A stretch of 64,000 nt of DNA from Microbacterium sp. lyk4-40-TSB-66 (lineage in GTDB: Bacteria; Actinomycetota; Actinomycetes; Actinomycetales; Microbacteriaceae), in the NCBI RefSeq assembly GCF_030209475.1, contig NZ_JARVRW010000004.1:310001-374000 (forward strand), written 5' to 3'. The notes beneath the pieces were generated by a model. That model made no database searches. It was not told the origin of the DNA and saw only the letters and a program-made list of their open reading frames with translations. Below, in pieces: positions 1 through 64,000 of the stretch (position 1 is the first letter of the stretch; every line of letters begins with the position of its first letter). The position numbers and the translations under genes were made by a program.

Positions 1-305
1 AGCTCGCCGATGGAGGGCGCATGCCGGTAGCCGTCGTCGGTGACGTGCTCCGTGCCCTCGTAGCTCGCACGCACGGTGTACGCGCCAGGGTGGTTCTCGG
101 TCTGCGCCTCCCAGATGCCGCCGCGCAGATGCTCGAGCGGCACGCTGCGACCGTCGGCGAGTTCGACGACCACCTCGCGGGCGAGGGGACGCCGGGAACG
201 GATCACCCAGCCATCGCCGGTCTCGTGGACGCCCAGCACGCTGTGGGGGTCGTGGTGGGCGCCGTGGGCGACGGCATCCAGGATCTCGCTGGGGAGCAGG
301 GTCAT
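1..305 (-). CDS. glgB: 1,4-alpha-glucan branching enzyme, N-terminal part (cut by window edge)
   Basis: Only the first 101 codons are inside the window; the gene continues past base 1. The N-terminus carries the HHDPHSVLGVH signature of the GlgB N-terminal carbohydrate-binding (CBM48-like) domain, followed by a short beta-rich segment. GlgB would introduce alpha-1,6 branches into the linear alpha-1,4 glucan made by the enzyme encoded just upstream. The ATG (303-305) overlaps the glgE stop codon in an ATGA arrangement, so the two genes are almost certainly translationally coupled. The catalytic domain is not visible, so identity rests on the N-terminal motif and on pairing with glgE. Confidence 0.9.
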   Translation of the reverse strand, partial: MTLLPSEILDAVAHGAHHDPHSVLGVHETGDGWVIRSRRPLAREVVVELADGRSVPLEHLRGGIWEAQTENHPGAYTVRASYEGTEHVTDDGYRHAPSIGE

Positions 306-2386
306 CGGTTCTCCTTGACGTGCAGGATGTGCACGGGCTCGTGGAAGGCGTCGAGACGCACGAAGTTGTGGTCGGCCCACGTCCACACCTGACCGGTCAC
401 GAGGTCTTCGACGTCGTAGGACGAACCCGGCTCGATGCCGAAGACGGTCGTGTCGAGGTGGACGGTCGTCTCACGGGCGGAATGCGGGTCGACGTTGGCC
501 ACGACGATGATCGTGTCGGAGGCGCCGGTCGGCGAAAGCTCGGCGGGCAGGTGCTTGGAGTACACGAGCGTCGCGTCGTCGTCGCTCCAGTGCACCTCGA
601 GGTTTCGCAGCTGGCGCAGCGCCGGGTGCGCCCGTCGCGCGGCGTTGAGCATACGCAGGTACGGGGCGATCGAGTGACCGGAGGCCTCGGCTCCCTCCCA
701 GTCGCGGAACTTGTACTCGTACTTCTCGTTGTCGATGTTCTCTTCGGAACCCGGGCGCGCCACGTTCTCGATGAGTTCGTACCCGGCGTAGGCGCCGTAG
801 GTCGGCGCCGCGGTCGCGGCGATGGCGGCGCGGATCTTGTACGCGGGCCGGCCCCCGTACTGCAGGTACTCGGTGAGGATGTCGGGGGTGTTCACGAAGA
901 GGTTCGGGCGCAGGAAGTCGTCGGTCTCGTGCGCGAGCGCGCCGAGGAACTCCTCGAGTTCCTCTTTCGTGTTGCGCCAGGTGAAGTACGTGTAGCTCTG
1001 CTGGAAGCCGGCCATGGCCAGGCCCTGCATGGGGGCGGGGCGGGTGAAGGCTTCGGCGAGGAAGACCGCGTCGGGCTCTTCCGCGCTGACCGTGGCGATG
1101 AGCCACTCCCAGAACTGCAGGGGCTTGGTGTGCGGGTTGTCGACGCGGAAGATCGTCACACCCTGGGCGATCCAGTGGCGCACGATGCGCAGCACTTCGG
1201 CCCGGATGCCGTCGGGGTCGTTGTCGAAGTTGACCGGGTAGATGTCCTGATACTTCTTCGGCGGGTTCTCGGCGAACGCGATCGAGCCGTCGGGGAGCGT
1301 CGTGAACCACTCGGGGTGCTCCGCGACCCACGGGTGATCGGGCGAGGCCTGGAGCGCGAGGTCGAGGGCAACCTCGAGGCCGTTCTCCCGCGCCGCCGCC
1401 ACGAAGGCCCGGAAGTCGTCGAGGGTGCCGAGGTCGGGGTGCACCGTGTCATGACCCCCCGCGGCACCGCCGATCGCCCACGGCGAACCCGGGTCGCCCG
1501 GCTGGGTGACGAGGGTGTTGTTGGGGCCTTTGCGGTTGGTCTCGCCGATCGGGTGGATCGGCGGGAGGTAGAGCACGTCGAAACCCATGCCGGCGACGCC
1601 GGGGAGACGGTCGACCGCGGTACGGAACGTGCCGCTGACGACGGATCCGTCGTCGTTGCGCGTGGCCCCCTCGGAGCGCGGGAAGAACTCGTACCAGGCG
1701 CCGACGCCGGCGCGTTCGCGCTCGACGAGCAGCTCGGCATCCCGACCGACCGAGACCAGCCCCATCATCGGCCGCGCGGCGAACAGCGCGGCGATCGCGG
1801 GATCGCGCACGATCGACAGGGCGACGTCGTCATGCACGTCGGGGTCGCGCAGTGAACGCGCGGCTTCGTACAGGGCGTCTTTGTCGGCGCCGGGGCGTTT
1901 CTTCTCGCCGCGCGCGCGGTCGAAGAGTTGCGCGCCCATCTCGCGCATGAGCGCACTGTCGACGCCCGCCGCGATCTTGAGGTCGGCGGCGTGCTCCCAC
2001 GTGGCGAAGTCGTCGGCGAAGGACTCGAAGCGGAAGCGCCATACGCCCTGCTCGAGGGGTGCGACCACGGTGGACCACCGGTCGAAGCCGTCGTTCAGCG
2101 GGCTGAGGCGGTGCAACGACTCGTCGCCCGAGGGCGAGAACAACCGCAGGTTCACACCGATGCGATCGTGCCCCTCGCGGAAGGCGGTGACGGTGAACGG
2201 CACGGCCTCGCCGACGTAGGCCGACGGACGGAAGGCACCGCCCGGCACGCTCGGGTGCGGAAGCGCCATCGGAATGCGCGGTGTGACCACGCGGCGCGAC
2301 GTGGGCGTCGGTTTGACCGGACGCACGGGGATCGAGGCGGCGCTGCGCCAGGGCAGCTCGGGCGAGAGTGTCGTCGTGGTGGCCAC
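302..2386 (-). CDS. glgE: Alpha-1,4-glucan:maltose-1-phosphate maltosyltransferase
   Basis: The 694-residue protein has the usual GlgE length and a GH13 subfamily 3 layout: an N-terminal beta-rich domain, a helical insert near 130-190, then the barrel with PPIHPIGETNRKG near 275. FRVDNPHTKP contains the presumed nucleophile Asp416, and FLAEAFTRP lies about 30 residues later. GlgE uses maltose-1-phosphate (from TreS/Pep2 or GlgM) to extend alpha-1,4 glucan in the cytoplasm. The GTG start at 2386 is preceded by TAGGTT (2393-2398) with six bases between, a typical leaderless arrangement, so the promoter serves glgE-glgB. treS and pep2 are not in this window. Confidence 0.95.
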   Translation of the reverse strand: MATTTTLSPELPWRSAASIPVRPVKPTPTSRRVVTPRIPMALPHPSVPGGAFRPSAYVGEAVPFTVTAFREGHDRIGVNLRLFSPSGDESLHRLSPLNDGFDRWSTVVAPLEQGVWRFRFESFADDFATWEHAADLKIAAGVDSALMREMGAQLFDRARGEKKRPGADKDALYEAARSLRDPDVHDDVALSIVRDPAIAALFAARPMMGLVSVGRDAELLVERERAGVGAWYEFFPRSEGATRNDDGSVVSGTFRTAVDRLPGVAGMGFDVLYLPPIHPIGETNRKGPNNTLVTQPGDPGSPWAIGGAAGGHDTVHPDLGTLDDFRAFVAAARENGLEVALDLALQASPDHPWVAEHPEWFTTLPDGSIAFAENPPKKYQDIYPVNFDNDPDGIRAEVLRIVRHWIAQGVTIFRVDNPHTKPLQFWEWLIATVSAEEPDAVFLAEAFTRPAPMQGLAMAGFQQSYTYFTWRNTKEELEEFLGALAHETDDFLRPNLFVNTPDILTEYLQYGGRPAYKIRAAIAATAAPTYGAYAGYELIENVARPGSEENIDNEKYEYKFRDWEGAEASGHSIAPYLRMLNAARRAHPALRQLRNLEVHWSDDDATLVYSKHLPAELSPTGASDTIIVVANVDPHSARETTVHLDTTVFGIEPGSSYDVEDLVTGQVWTWADHNFVRLDAFHEPVHILHVKENR

Positions 2387-2454
2387 GGTCCGAACCTACC
2401 GCGGGCCGCCGACGTTGCCGCATCGTTTCGTGCGGCCTTGACAGCGGGGCCTGA

Positions 2455-4533
2455 TCAGTCGACGCGGAACAACCGCATCGACGCGCCCACGAGGGGGACG
2501 ACGTCGCCCGGCGCGAACGTCGTGCGGGCGTCGGAAGGTGCCTCGTCGGCGCTGGACCACAGCTCGACGAACACCGCGTCCTCGAGGTCGGGGAGCACGA
2601 TGTCGGTGGGGTGCTCCGTGCCGTGGATGACCAGCAGCACACGGTTGGGGGCCTCGAGCTCGGGCGTCGAGGTCGCGAGGTACTGCAGCGTCCGGTGGGC
2701 GGGGTCGTTCCACCGGTCGCTCGACATCGTCTCGCCGTGCTCGTCGAACCACTCCATCACCGATGCCGAAGGGATGTTCTCCCCGAGGCGCGCGAAGCGC
2801 TGGGGGCGGAGCGCCGGATTCTCCCGTCGCAACTGGAGCAGCCGCTGCGTGTGGGCGAACAGGTCGCGCTGCCACGGGGCGGTCTCCCACGACAGCCAGG
2901 TCAGGGCCGAGTCGTGGCAGTAGGCGTTGTTGTTTCCGCGCTGCGTCCTCCCCATCTCGTCGCCGGCGGTGATCATCGGCACGCCCGCCGACAGCAGCAG
3001 CGTGCCCATCAGATTGCGCATCGCCGTGCGCCGGGTGGCGAGTACGCGTTCGTCGTCGGTCGGCCCCTCGGCCCCGTGGTTGAAGGAGCGGTTCGTGTCG
3101 GCGCCGTCACGGTTCTGCTCGCCGTTACCGAGGTTGTGCTTGACGTCGTACGACACGAGGTCGCGCAGGGTGAAGCCGTCGTGCGCGGTGACGAAGTTCA
3201 CGCTCGCGAGCGGCCCGCGCTCCTCGCTGAAGGTGTTGGAGGAGCCGGCGAGGCGCGTGGCGAACCCACCGATGCCCACGGGAGCGGTGTCGGCACGACG
3301 GGCGTAGTCGATGTCGCTCAACCAGAAGTTGCGGACACGGTCGCGGTAGCGGTCGTTCCATTCGAGCCAGCCGTCGCCGAAGTTGCCGGTCTGCCAGCCG
3401 CCCATCCCGACGTCCCACGGCTCGGCGATCAGTTTCGTGCCCGATACGGCGGCCTCTTCGCGGAGGGCCGTGAGCAGCGGGTGGTCGGGCGTGAAGGAGT
3501 GCCGGTCGTCGCGACCGAGGGTCACCGCGAGATCGAAGCGGAAACCGTCGATCTGCACCTCATCGGCCCAGTAGCGCACCGAGTCGAGCACGAGACGGGC
3601 GGCGGCATCCGTCGACGTGTTCACCGCGTTGCCGCACCCGGTCTCGTCGATGTAAGCGCCCTCGGCCGTCTGTCGGTAATAGGAACGGTTGTCGATGCCG
3701 CGCAGACTCGTGCGGGGTCCGCCGAGTCCCTCTTCGGCGGTGTGGTTGTAGACGACGTCGAGGATGACCTCGAGCCCCGCCTCGTGCAGCAGCTTGACCA
3801 TCCCCTTGAACTCGCGCAGGACCGCCTCGGGTCCGTCGGCGCGGTTCGCCGCGGTGGCATAGGGCGCGTGCGGGGTGAAGAAATTGAGGGAGTTGTAGCC
3901 CCAGTAGTTGGTGAGTCCGAGCTGGAGCAGCCGCGGTTCGGTCGCGAAGGCGTGCACCGGCAGCAGCTCGACGCTGGTGACGCCGAGCGAGAGGAGGTGC
4001 TCGATCATCGCGGGGTGGGCGAGGCCCGCGTACGTGCCGTGCAGCGCCGGAGGGATGAAGGGATGCCGCTTGGTCAGGCCCTTCACGTGTCCCTCGTAGA
4101 TCACCGTGCGATCCAGCGGCACGCGCGGCTTGATCGAGGTGCCCCAGTCGAAGGAACCGTCGACCACCACCGACCGCCAGTCGCCGAAGCTGCCGGACAC
4201 GAGTCCTCGAGAATAGGGCTCGATGAGCAGCGACTGCGGGTTGAAGGTGTGCCCCGCGCCGTGCGGACCGCCGACCCGGATGGCGTAGCGCGCTCCGGGG
4301 CGCAGCAGGGGCGTGGTGGCTTCGAAGACCCCGCCGCCGACGGGGGAGAGGGCGATCGTCTCGGTGGCCCAGTCGAGGTCGACGTCGTCGAAGATCAGCA
4401 GTTGCATCGCGTCGGCCGACGCCGACCAGACGCGCAGCGTGCCGCCGTCGGGGCCGAGGCGCACACCGAGGTCGTCGAACGCGGGGTTCAGCAGAGCGGG
4501 ACGGGTCGCCAGGGCGGGCTCGGTTCGGACCAT
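2455..4533 (-). CDS. glgX: Glycogen debranching enzyme (isoamylase type)
   Basis: The 692-residue protein has an N-terminal CBM48/isoamylase domain (about 15-110) and a GH13 barrel. Visible motifs are DVVYNHTAE, GFRFDLAVTLGR with the nucleophile Asp, LIAEPWDVG with the acid/base Glu, and NFVTAHDGFTL. It would hydrolyse alpha-1,6 branches, opposing GlgB. It lies 68 bp upstream of glgE on the same strand. It has its own candidate leaderless promoter (TACCCT, seven bases before the ATG) and glgE has another, so the genes need not be co-transcribed. It is divergent from the cysteine desulfurase gene across 47 bp. TreX-like debranching specificity cannot be excluded. Confidence 0.93.
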   Translation of the reverse strand: MVRTEPALATRPALLNPAFDDLGVRLGPDGGTLRVWSASADAMQLLIFDDVDLDWATETIALSPVGGGVFEATTPLLRPGARYAIRVGGPHGAGHTFNPQSLLIEPYSRGLVSGSFGDWRSVVVDGSFDWGTSIKPRVPLDRTVIYEGHVKGLTKRHPFIPPALHGTYAGLAHPAMIEHLLSLGVTSVELLPVHAFATEPRLLQLGLTNYWGYNSLNFFTPHAPYATAANRADGPEAVLREFKGMVKLLHEAGLEVILDVVYNHTAEEGLGGPRTSLRGIDNRSYYRQTAEGAYIDETGCGNAVNTSTDAAARLVLDSVRYWADEVQIDGFRFDLAVTLGRDDRHSFTPDHPLLTALREEAAVSGTKLIAEPWDVGMGGWQTGNFGDGWLEWNDRYRDRVRNFWLSDIDYARRADTAPVGIGGFATRLAGSSNTFSEERGPLASVNFVTAHDGFTLRDLVSYDVKHNLGNGEQNRDGADTNRSFNHGAEGPTDDERVLATRRTAMRNLMGTLLLSAGVPMITAGDEMGRTQRGNNNAYCHDSALTWLSWETAPWQRDLFAHTQRLLQLRRENPALRPQRFARLGENIPSASVMEWFDEHGETMSSDRWNDPAHRTLQYLATSTPELEAPNRVLLVIHGTEHPTDIVLPDLEDAVFVELWSSADEAPSDARTTFAPGDVVPLVGASMRLFRVD

Positions 4534-4580
4534 GCGTCTTAGGGTAGTGAAGGCAGCGGACAGCGTGAGGGGGACGTAGG

Positions 4581-5765
4581 GTGCAGGTCTACCTCGATCA
4601 CGCCGCGACGACGCCTTTGCGCGCAGAAGCCCGAGACGCCTGGCTGGACGCCCATGAGGTGCTCGGCAATCCGTCGTCCATCCACGGAGCCGGCCAAGCG
4701 GCGCGTCGGCTGCTCGAAGACGCCCGTGACCAGCTCGCCGAGGTGCTCGGCTGTCAGCCCATCGAGATCGTCTTCACTTCCGGCGGCACGGAGGCCGCGA
4801 ATCTCGCGCTGAAGGGACTGTGGTGGTCGCGGCCCGAGGGGACGGATGCCGTCGTGCTGCCCGACGGCGAACACCACGCCACGCTCGACGTCGTCGGCTG
4901 GCTCGCCACCGCTGAAGGCTCGGCGGTGCGGGCCGTGCCGCTCGACGCCCTCGGCCGGATCGACGCGGGGGCTTTTCACACCGCTCTGCCCGGGGCCGGC
5001 CTCGCGACCGCGCTGGTGGCCAACAACGAGGTGGGGACGCTGCAGGATGCCGCGGGCCTGGCCCGGGCGGCATCCGGGGTCGGAGTGCCCCTGCACCTCG
5101 ACGCCGTGTCGGCGCTCGGACAGGTCGCGGTCGACTTCGCCGCCTGGCGCGGGGGAGGCACCGCTCCCGGGGGGCTCGCGGCCATGTCGGTCTCGGCGCA
5201 CAAGGTCGGCGGCCCCGTCGGGGTGGGTGCGGCGGTCGTGTCGCGGCACGCGCGGCTCACGCCCCTCGTGCACGGCGGCGGTCAGCAACGCGGTCTTCGC
5301 GCCGGGACCCAGGACGTCGCGGGGGCGGCCGCGTTCGCCGCCGCGGCCCGGGCCGCCGAGACCGAGCGTCTGAGCGAGGGCGCACGGCTCGTCGCCCTCC
5401 GCGAGCGGTTGATCGACGGCATCCGCTCGTCGATCCCGCGGGCGCGTCTGCTGGGCGACCCCGACGATCGCCTCCCCGGCAATGCGCACGTGCTGTTTCC
5501 GGATGCCGCGGGCGAGACGCTGCTGTTCCTCCTCGACATGGCGGGCATCGCGGTGTCGACCGGGTCGGCGTGCCAAGCGGGCGTCGCCGAGCCGTCGCAC
5601 GTCGTCCTGGCACTCGGCCTCGACGACAGGGCGGCGCGGTCTGTGCTGCGATTCACCCTCGGATACACCTCCACCCCCTCCGACATCGACGCCGTGCTCG
5701 CCCGCCTGCCCGAGGCGTACGCCCGGGCCGTGGCATCCGGCGCCCGTACAGCGGCACCTTCGTAG
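4581..5765 (+). CDS. Cysteine desulfurase (NifS/IscS family)
   Basis: The 394-residue, fold-type I PLP enzyme starts at GTG with the family signature YLDHAATTPLR. SAHKVGGPVGVG carries the PLP lysine (Lys208), and STGSACQAG carries the catalytic cysteine (Cys331). It would release sulfur from cysteine as an enzyme persulfide. The next gene, nine bases downstream, is mnmA, which needs exactly this sulfur for tRNA 2-thiouridine, so that is its most likely client. The start is preceded by a purine-rich GAGGGGG. Supply to Fe-S assembly is also possible; no isc or suf scaffold genes are nearby. Confidence 0.93.
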   Translation: MQVYLDHAATTPLRAEARDAWLDAHEVLGNPSSIHGAGQAARRLLEDARDQLAEVLGCQPIEIVFTSGGTEAANLALKGLWWSRPEGTDAVVLPDGEHHATLDVVGWLATAEGSAVRAVPLDALGRIDAGAFHTALPGAGLATALVANNEVGTLQDAAGLARAASGVGVPLHLDAVSALGQVAVDFAAWRGGGTAPGGLAAMSVSAHKVGGPVGVGAAVVSRHARLTPLVHGGGQQRGLRAGTQDVAGAAAFAAAARAAETERLSEGARLVALRERLIDGIRSSIPRARLLGDPDDRLPGNAHVLFPDAAGETLLFLLDMAGIAVSTGSACQAGVAEPSHVVLALGLDDRAARSVLRFTLGYTSTPSDIDAVLARLPEAYARAVASGARTAAPS

Positions 5766-5774
5766 ACTGGGTGC

Positions 5775-6872
5775 ATGCGAGTTCTGGCGGCGATGAGCGG
5801 TGGGGTCGACTCCGCGGTGGCGGCCGCCCGTGCCGTCGAGGCGGGGCACGACGTGGTCGGCGTGCATCTCGCCCTCTCGCGTGCCGGAGGCACCCTTCGC
5901 GCGGGTAGCCGCGGCTGCTGCACGATCGAGGACGCGATGGACGCGCGCCGCGCCGCCGACAAGCTCGGGATGCCGTTCTACGTGTGGGACTTCTCGGAGC
6001 GTTTCCGCGACGACGTGATCGACGACTTCGTCGCCGAGTACCGCGCCGGCCGAACCCCGAACCCCTGCATGCGCTGCAACGAGAAGATCAAGTTCGCCGC
6101 CCTCCTGGAGCGTGCGATCGAACTCGGCTTCGACGCCGTGTGCACCGGCCATTACGCGACCCTCGTCGACACGCCCGAGGGCCGCGAACTGCACCGCGCA
6201 TCCGACAACGCCAAGGACCAGTCGTACGTGCTGGGCGTGCTCACCGCCGAGCAGCTCGCGCACACCTACTTCCCCCTGGGGTCCACCCCGTCGAAGGCGC
6301 TCGTGCGCGCGGAGGCGGAGGCGCGCGGACTCTCGGTGGCGCAGAAGCCCGACAGCCACGACATCTGCTTCATCCCCGACGGCGACACGCGCGGGTGGCT
6401 CGCCGACAAGGTGGGGGCCGAGCGCGGCGAGATCCTCGACCGCACCGGCGCCGTGATCGGATCGCACGAGGGTGCTCACGCCTTCACCGTCGGACAGCGC
6501 CGGGGACTGCAGCTGGGTGTTCCGGCGGCCGATGGGAAGCCCCGCTTCGTGCTGGAGGTGCGGCCGGTGAACAACACCGTCGTCGTGGGCCCGAAGGAGG
6601 CGCTCGCCTGCTCCGAGATCGCGGGGGAGCGGTTCACCTGGGCGGGACGCGAGCCGTCGACCGACTCGTTCGCCTGCGACGTGCAGATCCGTGCGCACGC
6701 CGACCCGGTCCCCGCGTTCGCGTCGCTGGTCGACGGCCTTCTGACCGTCCGCCCCGACACGCCCTTCGACGGCGTGGCTCCCGGGCAGACGGCGGTGCTG
6801 TACGACGGCACGCGCGTGGTCGGTCAGTTCACCATCGACCGGACCGTGTCCGCGGTCCCGGTCGACGCCTGA
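5775..6872 (+). CDS. mnmA: tRNA-specific 2-thiouridylase
   Basis: The 365-residue protein begins with the ATP-pyrophosphatase PP-loop SGGVDS (residues 8-13). The catalytic pair is present: Cys98 in NPCMRCN and Cys198 in [18 protein letters not shown] and [12 protein letters not shown] are further family blocks. It thiolates U34 of tRNAs for Lys, Glu and Gln. A TAGACT box (5763-5768) lies six bases before the ATG, so besides read-through from the desulfurase gene it probably has its own leaderless promoter. Length and motifs are ordinary for the family. Confidence 0.96.
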
Positions 6873-6995
6873 CGCGGGCCCGTCGCGTCGGCGGATCGTT
6901 CGCGCGGCGGATGCCACGGGCTCGTGACGGCGGGCCCTCTGCGTCGCGACGACCTCGGTAGCGGGTATGCGAGGGTTCGCTGGGCGGCAGGGCTG

Positions 6996-7067
6996 CTCGG
7001 GGCGAGAGGGCTGCCCGGGACGGGAGGATGTCCCGGGACGGGAGGACTTTCCGGCACGGGAGGACGC
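6996..7067. repeat. Four tandem 18-bp G-rich units before ligA
   Basis: Four consecutive 18-bp units occupy this stretch. The two middle ones (7014-7031 and 7032-7049) differ only in their last bases and share CCCGGGACGGGAGGA; the outer two are diverged. The 321-bp gap between mnmA and the preferred ligA start holds this array, and otherwise only the ligA promoter box. No convincing gene was seen on either strand. The G-run character could allow strand slippage or a G-rich secondary structure. Confidence 0.8.
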
Positions 7068-7142
7068 CCATGTGGTCGGGTGTCCTCCGCTCCCCGTATC
7101 TCCTCCGTGGGGTCAGGGGTCTCGCACGACGGGCGACGGTGA

Positions 7143-9830
<2,688 letters not shown>

Positions 9831-9893
9831 CGCGGCCTCGGCCGGAGACGACGTGAAGGGCAGGAGAGCCGGCTCCCGCCCCCAGGTCTGTTC

Positions 9894-10379
9894 TTACCCC
9901 TGGCAGGCCGTTCCCGCCTGCGTGAAGCTGTCCTGCAGCGCGGTCACTTGAGCGCCGAACTCGCTCGCCCGGGCGGGGTCGGCCGTGAAGCCTTCGAGGA
10001 ACGCGGCGTACTCGTCGAGCTGGGCACCGGCCGCTTGCGCGACGGGAGCGATCTCCTCGTTCGTGATGCGCGAGAAGTCGCCCTGCACCTTCTCGGTCAA
10101 TGCGGTGAAGGCCGCGAGGGTCGCCTGCGGGTCGGAGGTGTCCATGGATTGGCTGGTCGACACCACGTCGCTGAAGGACGCGATGACGATCTGGCACGCG
10201 TCGGCCTTCGACTGTCCACTGGCGGCCTCCGTGGCCTCCGGCGCGGATGCGGCCGGGGTCGCGATCGGCGATGACTCCGTCTCGTCAGCCGCCGTCGTGG
10301 CGCCACCGGCGGAGCAGCCGGCGAGCAGGAGCAGCGCCGACGCGGCGACGAGAGCGAACGATGCACGTGTTCTGGTCAT
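9894..10379 (-). CDS. Small secreted lipoprotein, function unknown
   Basis: The 161-residue product starts with a positively charged n-region and a hydrophobic core ending in the lipobox LAGC (Cys22). An Ala/Thr/Glu-rich linker follows, then a helical domain with two cysteines (in ADACQI and GTACQG) that might pair. It is expected to be anchored to the outer face of the membrane. The ATG at 10379 has a strong GGGGGG ribosome site, so the longer in-frame start further upstream is rejected. It is convergent with ligA and downstream of the acyl-CoA ligase gene. I recognise no named family. Confidence 0.8.
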   Translation of the reverse strand: MTRTRASFALVAASALLLLAGCSAGGATTAADETESSPIATPAASAPEATEAASGQSKADACQIVIASFSDVVSTSQSMDTSDPQATLAAFTALTEKVQGDFSRITNEEIAPVAQAAGAQLDEYAAFLEGFTADPARASEFGAQVTALQDSFTQAGTACQG

Positions 10380-10467
10380 GATTTCCCCCCACAGGTCACA
10401 GCAGGGCCGCGATCGGCCCCCGTTGCCACCGTAGCGAAGCACGCGCTCCGTCTTCGGGCTCGGCGGC

Positions 10468-12147
10468 TCAGTCGGACAGCAACTGGTCGCGCACCTGCCG
10501 CCGCAGGACTTTGCCGATGAGCGAGCGGGGGAGCTCCTCCACCACGACGATCCGTTTCGGCACCTTGTAGGGCGTCAGGATGCCGCGCGCGAAAGCGCGG
10601 ACGGCCTCGGCGTCGAAGGTGTCGGGGTCCGAGGCGACCACCGCCGCGACGACCTGCTCGCCGGAGTGCTCGTCGGGCAGTCCGACGACCGCGACATCGA
10701 TCACGGACGGGTGCTGACGCAACACGCTCTCGACCTCGGTGGGGGCGACGTTGAAGCCGCCCGTGATGATCAGCTCCTTGATGCGGTCCACGATGCGGAC
10801 GAAGCCCGCCTCGTCGATCGTGACGATGTCACCTGTGCGGAACCAGTCGTCGACGAACACGCTCGCGGTCTCTTCGGGCTTGCCGTAGTACCCGCGGAAC
10901 ACCTGTGGCCCGCGCACGAGCAGCTCGCCGCGCTCGACGTCGGTGTGCGGATCGTCGGGGTCGACGACGCGGCACTCTGTTCCCGGGAGGGGCAGTCCCA
11001 CCGTGCCCGCGACGCGGTTGTCGGCGACCGGGTTCGCCATCAGCACGGGGGAGCACTCACTGAGGCCGTATCCCTCGACGAGGAACCCGCCCGTGGCTTC
11101 CTCGAACGGAACGACGAGCTCGTGCGGCAGCGCCATGGCGCCGGAGATGGCGACGTCGGTGCCGGCGAGCGAGACACCTTTCTGCTGCGCCGCCGTCAGC
11201 AGGCGGTCGGCGATGGGCGGCACGAGGGGGAGGAACGTGGCCGGATGCTTCTTCGTGACGGCGAGCACGAGATCGGGGTCGAACTTCGGGAAGAGCACGA
11301 GACGCGCGCCCATCGACATCGCGAACGTGAGGCACAGGGTGAGGCCGTAGGCGTGGAACATGGGCAGGACCGCGTAGACCACGCATCCCTCACCGCGGAC
11401 GATCTGCGGGACCCAGGCCCGGGCTTGAGCCGCGTTCGCGAGGAGGTTCGCGTGGGTGAGCATCGCCCCCTTCGGCGTGCCCGTCGTGCCGCTGGTGTAC
11501 TGGATGATCGCGAGGTCGTCGGCCGCGGGGCGGGGATGCGACGCGGGAAGCGGCTCGTGACGGATGAGACCCTCCCAGTCGGTCGCGCCTTTCGTCTTCG
11601 CGTGCAGCGCCGATCGCGACTCTCGTGCTTTGGCGACGGGGAGTCTCAGGGCGAGGCGCGTCATCAGCGGCATCGCGCGGGTGACGTCGACCGAGACGAG
11701 CGTGTCGACGCGGAGGTCGGCCGGGAACTCCTGCACCGTCGCGACGACCTTGCTCCAGACGATCGCGTGCTTCGCGCCGTGGTCCTCGAACTGCTTGCGC
11801 AGTTCGCGCGGGGTGTAGAGCGGATTGTGTTCGACGACCACCGCGCCCAGGCGGAGGACGGCGTAGAACGCGACGATGTGCTGCGGACAGTTCGGCAACA
11901 CGATGGCGACGGGATCTCCCGCACGCACGCCGTGGGCTGCCAGCGCGGCGGCCGCGCACGCGATCTGTCGGGAGAGCTCGGCGTAGGACGTCTCTCGCCC
12001 GAAGAACTGCAGGGCCGGGGCGTCCGGATAGTCGCGCACCGAGGCGTCGACGATGTCGATGAGCGAACCGCTCTGCGGGGCCAGGTCTTCCGGCACCCCC
12101 GCGGCGTAACTCGTGGTCCAGGGTCGCGGCGGATCGAAGCTCGTCAC
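10468..12147 (-). CDS. fadD: Long-chain fatty-acid CoA ligase (AMP-forming)
   Basis: The 559-residue member of the ANL adenylating superfamily carries the P-loop YTSGTTGTPKG, the A5-type motif VEGYGLSECSP, FRTGDIVTID, and a C-terminal domain with the acylation lysine in LIGKVLRR. It would activate fatty acids to acyl-CoA for beta-oxidation or lipid synthesis. The GTG start at 12147 has TAGGCT (complement of 12154-12159) six bases upstream, a leaderless promoter. It is divergent from gatC. Exact chain-length preference cannot be read from sequence. Confidence 0.88.
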   Translation of the reverse strand: MTSFDPPRPWTTSYAAGVPEDLAPQSGSLIDIVDASVRDYPDAPALQFFGRETSYAELSRQIACAAAALAAHGVRAGDPVAIVLPNCPQHIVAFYAVLRLGAVVVEHNPLYTPRELRKQFEDHGAKHAIVWSKVVATVQEFPADLRVDTLVSVDVTRAMPLMTRLALRLPVAKARESRSALHAKTKGATDWEGLIRHEPLPASHPRPAADDLAIIQYTSGTTGTPKGAMLTHANLLANAAQARAWVPQIVRGEGCVVYAVLPMFHAYGLTLCLTFAMSMGARLVLFPKFDPDLVLAVTKKHPATFLPLVPPIADRLLTAAQQKGVSLAGTDVAISGAMALPHELVVPFEEATGGFLVEGYGLSECSPVLMANPVADNRVAGTVGLPLPGTECRVVDPDDPHTDVERGELLVRGPQVFRGYYGKPEETASVFVDDWFRTGDIVTIDEAGFVRIVDRIKELIITGGFNVAPTEVESVLRQHPSVIDVAVVGLPDEHSGEQVVAAVVASDPDTFDAEAVRAFARGILTPYKVPKRIVVVEELPRSLIGKVLRRQVRDQLLSD

Positions 12148-12303
12148 CCGGCCAGCCTAGGACGTGGGCTGTTCCGGCCGCCCGACCTGTCCACAGCCGA
12201 CGCGGGACGATGGAGCACGCCGTCCCCCGGGAGGATGAGCAATCCACGCGCGAGCCATCCACCGGGGCCCGGGTGTCGGCGACGCGCGAACTAGACTCGA
12301 CGG

Positions 12304-12603
12304 GTGTCTGAAATCACCCCTGACCTCGTGCGCCATCTCGGTGTGCTCGCTCGGATCCAGTTGAGCGACGAAGAGGTGCAGAGCCTCACCGGCCAACTGG
12401 ATGCCATCGTCGACAACATCGCGAAGGTATCCGAGGTCGCGACCCCGGATGTCGTCGCGACGAGCCACCCGATCCCGCTCGAGAACGTCTTCCGCCCCGA
12501 TGTCGTGCAGCAGCAGCTCACGCGCGAGCAGGTTCTGCAGAACGCGCCCGATCAAGCCGACGGCCGTTTCCGCGTCACCGCGATCCTGGGGGAGGAACAG
12601 TGA
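12304..12603 (+). CDS. gatC: Asp/Glu-tRNA amidotransferase subunit C
   Basis: The 99-residue protein is the small subunit that wraps around GatA and GatB in the amidotransferase correcting mischarged Glu-tRNA(Gln) and Asp-tRNA(Asn). [15 protein letters not shown] near the N-terminus and ENVFRPD toward the middle are family blocks. It starts at GTG with TAGACT (12292-12297) six bases upstream, which makes it the first, leaderless gene of gatC-gatA-gatB. A 64-bp gap separates it from gatA. Confidence 0.95.
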
Positions 12604-12667
12604 CCGGCGACGTGCTGTCCACCACCGACCGTGCGCGTACCGAGGCCGTGACGAAGGAGCAGCGACG

Positions 12668-14188
12668 ATGAGCGATCTCACCCGCTTGACCGCAGCAGAG
12701 CTGGCCGCGAAGCTCTCGGCATCCGAGGTGTCCAGCGTCGAAGCCACGCAGGCGCATCTCGACCGCATCGCGGCCGTCGACGGCGACGTCCACGCCTTCC
12801 TCCACGTCAGCGACCACGCCCTCGACGTCGCGCGCGACATCGACCGCCGTCGCGCAGCTGGCGAGCCGTTGCACGAGCTGGCCGGTGTCCCGCTCGCCGT
12901 GAAAGACGTGCTCGTCACCACCGACATGCCCTCCACGAGCGGATCGAAGATCCTCGAGGGCTACATGTCGCCGTACGACGCCACAGTCGTCGCGCGCGCG
13001 CGCGCCGCGGGCCTGGTGCCCCTGGGCAAGACCAACATGGACGAGTTCGCGATGGGCTCCTCCACCGAGTTCTCGGCATACGGTCCCACCCGCAACCCGT
13101 GGGATCTCGATCGCATCCCCGGCGGTTCCGGCGGGGGGTCGGCCGCGGCCGTCGCCGCCTTCGAGGCGCCGCTCGCCCTCGGCTCCGACACCGGCGGCTC
13201 GATCCGCCAGCCCGCGCACGTCACCGGCACGGTGGGTGTGAAGCCCACCTATGGCGGAGTGAGCCGGTACGGCGCGATCGCGCTGGCCTCCAGCCTCGAC
13301 CAGGTCGGCCCGGTGACCCGCACCGTGCTCGACGCGGGTCTGCTGCACGACGTCATCGGCGGGCACGACGCGAACGACTCGACCTCGCTGTCCGACACGT
13401 GGCCGTCGTTCGCCGCCGCCGCCCGCGAGGGTGTGACGGGTGAGGTGCTCAAGGGGCTCCGCGTCGGTGTCGTCCGCGAGCTCGACGGCAGCGGATTCCA
13501 GTCCGGTGTCACCGCGTCGTTCCGTGCGGCGCTGTCGGCGATGGAGGCGCAGGGCGCCGAGATCGTCGAGATCAGCGCGCCGCACTTCGAGTACGGCGTG
13601 GCGGCCTACTACCTGATCCTGCCCGCCGAGGCGTCGAGCAACCTTGCGAAGTTCGACTCCGTGCGCTTCGGCATGCGCGTGAACCCGCAGGGTGCGGCCA
13701 CCGTCGAGAACGTCATGGCCGCGACGCGCGACGCCGGCTTCGGCCCCGAGGTCAAGCGACGCATCATCCTCGGCACCTATGCCCTCTCGGCCGGCTATTA
13801 CGACGCCTACTACGGCAGCGCCCAGAAGGTGCGCACGCTCATCCAGCAGGACTTCGATGCGGCCTTCGGCCAGGTCGACGTCATCGCGACCCCGTCGGCG
13901 CCGACCACGGCGTTCCGCCTCGGCGAGAAGATCGACGACCCGCTGCAGATGTACCTGAACGACATCACCACGATCCCGGCGAACCTCGCGGGGGTCCCCG
14001 GCATCTCGATCCCCAGCGGCCTCGCCGAAGCAGACGGCCTGCCCGTCGGCATCCAGTTCCTCGCCCCCGCCCGCGAAGACGCCCGCCTCTACCGTGTCGG
14101 TGCCGCCCTCGAAGCGCTGCTCGTCGACCAGTGGGGCGCCCCGCTGCTCGACAAGGCCCCCTCTCTCACGAACGGAGCGTCGCTCTGA
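12668..14188 (+). CDS. gatA: Asp/Glu-tRNA amidotransferase subunit A
   Basis: This 506-residue amidase-signature enzyme generates ammonia from glutamine for the GatB active site. The catalytic lysine lies in PLAVKDVLV near residue 78. The Gly/Ser-rich signature [15 protein letters not shown] and [12 protein letters not shown] supply the cis-Ser and nucleophile Ser. The start at 12668 follows a GAAGGAGCAGCGACG ribosome-binding region; a longer in-frame extension toward 12401 overlaps gatC and is rejected. Its TGA overlaps the gatB ATG by one base. Confidence 0.96.
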
Positions 14189-15705
14189 TGGCGAAAGATG
14201 CACTGATGGACTTCGACGAGGCGCTCGAGATGTTCGAGCCCGTCCTCGGTTTCGAGGTGCACGTCGAGCTCAACACCGCGACCAAGATGTTCTCGGCCGC
14301 GCCCAACCCGGCCAACGAGGCCCACCACGGTGCCGAGCCGAACACGCTCGTGGCTCCCGTCGACATGGGTCTTCCGGGCGCGCTGCCCGTGGTGAACGCC
14401 GAGGCGATCCGCTCGTCGATCAGCCTGGGGCTCGCCCTCGGCTGCTCGATCGCGCCGTCGAGCCGATTCGCGCGGAAGAACTACTTCTACCCCGACCTCG
14501 GCAAGAACTACCAGATCTCGCAGTACGACGAGCCGATCGCCTTCGAGGGGTCGGTCGAGGTCGAGCTCGAAGACGGCACCATCGTGACCGTGCCGATCGA
14601 GCGCGCGCACATGGAGGAAGACGCCGGCAAGCTCACGCACATGGGCGGCTCGACCGGTCGCATCCAGGGTGCGGAGTACTCGCTGGTCGACTACAACCGC
14701 GCCGGTGTGCCGCTCGTCGAGATCGTTACGAAGCCGATCTTCGGCGCCGAGCACTCCGCCCCGACGTTGGCGAAAGCCTACGTCGCGACGATCCGCGACA
14801 TCGTGCGCGGCCTCGGCATCTCGGAGGCGAAGCTCGAGCGCGGAAACCTCCGCTGCGACGCGAACGTCTCGCTGCGCCCCCGCGGGCAGGAGAAGCTGGG
14901 CACCCGCACCGAGACGAAGAACGTCAACTCGATGCGCTCGGTCGAAAGGGCGGTGCGCTACGAGATCCAGCGTCAGGCCGCGATCCTCGCCAAGGGCGGG
15001 ACGATCACGCAGGAGACGCGTCACTGGCACGAAGACACCGGTCGCACCTCGCCGGGGCGCCCGAAGTCGGATGCCGACGACTACCGGTACTTCCCCGAGC
15101 CCGACCTGCTGCCGGTCGTGCCCGCGCCCGAGCTGATCGAGGAGCTGCGCGCAGCCCTCCCCGAGCCGCCCGCCGCCCGTCGACGCCGGCTCAAGGGTGA
15201 GTGGGGCTTCACCGACCTCGAGTTCCAGGACGTCGCGAACGGCGGCCTGCTCGACGCGGTGGCCGACACCATCGCCGCGGGTGCGGCGCCGGCGTCGGCC
15301 CGTAAGTGGTGGACGGGTGAGATCACCCGCGTCGCCAACGCGCAGGACCGCGACGCCGCCGATCTGGTGTCGCCCGCGAACGTCGCCGCGCTGCAGAAGC
15401 TCATCGACGCCGGGACCCTGACCGACAAGCTCGCGCGCCAGGTGCTCGAGGGCGTCATCGCCGGGGAGGGCACCCCGCAAGAGGTGGTCGACGCGCGCGG
15501 CCTCGCGGTCGTCTCGGACGACGGAGCACTCATCGCCGCGATCGACGAGGCCCTCGTCGCCCAGCCCGACGTGCTCGCGAAGATCCGCGACGGCAAGGTG
15601 CAGGCCGCCGGCGCCGTCATCGGCGCCGTCATGAAGGCCATGAAGGGCCAGGCCGACGCCGCGCGCGTGCGCGAGCTCGTGCTCGAGCGCGCTGCCACGC
15701 TGTAA
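14188..15705 (+). CDS. gatB: Asp/Glu-tRNA amidotransferase subunit B
   Basis: The 505-residue protein has the GatB kinase-like cradle domain ([12 protein letters not shown] at the start, [12 protein letters not shown], the [11 protein letters not shown] block) and a C-terminal helical YqeY-like tail that recognises the tRNA. It phosphorylates the misacylated Glu or Asp and amidates it with ammonia from GatA. The ATG at 14188 shares its first base with the gatA stop (TGATG), indicating coupled translation. It ends the operon, just ahead of a long hairpin that looks like its terminator. Confidence 0.96.
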
Positions 15706-15711
15706 GACACC

Positions 15712-15758
15712 GGATGCCACGACCTCGGCCGTCAGAGACGGCTCGGGTCGTGGCATCC
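15712..15758 (+). terminator. Long GC hairpin after gatB
   Basis: The arms GGATGCCACGACC (15712-15724) and its complement (15746-15758) enclose a second, inner pairing region. No clear T-run follows, as is common in actinobacteria. It starts six bases after the gatB stop and is the likely end of the gatCAB transcript. The outer stem uses the GGATGCC/GGCATCC 7-mer seen in other terminators of this window. Confidence 0.65.
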
Positions 15759-15835
15759 GTCATTCCCCCGATCACCGGCGCTCCGGCGAGGCCGTGCCCC
15801 GGCCCGATGTCGGAGGTCCGGGAGACAATGGACGC

Positions 15836-17092
15836 ATGGGACGCGGAGACGGCACGGGGCGCATCGTCTCGCGCCCCGATGCCGATGACACCGGTACCGG
15901 CATCCTGCACGTCGACATGGATGCGTTCTTCGCCTCCGTCGCCGTCCTCGACGACCCGTCGCTGGCGGGCAAACCGCTGATCATCGGTGGGTCCGAGGGC
16001 CGCGGGGTCGTCTCCAGCGCGTCGTACGAGGCACGGCGGTACGGGGTCAAGTCCGCCATGCCCGTCGCCATCGCCCTCCGTCTGTGTCCGACGGCGATCG
16101 TGGTCAATCCGCCGTTCCACCGCTACACCGAGATGTCACGCCAGGTGATGGCGCGCTTCCACGATGTCACCCCGCTGGTCGAACCCCTCTCGATCGATGA
16201 AGCGTTCCTCGACGTCCGCGGCGCGCGGCGGCTCTGGGGCAGTCCCGGGACGATCGCCCGGGAGCTGCGCGCCCGGGTCAAGGCCGAGACGGGACTGACG
16301 TGCAGCATCGGCGTGGCGGCCACCAAGCACGTGGCCAAGATGGCCTCGACGATCTCGAAGCCCGACGGGCTGCTCGTCGTCGCGGCGGCCGACACCGAGG
16401 CCTTCCTCCGACCCCGTTCGGTACGGGCGTTGTGGGGCGTCGGGCCGAAGGCGGCCGAGGCATTGGAGTCCCGCGGCATTCGGCTCGTGTCCGACATCCT
16501 CGACACCCCGCGGCACTCCCTGGATCAGGTGCTGGGGAGCGCGATGGGCGACCGGATCTGGCATCTGTCGCGCGGCATCGATGCGCGAGAGGTGCACACG
16601 GGCCGCTCCGAGAAGAGCGTCGGGCACGAAGAGACCTTCCACGCCGACATCTCCGACACCGCGACGCTGCACGTCGAACTCCGGCGTCTCGCCGACCGTG
16701 TGGGTGCTCGTCTGCGGGCCCAGCAGTACGAGGCGGCGACCATCTCGATCAAGGTGCGCTTCTCCGACTTCACCACGTTGAGCCGTTCGCGGACGCTGCC
16801 GGAGCCGACATCGGTCGGCCAGCGCATCGGCGATGCGGCGATCGAGCTGTTCGACTCCGTCGACCGCCGCCAGGCCGTGCGACTCGTCGGCGTCCGCGGC
16901 GAGAAGCTCAAACCCGCGGCGATGGCCGCCACCCTGTGGGACGACGACGCGGAGTGGCGCCGCGTCGAGGGCGCGCTCGATGGGGCCACCGCGCGCTTCG
17001 GCCGGGGTGCGGTGACGCGGGGCTCTCTGCTGGGCCCGTCCCGCGGCGGGGGAGCGTTGCCGACGAACCCGAGACCGTCGTACGACCACTGA
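15836..17092 (+). CDS. dinB: DNA polymerase IV (Y family)
   Basis: The 418-residue Y-family polymerase has HVDMDAFFASVAV (first catalytic Asp) and PLSIDEAFLDVRG (second acidic pair), then a helix-hairpin-helix thumb (VGPKAAEALESRGI) and a little-finger domain. It would carry out error-prone translesion synthesis. The ATG at 15836 is preceded six bases earlier by GACAAT, a leaderless-type -10 box; the longer in-frame start at 15794 is less likely. I saw no SOS box. The roughly 200 bp after the gene hold nothing recognisable apart from the next gene's promoter. Confidence 0.94.
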   Translation: MGRGDGTGRIVSRPDADDTGTGILHVDMDAFFASVAVLDDPSLAGKPLIIGGSEGRGVVSSASYEARRYGVKSAMPVAIALRLCPTAIVVNPPFHRYTEMSRQVMARFHDVTPLVEPLSIDEAFLDVRGARRLWGSPGTIARELRARVKAETGLTCSIGVAATKHVAKMASTISKPDGLLVVAAADTEAFLRPRSVRALWGVGPKAAEALESRGIRLVSDILDTPRHSLDQVLGSAMGDRIWHLSRGIDAREVHTGRSEKSVGHEETFHADISDTATLHVELRRLADRVGARLRAQQYEAATISIKVRFSDFTTLSRSRTLPEPTSVGQRIGDAAIELFDSVDRRQAVRLVGVRGEKLKPAAMAATLWDDDAEWRRVEGALDGATARFGRGAVTRGSLLGPSRGGGALPTNPRPSYDH

Positions 17093-17298
17093 GTCGAGGC
17101 GGCGCGCGGTGCGTCCGCGGGTCCGGGAAGTGGGCCGGTCCGGTGCGGGTGAGCGGGGCTTGCGCCGGGTCCTGACGACGTCCGCCTGCTAACGACTCGC
17201 GAACCTTCCTCGGCGAGATCGGCGCCGCCCGTCGCACGCGCGCGGGCCCGATGCAACGCCCCTTCGACCGGGCCGATCCACCCGCTACGGTGGTGCAC

Positions 17299-17619
17299 AT
17301 GCCCAACATCGCACTCGAACTCGGCAAGCAGTCCACACAATTCGGCGTCTCCGCCGCCTACGGCGAGCAGCAGGACGTCGACGGCGTGCGCATCGTCCCG
17401 GTCGCCCTCGTGTGGGCCGGTTACGGCGGAGGCTCCGATGAGCAGGGCAACGGCGGAGGCGGCGGTGGCGGGTACACGTTGCCGCTCGGCGCATACATCC
17501 GCCGCGGCGACGACCTGCGTTTCGACCCGAACCTCGTCGCGCTGCTCGCTGTCGGCATCCCGTTCGTGTGGGTCGCCGGTCGCGCGCTCAGCCGTGTCAT
17601 CCGCGCCCTCAAGAAGTAG
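17299..17619 (+). CDS. GerW/YtfJ-like protein
   Basis: The 106-residue protein resembles the GerW (YtfJ) family: an N-terminal stretch, a central VRIVPVALVWAGYGGG core, a long glycine run around residue 55, and a C-terminal hydrophobic helix with a basic tail (RVIRALKK) that could anchor it in the membrane. In Bacillus the relative is a spore protein, but this is not a sporulating lineage and the function here is unknown. TACGGT lies seven bases before the ATG (leaderless). A P-loop protein gene overlaps its end. Confidence 0.75.
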   Translation: MPNIALELGKQSTQFGVSAAYGEQQDVDGVRIVPVALVWAGYGGGSDEQGNGGGGGGGYTLPLGAYIRRGDDLRFDPNLVALLAVGIPFVWVAGRALSRVIRALKK

Positions 17620-18187
17620 TACCGATCCGGTCGACGCCGCCCTCGGCGCGGCGGTGGTGGCGCTCGCCGACCGCATAGCCGCTGTCGGCGCGCCCAATCC
17701 TGTGGTCGTGCTCGATGGGCGCAGCGGTGCGGGCAAGAGTTCCCTTGCCCGCCGGTTGGTGGCCGGCTGGCCCGCTCGCGGCCGCGTGCAGCTCGTCGCT
17801 CTCGATGACGTATATCCGGGGTGGGACGGCCTCGGTGACGGTGTCGCCTACGCGCGCGAGAGCATCCTGCGCCCGCACGCGCGGGGCCTGATCGGCGTGT
17901 GGGAACGGTGGGACTGGGAGGCGGGGGCGCGCGCCGAAGCCCACGCGGTCGATCCGTCGCTGCCCCTCGTCGTCGAAGGCTCGGGGCTTCTCACCCCGGA
18001 GGTCGCTGCCCTCGCCGACGTGTCTGTCTGGGTCGAGGCGCCGGACCCGTCACGCAAGGCGCGCGCGCTCGACCGGGACGGCGACACCTACCGTCCGCAC
18101 TGGGACCGGTGGGCGCGTCAGGAAGACCACCACATCGCCACGGACGATCCCGTCTCGCTCGCGTCTCTGGTCGTGCGCGTGCCGTGA
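17594..18187 (+). CDS. P-loop NTPase, nucleoside/uridine-kinase-like
   Basis: The roughly 197-residue protein has a clear Walker A (LDGRSGAGKSSLARRL), LVALDDVYPGWDG resembling the substrate-binding DD/E region of uridine kinase-like proteins, and LVVEGSGLL in the Walker B position. Substrate is unknown, so kinase is only a family-level guess. The start is uncertain. A GTG at 17594 overlaps the end of the GerW-like gene by 26 bp; another in-frame GTG is at 17654. Tight overlap suggests co-transcription with the upstream gene. Confidence 0.72.
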   Translation: MSSAPSRSSTDPVDAALGAAVVALADRIAAVGAPNPVVVLDGRSGAGKSSLARRLVAGWPARGRVQLVALDDVYPGWDGLGDGVAYARESILRPHARGLIGVWERWDWEAGARAEAHAVDPSLPLVVEGSGLLTPEVAALADVSVWVEAPDPSRKARALDRDGDTYRPHWDRWARQEDHHIATDDPVSLASLVVRVP

Positions 18188-18224
18188 ATGCGGCGCCCGC
18201 GAGCCGTCGTCGCGCGGGTGCCGG

Positions 18225-18707
18225 TCAGCGTCGATCGAGTGCGGTCATCAGCCCGTCGAGGCGGTAACCGATCCAGTCGTACACCCCGAAGCGGGGGTCG
18301 TCGGGCTGGTGGTCGTCCTCGCTCCGGATGCCGAGCCGCGTCGCCAGCACGAGACGGACCGCCGAGAGCGTCCGCATCCACGCCAGGGCTTCACCTTCGC
18401 CCAGGGCGACGGCGATCGTGGCATCCGGGTCGCTCGTGGGGTCGAGACCGGCGCCGTCGATGCCCAGCGTCCGGAGCACGGTCGCGGCATCCTGCCCACG
18501 ACGCTCGAGCAGGTCGCCGCCGGTGAGACGACGGAACTCCTCGCTCGCGGCCTCATCGTCGGGGTACGCGTCGGGGAGCAGCCGCGTCACGGCAGGGTCG
18601 GCGGCCGAACGCGTGTCGGCGAGGAGGTCGCGGAACTGGCCGACGATGCCGGCGAGGTGCAGCGCTTCGAGTCCGCTGATCTCGAGCACGACGATGCGCT
18701 CACTCAC
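18225..18707 (-). CDS. DUF2017 family protein
   Basis: The 160-residue acidic, mainly helical protein (IVVLEISGLEALHLAGIVGQ at the start, YDWIGYRLDGLM near the end) matches the DUF2017 family that sits beside clpS in many actinobacteria. Function is not established. Its GTG start overlaps the clpS stop by four bases (GTGA), so it is coupled to clpS. The conserved link suggests a role near ClpCP adaptor function, but that is inference from position only. Confidence 0.82.
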   Translation of the reverse strand: MSERIVVLEISGLEALHLAGIVGQFRDLLADTRSAADPAVTRLLPDAYPDDEAASEEFRRLTGGDLLERRGQDAATVLRTLGIDGAGLDPTSDPDATIAVALGEGEALAWMRTLSAVRLVLATRLGIRSEDDHQPDDPRFGVYDWIGYRLDGLMTALDRR

Positions 18708-19003
18708 GCCGGGTCCTTTCTGACGGTGGCCCAGAGGCCGAAATCGTGCATGGCCTGCGTGTGCGCCTCCATCACCTCTCGGGGTCCGCGGGCGACGACC
18801 GCGTGACCGTCGTGGTGCACGGCGAGCATCAGACGATGCGCGGTCGGGGCGTCGAACCCGAAGTAGTTGCGGAAGACATAGGAGACGTAGCTCATCAGGT
18901 TGACGGGATCGTTCCACACGACGGTCTGCCACGTGGAGGGCGGCTGTTCCGAGAGCGCACGATCCGTTTCGGCGTCGAGATCGGGCATGGCCAGGCCACC
19001 CAT
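18704..19003 (-). CDS. clpS: ATP-dependent Clp protease adaptor ClpS
   Basis: The 99-residue protein has the ClpS fold markers WNDPVNLMSYVSYVF (residues that bind the N-degron side chain) and AHRLMLAVHHDGHAVV. It delivers N-end-rule substrates to ClpC or ClpA with ClpP. I chose the ATG at 19003 because it overlaps the upstream stop as TGATG; GTG codons nine and three bases earlier are alternatives. It is the middle gene of metallopeptidase-clpS-DUF2017. The clpP1P2 and clpX genes lie elsewhere in the window. Confidence 0.95.
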   Translation of the reverse strand: MGGLAMPDLDAETDRALSEQPPSTWQTVVWNDPVNLMSYVSYVFRNYFGFDAPTAHRLMLAVHHDGHAVVARGPREVMEAHTQAMHDFGLWATVRKDPA

Positions 19004-19452
19004 CACGCCCACCCGAGCTCGTGGAGCCGCTCGTCGTCGATGCCGTAGAAGTGGGCGATCTCGTGCACGAGGGTCGTGTGGATCTCATCGCGCAGCTCCT
19101 GCTCGTCCGCGCAGGCCGCGAGGTGCGGTTCGCGGTACAGGATGATGCGGTCGGGGAGTTCTCCGACGCCGTATCGGTCACGCTCCGTCAACGCCCACCC
19201 GTCGTAGAGGCCCAACACGTCGAGGGAGCCGTCTTCGGGGCGGTCCTCGACGACGAAGGCGACGTTGTCGAGACCTTCGACCATGTCGTCGGGAAGCTGA
19301 TCGAGCTCGTCGACCACGAGGCGTTCGAAGGCCTCGGCGTCGAGGAGCAGAACGGGAGGATCACGGATGCCGTCGTCATCCGACACCGCGGCCGATCGGT
19401 CTTCGATCGATGTCGTCGCGTTCCCCGCGTACGGGTCTTCGCCGTCGTGCAC
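19003..19452 (-). CDS. Small zincin metallopeptidase
   Basis: The 149-residue protein ends with HEIAHFYGIDDERLHELGW: an HExxH zinc site (about 130-134) and a downstream Asp/Glu-rich segment typical of the small metallopeptidase family (old DUF1025 type). Substrate is unknown. The chosen GTG at 19452 has GGGAGG five bases upstream, which makes it a better start than an in-frame codon at 19482. It is the first gene of the peptidase-clpS-DUF2017 unit, so three proteolysis-related genes are co-transcribed. No signal peptide is visible, so it is probably cytoplasmic. Confidence 0.83.
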   Translation of the reverse strand: MHDGEDPYAGNATTSIEDRSAAVSDDDGIRDPPVLLLDAEAFERLVVDELDQLPDDMVEGLDNVAFVVEDRPEDGSLDVLGLYDGWALTERDRYGVGELPDRIILYREPHLAACADEQELRDEIHTTLVHEIAHFYGIDDERLHELGWA

Positions 19453-19638
19453 GCGAACCTCCCGGGGGTGTGTGGAGCACATGGTCGGCTCCGGCGTCGG
19501 GTCGCTACTCCGTCGTCGATTCTACGGGCGCGAGGTCGTGGCGGGCCGGGAACACGAGAGCCCGGGGGAGTGTGTCCGCCGGGCTCTCGTGTGGGCAAGG
19601 GATTCGGGGAAGCCCTGTCTGCCTTTGATTTCACTGGG

Positions 19639-19710
19639 GTGGCTAACGGGACTTGAACCCGCGGCCCCCGCGACCACAACGCGGTGCTCTACCAACTGAG
19701 CTATAGCCAC
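19639..19710 (-). tRNA. tRNA-His (GTG)
   Basis: On the minus strand the sequence folds into a complete cloverleaf. The anticodon loop is TTGTGGT between CCGCG and CGCGG, giving anticodon GTG. The T-arm contains GGTTCAAGTCC. The extra 5' G expected for tRNA-His is encoded (base 19710) opposite the discriminator C. The 3' CCA is not encoded. Confidence 0.93.
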
Positions 19711-19746
19711 CATGTGTCTGCCGCAGCAGACAACTGAACGATTATG

Positions 19747-20373
19747 TCATACGTCCAGCGCGAACGACGACACGGCCGCCGTCGAGACGGCCTTCGCCTC
19801 GTCGCTCGTGGGACCGGGCTGAGGAACGAAAACCGCGGCGCGATAGTAGGCGAGTTCGCGGATCGATTCGCGGATGTCGGCGAGGGCGCGGTGGCCCCCG
19901 TGCTTGGCCGGCGCCTGGTAGTAGGCGCGCGGGTACCACCGGCGCGAGAGCTCCTTGATGCTCGAGACGTCGACGTTGCGGTAGTGCAGCCACCGGTCGA
20001 CGCGCGGCATGTACTTCGCCAGGAACATGCGATCCGTGCCGATCGTGTTGCCGGCCAGAGGGGCTTTGCCCTCGACGGGGGCGAAGCGCTGGATGTACTC
20101 GAGCGCCTGGAACTCGGCATCCGCGAGGCTCACACCGTGCGGGATCTCGTCGAGCAAACCGGAGGACCGGTGCATCTCGGTGACGAAGTCACCCATGTTG
20201 GCCAGGGCGGAGTCGTCGGGCTTGATGACGATCTGGAAGCCGGGGTCGAGCACGTTCAACTCGAAGTCGGTGATGACGACGGCGATCTCGACGAGTTCGT
20301 CGACCGCGAGGTCGAGGCCCGTCATCTCGCAGTCGATCCAGACGAGCCGGTCGTTCTCGGAGGCGTTTACCAT
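19747..20373 (-). CDS. orn: Oligoribonuclease
   Basis: The roughly 208-residue DEDDh 3'-5' exonuclease has WIDCEMTGLDLAVDELVEIA (first Asp-x-Glu), the NTIGTDRMFLAKYMP block (third acidic residue) and AKHGGHRALADIRESI with the catalytic His/Asp. It degrades nanoRNA and pGpG, the final step of RNA and cyclic-di-GMP turnover. The ATG at 20373 has TAGAAT six bases upstream, so it is probably leaderless. The C-terminal 25 residues form an Ala/Ser-rich tail longer than in E. coli Orn. It lies just upstream of tRNA-His on the same strand. Confidence 0.96.
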   Translation of the reverse strand: MVNASENDRLVWIDCEMTGLDLAVDELVEIAVVITDFELNVLDPGFQIVIKPDDSALANMGDFVTEMHRSSGLLDEIPHGVSLADAEFQALEYIQRFAPVEGKAPLAGNTIGTDRMFLAKYMPRVDRWLHYRNVDVSSIKELSRRWYPRAYYQAPAKHGGHRALADIRESIRELAYYRAAVFVPQPGPTSDEAKAVSTAAVSSFALDV

Positions 20374-20412
20374 CCCCACATTCTAGTGAGGGGGCTCGGC
20401 GAGGGGATCTGG

Positions 20413-20485
20413 TCCCCCAGACACGATTCGAACGTGTGACCGGCGGATTAGAAGGCCGCTGCTCTATCCACTGAGCTACTGGGGG
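20413..20485 (-). tRNA. tRNA-Arg (TCT)
   Basis: On the minus strand this 73-base cloverleaf has a CCCCCAG/CTGGGGG acceptor stem and discriminator A. The anticodon loop CTTCTAA gives anticodon TCT, which reads the rare AGA codon. The T-arm contains the GTTCGAATC pattern. CCA is not encoded. Confidence 0.93.
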
Positions 20486-20587
20486 TCGTCTTCAGGATAT
20501 CCGTCGTCGCCGACGCGCCGCACCAGCCCCTGGCGCGCCCGCTGATGCGGGCGTAATCTCCCGCGCAACGAGAGCGAAGGAGCACTC

Positions 20588-20797
20588 ATGTCGGAAACGG
20601 TGACCAAGCGCCTCTGGGTGGCCTACGGGCCCGTCGGGGTCGTCGGGAAGATCCAGCAGGATGCCGAGGGATACAGCGTGCACATGGCGGGCAAGGACGA
20701 GCGACTGGGCGTCTATCCGTCGATGGAGATCGCAAAGAACGCCCTGCACTCCCACCTCAAGCCCGGCAGCGACCGGCCCGAGTTCCGGGAGCACTGA
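20588..20797 (+). CDS. Small conserved-looking hypothetical protein
   Basis: The 69-residue protein (KRLWVAYGPVGVVGKIQQ, then a basic C-terminal helix with KNALHSHLKPG) has no motif I can name. The ATG follows a good GAAGGAG ribosome site, and codon use matches neighbouring genes, so I consider it real. It is likely cytoplasmic, with no signal or membrane segment. It sits alone between tRNA-Arg and the convergent YczE-like gene. Confidence 0.7.
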   Translation: MSETVTKRLWVAYGPVGVVGKIQQDAEGYSVHMAGKDERLGVYPSMEIAKNALHSHLKPGSDRPEFREH

Positions 20798-20957
20798 GGA
20801 GCGCCGCGCCTCTCGGGTGAGGGTGATCCCGCCCGGGGGGTGCGACTGCGCGTACCCGGTGCCGGATGACGTACCGGGCGACCTCGCCGCTCGGGGAGCA
20901 CGCGTCGGCGCTGTCGATGCGGCATCCCCTCGAGGCGAGGGGTTCTCCGGCTCGGCC

Positions 20958-21566
20958 TCACACGCGGGCGAGCCGTCGGGTGCGGGACGTCGGGCGGGTG
21001 AAGGAGAGCAGCGGCATCGCCACGTGCACGAGCGGGCCGATGCCCAGCGCGAAGACGAGCGTGCCCACGCCGACGGTTCCCCCGAGAAGCCAACCGAGGA
21101 TGAGTACCGATCCCTCGACCGTGAGTCGGCACGCCCAGATGGGCCACCCGAACCGTCCGTGCAGACCGGTCATGAGCCCGTCGCGCGGCCCCGGCCCGAA
21201 GCGTGCGCCGATGTAGAGCCCCGAGGCGACCGCGACCAGGACGACACCCGCGACCAGCAGCAGCACCTGCGCCCAGAGCTCGTCGGGGTGGGGGAGGACC
21301 CACAGGGCGACCTGCATGCTCGTTCCGACGAGCAGGATGTTGGCGATGGTGCCGACCCCGGGCTTCTGGCGCAGCGGGATCCACAGCAGCAGCACGGCGA
21401 GTCCGACGATGTTGGTGACCCAACCGATCCCGAGGCCCGTGACCCGCGAGAGACCCTGTGCGAAGACCGTCCACGGGTCGACGCCCAGGCACGCGGCGAC
21501 GGTGAGGGCGCAGCCGACGCCGTACAGCACGAGTCCGATGAGAAGGCGGGAGATCCGGGAGAGCAT
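20958..21566 (-). CDS. YczE/YitT-type integral membrane protein
   Basis: The roughly 202-residue protein has about five hydrophobic segments and the family block ARFGPGPRDGLMTGLHGRFG between segments three and four, with GVDPWTVFAQGL near the N-terminus. Function of the family is unknown; some members are suspected transporters. It is divergently transcribed from a MocR-type regulator, an arrangement also known for yczE and its regulator in Firmicutes, and the 61-bp gap between them holds an inverted repeat. I chose the ATG at 21566 over an in-frame TTG upstream. Confidence 0.85.
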   Translation of the reverse strand: MLSRISRLLIGLVLYGVGCALTVAACLGVDPWTVFAQGLSRVTGLGIGWVTNIVGLAVLLLWIPLRQKPGVGTIANILLVGTSMQVALWVLPHPDELWAQVLLLVAGVVLVAVASGLYIGARFGPGPRDGLMTGLHGRFGWPIWACRLTVEGSVLILGWLLGGTVGVGTLVFALGIGPLVHVAMPLLSFTRPTSRTRRLARV

Positions 21567-21572
21567 GGAGAG

Positions 21573-21592
21573 ATCCAATCATGAAATTGGAT
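21573..21592. promoter_or_regulatory. Inverted repeat, likely MocR operator
   Basis: ATCCAAT (21573-21579), six bases, then its exact complement ATTGGAT (21586-21592) lie between the divergent membrane-protein and MocR genes. A further CCAAT half-site in direct orientation follows at about 21606. The dyad covers the expected -10 region of the membrane-protein gene and lies just upstream of the TATCGT box of the regulator gene, so one bound protein could control both. Inference from position; no binding data. Confidence 0.6.
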
Positions 21593-21627
21593 GCAGGCCA
21601 TGAGGCCAATTCAGCTATCGTGGCCCT

Positions 21628-23046
21628 ATGGATTCCCGCATCTCCGCTCGCGCACTCTCTGTCGCCCTCGGCGGATGGCGGGGGAGCGGGCCCGCCTATG
21701 AGGCGCTCGCCGACGGCATCCGTCTGCTGTGTCTCGACAACAGGCTCGCCCCCTCGACGGCGCTGCCCGCGGAGCGGGAGCTCGCGTCGGCGTTGCACCT
21801 GAGCCGAACGACGGTCGCCGCCGCGTACCGCAGCCTGCGCGACAGCGGCCACATCGAGAGTCTGCGCGGGAGCGGCAGCGTGACGCTCCCGCTCCGCAGG
21901 ACCGATCCCGGGCGGCTGGACGCCGACGATGCGGCCATCGACCTGCAGCAGGCGAGCCCCGCCGCGTGGCCGGGCCTTCCGGCGATCATCGCCGAGGCGA
22001 CGCAGGACGCACCGGCGTTGGTCGCGCGCATCGGCTACGACGTCGTCGGCGACGCCGGACTGCGGGCGGCGATCGCGGATCACTACGCGGGCCGCGGACT
22101 GCCCACGTCGCCCGACCAGATCCTGGTCACGACGGGCGCCCAGAGCGCCATCCACCTCATCGCGTCGGTGCTGCTCGGCCGTGCGGACCGGGTGATGCTG
22201 GAGACGCCGACGTATCCGCACGCGGCCGACGCCTTCCGGCGCGTCGGTGCACGGCTCATCGGTGTGCCGGTCGACTCGTACACCGGCTGGGACCTCGAGC
22301 GCGCGGCCCAGAGCTTCGCGCGCGCGTTGCCGACCTTGGCCTATCTCATGCCCGACTTCCACAATCCGACGGGCCGAACCATGACCGCCGAGGAGGTGTC
22401 GGCGTTCGTCTCCGCCGCACAGTCGGCGGGCACCCTGCTGGTGCTCGACGAGACCACGGCGCAGCTCGACATCGACCGCGCGGTCGGTGCCGCACCGTTC
22501 CCCGACGACGACCGCATCATTCGCGTCGCGTCGCTCGGGAAGACCGTGTGGGGTGGCCTCCGCGTCGGATGGGTCCGCGCGGCCCCCGATATCGTCAGGC
22601 GCCTCGCGAGCGGGCGCCCGGTGCACGATCTCGGCACGCCGGAGATCGAGCAGGCCATCGCCCGGCGACTCGTCCCCCGTCTCGACGAGATCGCGCTCCA
22701 GCGCGGTGAGCTGCTGCGCGCGGGCCGCGACCACCTCGTCGCGGCGCTTCGCCGAGAGCTTCCCGAGTGGGAGGTGCCCGACGTGTCCGGCGGTGTCTCG
22801 GTGTGGGTCGGCCTCGGCGAGCCGCTCAGCACCCCCCTGGTCATGAACGCCAGAGCCCGGGGGCTGGCACTGTCGGCGGGGTCGCGTTTCGCCGTCGAGG
22901 GCGGCCACGACCGGCGCCTGCGTGTGCCGTTCACGGCGCCCCCGGCGACTCTCGAGCGTGCCGTCGATGTGCTGCGCGCAGCCTGGGACGATGTGCGCGG
23001 CGGTCGAACGAGTCCCGCCCGCGAGGACTTCGCCCGCGTCGTCTGA
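21628..23046 (+). CDS. MocR/GntR-family regulator with aminotransferase domain
   Basis: The 472-residue protein has an N-terminal winged helix of GntR type (LPAERELASALHLSRTTV, about residues 50-70), a linker, then a fold-type I aminotransferase-like domain with the PLP lysine in ASLGKTVWGGLRVGWV. MocR proteins bind DNA and sense PLP or its amino-acid adducts. The likely target is the divergent YczE-like gene. TATCGT lies six bases before the ATG (leaderless). No pdxS/pdxT genes are nearby, so it is probably not PdxR. Confidence 0.9.
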   Translation: MDSRISARALSVALGGWRGSGPAYEALADGIRLLCLDNRLAPSTALPAERELASALHLSRTTVAAAYRSLRDSGHIESLRGSGSVTLPLRRTDPGRLDADDAAIDLQQASPAAWPGLPAIIAEATQDAPALVARIGYDVVGDAGLRAAIADHYAGRGLPTSPDQILVTTGAQSAIHLIASVLLGRADRVMLETPTYPHAADAFRRVGARLIGVPVDSYTGWDLERAAQSFARALPTLAYLMPDFHNPTGRTMTAEEVSAFVSAAQSAGTLLVLDETTAQLDIDRAVGAAPFPDDDRIIRVASLGKTVWGGLRVGWVRAAPDIVRRLASGRPVHDLGTPEIEQAIARRLVPRLDEIALQRGELLRAGRDHLVAALRRELPEWEVPDVSGGVSVWVGLGEPLSTPLVMNARARGLALSAGSRFAVEGGHDRRLRVPFTAPPATLERAVDVLRAAWDDVRGGRTSPAREDFARVV

Positions 23047-23111
23047 CGCGCCCGGCACGACCTGGATCGGGTGTCGCCCCTGACGCGGGCTGCCGCTCGG
23101 TAGACCGCGTG

Positions 23112-23369
23112 TCAGCGGGCGTAACGCAGGCACTCGACCGCATCGCTCGACGACCAGAACTCGCCGAGCCGGCGGAAGTCGCCGGACGCGATGTGGAACC
23201 GCTCGGCCGCGTAACGCCAACCGCCTTCGGACGAGATCGCCCGGATGTGACCCACGACGATGCCGCGCGGATCGGCGATGCGCCACAGCCCCGCGGCGAC
23301 GTGCGTCGCCGCTCCCCACCCGGCCGAGCGCGGAGCCGGGGCGAGATCGTTCCACAGTGCGGTGGTCAT
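23112..23369 (-). CDS. Small hypothetical protein
   Basis: The 85-residue protein (WRIADPRGIVVGHIRAI in the middle, RRLGEFWSSSDAVECLRYA at the end) has no recognised motif; the pattern suggests a small alpha/beta fold. TACCGT lies six bases before the ATG, matching the leaderless promoters of neighbouring genes, which supports the start and the reality of the gene. It is convergent with the MocR gene and divergent from ssb. Confidence 0.68.
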   Translation of the reverse strand: MTTALWNDLAPAPRSAGWGAATHVAAGLWRIADPRGIVVGHIRAISSEGGWRYAAERFHIASGDFRRLGEFWSSSDAVECLRYAR

Positions 23370-23573
23370 GCCCTGACGGTACGACCGACCTCCGACATCG
23401 GCTCCGGCGTGGGGGGAGGGGCCGCTCCTCCCCAGTCGAGTGTCAGCGTGATCTCTCCACGGAACGGCGGGATTCCACCGCCCGTGCCCGCCCATGCCGG
23501 TCATTCTGAGCGTGCTCCGGCACCCGTCGGGCACACGGGTGCCGGAGCGCACATCACGTCGAGAGGACACAAC

Positions 23574-24113
23574 ATGAGCGACCACATCACCCTCGTGGGC
23601 AACATCGTCGGGGACATCGAACAGCGGGCGACGCGCGCGGGCGGCTCCGTCGCCGCCTTCCGACTCGCCGTCGGCGAGCGAAGGCTCGACAAGGAGCGCG
23701 GAGAGTGGGTCGACGCGCACACCAACTACTACTCGATCTCCGTGTTCGGAGAGTTGGGCGCCAATGCGCTTCGATCGCTCCGGAAAGGCGAGCGCGTCGT
23801 TCTGAGCGGACGATTGCGATTGCGCGAGTGGGAGACGGAGACCAAGCGCGGCGTGAGTGCCGATGTCGTCGCCGACGCCATCGGTCACGATCTGCGGTGG
23901 GGGACCACGCGTTTCGACCGCACACCCAAGCCCGGCGGTCAGGCGGAAGCCGCGCCCGCGTCCCCGGCGGACGACAGCGGCAGCGCCGGAGCCGCAAGGC
24001 AGGATGCCGCGGAGGAGTCGGCGTGGTCGGTGCCGGGTGCATCGCGAGAGCCGGTCGGGGTCGGCACAGGCGCGGGAGGCGCGGACGCGATGGACCCCGA
24101 CCGGCCGTTCTGA
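23574..24113 (+). CDS. ssb: Single-stranded DNA-binding protein
   Basis: The 179-residue protein has an N-terminal OB fold (HITLVGNIVGDIEQRAT, FRLAVGERRLDKERG, TNYYSISVFGELG) and an Ala/Gly/Ser-rich disordered C-terminal half ending in acidic DPDRPF, an SSB-type partner-docking tip. It is not beside rpsF/rpsR, so it is likely a second paralogue rather than the replicative copy. The ATG follows GAGAGGACACAAC, so this gene has a ribosome site and a leader. Confidence 0.88.
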   Translation: MSDHITLVGNIVGDIEQRATRAGGSVAAFRLAVGERRLDKERGEWVDAHTNYYSISVFGELGANALRSLRKGERVVLSGRLRLREWETETKRGVSADVVADAIGHDLRWGTTRFDRTPKPGGQAEAAPASPADDSGSAGAARQDAAEESAWSVPGASREPVGVGTGAGGADAMDPDRPF

Positions 24114-24175
24114 GGACGGCTGGCCGCGAGCGGCGACTGAGGGAGCGCGGCGTGCGGGTCCGTAGACTCGGAGCC

Positions 24176-24679
24176 GTGTCTCGCTCCCACGGTCGCCCTC
24201 TCGCCGCCCTGACCCTCCTGGCCGCTCTGGCCCTCGCGGGCTGCACCGGCGAATCTCCCACGACGCCGGCCGACTCGGCCGAGACGAGCGCCCCCGTGTC
24301 GTCGGCTCCGGCGGAGGGCACTCCCGCGCCGAGCTCGCCGGCCGCTGTGGCCCTCGTCCCGGGCGGGAGCGCGCAGCAGAACCTCCCGTTCTTCACGCAG
24401 GTCGTCGGCACGGTCTGGGCCGGATCCGGTCAGGTCGACGGACGCGCCTACGTCGATGCGCTCGCGGGGGCGGGGTTCGACAAGGGCGCGATGCAGGTGA
24501 CGCCCGACGAGTCGACGATCGGGAATGCGGCCGAGAGCATCGAATTCTCCGTGCGACTCGGCGCGGACTGCCTCGTCGGCCAGGTCGGGCCCTCCATCGG
24601 CAATCCCGTGACGACGGTGCTGCCCGGCCTCTCCTCAGGTGGATGCCTGATCGGGCAGACCCGGCCGATCGACTGGTGA
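24176..24679 (+). CDS. Lipoprotein, possible DUF6993 type
   Basis: The 167-residue protein has a basic start, a hydrophobic core and the lipobox LAGC (Cys23), then a Thr/Ser/Pro/Ala linker to about residue 65, then a compact domain with two cysteines (ADCLVGQ and GGCLIGQT). It would be tethered outside the cell membrane. The GTG start has TAGACT seven bases upstream. The DUF6993 assignment is from memory of the domain pattern and is only tentative. The gene is 57 bp before ettA. Confidence 0.75.
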   Translation: MSRSHGRPLAALTLLAALALAGCTGESPTTPADSAETSAPVSSAPAEGTPAPSSPAAVALVPGGSAQQNLPFFTQVVGTVWAGSGQVDGRAYVDALAGAGFDKGAMQVTPDESTIGNAAESIEFSVRLGADCLVGQVGPSIGNPVTTVLPGLSSGGCLIGQTRPIDW

Positions 24680-24735
24680 GAGGCGTCCGACGCCCGTAGG
24701 CCGCCGACGCACGCCGCCCCTAGACTGGACGGGAT

Positions 24736-26407
<1,672 letters not shown>

Positions 26408-26415
<8 letters not shown>

Positions 26416-26947
26416 CACCTCCGCAACACCCGACTCGGGTCCGGCCGGCGCCGGGCCCGAGCGGGTGCACGTGCCGATGCCCCTGCGGTGGGGCGATCTC
26501 GACGCGCTCGGTCACGTCAACAACACCTCGATGTTGAAGCTGCTCGAAGAGGCGCGCCTGCGCGCCTTCTGGCGGGGCGATGACGACGCGAGCCCCTTGC
26601 CGACAGCAGTCTTCGACATGAGCGTGCTCGAAAGCGGGGGAGAGCGCGCAACGCTCATCGCGCGCCAGGAGATCGAGTACCTTCGCCCCGTGCCCTACAG
26701 TCAACGCCCCCTCGATGTGCGCCTGTGGATCGGCGCGATGGGCGGGTCGAGCGCCGACATCTGTTTCGAGGTCTACAGCCCGGCGGGCTCCGGTGAGCCG
26801 GTGCTGTACGCCCGGGCCACCGCCGTCGTCGTGCTCGTCGACACCGCCAGCGGTCGTCCGATCCGCTGGAGCTCGGCCGAGCGAGAGGCGTGGGCGCCGT
26901 ACACCGGCGACCCGATCGAGTACCGTCGGCGCTCCGCCCGCGGCTGA
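26408..26947 (+). CDS. Acyl-CoA thioesterase (4HBT hotdog family)
   Basis: The 179-residue protein carries the hotdog motif LRWGDLDALGHVNNTSMLKLLEEARLR-type region (the Asp and His-Val-Asn-Asn loop near residues 24-36) and a second strand block EIEYLRPVPYSQRPL. It would hydrolyse acyl-CoA or another thioester; substrate unknown. The GTG start overlaps the end of ettA by eight bases, a tight overlap implying co-expression with ettA. A second, unrelated-type thioesterase (TesB) lies just downstream on the opposite strand. Confidence 0.85.
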
Positions 26948-27113
26948 CGACGACAGCCTGTGCGCCCCCGACGATCGTTCACGGCGTCGGCGGCGCGGAA
27001 CGTCCGGTATCTCGGATGCCATCAGCCCAGCGCGCTCATCTAGGGCGCCCAGCTCAGCAGGTGCGAGCCGTTGGCCGCCTCTTACGATCGGCCTCCGCGA
27101 TCCCCCTGCGGCC

Positions 27114-27983
27114 TCAGTCGCGGGGCACCCGCACCATGATCTCCTGCGCCACGCTGGCCACCAGCAGACCGTCGCGTGTGTAGATGCGTCCGGTCGACAG
27201 GCCGCGGCCACCGCGCGCGTTGGGCGACTCCTGCACGTACAGGAGCCAATCGTCGACGCGGCCGGGGCGGTGCCACCACATCGCGTGGTCGAGGCTGGCG
27301 ACCTTGAGGCCCGGCGTGCTCCACGCCACACCGTGCGCGCGCAGGATCGTCTCCTGAATGGTGAGGTCGCTCAGGTAGGCGAGCGCCGCACGGTGCACCG
27401 CCGGGTCGTCGGGCAGGGGGCGGCGCGTGCGCATCCAGACGGCCTGCCGAGGCACGTGCGGACCTTCGACCGAGGTGTACAGGGGCGAGGGGACGTGCAG
27501 CACATCGGCCGGACGCTCGGAGAACATCCGACGGCTGAGCGGATGCAGACCCTGCGGGTCGAACTCCGGCAGGTCTTCGGGGAGGGGGATGCCGTCGGGC
27601 ATCGGCTCGGCGTGCTCGAGACCAGGGTCGTCGTCCTGGAACGAGGCGATCATCGAGAAGATCGGTACGCCCGCCTGATACGCCTGTGTCCGGCGCGTCG
27701 AGAACGAGCGTCCGTCGTGGATGCGGTCGACCGAGAACGTGATGCCGTCGGCGGGGTCTCCGGGCCGCAGGAAGTACCCGTGCATCGAGTGCACCGTTCG
27801 CTCCGGGGGGAGCGTGCGCGACGCCGCGACGATCGACTGCGCGAGCACCTGACCGCCGTAGACGCGGCCGAACGGCATGGCCTGCGAGACGCCGGTGAAG
27901 ATGTCCTCGGTGGTCCGGGCTCCGGCGTCGCGGAGGTCGAGGACCGCGAGCAACGACGCCACGGGATCGACGGCGTCGGTCAC
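27114..27983 (-). CDS. tesB: Acyl-CoA thioesterase II
   Basis: The 289-residue double-hotdog enzyme has RVYGGQVLAQSIVAA near residue 40, SMHGYFLRPGDP in the first hotdog, and LDHAMWWHRPGRVDDWLLY with the catalytic Asp region in the second. It hydrolyses medium/long acyl-CoA. The GTG start follows GGAATGGAG. Upstream lies a hairpin (GGTACGG, five bases, CCGTACC at 27998-28016), which would fall in its leader. Its predicted -10 overlaps that of the divergent gene at 28036. Confidence 0.92.
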   Translation of the reverse strand: MTDAVDPVASLLAVLDLRDAGARTTEDIFTGVSQAMPFGRVYGGQVLAQSIVAASRTLPPERTVHSMHGYFLRPGDPADGITFSVDRIHDGRSFSTRRTQAYQAGVPIFSMIASFQDDDPGLEHAEPMPDGIPLPEDLPEFDPQGLHPLSRRMFSERPADVLHVPSPLYTSVEGPHVPRQAVWMRTRRPLPDDPAVHRAALAYLSDLTIQETILRAHGVAWSTPGLKVASLDHAMWWHRPGRVDDWLLYVQESPNARGGRGLSTGRIYTRDGLLVASVAQEIMVRVPRD

Positions 27984-28022
27984 GCTGACTCCATTCCGGT
28001 ACGGCGTGCCCGTACCGCTTGG

Positions 28023-28029
28023 TAGTTTA
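28023..28029. promoter_or_regulatory. Overlapping divergent -10 boxes
   Basis: The seven bases TAGTTTA read as TAGTTT on the plus strand (seven bases before the GTG of the 28036 gene) and as TAAACT on the minus strand (ahead of tesB). Polymerase could start in only one direction at a time, so the two genes may be alternately expressed. Inference from motif only. Confidence 0.5.
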
Positions 28030-28035
28030 GGGCGG

Positions 28036-28704
28036 GTGTCCGCGCGTCTGTTGTTCCCCGATCCGCAGGCGGCAGCCGACCTGCTCACCTTCGCCTCTCG
28101 GGCGATCCGATTGGGCGACGGCACGGTGCGACTTCGGGCCGAGAACGGCGTCCTCGTCGCCACCGCCGCCCCGCTGGCCCCTCGCGGACTGTTCGACACC
28201 ACGCCTACGGTGCTGGGACTGCGCGTGTCGGCCATCGACCCCGAGCTGGAGTGCGACCTCGTCGTCGACGCCGCTGCCCTGCTGCCGGCCCCCGACGATG
28301 CGCAGGCCGTCATCCTGCCGGAGACCGCGACCTCTCCCGCATGGGCGGGGATCTCGCCCCCGCGTAGCGGATGGGACCAGACGGATGCCATCGACGCCGC
28401 CGTTCTGGCATCCCGCGCCCAATACGGCGTCGCGGCCGTCGCCGATGCCCTGCCCGCGAACGCGGGGGAGGATGTCGTGCGCGTCGTCCGTGCGCAGGTG
28501 TGGGGTCAGCCCGACGACGCGCTGGGGGGCCTGCCTCTCGGGACGGCTTTCGCCGCGTTCGCCCTCGGATTCATCGCCGGTGGCGAGGTCGCCGCCGTGA
28601 GGAGGAGCGGCGCCTGGACGCGCGTGACCCTCGCGCGCGGTCACGTGCTCGTGCGGGGGCCGGTGCGCTCGGGATTGACGGCCGTGCGCGCGACGGGTGC
28701 GTGA
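28036..28704 (+). CDS. Hypothetical protein
   Basis: The 222-residue protein is mostly alternating beta strands and alanine-rich helices (LLFPDPQAAADLLTFASRA at the start, GTAFAAFALGFIAGGEVAAV late). No signal peptide, metal site or nucleotide motif is seen, and I do not recognise the family. Strong GC3 bias and a leaderless TAGTTT box seven bases before the GTG support it as a true gene. The regulatory overlap with tesB is the only functional hint. Confidence 0.72.
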   Translation: MSARLLFPDPQAAADLLTFASRAIRLGDGTVRLRAENGVLVATAAPLAPRGLFDTTPTVLGLRVSAIDPELECDLVVDAAALLPAPDDAQAVILPETATSPAWAGISPPRSGWDQTDAIDAAVLASRAQYGVAAVADALPANAGEDVVRVVRAQVWGQPDDALGGLPLGTAFAAFALGFIAGGEVAAVRRSGAWTRVTLARGHVLVRGPVRSGLTAVRATGA

Positions 28705-28875
28705 CCCAGCAAGCGCATAGGTGGCCGCCATACGATGAGTGCAGCAAGGGGAGTACTCCCGTCGCGATGCATCCGTCATCACGAGGCCACCGTTGGTCTC
28801 CGGGTGCATCGGTCCGTTCCGGGCGGAGGAGACCTTGACGTCGCAGCCTCGCGCTGCCCGTCGAAGGGTGCCCTC

Positions 28876-29775
28876 GTGGTCTCGTTCTCCCGTCTTTTCG
28901 ATCTCGCATCCAAGGCCGTCGACAAGGCCTCGTCGTCGTCGTCATCGCAGCGTCCCCCGGCGGCGGGCGGCGGCAAGGACTGGCGCGGCATGGTGCGCTC
29001 CGCGGCGGATGCCGTGACCGGCGATCGACGCACGGGTTCGGCGGCCACTCCGCCGCCCGCCCCGCCGACGGGTCGCGGTACGCCGAACATCCCGTCGACG
29101 AGTTCGTCGAGGCGATACGCCCCGCCCGCGGCATCCCGCGCCTCGTCGAACCTCTCGGCCGACGACCGCGCCGCGATCGCGCGCTACGACTACCTTCTTC
29201 GAACCGCCGACCCCGACCGGGTCGAGCAGATGCACCGCGAAGCCTTCGAACGCCTGACACCGGCGCAGCGCGCGCACGTGCGGGAGCGGATGGACGCCGA
29301 CCTCGCACCCCACGAGCGCCCGCGCTCCGATGCCCCCGATGACCTCGCTCGAACCGCTGCGCGCGCCGAAGCGGCGCGTCCCGGGCGCATGTCGGCCCTG
29401 CTCGCCCGCGCGGGTCGGGGCGGCCTGATCGGGGCCGGAGTGGTGGGTGCCGGAGGACTTCTCGCCGCCGTCGCGGGCGGCGCCGTCGTGAGCGCCGTCG
29501 CGGGTCCGCTGCTCGCACAGGCCGGTCAGATGGGTGTCGACTTCGCGGGGCTCGCGGAGGGCGTCGACCTCGAGGGTCTGGCATCCGGAGTCGATCTCGC
29601 CAGCCTCGCGGAGGGCGTCGACGTCGGGGCCGCGGGCGAGTGGGCCGGCGGCGCTGCGGAGTGGGCGGGCGGCGCGCAGGACGCCGTATCGGGTGCCGGC
29701 GATCAGATCAGTGGGTTCGGCGACAGCCTGTCGAATCTCGACATCCCCGGCTTCGGAGACTTCCTCGGTCGGTAG
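28876..29775 (+). CDS. Membrane-associated protein with short Gly-Val-Asp repeats
   Basis: The roughly 299-residue protein has a Ser/Pro/Ala-rich N-terminal 100 residues, a charged helical middle, a glycine-rich hydrophobic segment (GGLIGAGVVGAGGLLAAVAGGA, about 175-200) that may span the membrane, and then an imperfect repeat: LAEGVDLEGLASGVDLASLAEGVDV, followed by two WAGGA units and a Gly/Asp/Phe tail. No family is recognised. I prefer the GTG at 28876; an in-frame ATG at 28735 adds poorly structured sequence. The 170-bp upstream gap carries TTGACG near 28836 but no clear -10. Confidence 0.7.
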   Translation: MVSFSRLFDLASKAVDKASSSSSSQRPPAAGGGKDWRGMVRSAADAVTGDRRTGSAATPPPAPPTGRGTPNIPSTSSSRRYAPPAASRASSNLSADDRAAIARYDYLLRTADPDRVEQMHREAFERLTPAQRAHVRERMDADLAPHERPRSDAPDDLARTAARAEAARPGRMSALLARAGRGGLIGAGVVGAGGLLAAVAGGAVVSAVAGPLLAQAGQMGVDFAGLAEGVDLEGLASGVDLASLAEGVDVGAAGEWAGGAAEWAGGAQDAVSGAGDQISGFGDSLSNLDIPGFGDFLGR

Positions 29776-29949
29776 CCGAACAGGTCGTCGTGTGGTGCGG
29801 GCGGGCTCGGACCCGCCTCACCGCCGTCGACGGGGATCGGCGGGATGCGCACGGCGCACGGGGAGCATGGTCTCCTCTGCTGCCTTGCGTCGTTCCGTCC
29901 GGTGTTCGCCGCGATGCAGACGGCAACGCGTTTCCGCGGACGCGCCTCA

Positions 29950-30399
29950 CTACTCGGCGGCGCGGACGGGAAGCCCGGTGTCGGGGCGACCGTTCTGCTG
30001 CGGGCCGATCCCGCGGGGCTCGAACGTGTTGACCATCGCGTACGCGGCGCGCTCGAGGTAGTCCCAGAGCGGCGCCTCGAACGCGGGTGGCAGCGCGATC
30101 TCGTCGACGGCCGCGCGCATGTGCCCGAGCCATCGGTCGCGCGCGTCGGGATCGACGTGGAAGGGCATGTGCCGCATGCGCAGGCGCGGGTGCCCGCGCG
30201 TCTCCCCGTAGATCGGGGGGCCGCCCCAGTACTGCGCCAGGAACAGCGTCAGGCGCTCCGCCGCGGGTCCCAGATCCTCTTCGGGGTACATCGGCTTGAG
30301 CACCTCGTCGGAGGCCACGCCGCGGTAGAACGCATCGACGAGGCGACGGAAGGTGTCCATCCCCCCGACCTGCTCGTAGAAGCTGACGGGTTCGCTCAT
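29950..30399 (-). CDS. glbO: Group II truncated haemoglobin (GlbO-like)
   Basis: The 149-residue protein begins FYEQVGGMDTFRRLVDAFYRGV and contains LAQYWGGPPIYGE and the proximal histidine region RHMPFHVDPDARDRWLGHM. The WGGP and Tyr pattern fit trHbO, which binds O2/NO in oxidative or nitrosative stress. The ATG overlaps the mscS stop by four bases (ATGA), so it is the second gene of an mscS-glbO pair. It is convergent with the 28876 gene across about 170 bp that hold nothing else recognisable. Confidence 0.92.
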   Translation of the reverse strand: MSEPVSFYEQVGGMDTFRRLVDAFYRGVASDEVLKPMYPEEDLGPAAERLTLFLAQYWGGPPIYGETRGHPRLRMRHMPFHVDPDARDRWLGHMRAAVDEIALPPAFEAPLWDYLERAAYAMVNTFEPRGIGPQQNGRPDTGLPVRAAE

Positions 30400-31622
30400 C
30401 TCGTGCCTTCTTCGTCGGCGCGGACGGCCGGGGGCGTGGGCTTGGGGGTGTCGGCGCCCGGGAGGTCGAGCGTCGTCGTGGGCGCGGCGTCGTGCACCGT
30501 CTTCTTCTGCGTCACCGGTGCACCGTCGTGGTCATCGTCGGCCGGGGCGAGGGGCTTGCTGCGTCGGCGCGGCTTCCAGACCGGACGTGCGTCGGTCGCG
30601 GCGACCGGCGTCTCCTTCGTCTTGGGCGGGTGCGCTCCGCGGACGCTCTGGGCACCCTCGGCGCCGGTGAGCACGATGGAGTTCAGCTGCGGCAGAGAGA
30701 TGCCCAGCTCGTCGATCGCGCGCTTGAGGCGGGCGCGCAGTTCGCGCGCCACGTCGTCCTTCGCGCTCGACCGCGTCTTCATCACCAGTCGGATGACGAT
30801 GGCGTCGCCCCCGATGGATTCGAGGCCCCAGATCTCGGGCTGCTCGATGATGCGCGAGCGCCACTTGTTCTCTTTGGCCATCGTCTTCGCGGCGCTCAGC
30901 ATCGCCTTCTCGACGATGTCGAGGTCGGCATCCACGGGCACGGCCAGGTCGATGATGACGCGCGACCAGCCCTGCGACATGTTGCCGATGCGGGTGATCT
31001 CACCGTTGCGGACGTACCAGAGCGTGCCGTTGACGTCGCGCACGTGCGTGATGCGCACGCTGACGAACTCGACGATCCCGGTCGCGAGGCCCAGATCCAC
31101 CACGTCGCCGATCCCGATCTGGTCTTCGGCGACGATGAAGATGCCGTTGAGCACGTCTTTGACGATGTTCTGCGCACCGAACCCGAGGCCCGCACCGATA
31201 GCGGCGGTCAGCAGCGTCAGCGAGGCCAGTGCGTCGGGCGCGACGATGCCGGCGATCCACACGAGCGCCACGATCACGAGGATGACGTTGACGATGTTCT
31301 GCAGGATCGTGCCGAGCGTGCGCGTGCGTTGGACGAGGCGCACGGCGCTGAGCGGAGAGCGGTCGAGCGCTTGCGTGTCGTCGACGCGGGCCTTGCTCTT
31401 CGCGCCGTTGACGATGCGGTCGACGACGCGGCGGATGATCACGCGCAGGATCCAGGCCGCGACGGCGATCCCGATGATGATGCCGAGGACCCGCAGGAGC
31501 ATGCCTCCGAAGCCGAGCAGCTGACCCCCGATCCAGGTCCAGGTGTCGAGGTCGGCCAGCTGTGCGGGCGAGGTGATCGAGGGCGACGGGGTGGGTTCGG
31601 GGTCTTCGGCGAGGACGAGCAT
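30396..31622 (-). CDS. Small-conductance mechanosensitive channel (MscS family)
   Basis: The 408-residue protein has an N-terminal hydrophobic segment, two more helices around 85-140, and the pore helix/beta region AIGAGLGFGAQNIVKDVLNGIFIVAEDQIGIGDVV typical of MscS, then a cytoplasmic beta/alpha domain. The C-terminal 100 residues are a Pro/Lys/Thr-rich disordered tail. It would open under hypo-osmotic shock. The ATG at 31622 is preceded by TAGTCT seven bases upstream; longer starts are less likely. The downstream gene encodes a truncated haemoglobin. Confidence 0.9.
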   Translation of the reverse strand: MLVLAEDPEPTPSPSITSPAQLADLDTWTWIGGQLLGFGGMLLRVLGIIIGIAVAAWILRVIIRRVVDRIVNGAKSKARVDDTQALDRSPLSAVRLVQRTRTLGTILQNIVNVILVIVALVWIAGIVAPDALASLTLLTAAIGAGLGFGAQNIVKDVLNGIFIVAEDQIGIGDVVDLGLATGIVEFVSVRITHVRDVNGTLWYVRNGEITRIGNMSQGWSRVIIDLAVPVDADLDIVEKAMLSAAKTMAKENKWRSRIIEQPEIWGLESIGGDAIVIRLVMKTRSSAKDDVARELRARLKRAIDELGISLPQLNSIVLTGAEGAQSVRGAHPPKTKETPVAATDARPVWKPRRRSKPLAPADDDHDGAPVTQKKTVHDAAPTTTLDLPGADTPKPTPPAVRADEEGTR

Positions 31623-31640
31623 CGGCTTCAGACTAACGAC

Positions 31641-31675
31641 GGATGCCTCGGCGCCGGCTGAGCGTCGAGGCATCC
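31641..31675 (-). terminator. Hairpin after the ABC permease gene
   Basis: The arms GGATGCCTCG (31641-31650) and CGAGGCATCC (31666-31675) form a perfect 10-bp stem with a 15-base loop. It lies between the stop of the ABC permease gene (31704) and the start of mscS (31622), both on the minus strand, so it likely ends the exporter transcript just before the mscS promoter. No long T-run follows. Confidence 0.6.
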
Positions 31676-31703
31676 GTCGGTTCGGACGGGTGGGGAGGAG
31701 GGG

Positions 31704-32504
31704 TCAGGCGTCGCGGAGGCGGAGCGTCGCCCAGCCCAGCGTCAGGGGAACGACCGCCCACGCGATCAGGGCGATGGCCGCTCCCGACAGATCGGTGGCG
31801 CCGGCCGTGGTCAGGGTGGTGGCGGCGTTCGACGGGAGGTAGGCGACGGACTCGGAGATCCACGCCCAGCGTTCTCCCGCCAGCGTGAACAGGCTCATCA
31901 CGATGGGCAGGACGAACAGGACACCGACCGTCGCGGCGATCGCTCCGGCACCGTTTCGGATGAGGAAGCCGAAGCCGAGGCCGATCAGCGTGAAGGCGAC
32001 CATCGACGCCACACCGAACAGCAGCGGCAGCAACGACGAAGCCGGCTCCGACCAGTCCAGACCCCCCGAGACCAAGGGAGCGGTGATCAGGGCGGCGACG
32101 ACGTAGGTGAGGACCGTGGTCACCGCCATCACCAGGGAGATGACGAGGGCCTTGGCGAGCACGACCGCGCCACGGCGCGGCTCGGCGGTGAGGGTGGAGC
32201 GGATCATGCCGGTGGAGTACTCACCGGTGATCACGATGGCGCCGAAGATGCCGGCGACGAGCATCGTGAACTGGATGGGTGCCACCAGGATCATCACGGG
32301 GGAGAACATGCCCCCGTTGTCGTTCGAGGCCAGCGCGAGCAGGAACGAGATGCTGAGCGACATCGCCGCGGTGAGGCCGAGCGACCACCAGGTGGAGCGC
32401 AGCGTCAGGACCTTGATGGTCTCGCTGCGCAGGATGTGGCCGAAGGTCAGGCGGTGCGGGTGGGCGTGCGTGGCGCGCCGGGGCGCCGGGGCGAGCGCGG
32501 TCAT
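31704..32504 (-). CDS. ABC exporter permease (ABC-2 type)
   Basis: The 266-residue protein has six predicted membrane segments, beginning STWWSLGLTAAMSLSISFLL and including ILVAPIQFTMLVAGIFGAIVI and the conserved GEYSTGMIRSTLTAEPRRG loop of ABC-2 permeases. It would form the channel for the ATPase encoded just upstream. Its ATG overlaps the ATPase stop by four bases (ATGA). Substrate is unknown; such pairs often serve peptide-antibiotic or drug export. A longer in-frame upstream extension overlapping the ATPase gene is rejected. Confidence 0.87.
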   Translation of the reverse strand: MTALAPAPRRATHAHPHRLTFGHILRSETIKVLTLRSTWWSLGLTAAMSLSISFLLALASNDNGGMFSPVMILVAPIQFTMLVAGIFGAIVITGEYSTGMIRSTLTAEPRRGAVVLAKALVISLVMAVTTVLTYVVAALITAPLVSGGLDWSEPASSLLPLLFGVASMVAFTLIGLGFGFLIRNGAGAIAATVGVLFVLPIVMSLFTLAGERWAWISESVAYLPSNAATTLTTAGATDLSGAAIALIAWAVVPLTLGWATLRLRDA

Positions 32505-33412
32505 GCGATCTCCTTGGTCTTGTACTCGACCGAGTCGTCGGTCAGGGCGAGGTAGGCGTCTTCGAGCGAGCCGCTGCGCGGCGTCAGTTCGTACAGCGGG
32601 ATGCCGTGACGGGCGGCGACATCCCCGATGGTCTGCGCGGTGACCCCGGTGATCTGCGCCGCGCCGGGCTCGAGGCCGGCGATGGTGGCATCCGGGATCT
32701 GGAGGGCGGCGACGAGGTCGGACAGCCGTGGGGAGCGGACGAGGAGCGTCGTCGTCGTCCAGGAGCCGACGAGCTCGGCGAGGGGAGCGTCGGCGAGCAC
32801 ACGGCCGCGGCCCAGCACGATGACGTGGTCGGCGGTCTGCGACATCTCGCTCATCAGGTGGCTCGACAGCAGCACGGTCCGGCCCTCGGCGGCGAGGTGG
32901 CGGACGAACTGGCGCACCCACCGCACCCCCTCGGGGTCGAGACCGTTCACCGGCTCGTCGAGGATGAGGGTGTGCGGGTCGCCGAGCAGGGCGGACGCGA
33001 TCCCGAGACGCTGGCCCATGCCGAGCGAGAACTTCCCGGCGCGCTTCCCGGCGACGGAGCCGATCCCGGTGAGTTCGATCACCTCGTCGACACGCGCCCG
33101 GCCGATGCCGTGCGTCGCGGCGAGGGCGCGCAGGTGGTCACGGGCCGAGCGGCCGGTGTGGACGGCCTTCGCATCCAGCAGCACGCCGACCTCGGTGAGA
33201 GGGGAACGCAGCCGGCGGTAGTCCTGACCACCGACGGTGACGGAACCGGCCGTGGGCCGGTCGAGCCCGACGATCATGCGCATCGTCGTGGACTTGCCCG
33301 CTCCGTTGGGGCCGAGGAAGCCGGTCACCCGGCCCGGGGCGACGGTGAACGAGACGCCGTCGACCGCGGTCTTGGCGCCGAATCTCTTGGTGAGGTTGTC
33401 TGCAACGATCAT
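32501..33412 (-). CDS. ABC exporter ATP-binding protein
   Basis: The 303-residue ATPase has Walker A LGPNGAGKSTTM, a signature region FSLGMGQRLGIASALL (GMGQ in place of the usual SGGQ), and Walker B LILDEPVNGLDPEG. The C-terminal 80 residues resemble the regulatory tail of BcrA-type exporters. It starts at ATG with TAGCGT six bases upstream (leaderless). It forms a two-gene exporter with the following permease. No sensor kinase gene is adjacent, so control is unclear. Confidence 0.9.
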   Translation of the reverse strand: MIVADNLTKRFGAKTAVDGVSFTVAPGRVTGFLGPNGAGKSTTMRMIVGLDRPTAGSVTVGGQDYRRLRSPLTEVGVLLDAKAVHTGRSARDHLRALAATHGIGRARVDEVIELTGIGSVAGKRAGKFSLGMGQRLGIASALLGDPHTLILDEPVNGLDPEGVRWVRQFVRHLAAEGRTVLLSSHLMSEMSQTADHVIVLGRGRVLADAPLAELVGSWTTTTLLVRSPRLSDLVAALQIPDATIAGLEPGAAQITGVTAQTIGDVAARHGIPLYELTPRSGSLEDAYLALTDDSVEYKTKEIA

Positions 33413-33495
33413 GCTTCCACGCTAGGAAGAAGCGCCCGATCGGTCGTCCTCCCCGGGGATGACGTGCCCGCATCCTGAGGATGATCAGAGACGAC

Positions 33496-33528
33496 GGATG
33501 CCCCCTCCCGAAGGGGGAGGGGGCATCC
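33496..33528 (-). terminator. Perfect 14-bp hairpin after pepN
   Basis: The arms GGATGCCCCCTCCC (33496-33509) and the exact complement (33515-33528) enclose a five-base loop. It lies 16 bases beyond the pepN stop and upstream of the ABC ATPase promoter, both on the minus strand. A strong terminator candidate although the T-run is poor. It again contains GGATGCC/GGCATCC. Confidence 0.75.
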
Positions 33529-33544
33529 GATGACACGGGATCGC

Positions 33545-36094
33545 TTACCGGGCGTCGCGCTCCTGCACCGACAGTGCGCGCTCGACGCCGGCGAGGTTCT
33601 CGCCGACCAGGCGACGAAGTGCCGGGGCCGCGTCGGCGTTCTGCGACAGCCACTGGCGCGTGGCATCGCGCAGCGCCTTGCTCGCCAGCGCCGCGGGGTA
33701 GAGCCCCACGATGAGGTACTGCGCGATCTGGTAGCTGCGCGACTCCCAGATGGGCAGCAGCATCGCGAAGTACGGCTCGACGAAGTCGGCCAGCGCATCG
33801 ACGGTCGCGGGGTGCGTGAAGCCGGCGGCGGTCGCGCGCACGATCGTGTTCGGCGCGTCGGCCGAATCGATGAGAGAGCTCCACGCCTTCTGCTTCGCCT
33901 CACGCGAGGGAAGGGCAGCCAGCGCGGTCGCGGCGAACTCGCCGCCCTTGGCGGTGTTGTCGGCGGCACGTGCAGCCTCGATGTCGGCCTCGGTCGCAGC
34001 TCCCGCGGCGGCCAGCGAGACGAGCAGCTGCCACGACAGGTCGGTGTCGATCTCGAGGCCCTCGAGCGTGATCGAGCCGTCGCGGAGGGCCTTCACCGTC
34101 TCGGCGTGCGCCGGGGTGGCGGCCGCAGAGGCGAAGGCCGTCACGAACTGCAGCTGGCTGTCGCTGCCCGCCTCGGCCGACTGCGCCAGCTCCCACAGTC
34201 CGTCTGCGACGCGCCGACGCGCCTCGTCACGGGTGGCGGGGGCGACGTAGGAGTTGGCGGCGAGTTGCAGCTGAGCCAGCGTCGTGCGCACGGTGGTCGA
34301 CTCGGTCTCGGAGCCGATGTTGCGCAGCACGAGGTCGAGGTAGTCGGTCGCCGAGGCCTCGGCATCCCGGGTCTGATCCCACGCGGCGCCCCAGACGAGC
34401 GAGCGGGCGAGGGGGTCGGAGATGCCCCCGAGGTGCGCGATGGCGGTGGCCAGCGAGCGCTCGTCGAGGCGGATCTTCGCGTAGGCGAGGTCGTCGTCGT
34501 TGAGCAGCACGAGGTCGGGACGACGGATGCCGCGCAGCTCCGCGACCTCGGTGCGGTCGCCGTCGACGTCGAGCTCGACGCGATGCACCCGCTCGAGGGC
34601 GCCGTCGCCGGTCAGTGAGTAGAAGCCGATGCCCAGGCGGTGCGGGCGGATCGTGGGGTAGTCGCTCGGGGCCGTCTGCACGACGGCGAAGCGCGAGATG
34701 GTGCCGTCGGATCCCTCTTCGATCAGCGGGGTCAAGGTGTTCACGCCCGCGGTCTCGAGCCACTTCCTCGCCCAGTCGCCCAGGTCGCGGCCGCTGGTGA
34801 CCTCGAGCTCGGTGAGCAGATCGCCCACCTCGGTGTTCGACCACTGGTGCTTCTGGAAATAGGCGGCGACGCCGGCGAAGAACTGCTCGATACCGACCCA
34901 CGCGGCCAGCTGCTTCAGCACCGACCCGCCCTTGGCGTACGTGATGCCGTCGAAGTTGACCTGCACGTCTTCGAGATCGTTGATCTCGGCGACGACGGGG
35001 TGGGTGGAGGGGAGCTGATCCTGGCGGTAGGCCCAGGTCTTCTCCATCGCGTTGAACGTCGTCCACGCCGCGTGCCACTCGGTGGCCTCGGCGGTGGCGA
35101 TGGTGGAAGCCCACTCGGCGAACGACTCGTTCAGCCAGAGGTCGTTCCACCACTTCATCGTGACGAGATCGCCGAACCACATGTGCGCCAGCTCGTGCAG
35201 GATCGTCACGACGCGGCGTTCCTTGACGGCATCCGTCACCTTGCTGCGGAAGACGTAGGTCTCGGTGAAGGTCACCGCTCCGGCGTTCTCCATGGCGCCC
35301 GCGTTGAACTCCGGCACGAAGAGCTGGTCGTACTTGGCGAAGGGGTAGGGGAAGCCGAACCTCTCCTCGAAGTAGGCGAAGCCCTGGCGGGTCTTGTCGA
35401 ACACGTAGTCGGCGTCGAGGTACTGCCACAGGCTCTTGCGGGCGAAGACGCCGAGGGGGATGACGCGGCCGTCGGCGCTCGTGAGCTCGCTGTACGTCGC
35501 CTCGTACGGGCCCGCGACCAACGCGGTGATGTACGACGAGATGCGCGGAGTCGGCGGGAAGTCCCAGCGGGCGACATCGTCGGAGACGGCGACGGGCTCG
35601 GGTGTGGGGGAGTTCGACACGACCCTCCACCGCGCGGGGGCGATGACCGAGAAGGTGAACGCGGCCTTGAGGTCGGGCTGCTCGAACACCGTGTACACGC
35701 GGCGCGAGTCGGGCACCTCGAACTGCGAGTAGAGGTAGACCTCGCCGTCGACCGGGTCGACGAAGCGGTGCAGCCCCTCACCGGTGTTGGTGTACTCGCA
35801 GTCGGCCTCGACGACGAGCTCGTTCGCGGCTTCGAGATCGTCGAGTGCGATGCGCGAGTCGGCGAAGACCTCGGCCGGGTCGAGGGAACGACCGTTGAGC
35901 GTGACGGTGCGCACCGTGCGGGCGATCAGGTCGATGAAGGTCGACGCGCCTTCGGTGGCGTCGAAGGTGACCACCGTGCGCGAGGAGAAGACCTCGTCAC
36001 CGCGGGTGAGGTCGAGCTCCACGCGGTACTCGCGGGTGTCGACGATCGCGCGGCGTTCCTGCGCTTCGATGCGGGTGAGGTTCTCTCCTGGCAC
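33545..36094 (-). CDS. pepN: Aminopeptidase N (M1 family)
   Basis: The 849-residue metallopeptidase has the exopeptidase motif NAGAMENAGAVTF near residue 275, the zinc site HELAHMWFGD and the distal Glu in NESFAEWAS, followed by a long helical C-terminal ERAP1-like domain. It removes N-terminal residues from cytoplasmic peptides, downstream of Clp proteolysis. The GTG start follows GGGAGAACGCCA. It is divergent from the ferrochelatase gene across 150 bp. Confidence 0.96.
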   Translation of the reverse strand: MPGENLTRIEAQERRAIVDTREYRVELDLTRGDEVFSSRTVVTFDATEGASTFIDLIARTVRTVTLNGRSLDPAEVFADSRIALDDLEAANELVVEADCEYTNTGEGLHRFVDPVDGEVYLYSQFEVPDSRRVYTVFEQPDLKAAFTFSVIAPARWRVVSNSPTPEPVAVSDDVARWDFPPTPRISSYITALVAGPYEATYSELTSADGRVIPLGVFARKSLWQYLDADYVFDKTRQGFAYFEERFGFPYPFAKYDQLFVPEFNAGAMENAGAVTFTETYVFRSKVTDAVKERRVVTILHELAHMWFGDLVTMKWWNDLWLNESFAEWASTIATAEATEWHAAWTTFNAMEKTWAYRQDQLPSTHPVVAEINDLEDVQVNFDGITYAKGGSVLKQLAAWVGIEQFFAGVAAYFQKHQWSNTEVGDLLTELEVTSGRDLGDWARKWLETAGVNTLTPLIEEGSDGTISRFAVVQTAPSDYPTIRPHRLGIGFYSLTGDGALERVHRVELDVDGDRTEVAELRGIRRPDLVLLNDDDLAYAKIRLDERSLATAIAHLGGISDPLARSLVWGAAWDQTRDAEASATDYLDLVLRNIGSETESTTVRTTLAQLQLAANSYVAPATRDEARRRVADGLWELAQSAEAGSDSQLQFVTAFASAAATPAHAETVKALRDGSITLEGLEIDTDLSWQLLVSLAAAGAATEADIEAARAADNTAKGGEFAATALAALPSREAKQKAWSSLIDSADAPNTIVRATAAGFTHPATVDALADFVEPYFAMLLPIWESRSYQIAQYLIVGLYPAALASKALRDATRQWLSQNADAAPALRRLVGENLAGVERALSVQERDAR

Positions 36095-36244
36095 TGGCGT
36101 TCTCCCGGGGATGTGGGTGGGGATCGTCGCGATGACGTGCTGGCGTGGTGACGACGAACGCCGTCGGCGACGATGACAACCAGATAAGCCTAGTCACGAG
36201 ACAACCCGCGTCCGGCCGTACCGGGCAGGTGGGAGGATGTGTGC

Positions 36245-37432
36245 GTGAGCACGACCGACACGGACAGCACCCCCGAGACCGTCCTCTACGCCTCTCCCGC
36301 CGCGTCCTCCGGACCCAAGTGGGTCGAGACGCCCGTCGCCTACGACGGCATCCTCCTCGCCGGTTTCGGCGGACCCGAGGGCCAGGACGACGTCATCCCG
36401 TTCCTGCGCAACGTCACGCGCGGCCGCGGCATCCCCGACGAACGTCTCGAGGAGGTGGCGCACCACTACCGGCACTTCGGTGGGGTGAGCCCCATCAACC
36501 AGCACAACCGCGAGTTGAAGGCGGCGCTCGAGGCGGAGATCGCCGCGCGCGGCCTGGGCCTGCCGGTCTACTGGGGCAATCGCAACTGGGAGCCCTACCT
36601 CGAAGAGGCCGTGACCGAGGCGGCGGAGGCCGGCGACACCACGTTGCTGGCGATCGCGACGAGCGCCTACAGCTCGTTCTCGAGCTGCCGTCAGTACCGC
36701 GAAGACTATGCGCGCGTGCTCGAGGCGACGGGACTCGGCGAGACGGTGACCATCGACAAGGTGCGCCAGTTCTTCGACCACCCCGGTTTCGTGTCGACCT
36801 TCGTTCGCGGAGTGACGGATGCCGTCTCGGCGTACGTCGCGGAGGGCATCTCGCCTGAGAAGATCCGCGTGCTCTTCTCCACCCACTCCATCCCCTCGGC
36901 GGACGCAGAGCGCTCCGGCCCCCGCGACGTCGACTTCGGCGAGGGCGGTGCGTACGCCGCCCAGCACAAGGCCGTCGCCGCTTTCGTCATGGCCGAGGTC
37001 GCCGGCGCCGTCGCCGACGTCGAGTGGGAGCTGGTCTACCAGTCGCGCTCCGGCCCGCCCACGCAGCCCTGGCTCGAGCCCGACGTCAACGACGTCATCG
37101 CCGAACTGCCCGGCCGCGGCGCCGAGGCCGTGGTGATCGTGCCCCTCGGCTTCGTCAGCGACCACATGGAGGTGCTCTGGGACCTCGACACCGAGGCGAT
37201 GGAGGCGGCCGAGGAGGCGGGCATCAAGGCGGTGCGCACCCCGACCCCCGGCATCGACCCGGCCTACGTGTCGGGGCTCGTCGACCTGGTGGAGGAGCGG
37301 CTCACGGGCGCTCCCAAGGCCGAGCGTCCGCATCTGACCGACCTCGGACCTTGGTATGACGTATGCCGCCCCGGATGCTGCGAGAACATCCGCGCGGGCT
37401 TCAAGCCGGTCGCCGCGGGGCTTCGTCCCTGA
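36245..37432 (+). CDS. Ferrochelatase, coproporphyrin type
   Basis: The 395-residue protein has the chelatase blocks AYDGILLAGFGGPEG, HHYRHFGGVSPINQHN, VLFSTHSIPSAD and LVYQSRSGPPTQPWLEPDV with the metal-inserting His and Glu. In actinobacteria this enzyme acts on coproporphyrin III (CpfC). The C-terminal DVCRPGCCENI and Cys in SSFSSCRQY fit the [2Fe-2S] ligands of actinobacterial ferrochelatases. No hemQ or other haem gene is adjacent here. The GTG at 36245 has GGGAGGA upstream, better than a GTG at 36239. Confidence 0.92.
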   Translation: MSTTDTDSTPETVLYASPAASSGPKWVETPVAYDGILLAGFGGPEGQDDVIPFLRNVTRGRGIPDERLEEVAHHYRHFGGVSPINQHNRELKAALEAEIAARGLGLPVYWGNRNWEPYLEEAVTEAAEAGDTTLLAIATSAYSSFSSCRQYREDYARVLEATGLGETVTIDKVRQFFDHPGFVSTFVRGVTDAVSAYVAEGISPEKIRVLFSTHSIPSADAERSGPRDVDFGEGGAYAAQHKAVAAFVMAEVAGAVADVEWELVYQSRSGPPTQPWLEPDVNDVIAELPGRGAEAVVIVPLGFVSDHMEVLWDLDTEAMEAAEEAGIKAVRTPTPGIDPAYVSGLVDLVEERLTGAPKAERPHLTDLGPWYDVCRPGCCENIRAGFKPVAAGLRP

Positions 37433-37522
37433 CTGCGTCGACGCCGCCCGTTCCCGTGGAGGGGGCGGGCGGCGTCGGCGTATCCGCCCCGCGATGTCGG
37501 TGATCCTCAATAGGATTCCCTC

Positions 37523-38065
37523 ATGCGCATCCACATCGGCACCGATCACGCCGGTCTCGAGTTCTCCACCCAGATCCAGCACCACCTCGCCTCGCAGGGG
37601 CACGAGGTGATCGACCACGGGCCCATCGAGTACGACCCGCTCGACGACTACCCCGCCTTCTGCATCCGGGCGGCCCAGGCGGTCGTGCGCGACCAGGCGC
37701 AGGGCGTCGACGCCCTCGGTGTGGTGTTCGGCGGGTCGGGCAACGGCGAGCAGATCGCCGCGAACAAGGTGCTCGGCGTGCGTGCGGCGCTGGTGTGGAA
37801 CATCTCCACGGCCGAGCTCGCGCGCGAGCACAACGACGCCAACGTCATCTCGATCGGCGCGCGCCAGCACTCGTTCGAAGAGGCGAGCTCGTTCATCGAT
37901 CGCTTCATCGCGACCCCATTCTCCGGCGAAGAGCGCCACGCCCGCCGGATCGGGCAGCTCGCCGCGTTTGAACAAGACGGGGTACTCCTGCCCGATCCCC
38001 GCGCGGGGGCGTCGGAGAACACCATGACCGACGCCAGCGACTCGTTCGACCCCGAGGCAGGCTGA
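37523..38065 (+). CDS. rpiB: Ribose-5-phosphate isomerase B
   Basis: The 180-residue RpiB/LacAB-family protein has IGTDHAGLEFS at the N-terminus, LGVVFGGSGNGEQIAANKV with the phosphate-binding loop, and EHNDANVISIGARQ. It interconverts ribose-5-phosphate and ribulose-5-phosphate in the pentose phosphate pathway. TAGGAT lies six bases before the ATG (leaderless). Its TGA overlaps the following ATG by one base, coupling it to the DNA glycosylase gene. The C-terminal 20 residues are a variable acidic tail. Confidence 0.93.
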   Translation: MRIHIGTDHAGLEFSTQIQHHLASQGHEVIDHGPIEYDPLDDYPAFCIRAAQAVVRDQAQGVDALGVVFGGSGNGEQIAANKVLGVRAALVWNISTAELAREHNDANVISIGARQHSFEEASSFIDRFIATPFSGEERHARRIGQLAAFEQDGVLLPDPRAGASENTMTDASDSFDPEAG

Positions 38066-39054
38066 TGCCCGAAGGGCATTCCGTCCACCGCATCGCCCGG
38101 CAGTTCGAGCGCAACATCGTGGGCCGCACGGTCGCGGCATCCAGTCCCCAGGGCCGTTTCGTCGAGGGCGCCGAGGTCATCGACGGGCGCGAGGCCCTCG
38201 AGGTGCGAGCCGTGGCGAAGCAGATGTTCCTGCGGTTCGACGGCGATGTGTGGCTCCGCGTACACCTGGGGATGTACGGCGCCTGGGACTTCTCGGGCGA
38301 CGTGTCGGTCGATGCGACCATCGCGTCGTCGAACGGACGCATGGGGCAGACGAACCAGCGCGGCACGGTGATCGACGACGCGATCATGGATGCCGCGGGA
38401 GAGAACTCCCTCAGCTCGATCGGCGCCCCGCGGCGTGCTCGCGTGCGCATGTCGGAGCAGACCACCGGGCTCGACGAGCAGACGGAATGGCCGCCGCCGG
38501 TGGTCGGCCAAGTGCGCCTGCGTCTGCTCACCGAGGCCACGTGCGCCGATCTGCGCGGGCCCACCGCGTGCGTTCTGCAGACACCCGATGAGGTGCAGGC
38601 CACCATCGCGAAGCTCGGGCCCGACCCCCTCGTCGACGACCTCACCGAGGGAGAGGAGCGTTTCACCTCGACGGTGCGCAAGAAGCCCACGCCGATCGGT
38701 CTGCTGCTCATGGACCAGGCCGTGGTGAGCGGCATCGGCAACGTCTACCGTGCCGAGCTGCTGTTCCGTGCGCGGCAGAATCCCCACACACCCGGCCGCG
38801 ACGTGCCCGAAGAGGTCGTGCGCGGCATCTGGCGAGACTGGGCGACGCTCCTGCCGATCGGCGTCGAAACCGGTCAGATGATGACGATGGACGGGCTCGA
38901 CCCCGCCGCCTATCGCCGCGCGATGGCGCGTCGTGCCGACCGGCATTGGGTCTATCACCGCGAGGGCCTGCCGTGCCGCGTGTGCGGGACCGCGATCGTG
39001 ATGGAGGAGGCCGCCGGGCGCAAGCTCTACTGGTGCCCGAGCTGCCAGGCGTGA
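38065..39054 (+). CDS. Fpg/Nei-family DNA glycosylase (Nei2-like)
   Basis: The 329-residue enzyme begins MPEGHSVHRIARQ (Pro at position 2 after Met removal is the catalytic nucleophile, with the following Glu). It contains the helix-two-turn-helix block QAVVSGIGNVYRAELLFRA and a C-terminal zinc finger (CRVCGTA, then WCPSCQA). It excises oxidised bases and cleaves the abasic site. MPEGH rather than MPELP points to Nei-type specificity. It overlaps rpiB by one base, an odd but tight pairing of sugar metabolism and repair. Confidence 0.92.
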   Translation: MPEGHSVHRIARQFERNIVGRTVAASSPQGRFVEGAEVIDGREALEVRAVAKQMFLRFDGDVWLRVHLGMYGAWDFSGDVSVDATIASSNGRMGQTNQRGTVIDDAIMDAAGENSLSSIGAPRRARVRMSEQTTGLDEQTEWPPPVVGQVRLRLLTEATCADLRGPTACVLQTPDEVQATIAKLGPDPLVDDLTEGEERFTSTVRKKPTPIGLLLMDQAVVSGIGNVYRAELLFRARQNPHTPGRDVPEEVVRGIWRDWATLLPIGVETGQMMTMDGLDPAAYRRAMARRADRHWVYHREGLPCRVCGTAIVMEEAAGRKLYWCPSCQA

Positions 39055-39122
39055 TGTTGCGGCGTGCTCCGGGCACAGAAGACTGAGCCGGTAGAAGCCT
39101 CCGGGCGTACGCGTGTTCCGGT

Positions 39123-39255
39123 CCCTTCGGCAGGCTCAGGGACCTCGGCGAGACTCGAGGACCTCGGCGCGGCTCAGGGACCTCGGCGCGGCTCAGGGAC
39201 CTCGGCGTGGCTCGGGGACCTCGGCGTGGCTCGGGGACCTCGGCGTGGCTCGGTG
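39123..39255. repeat. Seven tandem 19-bp units
   Basis: Seven 19-bp units with the core ACCTCGGCGTGGCTCGGGG follow one another; the motif ACCTCGGCG recurs at 39142, 39161, 39180, 39199, 39218 and 39237. The first, diverged unit (CCCTTCGGCAGGCTCAGGG) resembles a short repeat common in this group, and its inverted form (CTGAGCCTGTCGATG) occurs just after the array at about 39274. The rest of the 264-bp gap holds only the promoter of the next gene. Confidence 0.88.
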
Positions 39256-39318
39256 ACCGGGGAGTGGAGGTGGCTGAGCCTGTCGATGCCGGCGGGTGCG
39301 GCGTTCTAGGCTGAACCG

Positions 39319-39942
39319 GTGCGTCAGAACCCCAGCTTCGCGATGACCGACGTCGATGAGATCCGTCGCCTGATCGACCGCCACCCGTGGGTCACCCTGG
39401 TCAGTCAGACCGACGATGGCCTCGTCGCCTCGCACTACGCCGTCATGCTCGACGACGAACGTGACGACCTCACGATCGTCGGTCATGTCGGCAAGCCCGA
39501 CGACCTCATCCTCGGTCTCGGCGATCGCGAATTGCTCGTGGTCGTGCAGGGTCCCCACGGGTACGTCACCCCGCGCTGGTACGGCGACGTCCCCGCCGTC
39601 CCGACGTGGAACTTCGTGTCGGCGCACCTCTCCGGCATCCCGGAACTGCTCACGGCGGAAGAGAATCTCCGCGTGCTCGAGCGTCTGGTGGATCGCTTCG
39701 AAGGCGACGACGCCGACGCACGCGGCCTGTACGCGCTGCCCAACGACGCGGCGTTCGTGGAGCGGCTCGAGCGCGGAACCGTCGGCTTCCGGCTCACCCC
39801 CACGCGGGTCACCGCGAAGCGCAAGCTCAGTCAGAACAAGAGCGCCGAGGTCGTCGAGACCGTCATCGCCGGGGTCGGCGCCCAGAACCCCGAGCTCGCC
39901 GCCGAGATGCGCCGGGCCGCCGACGCGCGGATGCGCCCGTGA
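39319..39942 (+). CDS. PaiB-family FMN-binding protein
   Basis: The 207-residue protein matches the PaiB family of FMN-binding negative regulators (split-barrel flavin fold): HPWVTLVSQTDDGLVASHYAV, FVSAHLSGIPELL and the KLSQNKSAEVVE block. In Bacillus PaiB affects protease and sporulation genes; here the role is unknown. The GTG start has TAGGCT six bases upstream (leaderless). Its stop overlaps the next start (GTGA), so it is coupled to the amidohydrolase gene. Confidence 0.85.
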   Translation: MRQNPSFAMTDVDEIRRLIDRHPWVTLVSQTDDGLVASHYAVMLDDERDDLTIVGHVGKPDDLILGLGDRELLVVVQGPHGYVTPRWYGDVPAVPTWNFVSAHLSGIPELLTAEENLRVLERLVDRFEGDDADARGLYALPNDAAFVERLERGTVGFRLTPTRVTAKRKLSQNKSAEVVETVIAGVGAQNPELAAEMRRAADARMRP

Positions 39943-41432
39943 TCGGCGCGAACGCGGGCTTCCTCCGTGCTGTCCGGGTCGCCGGTCCGGGTCGGGAGTT
40001 CCTGCCCACCGACGAGCCGGTCGACATCGTCATCGACGGCGGTCGGATCGCCGACATCGCGCCCACCGGCAACCTCCGCCCGGCCGGTCTCGTCATCGAC
40101 GGCGAGGGGGGCTGGCTGCTCCCCGGCCTCTGGGATCACCACGTCCACGCGCTCCAGTGGGCGCTGGTCGCTGATCGCGTCCCCCTCGGCGATGTGGGGT
40201 CCGCGCGGGAGGCGGCTGGCGTCATGGGCGCCGCGGCGGTGAACGACGGATGCCGTGTCGGCGCCGGGTTCCGCGACGGCCTCTGGTCCGACGCGCCCAG
40301 CCTGGAGATGCTGGATGCCACGACCGGCGTCGTCCCGACCTATCTCATCAACGCCGACGTGCACAGTGTCTGGCTGAACTCCGCCGCCTTCCGACGCGAG
40401 GGCTTCGAGCCCGTGGCATCCGGGATGCTGCGAGAGGAGGACGCCTTCGAGATCTCGCGGCGCCTCAACGACGTCGACCCCGAGGTCGCCGACCGGGCCG
40501 TGGACCGCATGGCGCGAGCGGCGGCCGCCCGTGGCATCGTGGGCCTGGTCGATCTCGACATGACGTGGAACGACGGTCCGTGGCAGCGACGCGCGGCGCG
40601 CGGCTTCGACACGGTGCGCGTGTCGTACGGCACGTATCCGCAGCACCTCGACCGGGCGATCGCCGAGGGGCTCCGCACCGGAGATCTGGTGCGCGGTGCG
40701 GTGAACGACCTGATCCGCGTCGGTCCGTTGAAGGCCATCACCGACGGATCGCTCGGCACGCGCACCGCCGCGTGCGCGCACCACTACCCGGGCGACGTCG
40801 ACAATCACGGACTGCTCACCGTGGCGCCCGACGAGCTCGTCGACATGATGACGCGGGCGACGGCCGCCGGACTGGAGTGCGCCATCCACGCGATCGGCGA
40901 CGTCGCCAACAGTCATGCCCTCGACGCATTCGCGCTGAGCGGCGCCGTCGGCACCATCGAGCACGCGCAGCTCGTCGCCCACGCCGACATCCCGCGCTTC
41001 GCGCGATTGGGGGTGGCTGCGAGCGTCCAACCCGAACACGCGTTGGACGACCGCGACATGACGGATGCCATCTGGGCGGAGCAGTCCGCACAGCCGTACC
41101 CCCTGCGGGCCCTGGTCGACAGCGGGGCGAACGTGCGGTTCGGCTCCGACGCCCCGGTGGCGCTGCTCGATCCCTGGGCGGCGATGGCGTCGGCGGTGTT
41201 CCGCACGCGCGACGGGCGCGACGCCTGGCAACCGCACCAGCGGGTCGACATCGGCACGGCGATCGCGGCATCCACCGTCGGCGGATCGACGGCGCCGGCG
41301 GAGATCTCGCCCGGTGCCCTAGCGGATCTGGTGATCGTCGATGCGGATCCGTTGACCGCCGACGAGCAGCGCCTGCGCACGATGCCCGTGCGCACAACCC
41401 TTCTGGCCGGTCGGGTGACGCACTACGCCTGA
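39939..41432 (+). CDS. Amidohydrolase family protein (YtcJ-like)
   Basis: The 497-residue metal-dependent hydrolase has GGWLLPGLWDHHVHAL (first metal histidines), AIHAIGDVANSHALDAF, TIEHAQLV, and RFGSDAPVALLDPW with the metal-binding Asp. The layout is that of YtcJ/N-substituted formamide deformylase-like enzymes. Substrate cannot be told. The GTG start overlaps the PaiB-like stop by four bases. It ends before a long intergenic palindrome and is convergent with dps. Confidence 0.86.
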   Translation: MIGANAGFLRAVRVAGPGREFLPTDEPVDIVIDGGRIADIAPTGNLRPAGLVIDGEGGWLLPGLWDHHVHALQWALVADRVPLGDVGSAREAAGVMGAAAVNDGCRVGAGFRDGLWSDAPSLEMLDATTGVVPTYLINADVHSVWLNSAAFRREGFEPVASGMLREEDAFEISRRLNDVDPEVADRAVDRMARAAAARGIVGLVDLDMTWNDGPWQRRAARGFDTVRVSYGTYPQHLDRAIAEGLRTGDLVRGAVNDLIRVGPLKAITDGSLGTRTAACAHHYPGDVDNHGLLTVAPDELVDMMTRATAAGLECAIHAIGDVANSHALDAFALSGAVGTIEHAQLVAHADIPRFARLGVAASVQPEHALDDRDMTDAIWAEQSAQPYPLRALVDSGANVRFGSDAPVALLDPWAAMASAVFRTRDGRDAWQPHQRVDIGTAIAASTVGGSTAPAEISPGALADLVIVDADPLTADEQRLRTMPVRTTLLAGRVTHYA

Positions 41433-41437
41433 GCCCA

Positions 41438-41534
41438 CGCGTTCGCGCGTGAGTCGCCAAGACGTTCGCGCGTGAGTCGCCGAGATGTGTCGCTTCGACC
41501 TCGCTGGCAGCGACAAATCGTGGCGACTCACGCG
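41438..41534. repeat. Long palindrome of the GTGAGTCGCC family
   Basis: Left arm 41469-41494 (CGCGTGAGTCGCC...TGTCGCT) and right arm 41509-41534 (AGCGACA...GGCGACTCACGCG) are complementary over 26 positions with a few mismatches and a 14-base loop. A partial extra copy of the left arm (GTTCGCGCGTGAGTCGCC) precedes at about 41441-41458. It lies between the convergent amidohydrolase and dps genes and could act as a bidirectional terminator, but its size suggests a mobile or structural repeat. Confidence 0.85.
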
Positions 41535-41585
41535 GGGACGACGGAGGGGGCGGCGCCGAAGCACCTCCCCCTCCGAATGAACGTC

Positions 41586-42071
41586 TTACGCGGCGAGGTG
41601 CGCGAAGAGGAACCAGCGGTCCTTGTCGAGGCCGCGCTTGATCTCGATCGCGACGTCCTGGCTCGACATGTCGACCTCGTTGAGGCCCTCGATAGCGGCC
41701 TCGAGGTCGACGAGCACGGCGTCGATGTCGGCGATGACGGCGCGGATGACGACGTCGGACTGCGCGAAGCCGGCCGGCACCTCGGTGGCCTTCGCCTTGG
41801 CGGCGACGGTCGACAGGCGGGAGTCGATGGGCAGGCCCAGGGCGACGATGCGCTCAGCGGCCAGGTCGGCCCAGTCCTGCGCGTGGGCGACGACCGTGTC
41901 GAGCAGCTCGTGCACACCGATGAAGTTGGCGCCGCGCACGTGCCAGTGCGCCTGCTTGCCGTTGACGACGAGCGCCTCGAGGCCGATCACGACGGGGGAG
42001 AGGAACTGGGCGGTGCCGGCAGCCATGGTCGGGTCGACGGTGGTGGCGGCGGGGGTCTGAACGGTGCTCAT
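41586..42071 (-). CDS. dps: DNA-protecting ferritin-like protein Dps
   Basis: The 161-residue four-helix-bundle protein has the Dps ferroxidase ligands in NGKQAHWHVRGANFIGVHELLD and AQDWADLAAERIVALG. It oxidises and stores iron and coats DNA in oxidative stress. The ATG has a TAAGGAG ribosome site. Upstream are a -10 TAGCGT, a -35 TTGCGG and two DtxR/IdeR-like boxes placed upstream of the -35, which suggests iron-dependent activation rather than repression. Confidence 0.95.
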   Translation of the reverse strand: MSTVQTPAATTVDPTMAAGTAQFLSPVVIGLEALVVNGKQAHWHVRGANFIGVHELLDTVVAHAQDWADLAAERIVALGLPIDSRLSTVAAKAKATEVPAGFAQSDVVIRAVIADIDAVLVDLEAAIEGLNEVDMSSQDVAIEIKRGLDKDRWFLFAHLAA

Positions 42072-42111
42072 TTTTGCTCCTTAGGCGACGTTCGAAGTCT
42101 CGATGTACAGA

Positions 42112-42139
42112 ACGCTACTCACTCTGTTCCATTCCGCAA
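42112..42139 (-). promoter_or_regulatory. dps promoter
   Basis: On the minus strand, TTGCGG (42134-42139) and TAGCGT (42112-42117) are separated by 16 bases. The start point would be near 42105, giving a leader of about 35 bases that includes the ribosome site. This is one of the few promoters in the window with a readable -35. Confidence 0.55.
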
Positions 42140-42140
42140 G

Positions 42141-42159
42141 CAAGATGAGGCTCGGCTAA
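42141..42159. promoter_or_regulatory. DtxR/IdeR-like box B (dps proximal)
   Basis: Read on the minus strand as TTAGCCGAGCCTCATCTTG, it agrees with the iron-box consensus TTAGGTTAGGCTAACCTAA at about 11 of 19 positions. It abuts the dps -35 on its upstream side. Its centre is 30 bp (about three helical turns) from box A. Confidence 0.45.
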
Positions 42160-42170
42160 ATGCCTGGTGA

Positions 42171-42189
42171 ATAGGCAATCCTCACCTAC
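42171..42189. promoter_or_regulatory. DtxR/IdeR-like box A
   Basis: Read on the minus strand as GTAGGTGAGGATTGCCTAT, it agrees with the iron-box consensus at about 13 of 19 positions, including both outer half-sites TAGGT and CCTA. It lies between dps and the divergent carbonic-anhydrase-like gene and could influence either. Confidence 0.55.
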
Positions 42190-42239
42190 TCTCCGGAGCC
42201 GTCACGGCGGTGTCCGTGGCGATGGATAGGGTCGGGCGC

Positions 42240-42800
42240 ATGACGATCGCCCCGGATGCCACTGTGCTCGCCCTCCCCGACTCCACACCGTCGATCGATG
42301 CCACCGCGTTCGTGGCATCCGGGGCGCGGATCGTGGGGCGGGTGCACCTCGCCGCGGGAGCGAGCGTCTGGTACAACGCCGTGCTCCGCGGGGACAGCGC
42401 GTCGATCACGGTCGGGGCACGCAGCAACCTGCAGGACAACGTGTCGGTGCACGTCGACGCCGGGCGCCCCGTACACATCGGGGCCGACGTGTCGGTCGGA
42501 CACAACGCCGTCGTGCACGGCTGCACCATCGGCGACGGATCGCTCATCGGCATGGGCAGCGTCGTGCTCTCGGGTGCCGAGATCGGACCCGGATGCCTCG
42601 TGGCCGGGGGAGCGGTCGTGCTCGAGGGCACGGTGGTGCCGGCGGGTTCCCTCGTCGCCGGGGTGCCCGCGAAGGTGCGTCGCGCGCTGACGGACGAGGA
42701 GCGGCAGAAGATCCTGCGGAACGCGGAGACGTATCTCACGCACAGCGCACGGCACCGCGCGGCGCTGCCCGCCGGCGAGCCGCCCGTGCCCGGCGAGTGA
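42240..42800 (+). CDS. Gamma-carbonic-anhydrase-like hexapeptide protein
   Basis: The 186-residue protein is a left-handed beta helix of hexapeptide repeats from about residue 20 to 150. Metal-ligand positions are visible in NVSVHVDAG and GHNAVVHGC (three histidines across adjacent turns). It belongs to the gamma-CA/PaaY/CaiE group; carbonic anhydrase activity is not assured. TAGGGT lies seven bases before the ATG (leaderless). It is divergent from dps and shares the region with the iron boxes. Confidence 0.87.
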   Translation: MTIAPDATVLALPDSTPSIDATAFVASGARIVGRVHLAAGASVWYNAVLRGDSASITVGARSNLQDNVSVHVDAGRPVHIGADVSVGHNAVVHGCTIGDGSLIGMGSVVLSGAEIGPGCLVAGGAVVLEGTVVPAGSLVAGVPAKVRRALTDEERQKILRNAETYLTHSARHRAALPAGEPPVPGE

Positions 42801-42840
42801 AGCCCCTTGCGGGATGCGGATCCGTCCGTAGGCTCACGCC

Positions 42841-43203
42841 ATGCACATCACGTCGCTGCAGCCGGGAGAGGTCTTCGTCTTCGGATCCAACGCATCCGGC
42901 GCACACGGCGGGGGAGCGGCGCGCTTCGCCCTCGACCGCTTCGGCGCGGTATGGGGCCAGAGCGAAGGGCTGCAGGGGCAGTCGTACGGTATCGACACGA
43001 TGTCGGGGCTGACGGTGTTCGAGGAGCAGGCGCGGCGGTTCGTCGCTTTCGCGGCCGAGCACCCGGAGCTGCGGTTCCTCGTCACCGAGGTCGGCTGCGG
43101 GATCGCCGGTTACCGCCCGCAGCAGGTCGCGGGCTTCTTCGCGGATGCCGGAGAGAACGTCGTCCTGCCGGAGTCTTTCCGCGCGGTGACGGACGCCCCA
43201 TGA
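42841..43203 (+). CDS. A1S_2505-like (phage non-structural protein-like) protein
   Basis: The 120-residue protein starts with VFVFGSNASGAHGGGAARFAL, a glycine-rich loop close to the A1S_2505 family annotated as a phage-like non-structural protein, and continues GQSYGIDTM and LVTEVGCGIAGY. The loop pattern recalls macro-domain-like ADP-ribose binders. No phage genes surround it, so it appears to be a host gene. TAGGCT lies six bases before the ATG (leaderless). Confidence 0.7.
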   Translation: MHITSLQPGEVFVFGSNASGAHGGGAARFALDRFGAVWGQSEGLQGQSYGIDTMSGLTVFEEQARRFVAFAAEHPELRFLVTEVGCGIAGYRPQQVAGFFADAGENVVLPESFRAVTDAP

Positions 43204-43217
43204 CCCAGAGAATGTGG

Positions 43218-43288
43218 AGGGGCTGACGAGAATCGAACTCGCATCATCTGTTTGGAAGACAGAGGCTTTACCACTAAGCTACAGCCCC
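43218..43288 (-). tRNA. tRNA-Gly (TCC)
   Basis: On the minus strand this 71-base cloverleaf has a GGGGCTG/CAGCCCC acceptor stem. The anticodon loop CTTCCAA gives TCC. The T-arm contains GTTCGATTC. CCA is not encoded. Confidence 0.94.
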
Positions 43289-43471
43289 GAAATTCAGCCG
43301 CTCCGGAAAGGGCGACGAACTCGAACTCGACCACTCTACGACACCTGCGAGGGTGGTGCGAACGCCACCCGCGGACGCCCGCGCCGGTTCCTGTGCGGCG
43401 AGACCTGCGCGCTCAGGCCGATCGACTAGACTTTCAGCGGTCGTTTCGTCGGCGCGTGCCGCGCGCCGCCC

Positions 43472-43545
43472 CGGGGCGTAGCTCAGCTTGGTAGAGCGCC
43501 CGCTTTGGGAGCGGGAGGCCGCAGGTTCAAATCCTGTCGCCCCGA
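43472..43545 (+). tRNA. tRNA-Pro (TGG)
   Basis: This 74-base cloverleaf has acceptor CGGGGCG/CGCCCCG and discriminator A. The anticodon stem CCCGC/GCGGG holds loop TTTGGGA, giving TGG. The T-arm contains GTTCAAATC. It lies 73 bp upstream of tig on the same strand. Confidence 0.95.
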
Positions 43546-43618
43546 CGTCACGGCCCCACAGACCACAGGCCTAGCCGGCCCCCGCGTGCGCGCGGGCCAC
43601 ACGAGGAGAACGAACCGC

Positions 43619-45100
43619 ATGGTCAACAGCACCGTCGAGAAGCTCAGCCCCACCCGGGTCAAGCTCCACATCACGGTCTCGCCCGACGAGCTCAAGCCGA
43701 GCATCGCGCACGCCTACGAGCACATCGCCAAAGACGTGCAGATCCCCGGCTTCCGCAAGGGCAAGGTCCCCGCGCCCATCATCGACCAGCGCATGGGCCG
43801 CGGCGCCGTCATCGAGCACGCCGTCAACGAAGGGCTCGACGGCTTCTACCGCGCAGCCGTCGAGGCGAACGACCTCCGCGTCATCGGTCGCCCCAACGCC
43901 GAGATCATCGAACTGCCCGAGCTCAAGGACTTCTCGGGCGACCTGATCGTCGACGTCGAGGTCGACGTGCGCCCCGAGTTCGACCTTCCCGCGTACGACA
44001 CCATCACCGTGACCGTCGACGCGGCCGAGGTCGACGAGGCCGGCATCGACGCTGAGCTCGACCGCCTGCGCGCCCGTTTCGGCACGCTCGTCACCGTCGA
44101 CCGCCCCGCGACGACCGGTGATTTCGTCGAGCTCGACCTCGTCGCCACCATCGACGGCGCCGAGATCGACCGCGCCGAGGGCGTGTCGTACGAGATCGGT
44201 TCCGGCGAGCTGCTCGAGGGCATCGACGAGGCCATCGAGTCGCTCACCGCCGACGAAGAGACCACGTTCCGCTCGAAGCTCGTCGGCGGCGACCACGCCG
44301 GTGAAGAGGCCGAGGTGGCCGTCACCATCAAGGCCGTCAAGGAGCGCGAGCTTCCCGAGGCCGACGACGACTTCGCCCAGATGGCATCCGAGTTCGACAC
44401 GATCGCCGAGCTCCGCGAGTCGCTCAGCGAGCGCGTCTCGCAGCAGTCGGTGTTCACGCAGGGTGCCGCCGCACGCGACAAGTTCATCGAGGCGCTCCTC
44501 GAGGCCGTCGAGATCCCCGTGCCCCCGGCGCTCATCGAAGACGAGGTGCACAACCACCTCGAGGGTGAGAACCGCCTCGAGGACGACGAGCACCGCGCCG
44601 AGGTGACCGAGGCCAGCGAGAAGCAGTTCCGCACGCAGATGGTCCTCGACAAGATCGCCGAAGACGCCAACGTCCAGGTGTCGCAGGACGAGCTGACCCA
44701 GTACCTCATCCAGTCGGCCGCGCAGTACAACATGGCGCCGCAGGACTTCGTCAACGCACTGCAGCAGGGCAACCAGCTGCCCGCGCTCGTCGGCGAGGTC
44801 GCCCGCAACAAGGCCCTGGCCATCGCGCTCGGCAAGGTCACCGTCGTCGACACCGACGGCAAGCCCGTCGACCTGACCGGTTTCGTCGCCGTCGAGGGCG
44901 AAGAGCCCACCGACGCCGACGACGAGGTCGTCGAAGAGGCGCAGGAGATCGCGGACGCCGCGGCCGACGCCGACGCCGTCGTCGAGGCCGAAGAGGCGCC
45001 CGTCGAAGAGGCCCCCAAGAAGGCCCCCGCCAAGAAGCGCGCCCCTGCCAAGAAGAAGGTTGCCGAGAAGGCCGACGACAAGGCCGCCGACAGCGAGTAA
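43619..45100 (+). CDS. tig: Trigger factor
   Basis: The 493-residue ribosome-associated chaperone has the binding loop [14 protein letters not shown] near residue 40, a PPIase domain (about 155-240), and the helical C-terminal arms. After residue 440 a low-complexity extension appears: acidic at first, then Lys/Ala/Pro-rich ([14 protein letters not shown]), resembling histone-like tails. It folds nascent chains. The ATG follows GAGGAGAACGAACC. It leads into the clpP1P2-clpX region, the common tig-clp order, but a strong terminator follows immediately. Confidence 0.97.
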
Positions 45101-45111
45101 GTCATGACGAA

Positions 45112-45143
45112 GGGGGCGGATGCATTGCATCCGCCCCCTTTTT
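45112..45143 (+). terminator. Strong intrinsic terminator after tig
   Basis: The arms AGGGGGCGGATGCA and TGCATCCGCCCCCT (45111-45124, 45126-45139) pair perfectly and are followed by a five-T run. This is a classical rho-independent terminator, and it separates tig from the downstream TPR and clp genes. Confidence 0.93.
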
Positions 45144-45180
45144 CGTTCCCGGATGCCGTTCGCGAGCCGTCACGAACCGC

Positions 45181-45240
45181 GTGACTGTCCACGACATCCG
45201 GACGACATCGGAGAGCGTCCGTGTGTTGTGGACGCTCACG
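45181..45240. repeat. Solitary palindrome of the GTGTCCA family
   Basis: GTGACTGTCCACGACATCC at the left and GTGTGTTGTGGACGCTCAC at the right are imperfect complements flanking about 20 bases. The arms match the palindromes of the array at 61730-62114 (shared GTCCACAACA core). It lies between the tig terminator and the TPR gene. Confidence 0.7.
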
Positions 45241-45345
45241 TGGGTCACGACAGTGCGGGCTCGGCCGTGCGGCCGGCCCGGGCGCCGACCGGTGCCGGAA
45301 CAAGGGCGGCCCGTGCGCGAAGGCCGATCCGGAAAGAGATGAGTG

Positions 45346-45834
45346 ATGGACGACTGGCAGAACCGAGTGGACGCTGTATGGGCCGACGAGACGATCTCGC
45401 CCGACGAGGTGGTCCTGCGCATCGACGCGCTGGCGGGGGAGCGGCACGCGGACGACGCGGTCGCGCTGTTCGAGCGAGCCGGGGCGCGCGATTCGGCCGG
45501 ACGCGAGCGGGAGGCGGAGGAGTTGTACCGCCGGGCGCTCGAGATCGGGCTCGACGACGAGCGTCGTACCCGGGCGACCATCCAGCTCGCCAGCACGATC
45601 CGCAACCTCGGCAAGACCGCCGAGGCGCTGGCGCTGCTGCGCGCGGAGTACGTGCGCGAGCCGCGCGGCGACCTGCACGACGCAGCCGCCGCCTTCTACG
45701 CGCTGGCGCTGGTGTCGAACGGAGAGTCGGAGCGGGCGGCATCCATCGCCCTGCAGGCCCTCGCCCCGCACCTACCGCGCTATACCCGGTCCGTGACGGA
45801 TTATGCGCTCGACATCATCGAAGAACCGCGCTGA
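45346..45834 (+). CDS. Tetratricopeptide-repeat protein
   Basis: The roughly 162-residue all-helical protein has TPR-like helices (ALFERAGARDSAGREREAEELYRRALEIG, then AEALALLRAEYV and AAAFYALALVSNGESERA) and resembles the TPR_5 type found next to hydrolase or regulatory genes. It probably mediates protein contacts; partner unknown. GGAAAGAG precedes the ATG, and a GTG immediately upstream is an alternative start. It sits between tig and clpP1. Confidence 0.8.
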   Translation: MDDWQNRVDAVWADETISPDEVVLRIDALAGERHADDAVALFERAGARDSAGREREAEELYRRALEIGLDDERRTRATIQLASTIRNLGKTAEALALLRAEYVREPRGDLHDAAAAFYALALVSNGESERAASIALQALAPHLPRYTRSVTDYALDIIEEPR

Positions 45835-45836
45835 TC

Positions 45837-45850
45837 CGCCCGCGGCGAAC
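45837..45850 (+). promoter_or_regulatory. ClgR-like activator site before clpP1
   Basis: CGCCCGCGGCGAAC agrees with the ClgR operator core CGC-N5-GCG followed by A/T-rich AA and a final C, deviating at one central position. It is centred about 46 bases upstream of the start point predicted from the TAGATT box at 45878-45883, a classical activator position, and no good -35 is present. Confidence 0.45.
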
Positions 45851-45912
45851 ACGGCATCCCGCCCCGGAACGCGCCGGTAGATTCGTGGAAGATCACCGGA
45901 AGAGGAGCACAC

Positions 45913-46497
45913 ATGCCCGAACCCCTTATGGCAACGAGCGTCTTCGACAGGCTGCTGAAGGACCGCATCATCTGGCTCGGTTCCGAGGTGCGCGACGATA
46001 ACGCCAACGAGATCTGCGCAAAGATCCTGCTGCTCGCGGCAGAGGACCCGCAGAAGGACATCTACCTCTACATCAACTCGCCTGGCGGCTCGATCACGGC
46101 CGGCATGGCGATCTACGACACCATGCAGTTCGTGCCGAACGACATCGTCACCGTCGGCATCGGCATGGCGGCCTCGATGGGTCAGCTGCTGCTGACCAGC
46201 GGCACCAAGGGCAAGCGCTACATCACGCCCAACGCCCGCGTGCTGCTGCACCAGCCGCACGGCGGCTTCGGCGGAACGTCGAGCGACATCCAGACGCAGG
46301 CGCAGCTCATCCTCGACATGAAGCGTCGTCTCGCCGAGATCACTGCGGCGCAGACGGGCAAGAGCGTCGAGCAGATCAACGAAGATGGCGACCGTGACCG
46401 CTGGTTCACGGCGCAGCAGGCCCTCGAGTACGGCTTCGTCGACCACATGCGCGAGCACGCCACCGACGTCACCGGCGGCGGCGGGACCGCGGCCTGA
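45913..46497 (+). CDS. clpP1: ATP-dependent Clp protease proteolytic subunit 1
   Basis: The 194-residue serine protease has the nucleophile in [13 protein letters not shown], the histidine in [11 protein letters not shown], and the catalytic Asp in the DRDRWFTA region. In actinobacteria it forms a mixed tetradecamer with ClpP2. The ATG follows GGAAGAGGAGCACAC. A ClgR-like site lies upstream, in line with known control of clpP1P2 by ClgR in this phylum. clpP2 follows after 23 bp. Confidence 0.96.
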
Positions 46498-46520
46498 GGC
46501 CGAGAGGAAAGGACACCGAT

Positions 46521-47183
46521 ATGACAATCCCCACCTTCGGCGGCACCGCAGCCCACATGCCGAGCAGCCGCTACGTTCTTCCTCAGTTCGAGGAGCGCAC
46601 GGCCTACGGCTACAAGCGTCAGGACCCGTACAACAAGCTGTTCGAAGATCGCGTGATCTTCCTCGGCGTGCAGGTCGACGACGCTTCGGCCGACGACGTC
46701 ATGGCCCAGCTGCTCGTGCTCGAGTCGCAGGACCCCGACCGCGACATCATCATGTACATCAATTCGCCCGGCGGCTCGTTCACGGCCATGACGGCGATCT
46801 ACGACACGATGCAGTACGTCTCGCCGCAGATCCAGACCGTGGTGCTCGGACAGGCCGCATCCGCGGCATCCGTTCTGCTCGCGGCCGGTGCCCCCGGCAA
46901 GCGTCTCGCCCTGCCGAACGCCCGCATCCTGATCCACCAGCCCGCCATGGGCGAGGCGGGTCACGGTCAGGCGTCCGACATCGAGATCCAGGCGCAGGAG
47001 ATCCTTCGCATGCGCACCTGGCTCGAAGAGACGATGGCCCACCACACCGGTCAGGACGTCGCGAAGATCAACAAGGACATCGACCGCGACAAGATCCTCT
47101 CCGCTCAGGAGGCGATGGACTACGGCATCGTCGACCAGGTGCTGACCACGCGCAAGCGCGTGCCGGCCGCGCTCACGGCCTGA
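46521..47183 (+). CDS. clpP2: ATP-dependent Clp protease proteolytic subunit 2
   Basis: The 220-residue partner of ClpP1 has the nucleophile in LGQAASAASVLLAAG, the histidine in LIHQPAMGEAG, and the DIDRDKILSAQEAM region with the Asp. The N-terminal 30-residue extension (ending before QFEERTAYG) is typical of actinobacterial ClpP2. A GAGAGGAAAGGAC ribosome site lies in the 23-bp gap after clpP1. A hairpin terminator follows 17 bases after the stop, so clpX has its own promoter. Confidence 0.96.
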   Translation: MTIPTFGGTAAHMPSSRYVLPQFEERTAYGYKRQDPYNKLFEDRVIFLGVQVDDASADDVMAQLLVLESQDPDRDIIMYINSPGGSFTAMTAIYDTMQYVSPQIQTVVLGQAASAASVLLAAGAPGKRLALPNARILIHQPAMGEAGHGQASDIEIQAQEILRMRTWLEETMAHHTGQDVAKINKDIDRDKILSAQEAMDYGIVDQVLTTRKRVPAALTA

Positions 47184-47200
47184 CGCAACACGTACGACCA

Positions 47201-47230
47201 GCCCCGCAGACCCGTTTCGGTCTGCGGGGC
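47201..47230 (+). terminator. Terminator after clpP2
   Basis: GCCCCGCAGACC (47201-47212), a six-base loop, and the exact complement (47219-47230) form a 12-bp stem followed by TTCGT. It separates the clpP1P2 transcript from clpX. A further 160 bp then hold no gene, only the clpX promoter region. Confidence 0.85.
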
Positions 47231-47428
47231 TTCGTCGTGCACGGGCGCCTCGCGCGCGAGTCGCGGAAGACCGTCGCTTCCGAGCCGCAGTTTCCTTCGA
47301 AGCCACGCGAGAACGAGGCGGAGGGTGGGCGATCATGACGTCACTGCGCGCAAATGCCCGCTGTTGCTCCGGGCTCGGGTTAGGCTCGACTACACACCGG
47401 CGGGGGCCGGGTGACGGGAGGAACCGGC

Positions 47429-48697
47429 ATGGCACGCATCGGTGAGAGCGCCGACCTGTTCAAGTGTTCCTTCTGCGGCAAGAGTCAGAAGCAGGTGCAG
47501 CAGCTGATCGCCGGTCCCGGCGTGTACATCTGCGACGAGTGCGTCGAGCTGTGCAACGAGATCATCGAAGAGCGCATGGCCGAATCGTCGGCCGGCGAGG
47601 TCGCCGAGTTCGATCTGCCCAAGCCCCGCGAGATCTTCTCCTTCCTCGAGGAGTACGTCGTCGGTCAGGATGCCGCGAAGCGCGCTCTCGCCGTCGCCGT
47701 CTACAACCACTACAAGCGCATCCGCGCCCACGGCACCCTGCAGCCCGCCGAGGCCCGTGCCGAAGAGATCGACATCGCCAAGAGCAACATCCTGCTGCTC
47801 GGACCCACCGGGTGTGGCAAGACGTACCTCGCGCAGACGCTCGCGAAGCGTCTCAACGTGCCGTTCGCCGTCGCCGATGCGACGGCCCTGACCGAGGCCG
47901 GCTACGTCGGCGAAGACGTCGAGAACATCCTGCTGAAGCTCCTGCAGGCCGCCGACTTCGACGTCAAGCGCGCCGAGACGGGCATCATCTACATCGACGA
48001 AGTCGACAAGATCGCCCGCAAGGCGGAGAACCCCTCGATCACGCGCGACGTGTCCGGTGAGGGTGTCCAGCAGGCGCTGCTGAAGATCCTCGAGGGCACC
48101 GTCGCGTCGGTGCCGCCGCAGGGCGGCCGCAAGCACCCGCACCAGGAGTTCATCCAGATCGACACGACCAACGTGTTGTTCATCGTCGCCGGTGCCTTCG
48201 CGGGGCTCGAAGAGATCATCTCCGCCCGCGTCGGCAAGCACGGCGTCGGTTTCGGTGCCCCGCTGCACCGCAAGGAAGACGCCCCCGACCTCTTCAGCGA
48301 GGCGCTGCCGGAAGACCTCCACAAGTTCGGTCTGATCCCCGAGTTCATCGGTCGACTGCCGGTGGTGGCATCCGTGTCGCCGCTCGATCAGGACGCTCTG
48401 ATGGAGATCCTCACCGCTCCCCGCAACGCCTTGGTCAAGCAGTACCAGCGCATGTTCGAGCTCGACGGGGTGCAGCTCGAGTTCGACGACGACGCCCTGC
48501 GCGCCATCGCCGACCTGGCCGTGCTGCGCAAGACCGGCGCCCGTGGGCTCCGTGCCATCCTCGAAGACGTGCTCGGGCCGATCATGTTCGACGTGCCCTC
48601 CGCCGACGACATCGCCAAGATCGTCATCACCCGCGCGGCCGTCGACGATGGTGCGCAGCCGACGATCGTGCTGGCGCAGAAGCGCCGCAGCGCCTGA
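47429..48697 (+). CDS. clpX: ATP-dependent Clp protease ATP-binding subunit ClpX
   Basis: The 422-residue AAA+ unfoldase has an N-terminal zinc-binding domain (CSFCGKS, then CDECVELC), Walker [13 protein letters not shown], Walker [10 protein letters not shown], the RKSENP-like pore region ARKAENPS, and [10 protein letters not shown]. It feeds tagged proteins to ClpP1P2. The ATG follows GGGAGGAACC. TAGGCT at 47391-47396 is a plausible -10 with a roughly 28-base leader, so clpX, unlike many neighbours, is not leaderless. Confidence 0.97.
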
Positions 48698-48834
48698 TAC
48701 GAAGCCGCGTTCCGCGCGGGCGCCCGACAGGGCGCAGTTGCGCAGGTCCGCTCACCCTCGCGCGAGGACATCGTCGGTGCGACCATGCCCGCAGGCACCG
48801 ACGAGCGGTGCTGCCGAGCAGGGGGACGCAGCAG

Positions 48835-49214
48835 ATGACGGACACCGACGACACCCGCCTCGTGGTCTCGTTCTACGAGCAGGCCTTCAACGACGGCCAG
48901 CCGGAGGAAGCCGCGGCACGCGCCCTCGCCGAGACGTACACGCAGCACAATCCCGGGGCGCAGGACGGAGTCGCGGCGTTCGTCGGTTACACGCACTGGC
49001 TGCGTGGGCAGTTCCCCGAACTGCACCTCGATATCAAGCGCGTGATCGCCGACGGCGACATGGTCGTCACGCACAGCAACCTGCACCTCGCGCCGGTGAC
49101 CGCGGCATGGCCGTAGCGGACTTCTGGCGGCTCGAAGACGGCAAGATCGTCGAGCACTGGGACGTGGTGCAGGAGGTGCCCGAGGAGTCGGCGAACGCCA
49201 ACACGATGTTCTGA
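48835..49214 (+). pseudogene. Frameshifted SnoaL-like (NTF2-fold) gene
   Basis: The first frame (ATG at 48835, after GGGGGAC) encodes LVVSFYEQAFNDGQPEEA through HSNLHLAP and then stops at about 49116. The rest of the same protein continues in the next frame as GDRGMAVADFWRLEDGKIVEHWDVVQE to 49214. Adding one base (for example a third C at about 49093-49095) restores a continuous SnoaL-like domain with the typical VADFWRLEDGKIVEHWDV end. Either a decayed gene or a one-base sequencing error. Substrate of the family member is unknown. Confidence 0.82.
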
Positions 49215-49244
49215 GACGGCGGGCGCGCCGACTCCTCGGGTGGG

Positions 49245-51296
49245 TCAGCCGGCGAGGCCGCGTCGCTCCAGCAGCGGCTGGATGTCGGCATCCCGTCCAC
49301 GGAAGTCGCGATACGCCGCGAGCGGGTCGCCGGCGCCCCCGACGCCCAACAGCTTGTGGCGGAAGCGCTCACCGTTCGCGCGGGTCAGACCGCCGTTCTC
49401 GCGGAACCACTCGACGGTGTCCGCGTCGAGCACCTCGCTCCAGATGTACGAGTAGTACCCGGCGCTGTACCCACCGGAGAACACGTGCGCGAAGTACGTC
49501 GAGGCATAGCGCGTCGGCACGACGGGGTTGTCGAGGCCGATGTCGGCCAGCGCAGCGGCCTCGAACGAGGCGACGTCGATGTCGGCCGAGGCCTCATCGA
49601 CCGACAGGCCGTGCCATGCCTGGTCGATCCAGGATGCCGCCAGGTACTCGCTCGTGGCGAAACCCTGGTTGAACGCCTCCGAGGCGTGCAGGCGCTCGAC
49701 CACGTCGGCCGGGAGCGGCTCACCGGTCTCGTTGTGACGGGCGTAGTTCGTGAGGATCTCGGGCCACAGGATCCACATCTCGTTCACCTGGCTGGGGAAC
49801 TCGACGAAGTCGCGGTAGACCGCGGTACCGGCGAAGTGCGGGTAGGTCACCGTGGCGAACAGGCCGTGCAGGGCGTGACCGAACTCGTGGAAGAGCGTGG
49901 TGACCTCATCCAACGTCAGGAGGGTCGGTGTTCCCGGGGCCGGCTTGTTGACGTTGAGGTTGTTGACGACCACGGGGGCGGTGCCGCGCAGCGTCGACTG
50001 CGCCACGATCGAGTTCATCCATGCGCCACCGCGCTTCGTGTCGCGCGTGTAGAGGTCGAGCAGGAAGAGTCCGAGCTCGCCCCCGTCGGCGTTACGCACC
50101 TCGAACACGCGCACCTCGGGGTGATACCCCTGCAGATCGTGACGCTCGGCGATGCTCACGCCGTACAGCTGCGAGGCGGCGAAGAAGACGCCGTCGCGCA
50201 GAACGCGCTCCGCCTCGAACCAGGGACGCAGTGTCGCGCGGTCGAGGTCGTACCGCTCGGCGCGTACCCTCTCGGTGAAGAACGCCCAGTCGTGGGCCTC
50301 GATCCGGATGCCGTCGGCGTCGGCGATCTTCTGGAGGGCGTCCTGCTCGGTACGCGCGTTGGCGGCAGCGGGGGCTGCGAGCCGGCGCAGCAGATCGCGG
50401 GCGGCATCCGGAGACCCCGCCGTCTGGTCCGCGAGGACGGCGGCGGCGTGCGAGGGGTAGCCGAGAAGCGCGGCGCGCTCCGCGCGCACGCGGACGATCT
50501 CGCGGAGGACGTCGCGATTGTCGTGGGCGTTGCCGCGCGCGGCACGTGAGCGGGACGCCTCGAGCAGACGGCGCCGGCTCTCTCGGTTGGTCAGCGAGGC
50601 GAGGTAGGGGTGACCGGTGTAGAGGGTCAGGGTGACGACGTACCGTCCGTCGAGGCCGCGGCTGGTCGCCGCCTGGGCCGCGGCCGACAGCTCGCCCGCG
50701 CTCAGGCCGTCGAGGTCGCCCGCGTGATCGAAGACGACGGCCAGGTCGTTGGTGTCGGCGAGCAGGTTCTTCTCGAACGTCGTGGTGAGGACGGAGAGGC
50801 GCTGGTTGAGGTCGGTCAGTCGCGCTTTCTGCGTGTCGTCGAGGCCCGCACCGGCCAGGGACATCTCGCGGTGGTGGCGCTCCACGAGGTAGCGGCTCTC
50901 GGCGTCGAGATCGAGGTGGTCGAGGCGAGCGTGCACCTCCGAGATGCGCGCGAAGAGGCTTGCGTCGAGCTGGATCGCGTCGCCGTGCGCGGCCATCAGG
51001 GGCGCCAGCTCCTCCTCGATCGCCTGGACCTCGGCGGTGCCGTCGGCGGAGGTGACGGTGTAGAACGTCCGCGCCACGCGATCGAGGAGCTCGCCGCTGC
51101 GCTCCAGCGCCACGAGGGTGTTCTCGAACGTGGGCTCGTCGGTCAGGGCGGTGATGGCGTCGATCTCGGCGCGCTGGGCGGCGAACGCCTCGTGGAACGC
51201 GGGCAGGTAGTGCTCGGGCCGGATGCGTCCGTACGGGGGGAGGTCGTAGGGGAGAGCGGGCGGTGAGAGGAGGGGATTGGTCACGGCATCCGTCAT
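49245..51296 (-). CDS. M3-family metallopeptidase (peptidyl-dipeptidase Dcp-like)
   Basis: The 683-residue zinc peptidase has the site TLFHEFGHALHGLF near residue 468 and the M3 C-terminal block AHVFSGGYSAGYYSYIWSEVLDAD. It degrades short peptides in the cytoplasm, a later step after Clp. Length fits Dcp or oligopeptidase A; these cannot be told apart here. TACGCT lies six bases before the ATG (leaderless). It is divergent from the ArsR-type regulator, so the dyads in the 82-bp gap may also affect it. Confidence 0.92.
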   Translation of the reverse strand: MTDAVTNPLLSPPALPYDLPPYGRIRPEHYLPAFHEAFAAQRAEIDAITALTDEPTFENTLVALERSGELLDRVARTFYTVTSADGTAEVQAIEEELAPLMAAHGDAIQLDASLFARISEVHARLDHLDLDAESRYLVERHHREMSLAGAGLDDTQKARLTDLNQRLSVLTTTFEKNLLADTNDLAVVFDHAGDLDGLSAGELSAAAQAATSRGLDGRYVVTLTLYTGHPYLASLTNRESRRRLLEASRSRAARGNAHDNRDVLREIVRVRAERAALLGYPSHAAAVLADQTAGSPDAARDLLRRLAAPAAANARTEQDALQKIADADGIRIEAHDWAFFTERVRAERYDLDRATLRPWFEAERVLRDGVFFAASQLYGVSIAERHDLQGYHPEVRVFEVRNADGGELGLFLLDLYTRDTKRGGAWMNSIVAQSTLRGTAPVVVNNLNVNKPAPGTPTLLTLDEVTTLFHEFGHALHGLFATVTYPHFAGTAVYRDFVEFPSQVNEMWILWPEILTNYARHNETGEPLPADVVERLHASEAFNQGFATSEYLAASWIDQAWHGLSVDEASADIDVASFEAAALADIGLDNPVVPTRYASTYFAHVFSGGYSAGYYSYIWSEVLDADTVEWFRENGGLTRANGERFRHKLLGVGGAGDPLAAYRDFRGRDADIQPLLERRGLAG

Positions 51297-51329
51297 CGTT
51301 CCAGCGTAGTCACGCCGTCAAGGCAGTAA

Positions 51330-51373
51330 TGCAAAGAAGTGTTTGCATTGCGATGATTGCAAAGGTATCTTTG
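51330..51373. promoter_or_regulatory. Interlocking dyads, likely ArsR-type operator
   Basis: Half-sites alternate: TGCAAA (51330-51335), TTTGCA (51342-51347), TGCAAA (51358-51363). The first two form a dyad with a 6-base gap, the second and third a dyad with a 10-base gap. CAAAG-GTAT-CTTTG (51360-51373) adds another overlapping dyad that covers the TATCTT box of the regulator gene. AT-rich islands of this kind are rare here, so autoregulation by the adjacent regulator is likely. Confidence 0.65.
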
Positions 51374-51378
51374 TACTC

Positions 51379-51963
51379 ATGACCGATCAACGCCCCGAAG
51401 GACGCATCCTCGACGCGGGGGCGCTGCGCGCTCTGGCGCACCCGTTGCGCGTGCGTCTCTACGACCTGCTCAGCCAGTACGGCGCTCAGACCGCGAGCGG
51501 TCTGGCCGCGCTGACCGGCGAATCGACGGGTGCGACCAGCTACCACCTGCGCGCCCTCGCGCGCCAGGACCTCATCCGCGAGGTGCCGGGACGCGGCACC
51601 GCTCGCGAGCGGTGGTGGGAACGCCCCGCCGGGTCGGTGACCCTGGTGAATCCGCAGATGGCCGCGACCCCGGCCGGCCGGGCCGTCATGGAGGCGGTGC
51701 ACTCCGAGACGTTGACCCTGCGTCAGCAACAGCTCATGACGTTCGTCACCCACGGGTGGGACGAAGACGAGCAGTGGCTGGACAAGAGTCTGATCTCGAC
51801 CGCCAGTGCGCGGTTGACGGTCGCCCAGATGGCCGACCTCGCAGACCGTCTCCAGGCGGTCATCTCGGAGACGGTCGAGCGATACCGCGATCAGACCGGC
51901 GACGACCTCCGCGTGGTCACGATGCGCGCCGACGTTTTTCCCCTGCCCGCAGAAGGAGCCTGA
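51379..51963 (+). CDS. ArsR-type winged-helix transcriptional regulator
   Basis: The 194-residue protein has an N-terminal winged helix (ALAHPLRVRLYDLLSQYG, then TGESTGATSYHLRALARQDLI as recognition helix) and a helical C-terminal half with LRQQQLMTFVTHGWDEDEQW. No metal-binding cysteines are present, so it is unlikely to be a metal sensor; helix-rich C-termini occur in relatives that control transporters. The ATG at 51379 follows overlapping palindromes and a TATCTT box seven bases upstream. A 73-residue gene follows after two bases. Confidence 0.87.
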   Translation: MTDQRPEGRILDAGALRALAHPLRVRLYDLLSQYGAQTASGLAALTGESTGATSYHLRALARQDLIREVPGRGTARERWWERPAGSVTLVNPQMAATPAGRAVMEAVHSETLTLRQQQLMTFVTHGWDEDEQWLDKSLISTASARLTVAQMADLADRLQAVISETVERYRDQTGDDLRVVTMRADVFPLPAEGA

Positions 51964-51965
51964 CC

Positions 51966-52187
51966 ATGAGCACCCTCACCACGTCGCTGCCCACCTCGCC
52001 GCGCGCGCTCGCGCCGACCGCGGGCGACCGGGCGCTCCTCGCCCTCTCGCGTGCCCTGGCGCGCGCCGTCGAAACCCGCATGCAGGCTCGCGCCATGCGC
52101 GTTTCGCAGGATCACGCACGTCTCGCCGCGCGCGACCACGGGCGTTCCCCGATTGCCGAAGCCGAATTCACGCTGCGGGTGCGCTGA
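51966..52187 (+). CDS. Small basic protein coupled to the regulator
   Basis: The 73-residue protein has a Ser/Thr/Pro start and a basic amphipathic helix (LLALSRALARAVETRMQARAMR) with seven arginines in its second half. No family recognised. The ATG lies two bases after the regulator stop and has an AGAAGGAGCC ribosome site. In relatives this place after such a regulator often holds a transporter, so this may be a remnant or a small partner; the sequence does not decide. Confidence 0.65.
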   Translation: MSTLTTSLPTSPRALAPTAGDRALLALSRALARAVETRMQARAMRVSQDHARLAARDHGRSPIAEAEFTLRVR

Positions 52188-52212
52188 GCACCTCGCTTCG
52201 CGGACGGCCGGC

Positions 52213-52461
52213 TCAGGCGAACTCGTCGCCCTCGTCGTAGCGGACCACCACGTCGCCCGCGGCATCCTGGGTCACGATGACCCCGGTGTCGAGCTCGGCG
52301 ACGGGGCGCCCCTCGAGGAACGTGAGCGTCCACCGCGGGGCGGGCGCGCTGAGTCCGTCGGGGTTCAGCGCCTCTTCGACAGCGGCGATCTGCGCGTGCA
52401 ACGCCTCGGGAACGGCCTTCGGCGGCTGCTCACGGGCGGTCCAACGGGTTCCGAGCTGCAT
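52213..52461 (-). CDS. Small hypothetical protein coupled to valS
   Basis: The 82-residue protein (WTAREQPPKAVPEALHAQIAAVEE, then WTLTFLEGRPVAELDTG and an acidic end) has no named family. Its ATG shares a base with the valS stop (TGATG), so it is translated in coupling with valS. Codon use matches valS. A role linked to the synthetase is possible but not shown. Confidence 0.75.
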   Translation of the reverse strand: MQLGTRWTAREQPPKAVPEALHAQIAAVEEALNPDGLSAPAPRWTLTFLEGRPVAELDTGVIVTQDAAGDVVVRYDEGDEFA

Positions 52462-55028
52462 CAGTCCTCCTGGGGTGCGAACACGATGTCGGTGACGGTG
52501 GTGGTCTCGCCCGGCGCGAACGAGATGGTCTCGATGCGACCGACGGCGCACAAATCTCCCTCAGCGAGGCGGAGCGCCTCGACGTGAGGGCTGGCGACCG
52601 TGAGCGAGGTGACGGCCGTCTTCTGCGAGGCCTTCGCCTCGGTCTTGGCGCGACGGATGCCGATGAGCGCGGCGCTCACCGCGGTGAGCACGGCCGGGTC
52701 GCCCTCGATGCCGAGGGGTTCGGGCCATGAGGCGGTGTGCACGGAGCCGTCCTCGAACCACGACCAGGTCTCTTCGGCGGCGAACGACAGTACGGGAGCG
52801 AACAGACGCACCAGGGTCGACAGGGCCGTGCGCAGCGCCAGGGCGGCGGAGGCCTGGCCGACGTCGGTCTGGTCGTATGCGCGCTCCTTGACCAGTTCGA
52901 GGTAGTCGTCGCAGAACGTCCAGAAGAACGACTCCGTGATCTCCAGTGCCCGCGCGTGGTCGTACGCCTCGAAGGCCGCGGTGGCGTCGCGCACCACGGC
53001 ATCCAGCGTGGCGAGCATCGACGAGTCGAGCGCGTGCGTCACCTCGGCGCCCTCGGGCACGGGGAACGACAGCACGAACTTTGCCGCGTTCAACAGCTTG
53101 ATCGCGAGGCGGCGACCGATCTTCACCTGGGTGGGGTTCTGCGGGTCGAACGCCGCGTCGGTGCCGAGGCGGCTCGAGGCCGACCAATAGCGCACCGCGT
53201 CGGAGCCGTGCTGCTTCAGGATGTCGGCGGGGGTGACCACGTTGCCCTTGGACTTCGACATCTTCTTGCGGTCGGGGTCGACGATGAAGCCCGAGATCGC
53301 GGCATCCGTCCACGGCGAGCGGTCGTCTTCGAGGGTGCTGCGCAGCATCGTCGAGAACAGCCACGTGCGGATGATGTCCTGGCCCTGCGGGCGCAGGTCG
53401 AACGGCGACACGAGGTTCCACAGCTCCTCGTCGCGCTGCCAGCCGCCGGCGAGCTGCGGGGTGAGCGAGGAGGTCGCCCACGTGTCGAGGATGTCGCGCT
53501 CGGCGTCGAAGCCGCCCGCCGCACCCCGCTGGTCTTCCGTGTAGCCCGGGGGCACGTCCACCGTCGGGTCGACGGGAAGGCTGGCGAGGTCGGGGGTCAG
53601 CACGCGGCCGTAGTCACGCTCCCCGTCATCGTCGAGGCCGTACCAGACGGGGATCGGCACGCCGAAGAAGCGCTGGCGCGAGACGAGCCAGTCGCCGGTG
53701 AGGCCGTTGGTCCAGTTCTCGAAGCGCACGCGCATGAAGTCGGGATGCCACGACATCTCGCGACCGAGCGACACGAGGCGCTCGCGCAGCTCGGCGTCGC
53801 GCGCGCCGTTGCGGATGTACCACTGGCGGGTCGACACGATCTCGAGGGGCCGGTCGCCCTTCTCGAAGAACTTCACGGGGTGGGTGAACGGCTTCGGGGC
53901 GCCTTCCATGGCGCCGGACTCCTGCAGGAGCTCGACGATGCGCTTCTTGGCGCTGAACACGGTCTTGCCCGCGAGCTCGCCGTACGCCGCCGTCGCGGCA
54001 TCCGTCACGATCACATCGGGGGCATCGGCCACGATTCGGCCGTCCTTGCCGATGATCGTGCGGTTGGGGAGGTCGAGCTCGCGCCACCAGATGATGTCGG
54101 TCACGTCGCCGAAGGTGCAGATCATGGCGATGCCCGATCCCTTGTCCTTCTGCGCGAGGGGGTGCGCGAGCACCGGCACCTCGACGTCGAAGAGGGGGGT
54201 GCGCACCGTCGTGCCGAACAACGGCTGGTAGCGCTCGTCGTCGGGGTTGGCCACGAGCGCCACGCACGCGGGCAGCAGCTCGGGGCGGGTCGTCTCGATG
54301 AACACGTCGCCCGAGCCGTCGGTCTTGGCGAAGCCCACGCGGTGGTACGCGGCGGGCTGATCGCGATCTTCGAGCTCGGCCTGGGCGATCGCGGAGCGGA
54401 AGTCGACGTCCCACAGCGTCGGTGCCATCGACTGGTACGCCTCGCCGCGCTCGATGTTGCGCAGGAACGCCAGCTGGCTCGTGCGGATGGAGTCGTCGGA
54501 GATCGTGCGGTAGGTCTGGGTCCAGTCGACGCTGAGACCGAGCTCGCGGAAGAGCTCCTCGAACTGCTTCTCGTCTTCGATCGTGAGCTGCTCGCACAGC
54601 TCGATGAAGTTGCGGCGGCTGATGGGCACCTGGTCGGCGGCCTTGCTGCTCTTGTTGTCGCCGCCCGCGAACGGCGGGGTGAAGTCGGCGTCGTAGGGGA
54701 GCGAGGGGTCGCACCGCACGCCGTAGTAGTTCTGCACGCGGCGCTCGGTCGGCAGGCCGTTGTCGTCCCAGCCCATCGGGTAGAACACCGTCTTGCCGCG
54801 CATCCGCTCGAAGCGCACCTTCACGTCGGTGTGCGTGAACGAGAACACGTGGCCGATGTGGAGGCTTCCGGATGCCGTCGGCGGCGGCGTGTCCACCGAG
54901 TACACGCCCTGACGGCCGAGCTCAGCGGCGCGCAGGCGGTCGAAGACGTACGTGCCGCGCTCGCGCCACGCGGCATCCCATTTCTGCTCGAGGCCTTCCA
55001 GCGCGGGTTTTTCCGGGATCGTGGCCAT
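52461..55028 (-). CDS. valS: Valyl-tRNA synthetase
   Basis: The 855-residue class I synthetase has the HIGH motif in GSLHIGHVFSFTH, an editing domain (about 190-320), KMSKS in DRKKMSKSKGNVVTP, an anticodon-binding helical domain and a short C-terminal region. It charges tRNA-Val and edits Thr-tRNA. The ATG at 55028 follows GAGGAGTACCGCC. The open frame continues far upstream through repeat DNA, but those codons are not protein-like and are excluded. No T-box is seen upstream, in contrast to ileS. Confidence 0.96.
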   Translation of the reverse strand: MATIPEKPALEGLEQKWDAAWRERGTYVFDRLRAAELGRQGVYSVDTPPPTASGSLHIGHVFSFTHTDVKVRFERMRGKTVFYPMGWDDNGLPTERRVQNYYGVRCDPSLPYDADFTPPFAGGDNKSSKAADQVPISRRNFIELCEQLTIEDEKQFEELFRELGLSVDWTQTYRTISDDSIRTSQLAFLRNIERGEAYQSMAPTLWDVDFRSAIAQAELEDRDQPAAYHRVGFAKTDGSGDVFIETTRPELLPACVALVANPDDERYQPLFGTTVRTPLFDVEVPVLAHPLAQKDKGSGIAMICTFGDVTDIIWWRELDLPNRTIIGKDGRIVADAPDVIVTDAATAAYGELAGKTVFSAKKRIVELLQESGAMEGAPKPFTHPVKFFEKGDRPLEIVSTRQWYIRNGARDAELRERLVSLGREMSWHPDFMRVRFENWTNGLTGDWLVSRQRFFGVPIPVWYGLDDDGERDYGRVLTPDLASLPVDPTVDVPPGYTEDQRGAAGGFDAERDILDTWATSSLTPQLAGGWQRDEELWNLVSPFDLRPQGQDIIRTWLFSTMLRSTLEDDRSPWTDAAISGFIVDPDRKKMSKSKGNVVTPADILKQHGSDAVRYWSASSRLGTDAAFDPQNPTQVKIGRRLAIKLLNAAKFVLSFPVPEGAEVTHALDSSMLATLDAVVRDATAAFEAYDHARALEITESFFWTFCDDYLELVKERAYDQTDVGQASAALALRTALSTLVRLFAPVLSFAAEETWSWFEDGSVHTASWPEPLGIEGDPAVLTAVSAALIGIRRAKTEAKASQKTAVTSLTVASPHVEALRLAEGDLCAVGRIETISFAPGETTTVTDIVFAPQED

Positions 55029-55140
55029 GGCGGTACTCCTCGAGCGATATGGGCGGCACTGTGTGAGCGTGCCTGATGGGGTGTGGCATCCACGATACCG
55101 GGGCCGGGGCGCGCGCGAGCGCGCGTCGCGCCGCACAGAC

Positions 55141-55204
55141 TCAGTGATTCGCGCAGGTTCAGCGCGACGGGGCGGATGCTGACTGAGGTTGGGCGGACTG
55201 CTGA
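55141..55204. repeat. Palindromic repeat A, GATTCGCGCA family
   Basis: TCAGTGATTCGCGCA on the left and a right arm ending GGGCGGACTGCTGA are imperfect complements; the centre is GGGGCGGATGC. The 394-bp gap between valS and the broken DUF559 gene holds repeats A and B and no other gene I can support. Confidence 0.8.
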
Positions 55205-55239
55205 CTTCGCGAACGACGGGAGTCACGTGCCGCGCAGTG

Positions 55240-55302
55240 TCAGGGATTCGCGCAATTTCAGTTGCCTGGGGCGGATGCTGGCTGAGATTGGGCGGACCGC
55301 TG
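55240..55302. repeat. Palindromic repeat B, GATTCGCGCA family
   Basis: It has the same plan as repeat A (TCAGGGATTCGCGCA, centre GGGGCGGATGC, right arm GGGCGGACCGCTGA) and starts 99 bases after it. It lies about 120 bp before the start of the broken DUF559 gene. Confidence 0.8.
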
Positions 55303-55422
55303 AGGTTGCGGAGGCGTGAGGTTGCGCCGCAGCGGACGGGCCGGCGGCGCCTCTCCTCCCCAGCGCGGTTCCTGTCCACAGGCTCATCTGCGCTGAGCTC
55401 TCGCGTCCTGGAGAGGGCGACG

Positions 55423-56270
55423 ATGACGCACATGGATGACGCCCTCGCCCGTGCTGTCGCGACGCGAACCGCTGAACTCGGAGGCGTCGTTCGCCCGACC
55501 CGTCTCATCCGCGAGGGGCACGGTCGGCTCGCATCTCCCAAGCGCTCGAACGAGGACTCCTGCTGAGGGTCAGGCGGGACTGGATCGCACTCCCGACAGC
55601 CGACGCGCATGTGGTCTCCGCCGCTCGAACGGGCGTCGTGCTGTCGTGCATCACCGCCGCCGAAAGGCGCGGGCTGTGGGTCGCCGCGAGGCCGGACAGG
55701 CCACATGTCGCGTATCCCGGCCGAGGAAGGGTTGACGGTCCTGCCGCCGTCGTGCGCTGGCAGCGGCCCATTGTCCCTCGGCATCCGGACCTGCTCGAAG
55801 ATGAGATCGAGAACATTCTGCTCACTGTCGCCTCGTGCCAGCCCTACGAGGCGGCTCGTGCGATCTGGGACTCCGCGCTGAACAAGAAGCTGGTCGATTT
55901 GGCGCACTTGCGCCGTCTGCCCTGGACCGGTGCTGCACGGCTGCTCGTTCGAGAGGCGTCGCCATGGGCCGACTCCGGTCTCGAAACATTCGTGATCATC
56001 CGGCTGCGGTGGATAGGCCTGCCCATCCGATCCCAGATCTGGATCTGCGGTCATCGCGTCGACTTCCTCATCGGAGAGCGACTCGTCTTCCAGGTCGACG
56101 GCGGACACCACGTTGGGGTGCAGCGCACGGAGGACATCCGCCACGACGCCGAATTGATGCTCTTGGGTTATCACGTCATCCGCGTGGGATACGAGCAGGT
56201 CATGAACCGCTGGCCCGAGGTGCAGGAGCAGATCATGCACGCCGTGGCGCAGGGGTTGCACAAGGCGTGA
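55423..56270 (+). pseudogene. Frameshifted AbiEi-like/DUF559 nuclease-fold gene
   Basis: The N-terminal frame (ATG 55423, after GGAGAGGG) encodes DALARAVATRTAELGGVVRPTRLIREGHGR, then runs out. The next frame continues ARISQALERGLLLRVRRDWIAL, completing a winged-helix AbiEi-like antitoxin domain. The C-terminal part is a DUF559/Vsr-like PD-(D/E)xK fold: RVDFLIGERLVFQVDGG, RTEDIRHDAELMLLGYHVIRVGYEQVM. One missing base near 55525-55527 explains the break. The usual Glu of the EVDG motif is Gln here. Palindromes of one family flank the gene on both sides. Confidence 0.82.
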
Positions 56271-56295
56271 GTGGTCCGCCCGACGTGGCGCACAC

Positions 56296-56359
56296 TCAGT
56301 GATTCGCACATTCTCACCAAGGTGGGGTGGATGCCGACGGAGGTTCCGCAAATCCGAGA
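56296..56359. repeat. Palindromic repeat C, GATTCGCGCA family
   Basis: TCAGTGATTCGCACA on the left, centre GGGGTGGATGCCGAC, right arm GGAGGTTCCGCAAATC. It starts 26 bases after the DUF559 stop. The 451-bp gap up to the substrate-binding protein gene holds repeats C, D and a partial E. Confidence 0.78.
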
Positions 56360-56416
56360 GGTTATGCGGGCCGCGAGCGAGACGCCGGCCACGCTGGCTC
56401 GGCAATCCGCACAAAC

Positions 56417-56480
56417 TCACCGATTCGCGCGACCTCAGCGCTAAGGGGCGGATGCCGACGGAGGTTGCGCGGATCACTGC
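56417..56480. repeat. Palindromic repeat D, GATTCGCGCA family
   Basis: This is the best-conserved copy: left arm GATTCGCGCGACCTCAGC, centre GGGGCGGATGCCGAC, right arm GAGGTTGCGCGGATCAC, which is nearly complementary to the left arm. Starts 121 bases after repeat C. Confidence 0.82.
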
Positions 56481-56535
56481 ACTTGTGAGTGCCCGTGTGG
56501 ACGTTGCCCCGCCAGCAAAATCCGTGATGGCACAC

Positions 56536-56585
56536 TTTCGATCCGTGGGGGGCGGATGCCGACTCAGCGCACGCGAATCGCTGAC
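56536..56585. repeat. Partial repeat E, GATTCGCGCA family
   Basis: It contains the GGGGCGGATGCCGACTCAGC centre and a right arm CACGCGAATCGCTGAC, but the left arm is degenerate. After it, TAGGCT at about 56683 is a plausible -10 for the oligopeptide transporter operon. Confidence 0.55.
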
Positions 56586-56721
56586 TGGCTGCGACGCGAC
56601 GCCGGGCACCGGCGCGGGCGCGCGTTCGCCGAGGGCGAGCGGGCGGCGCCGGGGTTTCCGCACCGGGTCCAGGAACGCGGGTAGGCTGGAGCTTCCCCAT
56701 CGAGATTTCCGAGGTCTCTCC

Positions 56722-58335
56722 ATGCCTTCTGTGCATACCCGCCGCGTGCTGACGGCCGTCGCCGTGGCCGCCGTCGCCGCCCTCTCCCTCTCCGCGTGCG
56801 CGGGGTCCGACCCCGAGGCCTCCGGCGACGGCGAGATCGTCTGGGCGATCGAAGGCGCCAATCTCTCCGCCGGGCACATGGACCCGCAGACCAGCCAACT
56901 CGACGTATCGGCCATGGTGCAGCGCGCGGTGCTCGATTCGCTCGTCTACCAGGAAGCCGACGGCACGTTCTCGCCGTGGCTCGCGGAGTCGTGGGACGTC
57001 GAGGACGACGGCGCGAGCTACCTGTTCCGCCTGCGCACCGACGTCACCTTCCACGACGGAACCCCCTTCGACGCCGCCGCGGTGAAGGCGAACTTCGACC
57101 GGATCGCCGATCCCGACACCGCGTCGGCGCAGGCGGCATCCATGCTCGGAGGCGACCTGTACGCCGGCACCGACGTCGTCGACGACCACACCGTGCGCGT
57201 GCGCTTCACGCAGCCCTATGCGCCGTTCCTCCAGGCCGCCAGCACGTCGCTGCTCGGGTTCTACTCGCCGGCCGTGCTCGAGACCAAGGCCGATCAGCTC
57301 AAGGCCGGCGGCCCGGGCATCACGGTCGGCACCGGCCCGTTCGAGCTGACCGAATACACGCCCGACCAGGACATCGTCTACACCCGCAACGCCGACTACA
57401 CATGGGGCCCCGACGGCTCCGGCGCGCCGACCTTCGAGACGCTGCGCGTCGACATCCTGCCCGAGGCGTCGGTGCGTGTCGGCGCACTGTCGAGCGGCCA
57501 GGCCGATGTCGTGACGAACCTGCCGCCGAACCTCGTGAGCCAGGTGCCCGCCGACGACACCGTCGAGTCGCTCGAATACCCCGGTCTTCCCTACTCGCTG
57601 TTCCTCAACGAGAAGAACGGCGTCTTCGCCGATCAGAAGGTGCGCCAGGCCTTCACCCGTGCCATCGACGTCGACACCGCGGTGCAGGAGATCTTCTTCG
57701 GCCAGTACCCGCGTGCGTGGAGCATCCTCGGCTCCACCACCCCCGGTTACGACGCGAGCCTCGAGAACTCGTGGCCCTTCGACCCGTCGGCGGCAGGTGC
57801 CCTGCTCGATGAGGCGGGCTGGACCGGACGGGATGCCGACGGCATCCGTACCAAGGACGGTCAGCGCCTCACGGCCCGTTGGATCGCCTGGACCCCGGTG
57901 CCCGACGATCGCGCCGCGCTCGCGAACGCCGTGCAGAGCGACCTCAAGGCGGTCGGCTTCGACCTGCAGCGCGAGGTGCTCGAACCCGGCGCGTACAACG
58001 AGCAGTACGGCCCGAAGACCTTCGACGTCACCGACTGGGGCTTTTCGGGCGTCGACGCCGACCTGCTGCAGAGCCACCTCGCGACCGACGGATTCCAGAA
58101 CGCCTCCCAGGTGAGCGATCCCGCGCTCGACGCGCTGCTGGAACAGGGCGCCTCGACCACCGACACCGACGCCCGGGCCGCCGTCTACGCCCAGGTGCAG
58201 CAGTGGAACGCCGAGCACGCCGCCATCGTGCCGCTGTACAGCCCCGCTCTGATCAGCGCCGTGCGTCCCGACGTCAGCGGCCTGACGTTCGACCTATACG
58301 GTCGTCCGCTCTTCGCCACCGCGTCGGTCGGCTGA
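56722..58335 (+). CDS. Peptide ABC transporter substrate-binding lipoprotein
   Basis: The 537-residue family 5 solute-binding protein has a signal peptide with lipobox LSAC (Cys26) and the signature WLAESWDVEDDGASYLFRLRTDVTFHDGTPF, with NADYTWGPDG and DWGFSGVDADLLQSH further on. It captures peptides or similar solutes outside the membrane. The ATG has a leader; TAGGCT lies about 35 bases upstream. It is the first gene of a four-gene importer with two permeases and a fused double ATPase. Confidence 0.92.
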   Translation: MPSVHTRRVLTAVAVAAVAALSLSACAGSDPEASGDGEIVWAIEGANLSAGHMDPQTSQLDVSAMVQRAVLDSLVYQEADGTFSPWLAESWDVEDDGASYLFRLRTDVTFHDGTPFDAAAVKANFDRIADPDTASAQAASMLGGDLYAGTDVVDDHTVRVRFTQPYAPFLQAASTSLLGFYSPAVLETKADQLKAGGPGITVGTGPFELTEYTPDQDIVYTRNADYTWGPDGSGAPTFETLRVDILPEASVRVGALSSGQADVVTNLPPNLVSQVPADDTVESLEYPGLPYSLFLNEKNGVFADQKVRQAFTRAIDVDTAVQEIFFGQYPRAWSILGSTTPGYDASLENSWPFDPSAAGALLDEAGWTGRDADGIRTKDGQRLTARWIAWTPVPDDRAALANAVQSDLKAVGFDLQREVLEPGAYNEQYGPKTFDVTDWGFSGVDADLLQSHLATDGFQNASQVSDPALDALLEQGASTTDTDARAAVYAQVQQWNAEHAAIVPLYSPALISAVRPDVSGLTFDLYGRPLFATASVG

Positions 58336-58360
58336 GTCCCCGCTCGACGTCAGACCCCGG

Positions 58361-59338
58361 ATGCCACGCTCTCGCTCCCGCGCGATCCTCTCGCGCCTCG
58401 GCGGGATCGTGGCATCCGTCGTCCTGGTCCTCTGGGGTGCGGCGACGCTGGCGTTCGTGGCGTTCCGCATCATCCCGGGCGACCCCGTCGACGTGATGCT
58501 CGGGCCGCAGGCGCAGGTGAGCGACACGGTCAAGGACGCGATCCGCGCCGACCTCGGGCTGGATCGACCCGTCTTCGAGCAGTACGGCGCATTCCTGGGA
58601 CGACTGGTGCGCGGTGACCTCGGGGAGTCCTACCAGCTGCGCCTCCCGGTGGCCGAGGTGATCGGTCGACAGCTCGGTCCGACGCTGCAGCTCTCGGCCC
58701 TGGCACTGGTCATCGCGGTGGTGCTCGCTCTGGCATCCGCGCTGCTGGTCCGGGGGCGGACGGGGCGCGCCGTGGCATCCGGGATCGAGCTCGTCATCCT
58801 TTCGTCGCCGGTGTTCTGGACCGGGTTGGTGCTGCTGAGCGTGTTCTCGTTCCAGCTCGGATGGTTCCCGGTGTCGGGGGCGAGGGACAACGCTGCGATC
58901 GTCCTACCGGCGGTCACCCTCGCGCTGCCGGTCGCGGCTCTGCTCTCGCAGGTGTTGCGCGACGGGGTCGAGGCGGCCGAGCGGGAGCCGTTCCTGCTGA
59001 CCGTGCGGGCGCGCGGAGCGACGCCCCTTCGCGAGAGCGTGCACCATTCGCTGCGTCACGCGAGCGTGGGCGGTCTGACGCTCGCGGCGTACCTGGTCGG
59101 TTCACTGCTCGGCGGGGCCGTGCTCGTCGAGACGGTCTTCGCGCGGCCCGGCATCGGGCGCGTGACCCTGACCGCCATCACCGACCGCGACCTGCCCGTG
59201 ATCACCGGCGTGATCCTGTTGAGCGCGCTGGTGTTCGTCGTCGTGAACACTGTGGTCGACCTCGTCGTGCCCCTGATCGACCCGCGGCTGCGAACCGCGG
59301 CCCCGGCGCTTTCCGTGCGAACGGCGCTGCCCTCGTGA
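58361..59338 (+). CDS. Peptide ABC transporter permease (DppB-like)
   Basis: The 325-residue permease has an N-terminal helix, the DppB block RIIPGDPVDVMLGP and DLGLDRPVFEQYG, then five more membrane segments and the EAA-type loop RARGATPLRESVHHSLRHA that contacts the ATPase. It starts 25 bases after the binding-protein gene. Its stop overlaps the next start (GTGA). Confidence 0.93.
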   Translation: MPRSRSRAILSRLGGIVASVVLVLWGAATLAFVAFRIIPGDPVDVMLGPQAQVSDTVKDAIRADLGLDRPVFEQYGAFLGRLVRGDLGESYQLRLPVAEVIGRQLGPTLQLSALALVIAVVLALASALLVRGRTGRAVASGIELVILSSPVFWTGLVLLSVFSFQLGWFPVSGARDNAAIVLPAVTLALPVAALLSQVLRDGVEAAEREPFLLTVRARGATPLRESVHHSLRHASVGGLTLAAYLVGSLLGGAVLVETVFARPGIGRVTLTAITDRDLPVITGVILLSALVFVVVNTVVDLVVPLIDPRLRTAAPALSVRTALPS

Positions 59339-60150
59339 AACGCCGCGGTCGAGCCGCCGCGCTGTGGGTGGCCGGCGCCGTGCTCGCGCTCGTCGCCCTG
59401 GCCGCCGTCGCACCGGGGCTGCTCGCCACCCACGACCCGCTGCTGACCGACGTGCGCGCGACGCTGCAGCCGCCGAGCGCGGCGCACTGGTTCGGCACCG
59501 ACCAGAGTGGACGCGACGTGTACTCGCGCGTGGTCTCCGGCGCCGGGCGCTCCGTCGGCATCGGCCTGCTGGCCACCGGCCTCGCCCTGGTCGTCGGGGT
59601 GATCGCCGGTTCGCTCTCCGCCGTCGCACCGCGATGGGCGGATGCCGCCGCGATGCGCGTCGTCGACGTGCTGCTCGCGTTCCCGGAGTTCCTGGTCGCC
59701 CTGCTCGTCGTCGCGGTGCTCGGTCCCGGCCCGGTCAACCTCGCGGTCGCGGTCACCATCGCCGCGGTACCCGTGTACGTCCGTATCGCGCGCGCGCAGA
59801 CGCGCACCCTCTCCGCCGCGGAGCACGTGGAGGCCGCACGGATCATCGGGGTTCCGGCCGCCGTCGTCCACGTGCGACACGTGCTCCCCGGCGTGCTGGG
59901 CGCGGTGAGCGTGCTGGCCACGATCGGGATCGGCACGTCGATCCTCGCGGCGGCCGGACTCAGCTTCCTCGGGCTCGGCCCCACCGAGCCCACCGCCGAA
60001 TGGGGCCTCATGCTCTCCGCGGGCCGGAATCTTCTGCTGCAGGCGCCGTGGGTGGCGGTGTTCCCCGGCCTCGCGATCACCGCGACCGTCGTGAGCGTCA
60101 GCGTGATCGGGCGCATCCTGCGCGCGCGAGCCGAGGAGCGCGACGCATGA
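59335..60150 (+). CDS. Peptide ABC transporter permease (DppC-like)
   Basis: The 271-residue permease has the DppC N-terminal markers LLATHDPLLTDVRATLQPPS and HWFGTDQSGRDVYSRVV, about five to six membrane segments, and the EAA loop EAARIIGVPAAVVHVRHVLP. GTG at 59335 overlaps the dppB-like stop by four bases, and its own stop overlaps the ATPase start (ATGA), so the three genes are coupled. Confidence 0.93.
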   Translation: MKRRGRAAALWVAGAVLALVALAAVAPGLLATHDPLLTDVRATLQPPSAAHWFGTDQSGRDVYSRVVSGAGRSVGIGLLATGLALVVGVIAGSLSAVAPRWADAAAMRVVDVLLAFPEFLVALLVVAVLGPGPVNLAVAVTIAAVPVYVRIARAQTRTLSAAEHVEAARIIGVPAAVVHVRHVLPGVLGAVSVLATIGIGTSILAAAGLSFLGLGPTEPTAEWGLMLSAGRNLLLQAPWVAVFPGLAITATVVSVSVIGRILRARAEERDA

Positions 60151-61694
60151 GCGGGTTGCGGGTGCGGGGACTCCGCATCGACGGCCCCGTCGGCGCGATC
60201 GTGAGCTCACTCGACCTCGACGTCGCCCCGGGCGAATGCGTGGCGATCGTGGGGGAGTCGGGCACCGGCAAGTCGGTCAGCGCGCGCGCCTTGCTCGGTC
60301 TCGTGCCCGCGGGCCTCACGGCTCGCACCGACGAGCTCGAGATCGACGGGGTCGACGCCCGATCGTTCGGCGAGCGGCAGTGGCGCGGGCTGCGTGGCGA
60401 CCGCATCGCCCTCGTCTCGCAAGACGCCCTCGTCTCGCTCGACCCGCTGCGCCGCATCGGGGCCGAGGTGGCCGAGCCCATCCGCATCCACGAGCCCGGC
60501 ATCCGGGGAACGGCGCTGGCCGCGCGGGTGCGCGAGAGCCTCGAGCGTGTCTCGTTGCCCGAGCCCGACGCGCGAGCGCGGCAATACCCCCACGAGCTGT
60601 CGGGCGGTCTGCGTCAACGCGCGCTGATCGCCTCGGCGCTCGCCGCGAACCCCGCCGTGCTCATCGCCGACGAGCCCACGACGGCGCTGGATGCCACCGT
60701 GCAAGCCCGCGTGCTCGCTCTGCTGCGCCGCATCGCCGACGACGGCGTGGCCGTGGTCTTCATCAGCCACGACCTCGGGGCGGTCGCCCGCGTGGCGGAT
60801 CGCGTGGTGGTCATGCACGAGGGGCGCGTCGTCGAGACCGGGCCGACCGCCGAGGTGCTGGCGTCTCCTCGCGACCCCCACACGCGCGCGCTGGTGGCTT
60901 CGGTGTCGCACGAGCCGCTCCGACGCGCCCCACGGACCGACGCCCCGATCTTCACCGCCGACTCCCTGATCAAGCGCTTCGGTGACCGGGCGGCGGTCGA
61001 CGACGTGTCGATCGAGGTGCGCCGCGGTCGCACCCTCGCGGTCGTGGGGGAATCGGGCTCGGGCAAGACGACCCTCGCGCGCCTGATCGTCGGGGTGGGG
61101 GATCCGGATGCCGGGTCCATGACGTTCGCGGGAAGCCCGTGGTCGTCGCGGGTCGCCCGCGGTGCCGCGCGCACCCGCGTGCAACTCGTACAGCAGAACC
61201 CGTGGGGCGCTCTCGACCCCCGCTGGACGGTGGGGCGAACGCTCACCGAGGCCGTGACCGCCGGGGGAGTCGCGCGCTCCGGGCGTCGCGCGGCCGTCGC
61301 CGCACTGCTCGAGGAGGTGGGCCTCGCGCCCGCGTTCATCGGGCGCCGGCCCGCACAGCTGTCCGGCGGGCAGCGCCAGCGCGTCGCGATCGCCCGCGCC
61401 CTCGCTGTCACGCCCGACCTCCTCGTGCTCGATGAGCCGGTGTCGGCACTGGACGCGTCGGTGCGCGCGCGGATCCTCGATCGCCTGCGCGCGCTGCAGG
61501 CCGAACGCGACCTCGCGATGGTGTTCGTCACGCACGACCTCGACGTGGTCGCCGGCATCGCGGATGACGTGATCGTGATGAAGGACGGGCGCGTCGTGGA
61601 CTCGGGCACCGTGTCACGCGTCTTCGCCGCGCCGCGGCATCCGTTCACTCGCGAACTGCTGGCCGCGGCGGGTCTGGGCGCGCCCGGCGCGTGA
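60147..61694 (+). CDS. Fused double ATP-binding protein (DppD-DppF type)
   Basis: The 515-residue protein contains two complete ABC cassettes in one chain. The first has Walker A GESGTGKSVSA and signature LSGGLRQRALIA; the second has GESGSGKTTLAR and LSGGQRQRVAIA. Each ends in the short tail seen in DppD/DppF (SPRDPHTRALV and APRHPFTRELL). The fusion replaces the usual two genes and energises the two permeases. ATG overlaps the DppC-like stop by four bases. Confidence 0.94.
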   Translation: MSGLRVRGLRIDGPVGAIVSSLDLDVAPGECVAIVGESGTGKSVSARALLGLVPAGLTARTDELEIDGVDARSFGERQWRGLRGDRIALVSQDALVSLDPLRRIGAEVAEPIRIHEPGIRGTALAARVRESLERVSLPEPDARARQYPHELSGGLRQRALIASALAANPAVLIADEPTTALDATVQARVLALLRRIADDGVAVVFISHDLGAVARVADRVVVMHEGRVVETGPTAEVLASPRDPHTRALVASVSHEPLRRAPRTDAPIFTADSLIKRFGDRAAVDDVSIEVRRGRTLAVVGESGSGKTTLARLIVGVGDPDAGSMTFAGSPWSSRVARGAARTRVQLVQQNPWGALDPRWTVGRTLTEAVTAGGVARSGRRAAVAALLEEVGLAPAFIGRRPAQLSGGQRQRVAIARALAVTPDLLVLDEPVSALDASVRARILDRLRALQAERDLAMVFVTHDLDVVAGIADDVIVMKDGRVVDSGTVSRVFAAPRHPFTRELLAAAGLGAPGA

Positions 61695-61729
61695 GCCCCG
61701 GGTCGCGTGCGCGCCCCGCCGCCTCGTCT

Positions 61730-62114
61730 GAGTGTCCACAACACCCGGACCGGCCCGGCCGCGCGTCCGGGTTTTTTGGGCACTCAGCAGGGGTAGGGCC
61801 GGCGGGAGGTCGAGTGTCCAAGACACGCCGCGCCCGCGCCCGGCGAGCGGCGTGTCGTGGACGCTCAGCGAGGTTCGGGCTCGCAGGGCACCTGAGTGTC
61901 CACAACACCCTGGCGAGCCCGGCCGCGCTTCCGGGTGTTGTGGACACTCCGCAGAATTCGGCCCCGCGGAAGGTTGAGTGTCCGAAACACGCCGCGCCCG
62001 CGCCCGGCGGGCGGCGTGTCTTGGACACTCAACGAGGCTGGGCACCCGACTGCACCTCGAGTGTCCGCAACACGCCGCGCCCGCGGCCCGGCGGGCGGCG
62101 TGTCTTGGACACTC
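61730..62114. repeat. Array of five long palindromes with 82-83 bp period
   Basis: Units lie at 61730-61785, 61812-61866, 61894-61949, 61976-62030 and 62059-62114, each 55-56 bp and each opening GAGTGTCC and closing GGACACTC or a near variant. Units 1 and 3 have ACAACACC inner arms; units 2, 4 and 5 have ACACGCCGCGCCC inner arms, giving order A-B-A-B-B. The linkers are 26-28 bp and resemble each other weakly. The 669-bp gap from 61695 to 62363 holds this array and the ileS T-box; apparent open frames across it are translated repeat. Confidence 0.92.
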
Positions 62115-62156
62115 GACGGACACCGACCCACCGCAGCGCACCGAGCCCGGCTCGCG

Positions 62157-62363
62157 TAGACTCGGAGCATCAGCACCGATCCGGCCATCACCGGGGAGCT
62201 CGCGGAAGAAACGGGTCCAGGCCCGGACTAGAACCGCGCGGGGCAGGCCCGTCACAGCCGCAGTGAGAGTGGCACCGGTCCCGAACGGGGGCGGCGCAAC
62301 GCGGGGTGGTACCGCGGTCCGCACGGATCGTCCCCGCAGGTGGATCCCAACCTGCGGAGAGAC
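62157..62363 (+). promoter_or_regulatory. T-box riboswitch (translational, ultrashort stem I) controlling ileS
   Basis: TAGACT (62157-62162) is the likely -10. A tiny stem CCGG/CCGG (62181-62194) holds the Ile specifier codon ATC (62187-62189) in its loop, the ultrashort stem I known from actinobacterial ileS T-boxes. The T-box bulge GGTGGTACCGCGG (62305-62317) carries TGGT to pair with the tRNA 3' end. Downstream, CCGCAGGT (62334-62341) pairs with ACCTGCGG (62350-62357), covering part of the GGAGAG ribosome site, so control is at translation: uncharged tRNA-Ile should expose the start. Confidence 0.9.
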
Positions 62364-64000
62364 ATGACCTACCCACGCCCCTCATCCTTCGGCCCCGCCG
62401 CCGACTCGGCCGCGACCGCGCACGCGTCGACCCCGGATGCCACGGCCCCGGCCGCGGACGCGCAGAGCGTCGCCGCCACGGCATCCGTCGTCCCGAGCCC
62501 TCGCTTCCCATCGATCGAGGACGACACGCTCGACTTCTGGGCCCGAGACGACACCTTCCGTGCCTCGATCGCGAACCGCGAGGGCGCCGAAGAATGGGTC
62601 TTCTACGACGGCCCGCCGTTCGCCAACGGCCTGCCGCACTACGGCCACCTGCTCACCGGCTACGCCAAGGACGTCTTCCCGCGCTTCCAGACCATGCGCG
62701 GCAAGAAGGTCGACCGCGTCTTCGGGTGGGACACCCACGGTCTCCCGGCCGAGCTCGAGGCGATGAAACAGCTCGGGATCACCGAGAAGGACGAGATCGA
62801 GGCGATGGGCGTCGCGACCTTCAACGCCAAGGCCCGCGAGTCGGTGCTCGAATACACGCGCGACTGGCAGGACTACGTCACCCGACAGGCGCGCTGGGTC
62901 GACTTCGAGCGCGGCTACAAGACGCTCGACACGACCTACATGGAGAGCGTGCTGTGGGCGTTCAAGACGCTCCACGACAAGGGCCTCGCCTACGAGGGCT
63001 ACCGCGTGCTGCCGTACTGCTGGCGAGACGAAACGCCACTGTCGACGCATGAGCTGCGCATGGACGACGACGTCTACAAGATGCGCCAGGATCCCTCGGT
63101 CACCGTCACCTTCCCGCTGGTCGGCGCCAAGGCGGAGGCGCTCGGCCTCACCGGCGTGCGTGCGCTCGCGTGGACGACGACGCCGTGGACCCTGCCGACG
63201 AACCTCGCGCTCGCGGTGGGTCCCGGCATCCGGTACGCCGTGATCGAGGGCGGCCCGAACGGTGCCGCCGACGTGCACCGCGCTCCCGACGGCACGGCCG
63301 ACGAGGCGTTCGAAGCCGTCGCGCACCGCTACCTGCTGGCCGAGGACCTGCTGCCGAACTACGCGAAGGACCTCGGGTACGAGACTCCGGATGCCGCCCG
63401 CGCGGCCGTCGAGACGACGATCTCGGGCGCCGAGCTCGAGGGCGTGTCGTACGACCGCCTCTTCGATTATTACGCCGACGCCGAAACGTGGGGGACGGGT
63501 ACCGCCTGGAAGATCCTCGCCGACGACTATGTCACCGTGTCGGACGGCACCGGCATCGTCCACCAGGCCCCCGCCTACGGTGAGGACGACAAGCGGCTCG
63601 CGGACGCCGCGGGCCTTCCCACGATCATCTCGCTCGACGACGGCGGCCGGTTCCTCTCGGCCGTGACCGACGTGGCGGGGGAGCTGTGGTTCGAGGCGAA
63701 CCGCCCGCTCATCCGCCTGCTGACGCAGGCCGGGCGTCTGCTGCGCGAGGCGTCGTACGAGCACTCGTACCCGCACTGCTGGCGCTGCCGGAACCCCCTC
63801 ATCTACAAGGCCGTGTCGAGCTGGTTCGTGCGCGTGACCGACATTAAGGATGACCTGCTGGCGAACAACCAGCAGATCACCTGGGTGCCTGAGAACGTCA
63901 AGGAGGGCCAGTTCGGCAAGTGGCTCGAGGGCGCGCGCGACTGGTCGATCAGCCGCAACCGTTACTGGGGCTCGCCCATCCCGGTATGGAAGAGCGACGA
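62364..64000 (+). CDS. ileS: Isoleucyl-tRNA synthetase, N-terminal part (cut by window edge)
   Basis: 545 codons are visible and the frame is open at the window end. After an Ala/Thr/Pro-rich N-terminal extension of about 45 residues come the class I HIGH motif in [27 protein letters not shown] and the editing-domain blocks [14 protein letters not shown] and [15 protein letters not shown], then [21 protein letters not shown]. The KMSKS region lies beyond the window. The protein charges tRNA-Ile. The start is fixed by the T-box leader and the GGAGAG site. Confidence 0.96.

Follow-up and report, generated by a model that had tools for sequence, protein, structure and literature searches.

A gene encoding a two-domain protein, with an AbiEi-like N-terminal half and a Vsr-type nuclease domain at its C terminus, is bracketed on both sides by copies of its own palindromic repeat. 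The bracketing, its clade specificity and the dispersal of further copies are shown by sequence. On balance, and by a modest margin, we favour the reading that the protein and its cognate palindrome form a unit similar to REP/RAYT with an unrelated enzyme; the binding, cutting and spreading that this reading entails are inferred.

The window, the whole 64-kb stretch of DNA that was analysed (G000:C13:310001-374000), contains the following features, given in window coordinates.

52461-55028, minus strand: valS, the left neighbour; NCBIfam valine--tRNA ligase match above cut-off; marks the orthologous site in 11 of 11 bearers
55133-55210, plus strand: palindromic repeat copy 1, upstream of the gene; profile score 56 bits, with a covariance-model match
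55232-55310, plus strand: palindromic repeat copy 2, upstream of the gene; profile score 59 bits; the best covariance-model site in the genome
55423-55566, plus strand: N-terminal AbiEi-like piece of the gene; located by three-frame translation beside the intact orthologue L039
55611-56270, plus strand: open reading frame of 219 aa with the remaining middle part and the DUF559/Vsr-like nuclease part; Pfam DUF559 match, 2e-8
56288-56365, plus strand: palindromic repeat copy 3, downstream of the gene; profile score 51 bits
56409-56487, plus strand: palindromic repeat copy 4, downstream of the gene; profile score 60 bits
56515-56586, plus strand: palindromic repeat copy 5, partial or decayed, downstream of the gene; profile score 32 bits; missing from the covariance-model matches
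56722-58335, plus strand: ABC transporter substrate-binding protein (SBP_bac_5), the right neighbour; Pfam SBP_bac_5 match, 1e-80

The five copies lie within 55133-56586, two upstream and three downstream, with none inside the DUF559 reading frame, and in the profile search all five score best in the gene's orientation. Copy 2 was itself among the copies used to build the covariance model. An earlier note, made from the letters of the window only, had claimed four clear copies and one partial copy on the two sides of the gene and none elsewhere in the window. Both claims held: the four clear copies score 51-60 bits and the partial one 32 bits, and no other copy is found in the 64 kb, where the best off-locus profile match reaches 6.8 bits. 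In the rest of the genome, by contrast, the covariance model finds between 11 and 13 more sites, the number varying with the threshold. Twenty shuffled windows yield zero profile matches at E<=1e-3, which, together with the absence of copies elsewhere in the window, rules out chance or a window artefact. A known RNA element is likewise ruled out as the identity of the repeats, with no Rfam match at E<=1 across 54800-56900.

The palindrome is about 79 bp long, not 64 bp as the earlier note had it, and is composed of nested arms, GCGCAnnnTCAG then GATnCGCGCAnnnTCAG, a GGGGCGGATGCC-like centre, and then the reverse complements. In an alignment of 69 copies from several genomes, limited to copies above 35 bits, the symmetric register pairs 60% of positions, compared with 16-33% in 12 other registers tried, and the column pairs 19-67 and 20-66 covary. 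Tandem arrays of the repeat have a period of roughly 100-120 bp. Single copies fold weakly as single strands (z -2.1 to 0). The stems of the window family show an excess of G.T over A.C (151 v 67) that is not seen across repeat families (89 v 79), so single-strand recognition is unsupported in general, and a general single-strand hairpin signal was rejected on these two grounds.

The window's own gene copy is broken. Its AbiEi-like part, starting from 55423, and its nuclease reading frame are in different frames, with the break near 55525-55545, while 10 orthologues are open through this region and have an intact length of mostly 279 aa. The earlier note's inference that the present copy is inactivated thus held in the form of a frameshift. 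The nuclease reading frame has a dN/dS of 0.12 between G000 and G062, and the break may therefore be recent or an assembly error.

The AlphaFold2 model of the protein is confident (pLDDT 93.4, pTM 0.86), and its structure matches, obtained also from a Foldseek search, divide it in two. The AbiEi antitoxin of Streptococcus agalactiae (6y8q_A) aligns with residues 4-177 (Z 9.2, rmsd 4.6, 173 residues); residues 180-276 align with NGO0050 (Z 13.1, rmsd 1.8, 89 residues), the homing endonuclease I-Bth0305I (3r3p_A; Z 13.1, rmsd 2.4, 94 residues) and Vsr (1cw0_A; Z 10.3, rmsd 2.2, 96 residues). Residues E185, D211, D223, H227 and H238 are invariant in all 65 sequences of the structure alignment, which took in 65 of the 80 named loci described below; we take them to be the EDxHD residues, an inference made without a residue-by-residue alignment. 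The C-terminal part scores above the Pfam cut-off for DUF559 and below the cut-off for REase_MTES_1575. The protein is thus predicted by the model to consist of an AbiEi-like N-terminal half with a winged helix and a C-terminal nuclease domain of the Vsr/EDxHD type, and the assignment of an AbiEi-like/DUF559 gene with a Vsr fold, also made in the earlier note, held by Pfam and by structure comparison of the predicted model.

Other identities for the protein were considered and rejected. A known defence system was set aside, as PADLOC gives weak matches alone (best 8e-4, to AbiEi) and NCBIfam gives one irrelevant weak match. Phage or plasmid cargo was set aside as well, the only relatives on mobile elements at E<=1e-5 being three plasmid records (Tsukamurella, 29-34%) and one phage record (28%).

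Across 247 genomes of the genus, the 11 closest homologues (73-100%, counting the window's broken copy) each have the window palindrome on both sides. Upstream, the nearest copy ends about 270-300 bp ahead of the aligned 219-aa region, a gap that contains the N-terminal 60 or so residues of the protein; downstream, the nearest copy begins 10-101 bp past that region. Full gene-side copies all follow the gene's orientation in 9 of the 11 orthologues. For a single gene-side copy in each of G052 and G008 the minus strand gives the higher score, and a half-copy in G072 scores equally on the two strands. All 11 bearers occupy one orthologous site beside valS and form one clade of the gene tree (support 98/99), and the 11 bracketed orthologues therefore count as one origin. 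The bracketing in these genomes has been inherited largely vertically at a single site, which weakens the independence of the evidence.

The same site reveals that gene and repeats come and go together. The corresponding clade of the valS tree (support 98/99) comprises 23 species, 11 with gene and repeats and 12 without the gene. At the valS site, 10 of these 12 have no repeat, G069 has a solo repeat, and G015 is not scorable because the site ends at a contig edge and cannot serve as an empty site; all 12 have repeat matches elsewhere in the genome. The bearer label requires at least four changes on well-supported branches of the valS tree. In particular, G092 carries the unit and its sister G071 does not (support 100/100), and G008 carries it and G054 does not, with similar flanks. 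The sequences thus show that, beside valS, the gene and its repeats are present together or absent together. The bearers' gene tree is roughly congruent with the valS tree, and G092 alone groups differently. Of 16 species examined outside the clade, 4 have a homologue (60-65%) at the corresponding valS site, where the window palindrome is absent; for three of these homologues (L061, L049 and L062) the flanks yield a repeat pair of the locus itself, scoring 30, 41 and 62.

Purifying selection acts on the gene, with a median dN/dS of 0.16 (range 0.08-0.22) over 36 pairs of 9 of the 11 orthologues, G072 and G203 being excluded for length. For 54 of 55 pairs, the gene shows a greater DNA distance than does a part of valS (0.279 against 0.059 for G000-G006, for example), the exception being G057-G233; valS, the sole neighbour compared, evolves slowly.

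Copies of the palindrome are also dispersed through the genomes. In the window's genome, the covariance model finds 15 distinct sites at E<=1e-6, of which four, including the top three, lie beside the DUF559 gene; the model was built partly from gene-side copies, and their high rank is partly built in. The sequence profile missed two weak sites, C13:281257 (one of the 15) and C13:233626, which are supported by the covariance model only. The earlier note had stated that repeats equally common genome-wide would refute a link with the gene. This condition is half fulfilled: the repeats are dispersed, yet 4 of the 15 strong sites in the window's genome adjoin a single gene. The other bearers have 20 to 139 two-strand matches per genome and the gene-less clade members 3 to 70, with 70 in G243 and 63 in G054. 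A palindrome is usually matched on both strands, so that these counts can exceed the number of copies by up to two, and scoring stopped at 150 candidates per genome.

Most dispersed clusters are intergenic. Fifty-eight are clear of called genes and lie in convergent (27), tandem (25) or divergent (6) gaps; 14 more overlap a called gene and three lie at an edge. None of 66 regions around dispersed copies contains a homologue by tblastn. Within a genome, dispersed copies are similar to those beside the gene: the own-genome residual is positive in 10 of 11 genomes (permutation p 0.0002, without removal of kinship). Only the window's genome, in which the gene is broken, departs from this. Genomes with an intact gene are richer in copies (median 56.5 v 22, one-sided p 0.007, kinship uncorrected). 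A kinship-corrected comparison rests on five supported pairs, of which one to three are informative and none goes in the opposite direction; with so few pairs it is not significant. An origin of the repeats from RAYT is ruled out, as Y1_Tnp (PF01797) is found in 0 of 23 repeat-bearing genomes and in 5 of 14 control genomes.

The association extends to the wider protein family, where other homologue clades carry their own, different palindromes, a finding that goes beyond the earlier note. Our sample consisted of 80 named loci out of 292 relatives matched by profile, mostly from Microbacterium, with some from Agromyces and other Actinomycetota; 77 entered the flank test, three lacking full flanks. 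The direct-repeat score between upstream and downstream flanks is at least 30 in 53 of the 77 homologues (mean 44.9), compared with 0 of 65 neighbour genes (mean 15.4; Mann-Whitney p 1e-20) and 1 of 64 in a stricter control restricted to genes flanked on each side by a gap of 80 bp or more. The enrichment that the earlier note had proposed to look for beside intact two-domain homologues is therefore present both in the 11 of 11 close orthologues and in this wider set. Flanks compared between different loci reach 30 in only 18 of 606 comparisons, so the repeats are clade-specific.

Among the 53 positive loci, the upstream copies of 48 are palindromic at z>3, and 24 repeat families can be distinguished. 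Counted by protein cluster, 25 of 36 have at least one positive member and 19 are positive throughout. Palindrome length is typically 75-105 bp; a median of 98 bp separates the upstream copy from the start codon, and a median of 9 bp lies between the stop codon and the downstream copy. Direct orientation prevails over inverted (mean scores 44.9 and 32.2 across homologues), with the direct score higher in 44 of the positives, the inverted higher in six and three tied. The motif GGATGCC recurs in 16 of the 53 loci, against 0.7 by shuffling. GGAGGAGAT-like arms or a GGATGCC centre are common to many families, and fewer than 24 independent origins may therefore lie behind them. The remaining 24 of the 77 homologues score below 30 and were left out of the palindrome and co-divergence tests. 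They include four Agromyces loci, of which two, L238 and L289, still show paired palindromes by eye. Two of the three Tsukamurella plasmid relatives were examined (32-34% identity), and neither has a repeat pair.

Repeat and protein diverge together. The repeat is shared in 15 of 15 pairs of homologues at protein identity of at least 80%, in 79% of 34 pairs at 70-80%, in 42% of 26 pairs at 65-70%, in 7% of 124 pairs at 60-65%, and in 0-1% below 60%. By Mantel correlation, repeat similarity tracks the N-terminal 95 residues (r 0.20, p 0.0005, partial 0.20) in preference to the C-terminal part (r 0.07, p 0.09, partial 0.04). The set comprised 50 loci, L252, L254 and L298 being excluded for an in-frame stop.

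Dispersal of other families was searched in three genomes. In the window's genome, a second family surrounds a paralogue at C3:12447-13106, with its four best copies at 12071, 13133, 13312 and 13420, on both sides of the gene, and is also dispersed elsewhere, with full-length copies at 71-81%. For a third family, two identical copies bracket the gene in L285's genome and six more are dispersed at 82-87%; in L240's genome the gene is bracketed by two copies at 96-97%, and the dispersed copies comprise three longer ones at 79-86% and two short matches. Nine of the 12 dispersed copies of the second and third families are intergenic, and three overlap a crudely called gene.

We propose that a unit consists of at least one palindrome upstream and at least one downstream of the gene, mostly in the same orientation, with others elsewhere, mostly between genes. 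The AbiEi-like N-terminal half would read the palindrome. We regard this recognition as likely, because AbiEi proteins bind inverted repeats and because repeat divergence follows the N-terminal part; it is inferred, without binding data. The fused Vsr-type nuclease, with its invariant residues, would nick or cut the palindrome, which we consider its most likely activity, again by inference and without cleavage data. When such cuts are repaired, the palindrome, or the unit as a whole, may be copied to another site, by analogy with the spreading of REPs that is ascribed to RAYT enzymes, and this copying would give rise to the bracketing, the tandem arrays and the dispersed copies. No movement has been observed, and on this inferred last step we find the case as easily doubted as believed. 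Several observations stand against the model as a whole: repeats are still found in all 12 clade genomes that lack the gene, some of which are copy-rich; 24 of 77 homologues fall below the threshold; and no homologue turned up in the 66 regions around dispersed copies. The earlier note had called a repeat-processing nuclease conceivable. That overall interpretation is supported, with processing of the palindrome by the protein remaining an inference.

The parallel with REP and RAYT (TnpA-REP, 'REPtron'), likewise drawn in the earlier note, held in four respects: the gene is bracketed on both sides by its own palindromes, further copies are dispersed between genes in clusters, repeat and protein co-diverge, and the gene evolves faster than its neighbour valS. 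It failed for the enzyme family, which here is a Vsr-fold nuclease with an AbiEi-like half instead of an HUH/Y1 tyrosine enzyme, and mostly for orientation. REP/RAYT loci have two flanking repeats in inverted orientation and a GT(A/G)G head before the palindrome (PMC2817692). The present flanking copies are mostly direct, their palindromes, typically 75-105 bp, have nested arms, and the consensus of the 69 copies, which covers the window family only, contains no GT(A/G)G tetranucleotide.

The protein shares its C-terminal nuclease fold and conserved acidic and histidine residues with Vsr and the EDxHD homing endonucleases (I-Bth0305I), and differs from them in its AbiEi-like N-terminal half, its clade-specific palindromes and its occurrence as a free-standing chromosomal gene. 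It resembles the AbiEi antitoxin of the AbiE type IV toxin-antitoxin systems in the fold of residues 4-177 and in that AbiEi proteins bind inverted repeats. Unlike in AbiE, the window neighbours are valS and a substrate-binding protein; no AbiEii nucleotidyltransferase toxin is among them, and a nuclease domain is fused instead. At the other ten loci, neighbouring reading frames were grouped by similarity only.

The main rival explanation, which remains possible, treats the palindromes as operators through which the AbiEi-like half would repress its own gene; the dispersed copies would be a regulon or by-products, cutting would be irrelevant to spread, and the nuclease would serve some other purpose. 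In its favour are the AbiEi fold of the N-terminal half, the autoregulation of the AbiEi of Streptococcus agalactiae and of Rv2827c through inverted repeats (PMC7319586), the position of the upstream copy a median of 98 bp ahead of the start codon, and the tracking of repeat similarity by the N-terminal part. Against it, a matching copy directly follows the stop codon, only 6 of the 58 non-overlapping dispersed clusters lie in divergent gaps, which places most of them outside divergent promoter regions, and the acidic and histidine residues of the nuclease domain are invariant. The operator reading thus leaves the copy after the stop codon and the dispersed multi-copy arrays unexplained.

Homing, in which the nuclease would cut alleles without the unit, such as the empty gap beside valS, and repair would insert it, with the palindromes as the cut site or as marking or protecting ends, appears unlikely. 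It is favoured by one of the two nearest nuclease folds being that of the homing endonuclease I-Bth0305I, by the alternation of presence and absence among close relatives at a fixed site (11 bearers, 10 empty sites, one solo repeat and one unscorable), by the presence of the unit in G092 and its absence in the sister G071, by the similar flanks of G008 and G054 with and without the unit, and by the different placement of G092 in the gene and valS trees. Against it, the bearers' gene tree, G092 aside, is roughly congruent with that of valS, as under vertical descent with losses, and the gene-less dispersed copies are left unexplained.

That the repeats are ordinary dispersed elements spread by other machinery, with the genes merely lying in repeat-rich gaps or carrying repeats as passengers, can claim the copies in gene-less species, the many copy sites without a homologue and the lack of a demonstrated mechanism, but is very unlikely given that 24 repeat families bracket one protein family while 0 of 65 neighbour genes are so bracketed, that the repeats co-diverge with the protein, that no Y1 transposase occurs in the 23 genomes, and that, of the 11 scorable gene-less species of the clade, 10 are free of repeats at the orthologous site and the other carries a solo repeat, though all have matches elsewhere.

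Within the repeat-nuclease reading, which we continue to prefer, a bolder version would make the AbiEi-Vsr fusion nucleases a second, independently evolved class of bacterial repeat-spreading enzymes, each recognising one palindrome family and spreading it; there would be numerous separate pairings in Microbacterium and neighbouring genera, two or more of them in the window's genome. We would argue for this version no more readily than against it. The earlier note had called the system undescribed, and our search of the open-access literature, partial in coverage, turned up nothing on palindromes associated with DUF559 or AbiEi-DUF559 genes; DUF559 and REase_MTES_1575 are the formal Pfam domain families of the C-terminal part, and no repeat association is reported for them in that literature. 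To our knowledge, no system pairs an AbiEi-Vsr enzyme with cognate palindromes, and no enzyme family other than the HUH-type RAYT is known to be tied to dispersed palindromes, which many bacterial genomes contain. As neither the literature searched nor any system known to us contains such a pairing, we judge it new in kind, with REP/RAYT as an existing functional analogue.

If the preferred reading is true, a palindrome-bracketed nuclease of unrelated fold would mean that such bracketing had more than one evolutionary origin. How the repeats originate and spread could then be tested directly with natural matched and mismatched protein-palindrome pairs, and the 24 palindrome families, together with their proteins, are available as matched pairs. 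A likely role would also follow for the DUF559 subfamily. Where we have seen members of this subfamily annotated at present, they are described only as AbiEi antitoxin-like or as being of unknown function.

The window's genome encodes a third DUF559 paralogue (L009, G000:C10:395415-396083; 37%), which is flanked on both sides by matching palindromes with GTGCACAACGGCGG arms and a direct score of 47. Because this paralogue is also bracketed by a matching palindrome, the genome may have three repeat-nuclease pairs, the third of which is inferred from the flanking palindromes alone. The second palindrome family, whose cognate paralogue is C3:12447-13106 of the same genome (G000), has a copy inside the window at 7040-7106 (76%, E 1e-7), positioned between two ORFs that both lie on the plus strand.

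Dispersed repeats at four loci (L168, L178, L186 and L195) apparently occupy one orthologous site in four genomes, as judged by gene layout, and one of the four genomes is gene-less. This apparently shared site hints that a part of the dispersed copies could be old.

In-frame stops are present in three of the 80 named AbiEi-DUF559 homologues (L252, L254 and L298), and decayed gene copies therefore occur.

The leader immediately 5′ of valS (window 55029-55100) is strongly conserved in these species (L205-L216; CTCCTCGAGCGATAT..GTGCCTGA), and an Rfam search of the window stretch returned no match. In the gap upstream of valS, one species without the gene (G069, locus L206) has a solo repeat, possibly a remnant of the kind that recombination between flanking direct repeats could leave. 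The empty site of a second species (G071, locus L207) contains a different palindrome, GTGTCCACGACACC...GGTGTCGTGGACACC, in the gap where relatives of G071 have the gene and repeats.

The protein of L233, from a record titled Planococcus (JASDDH010000009.1), is 100% identical to that of L055, from a genome of the window's genus (G130); the Planococcus name appears to be wrong.
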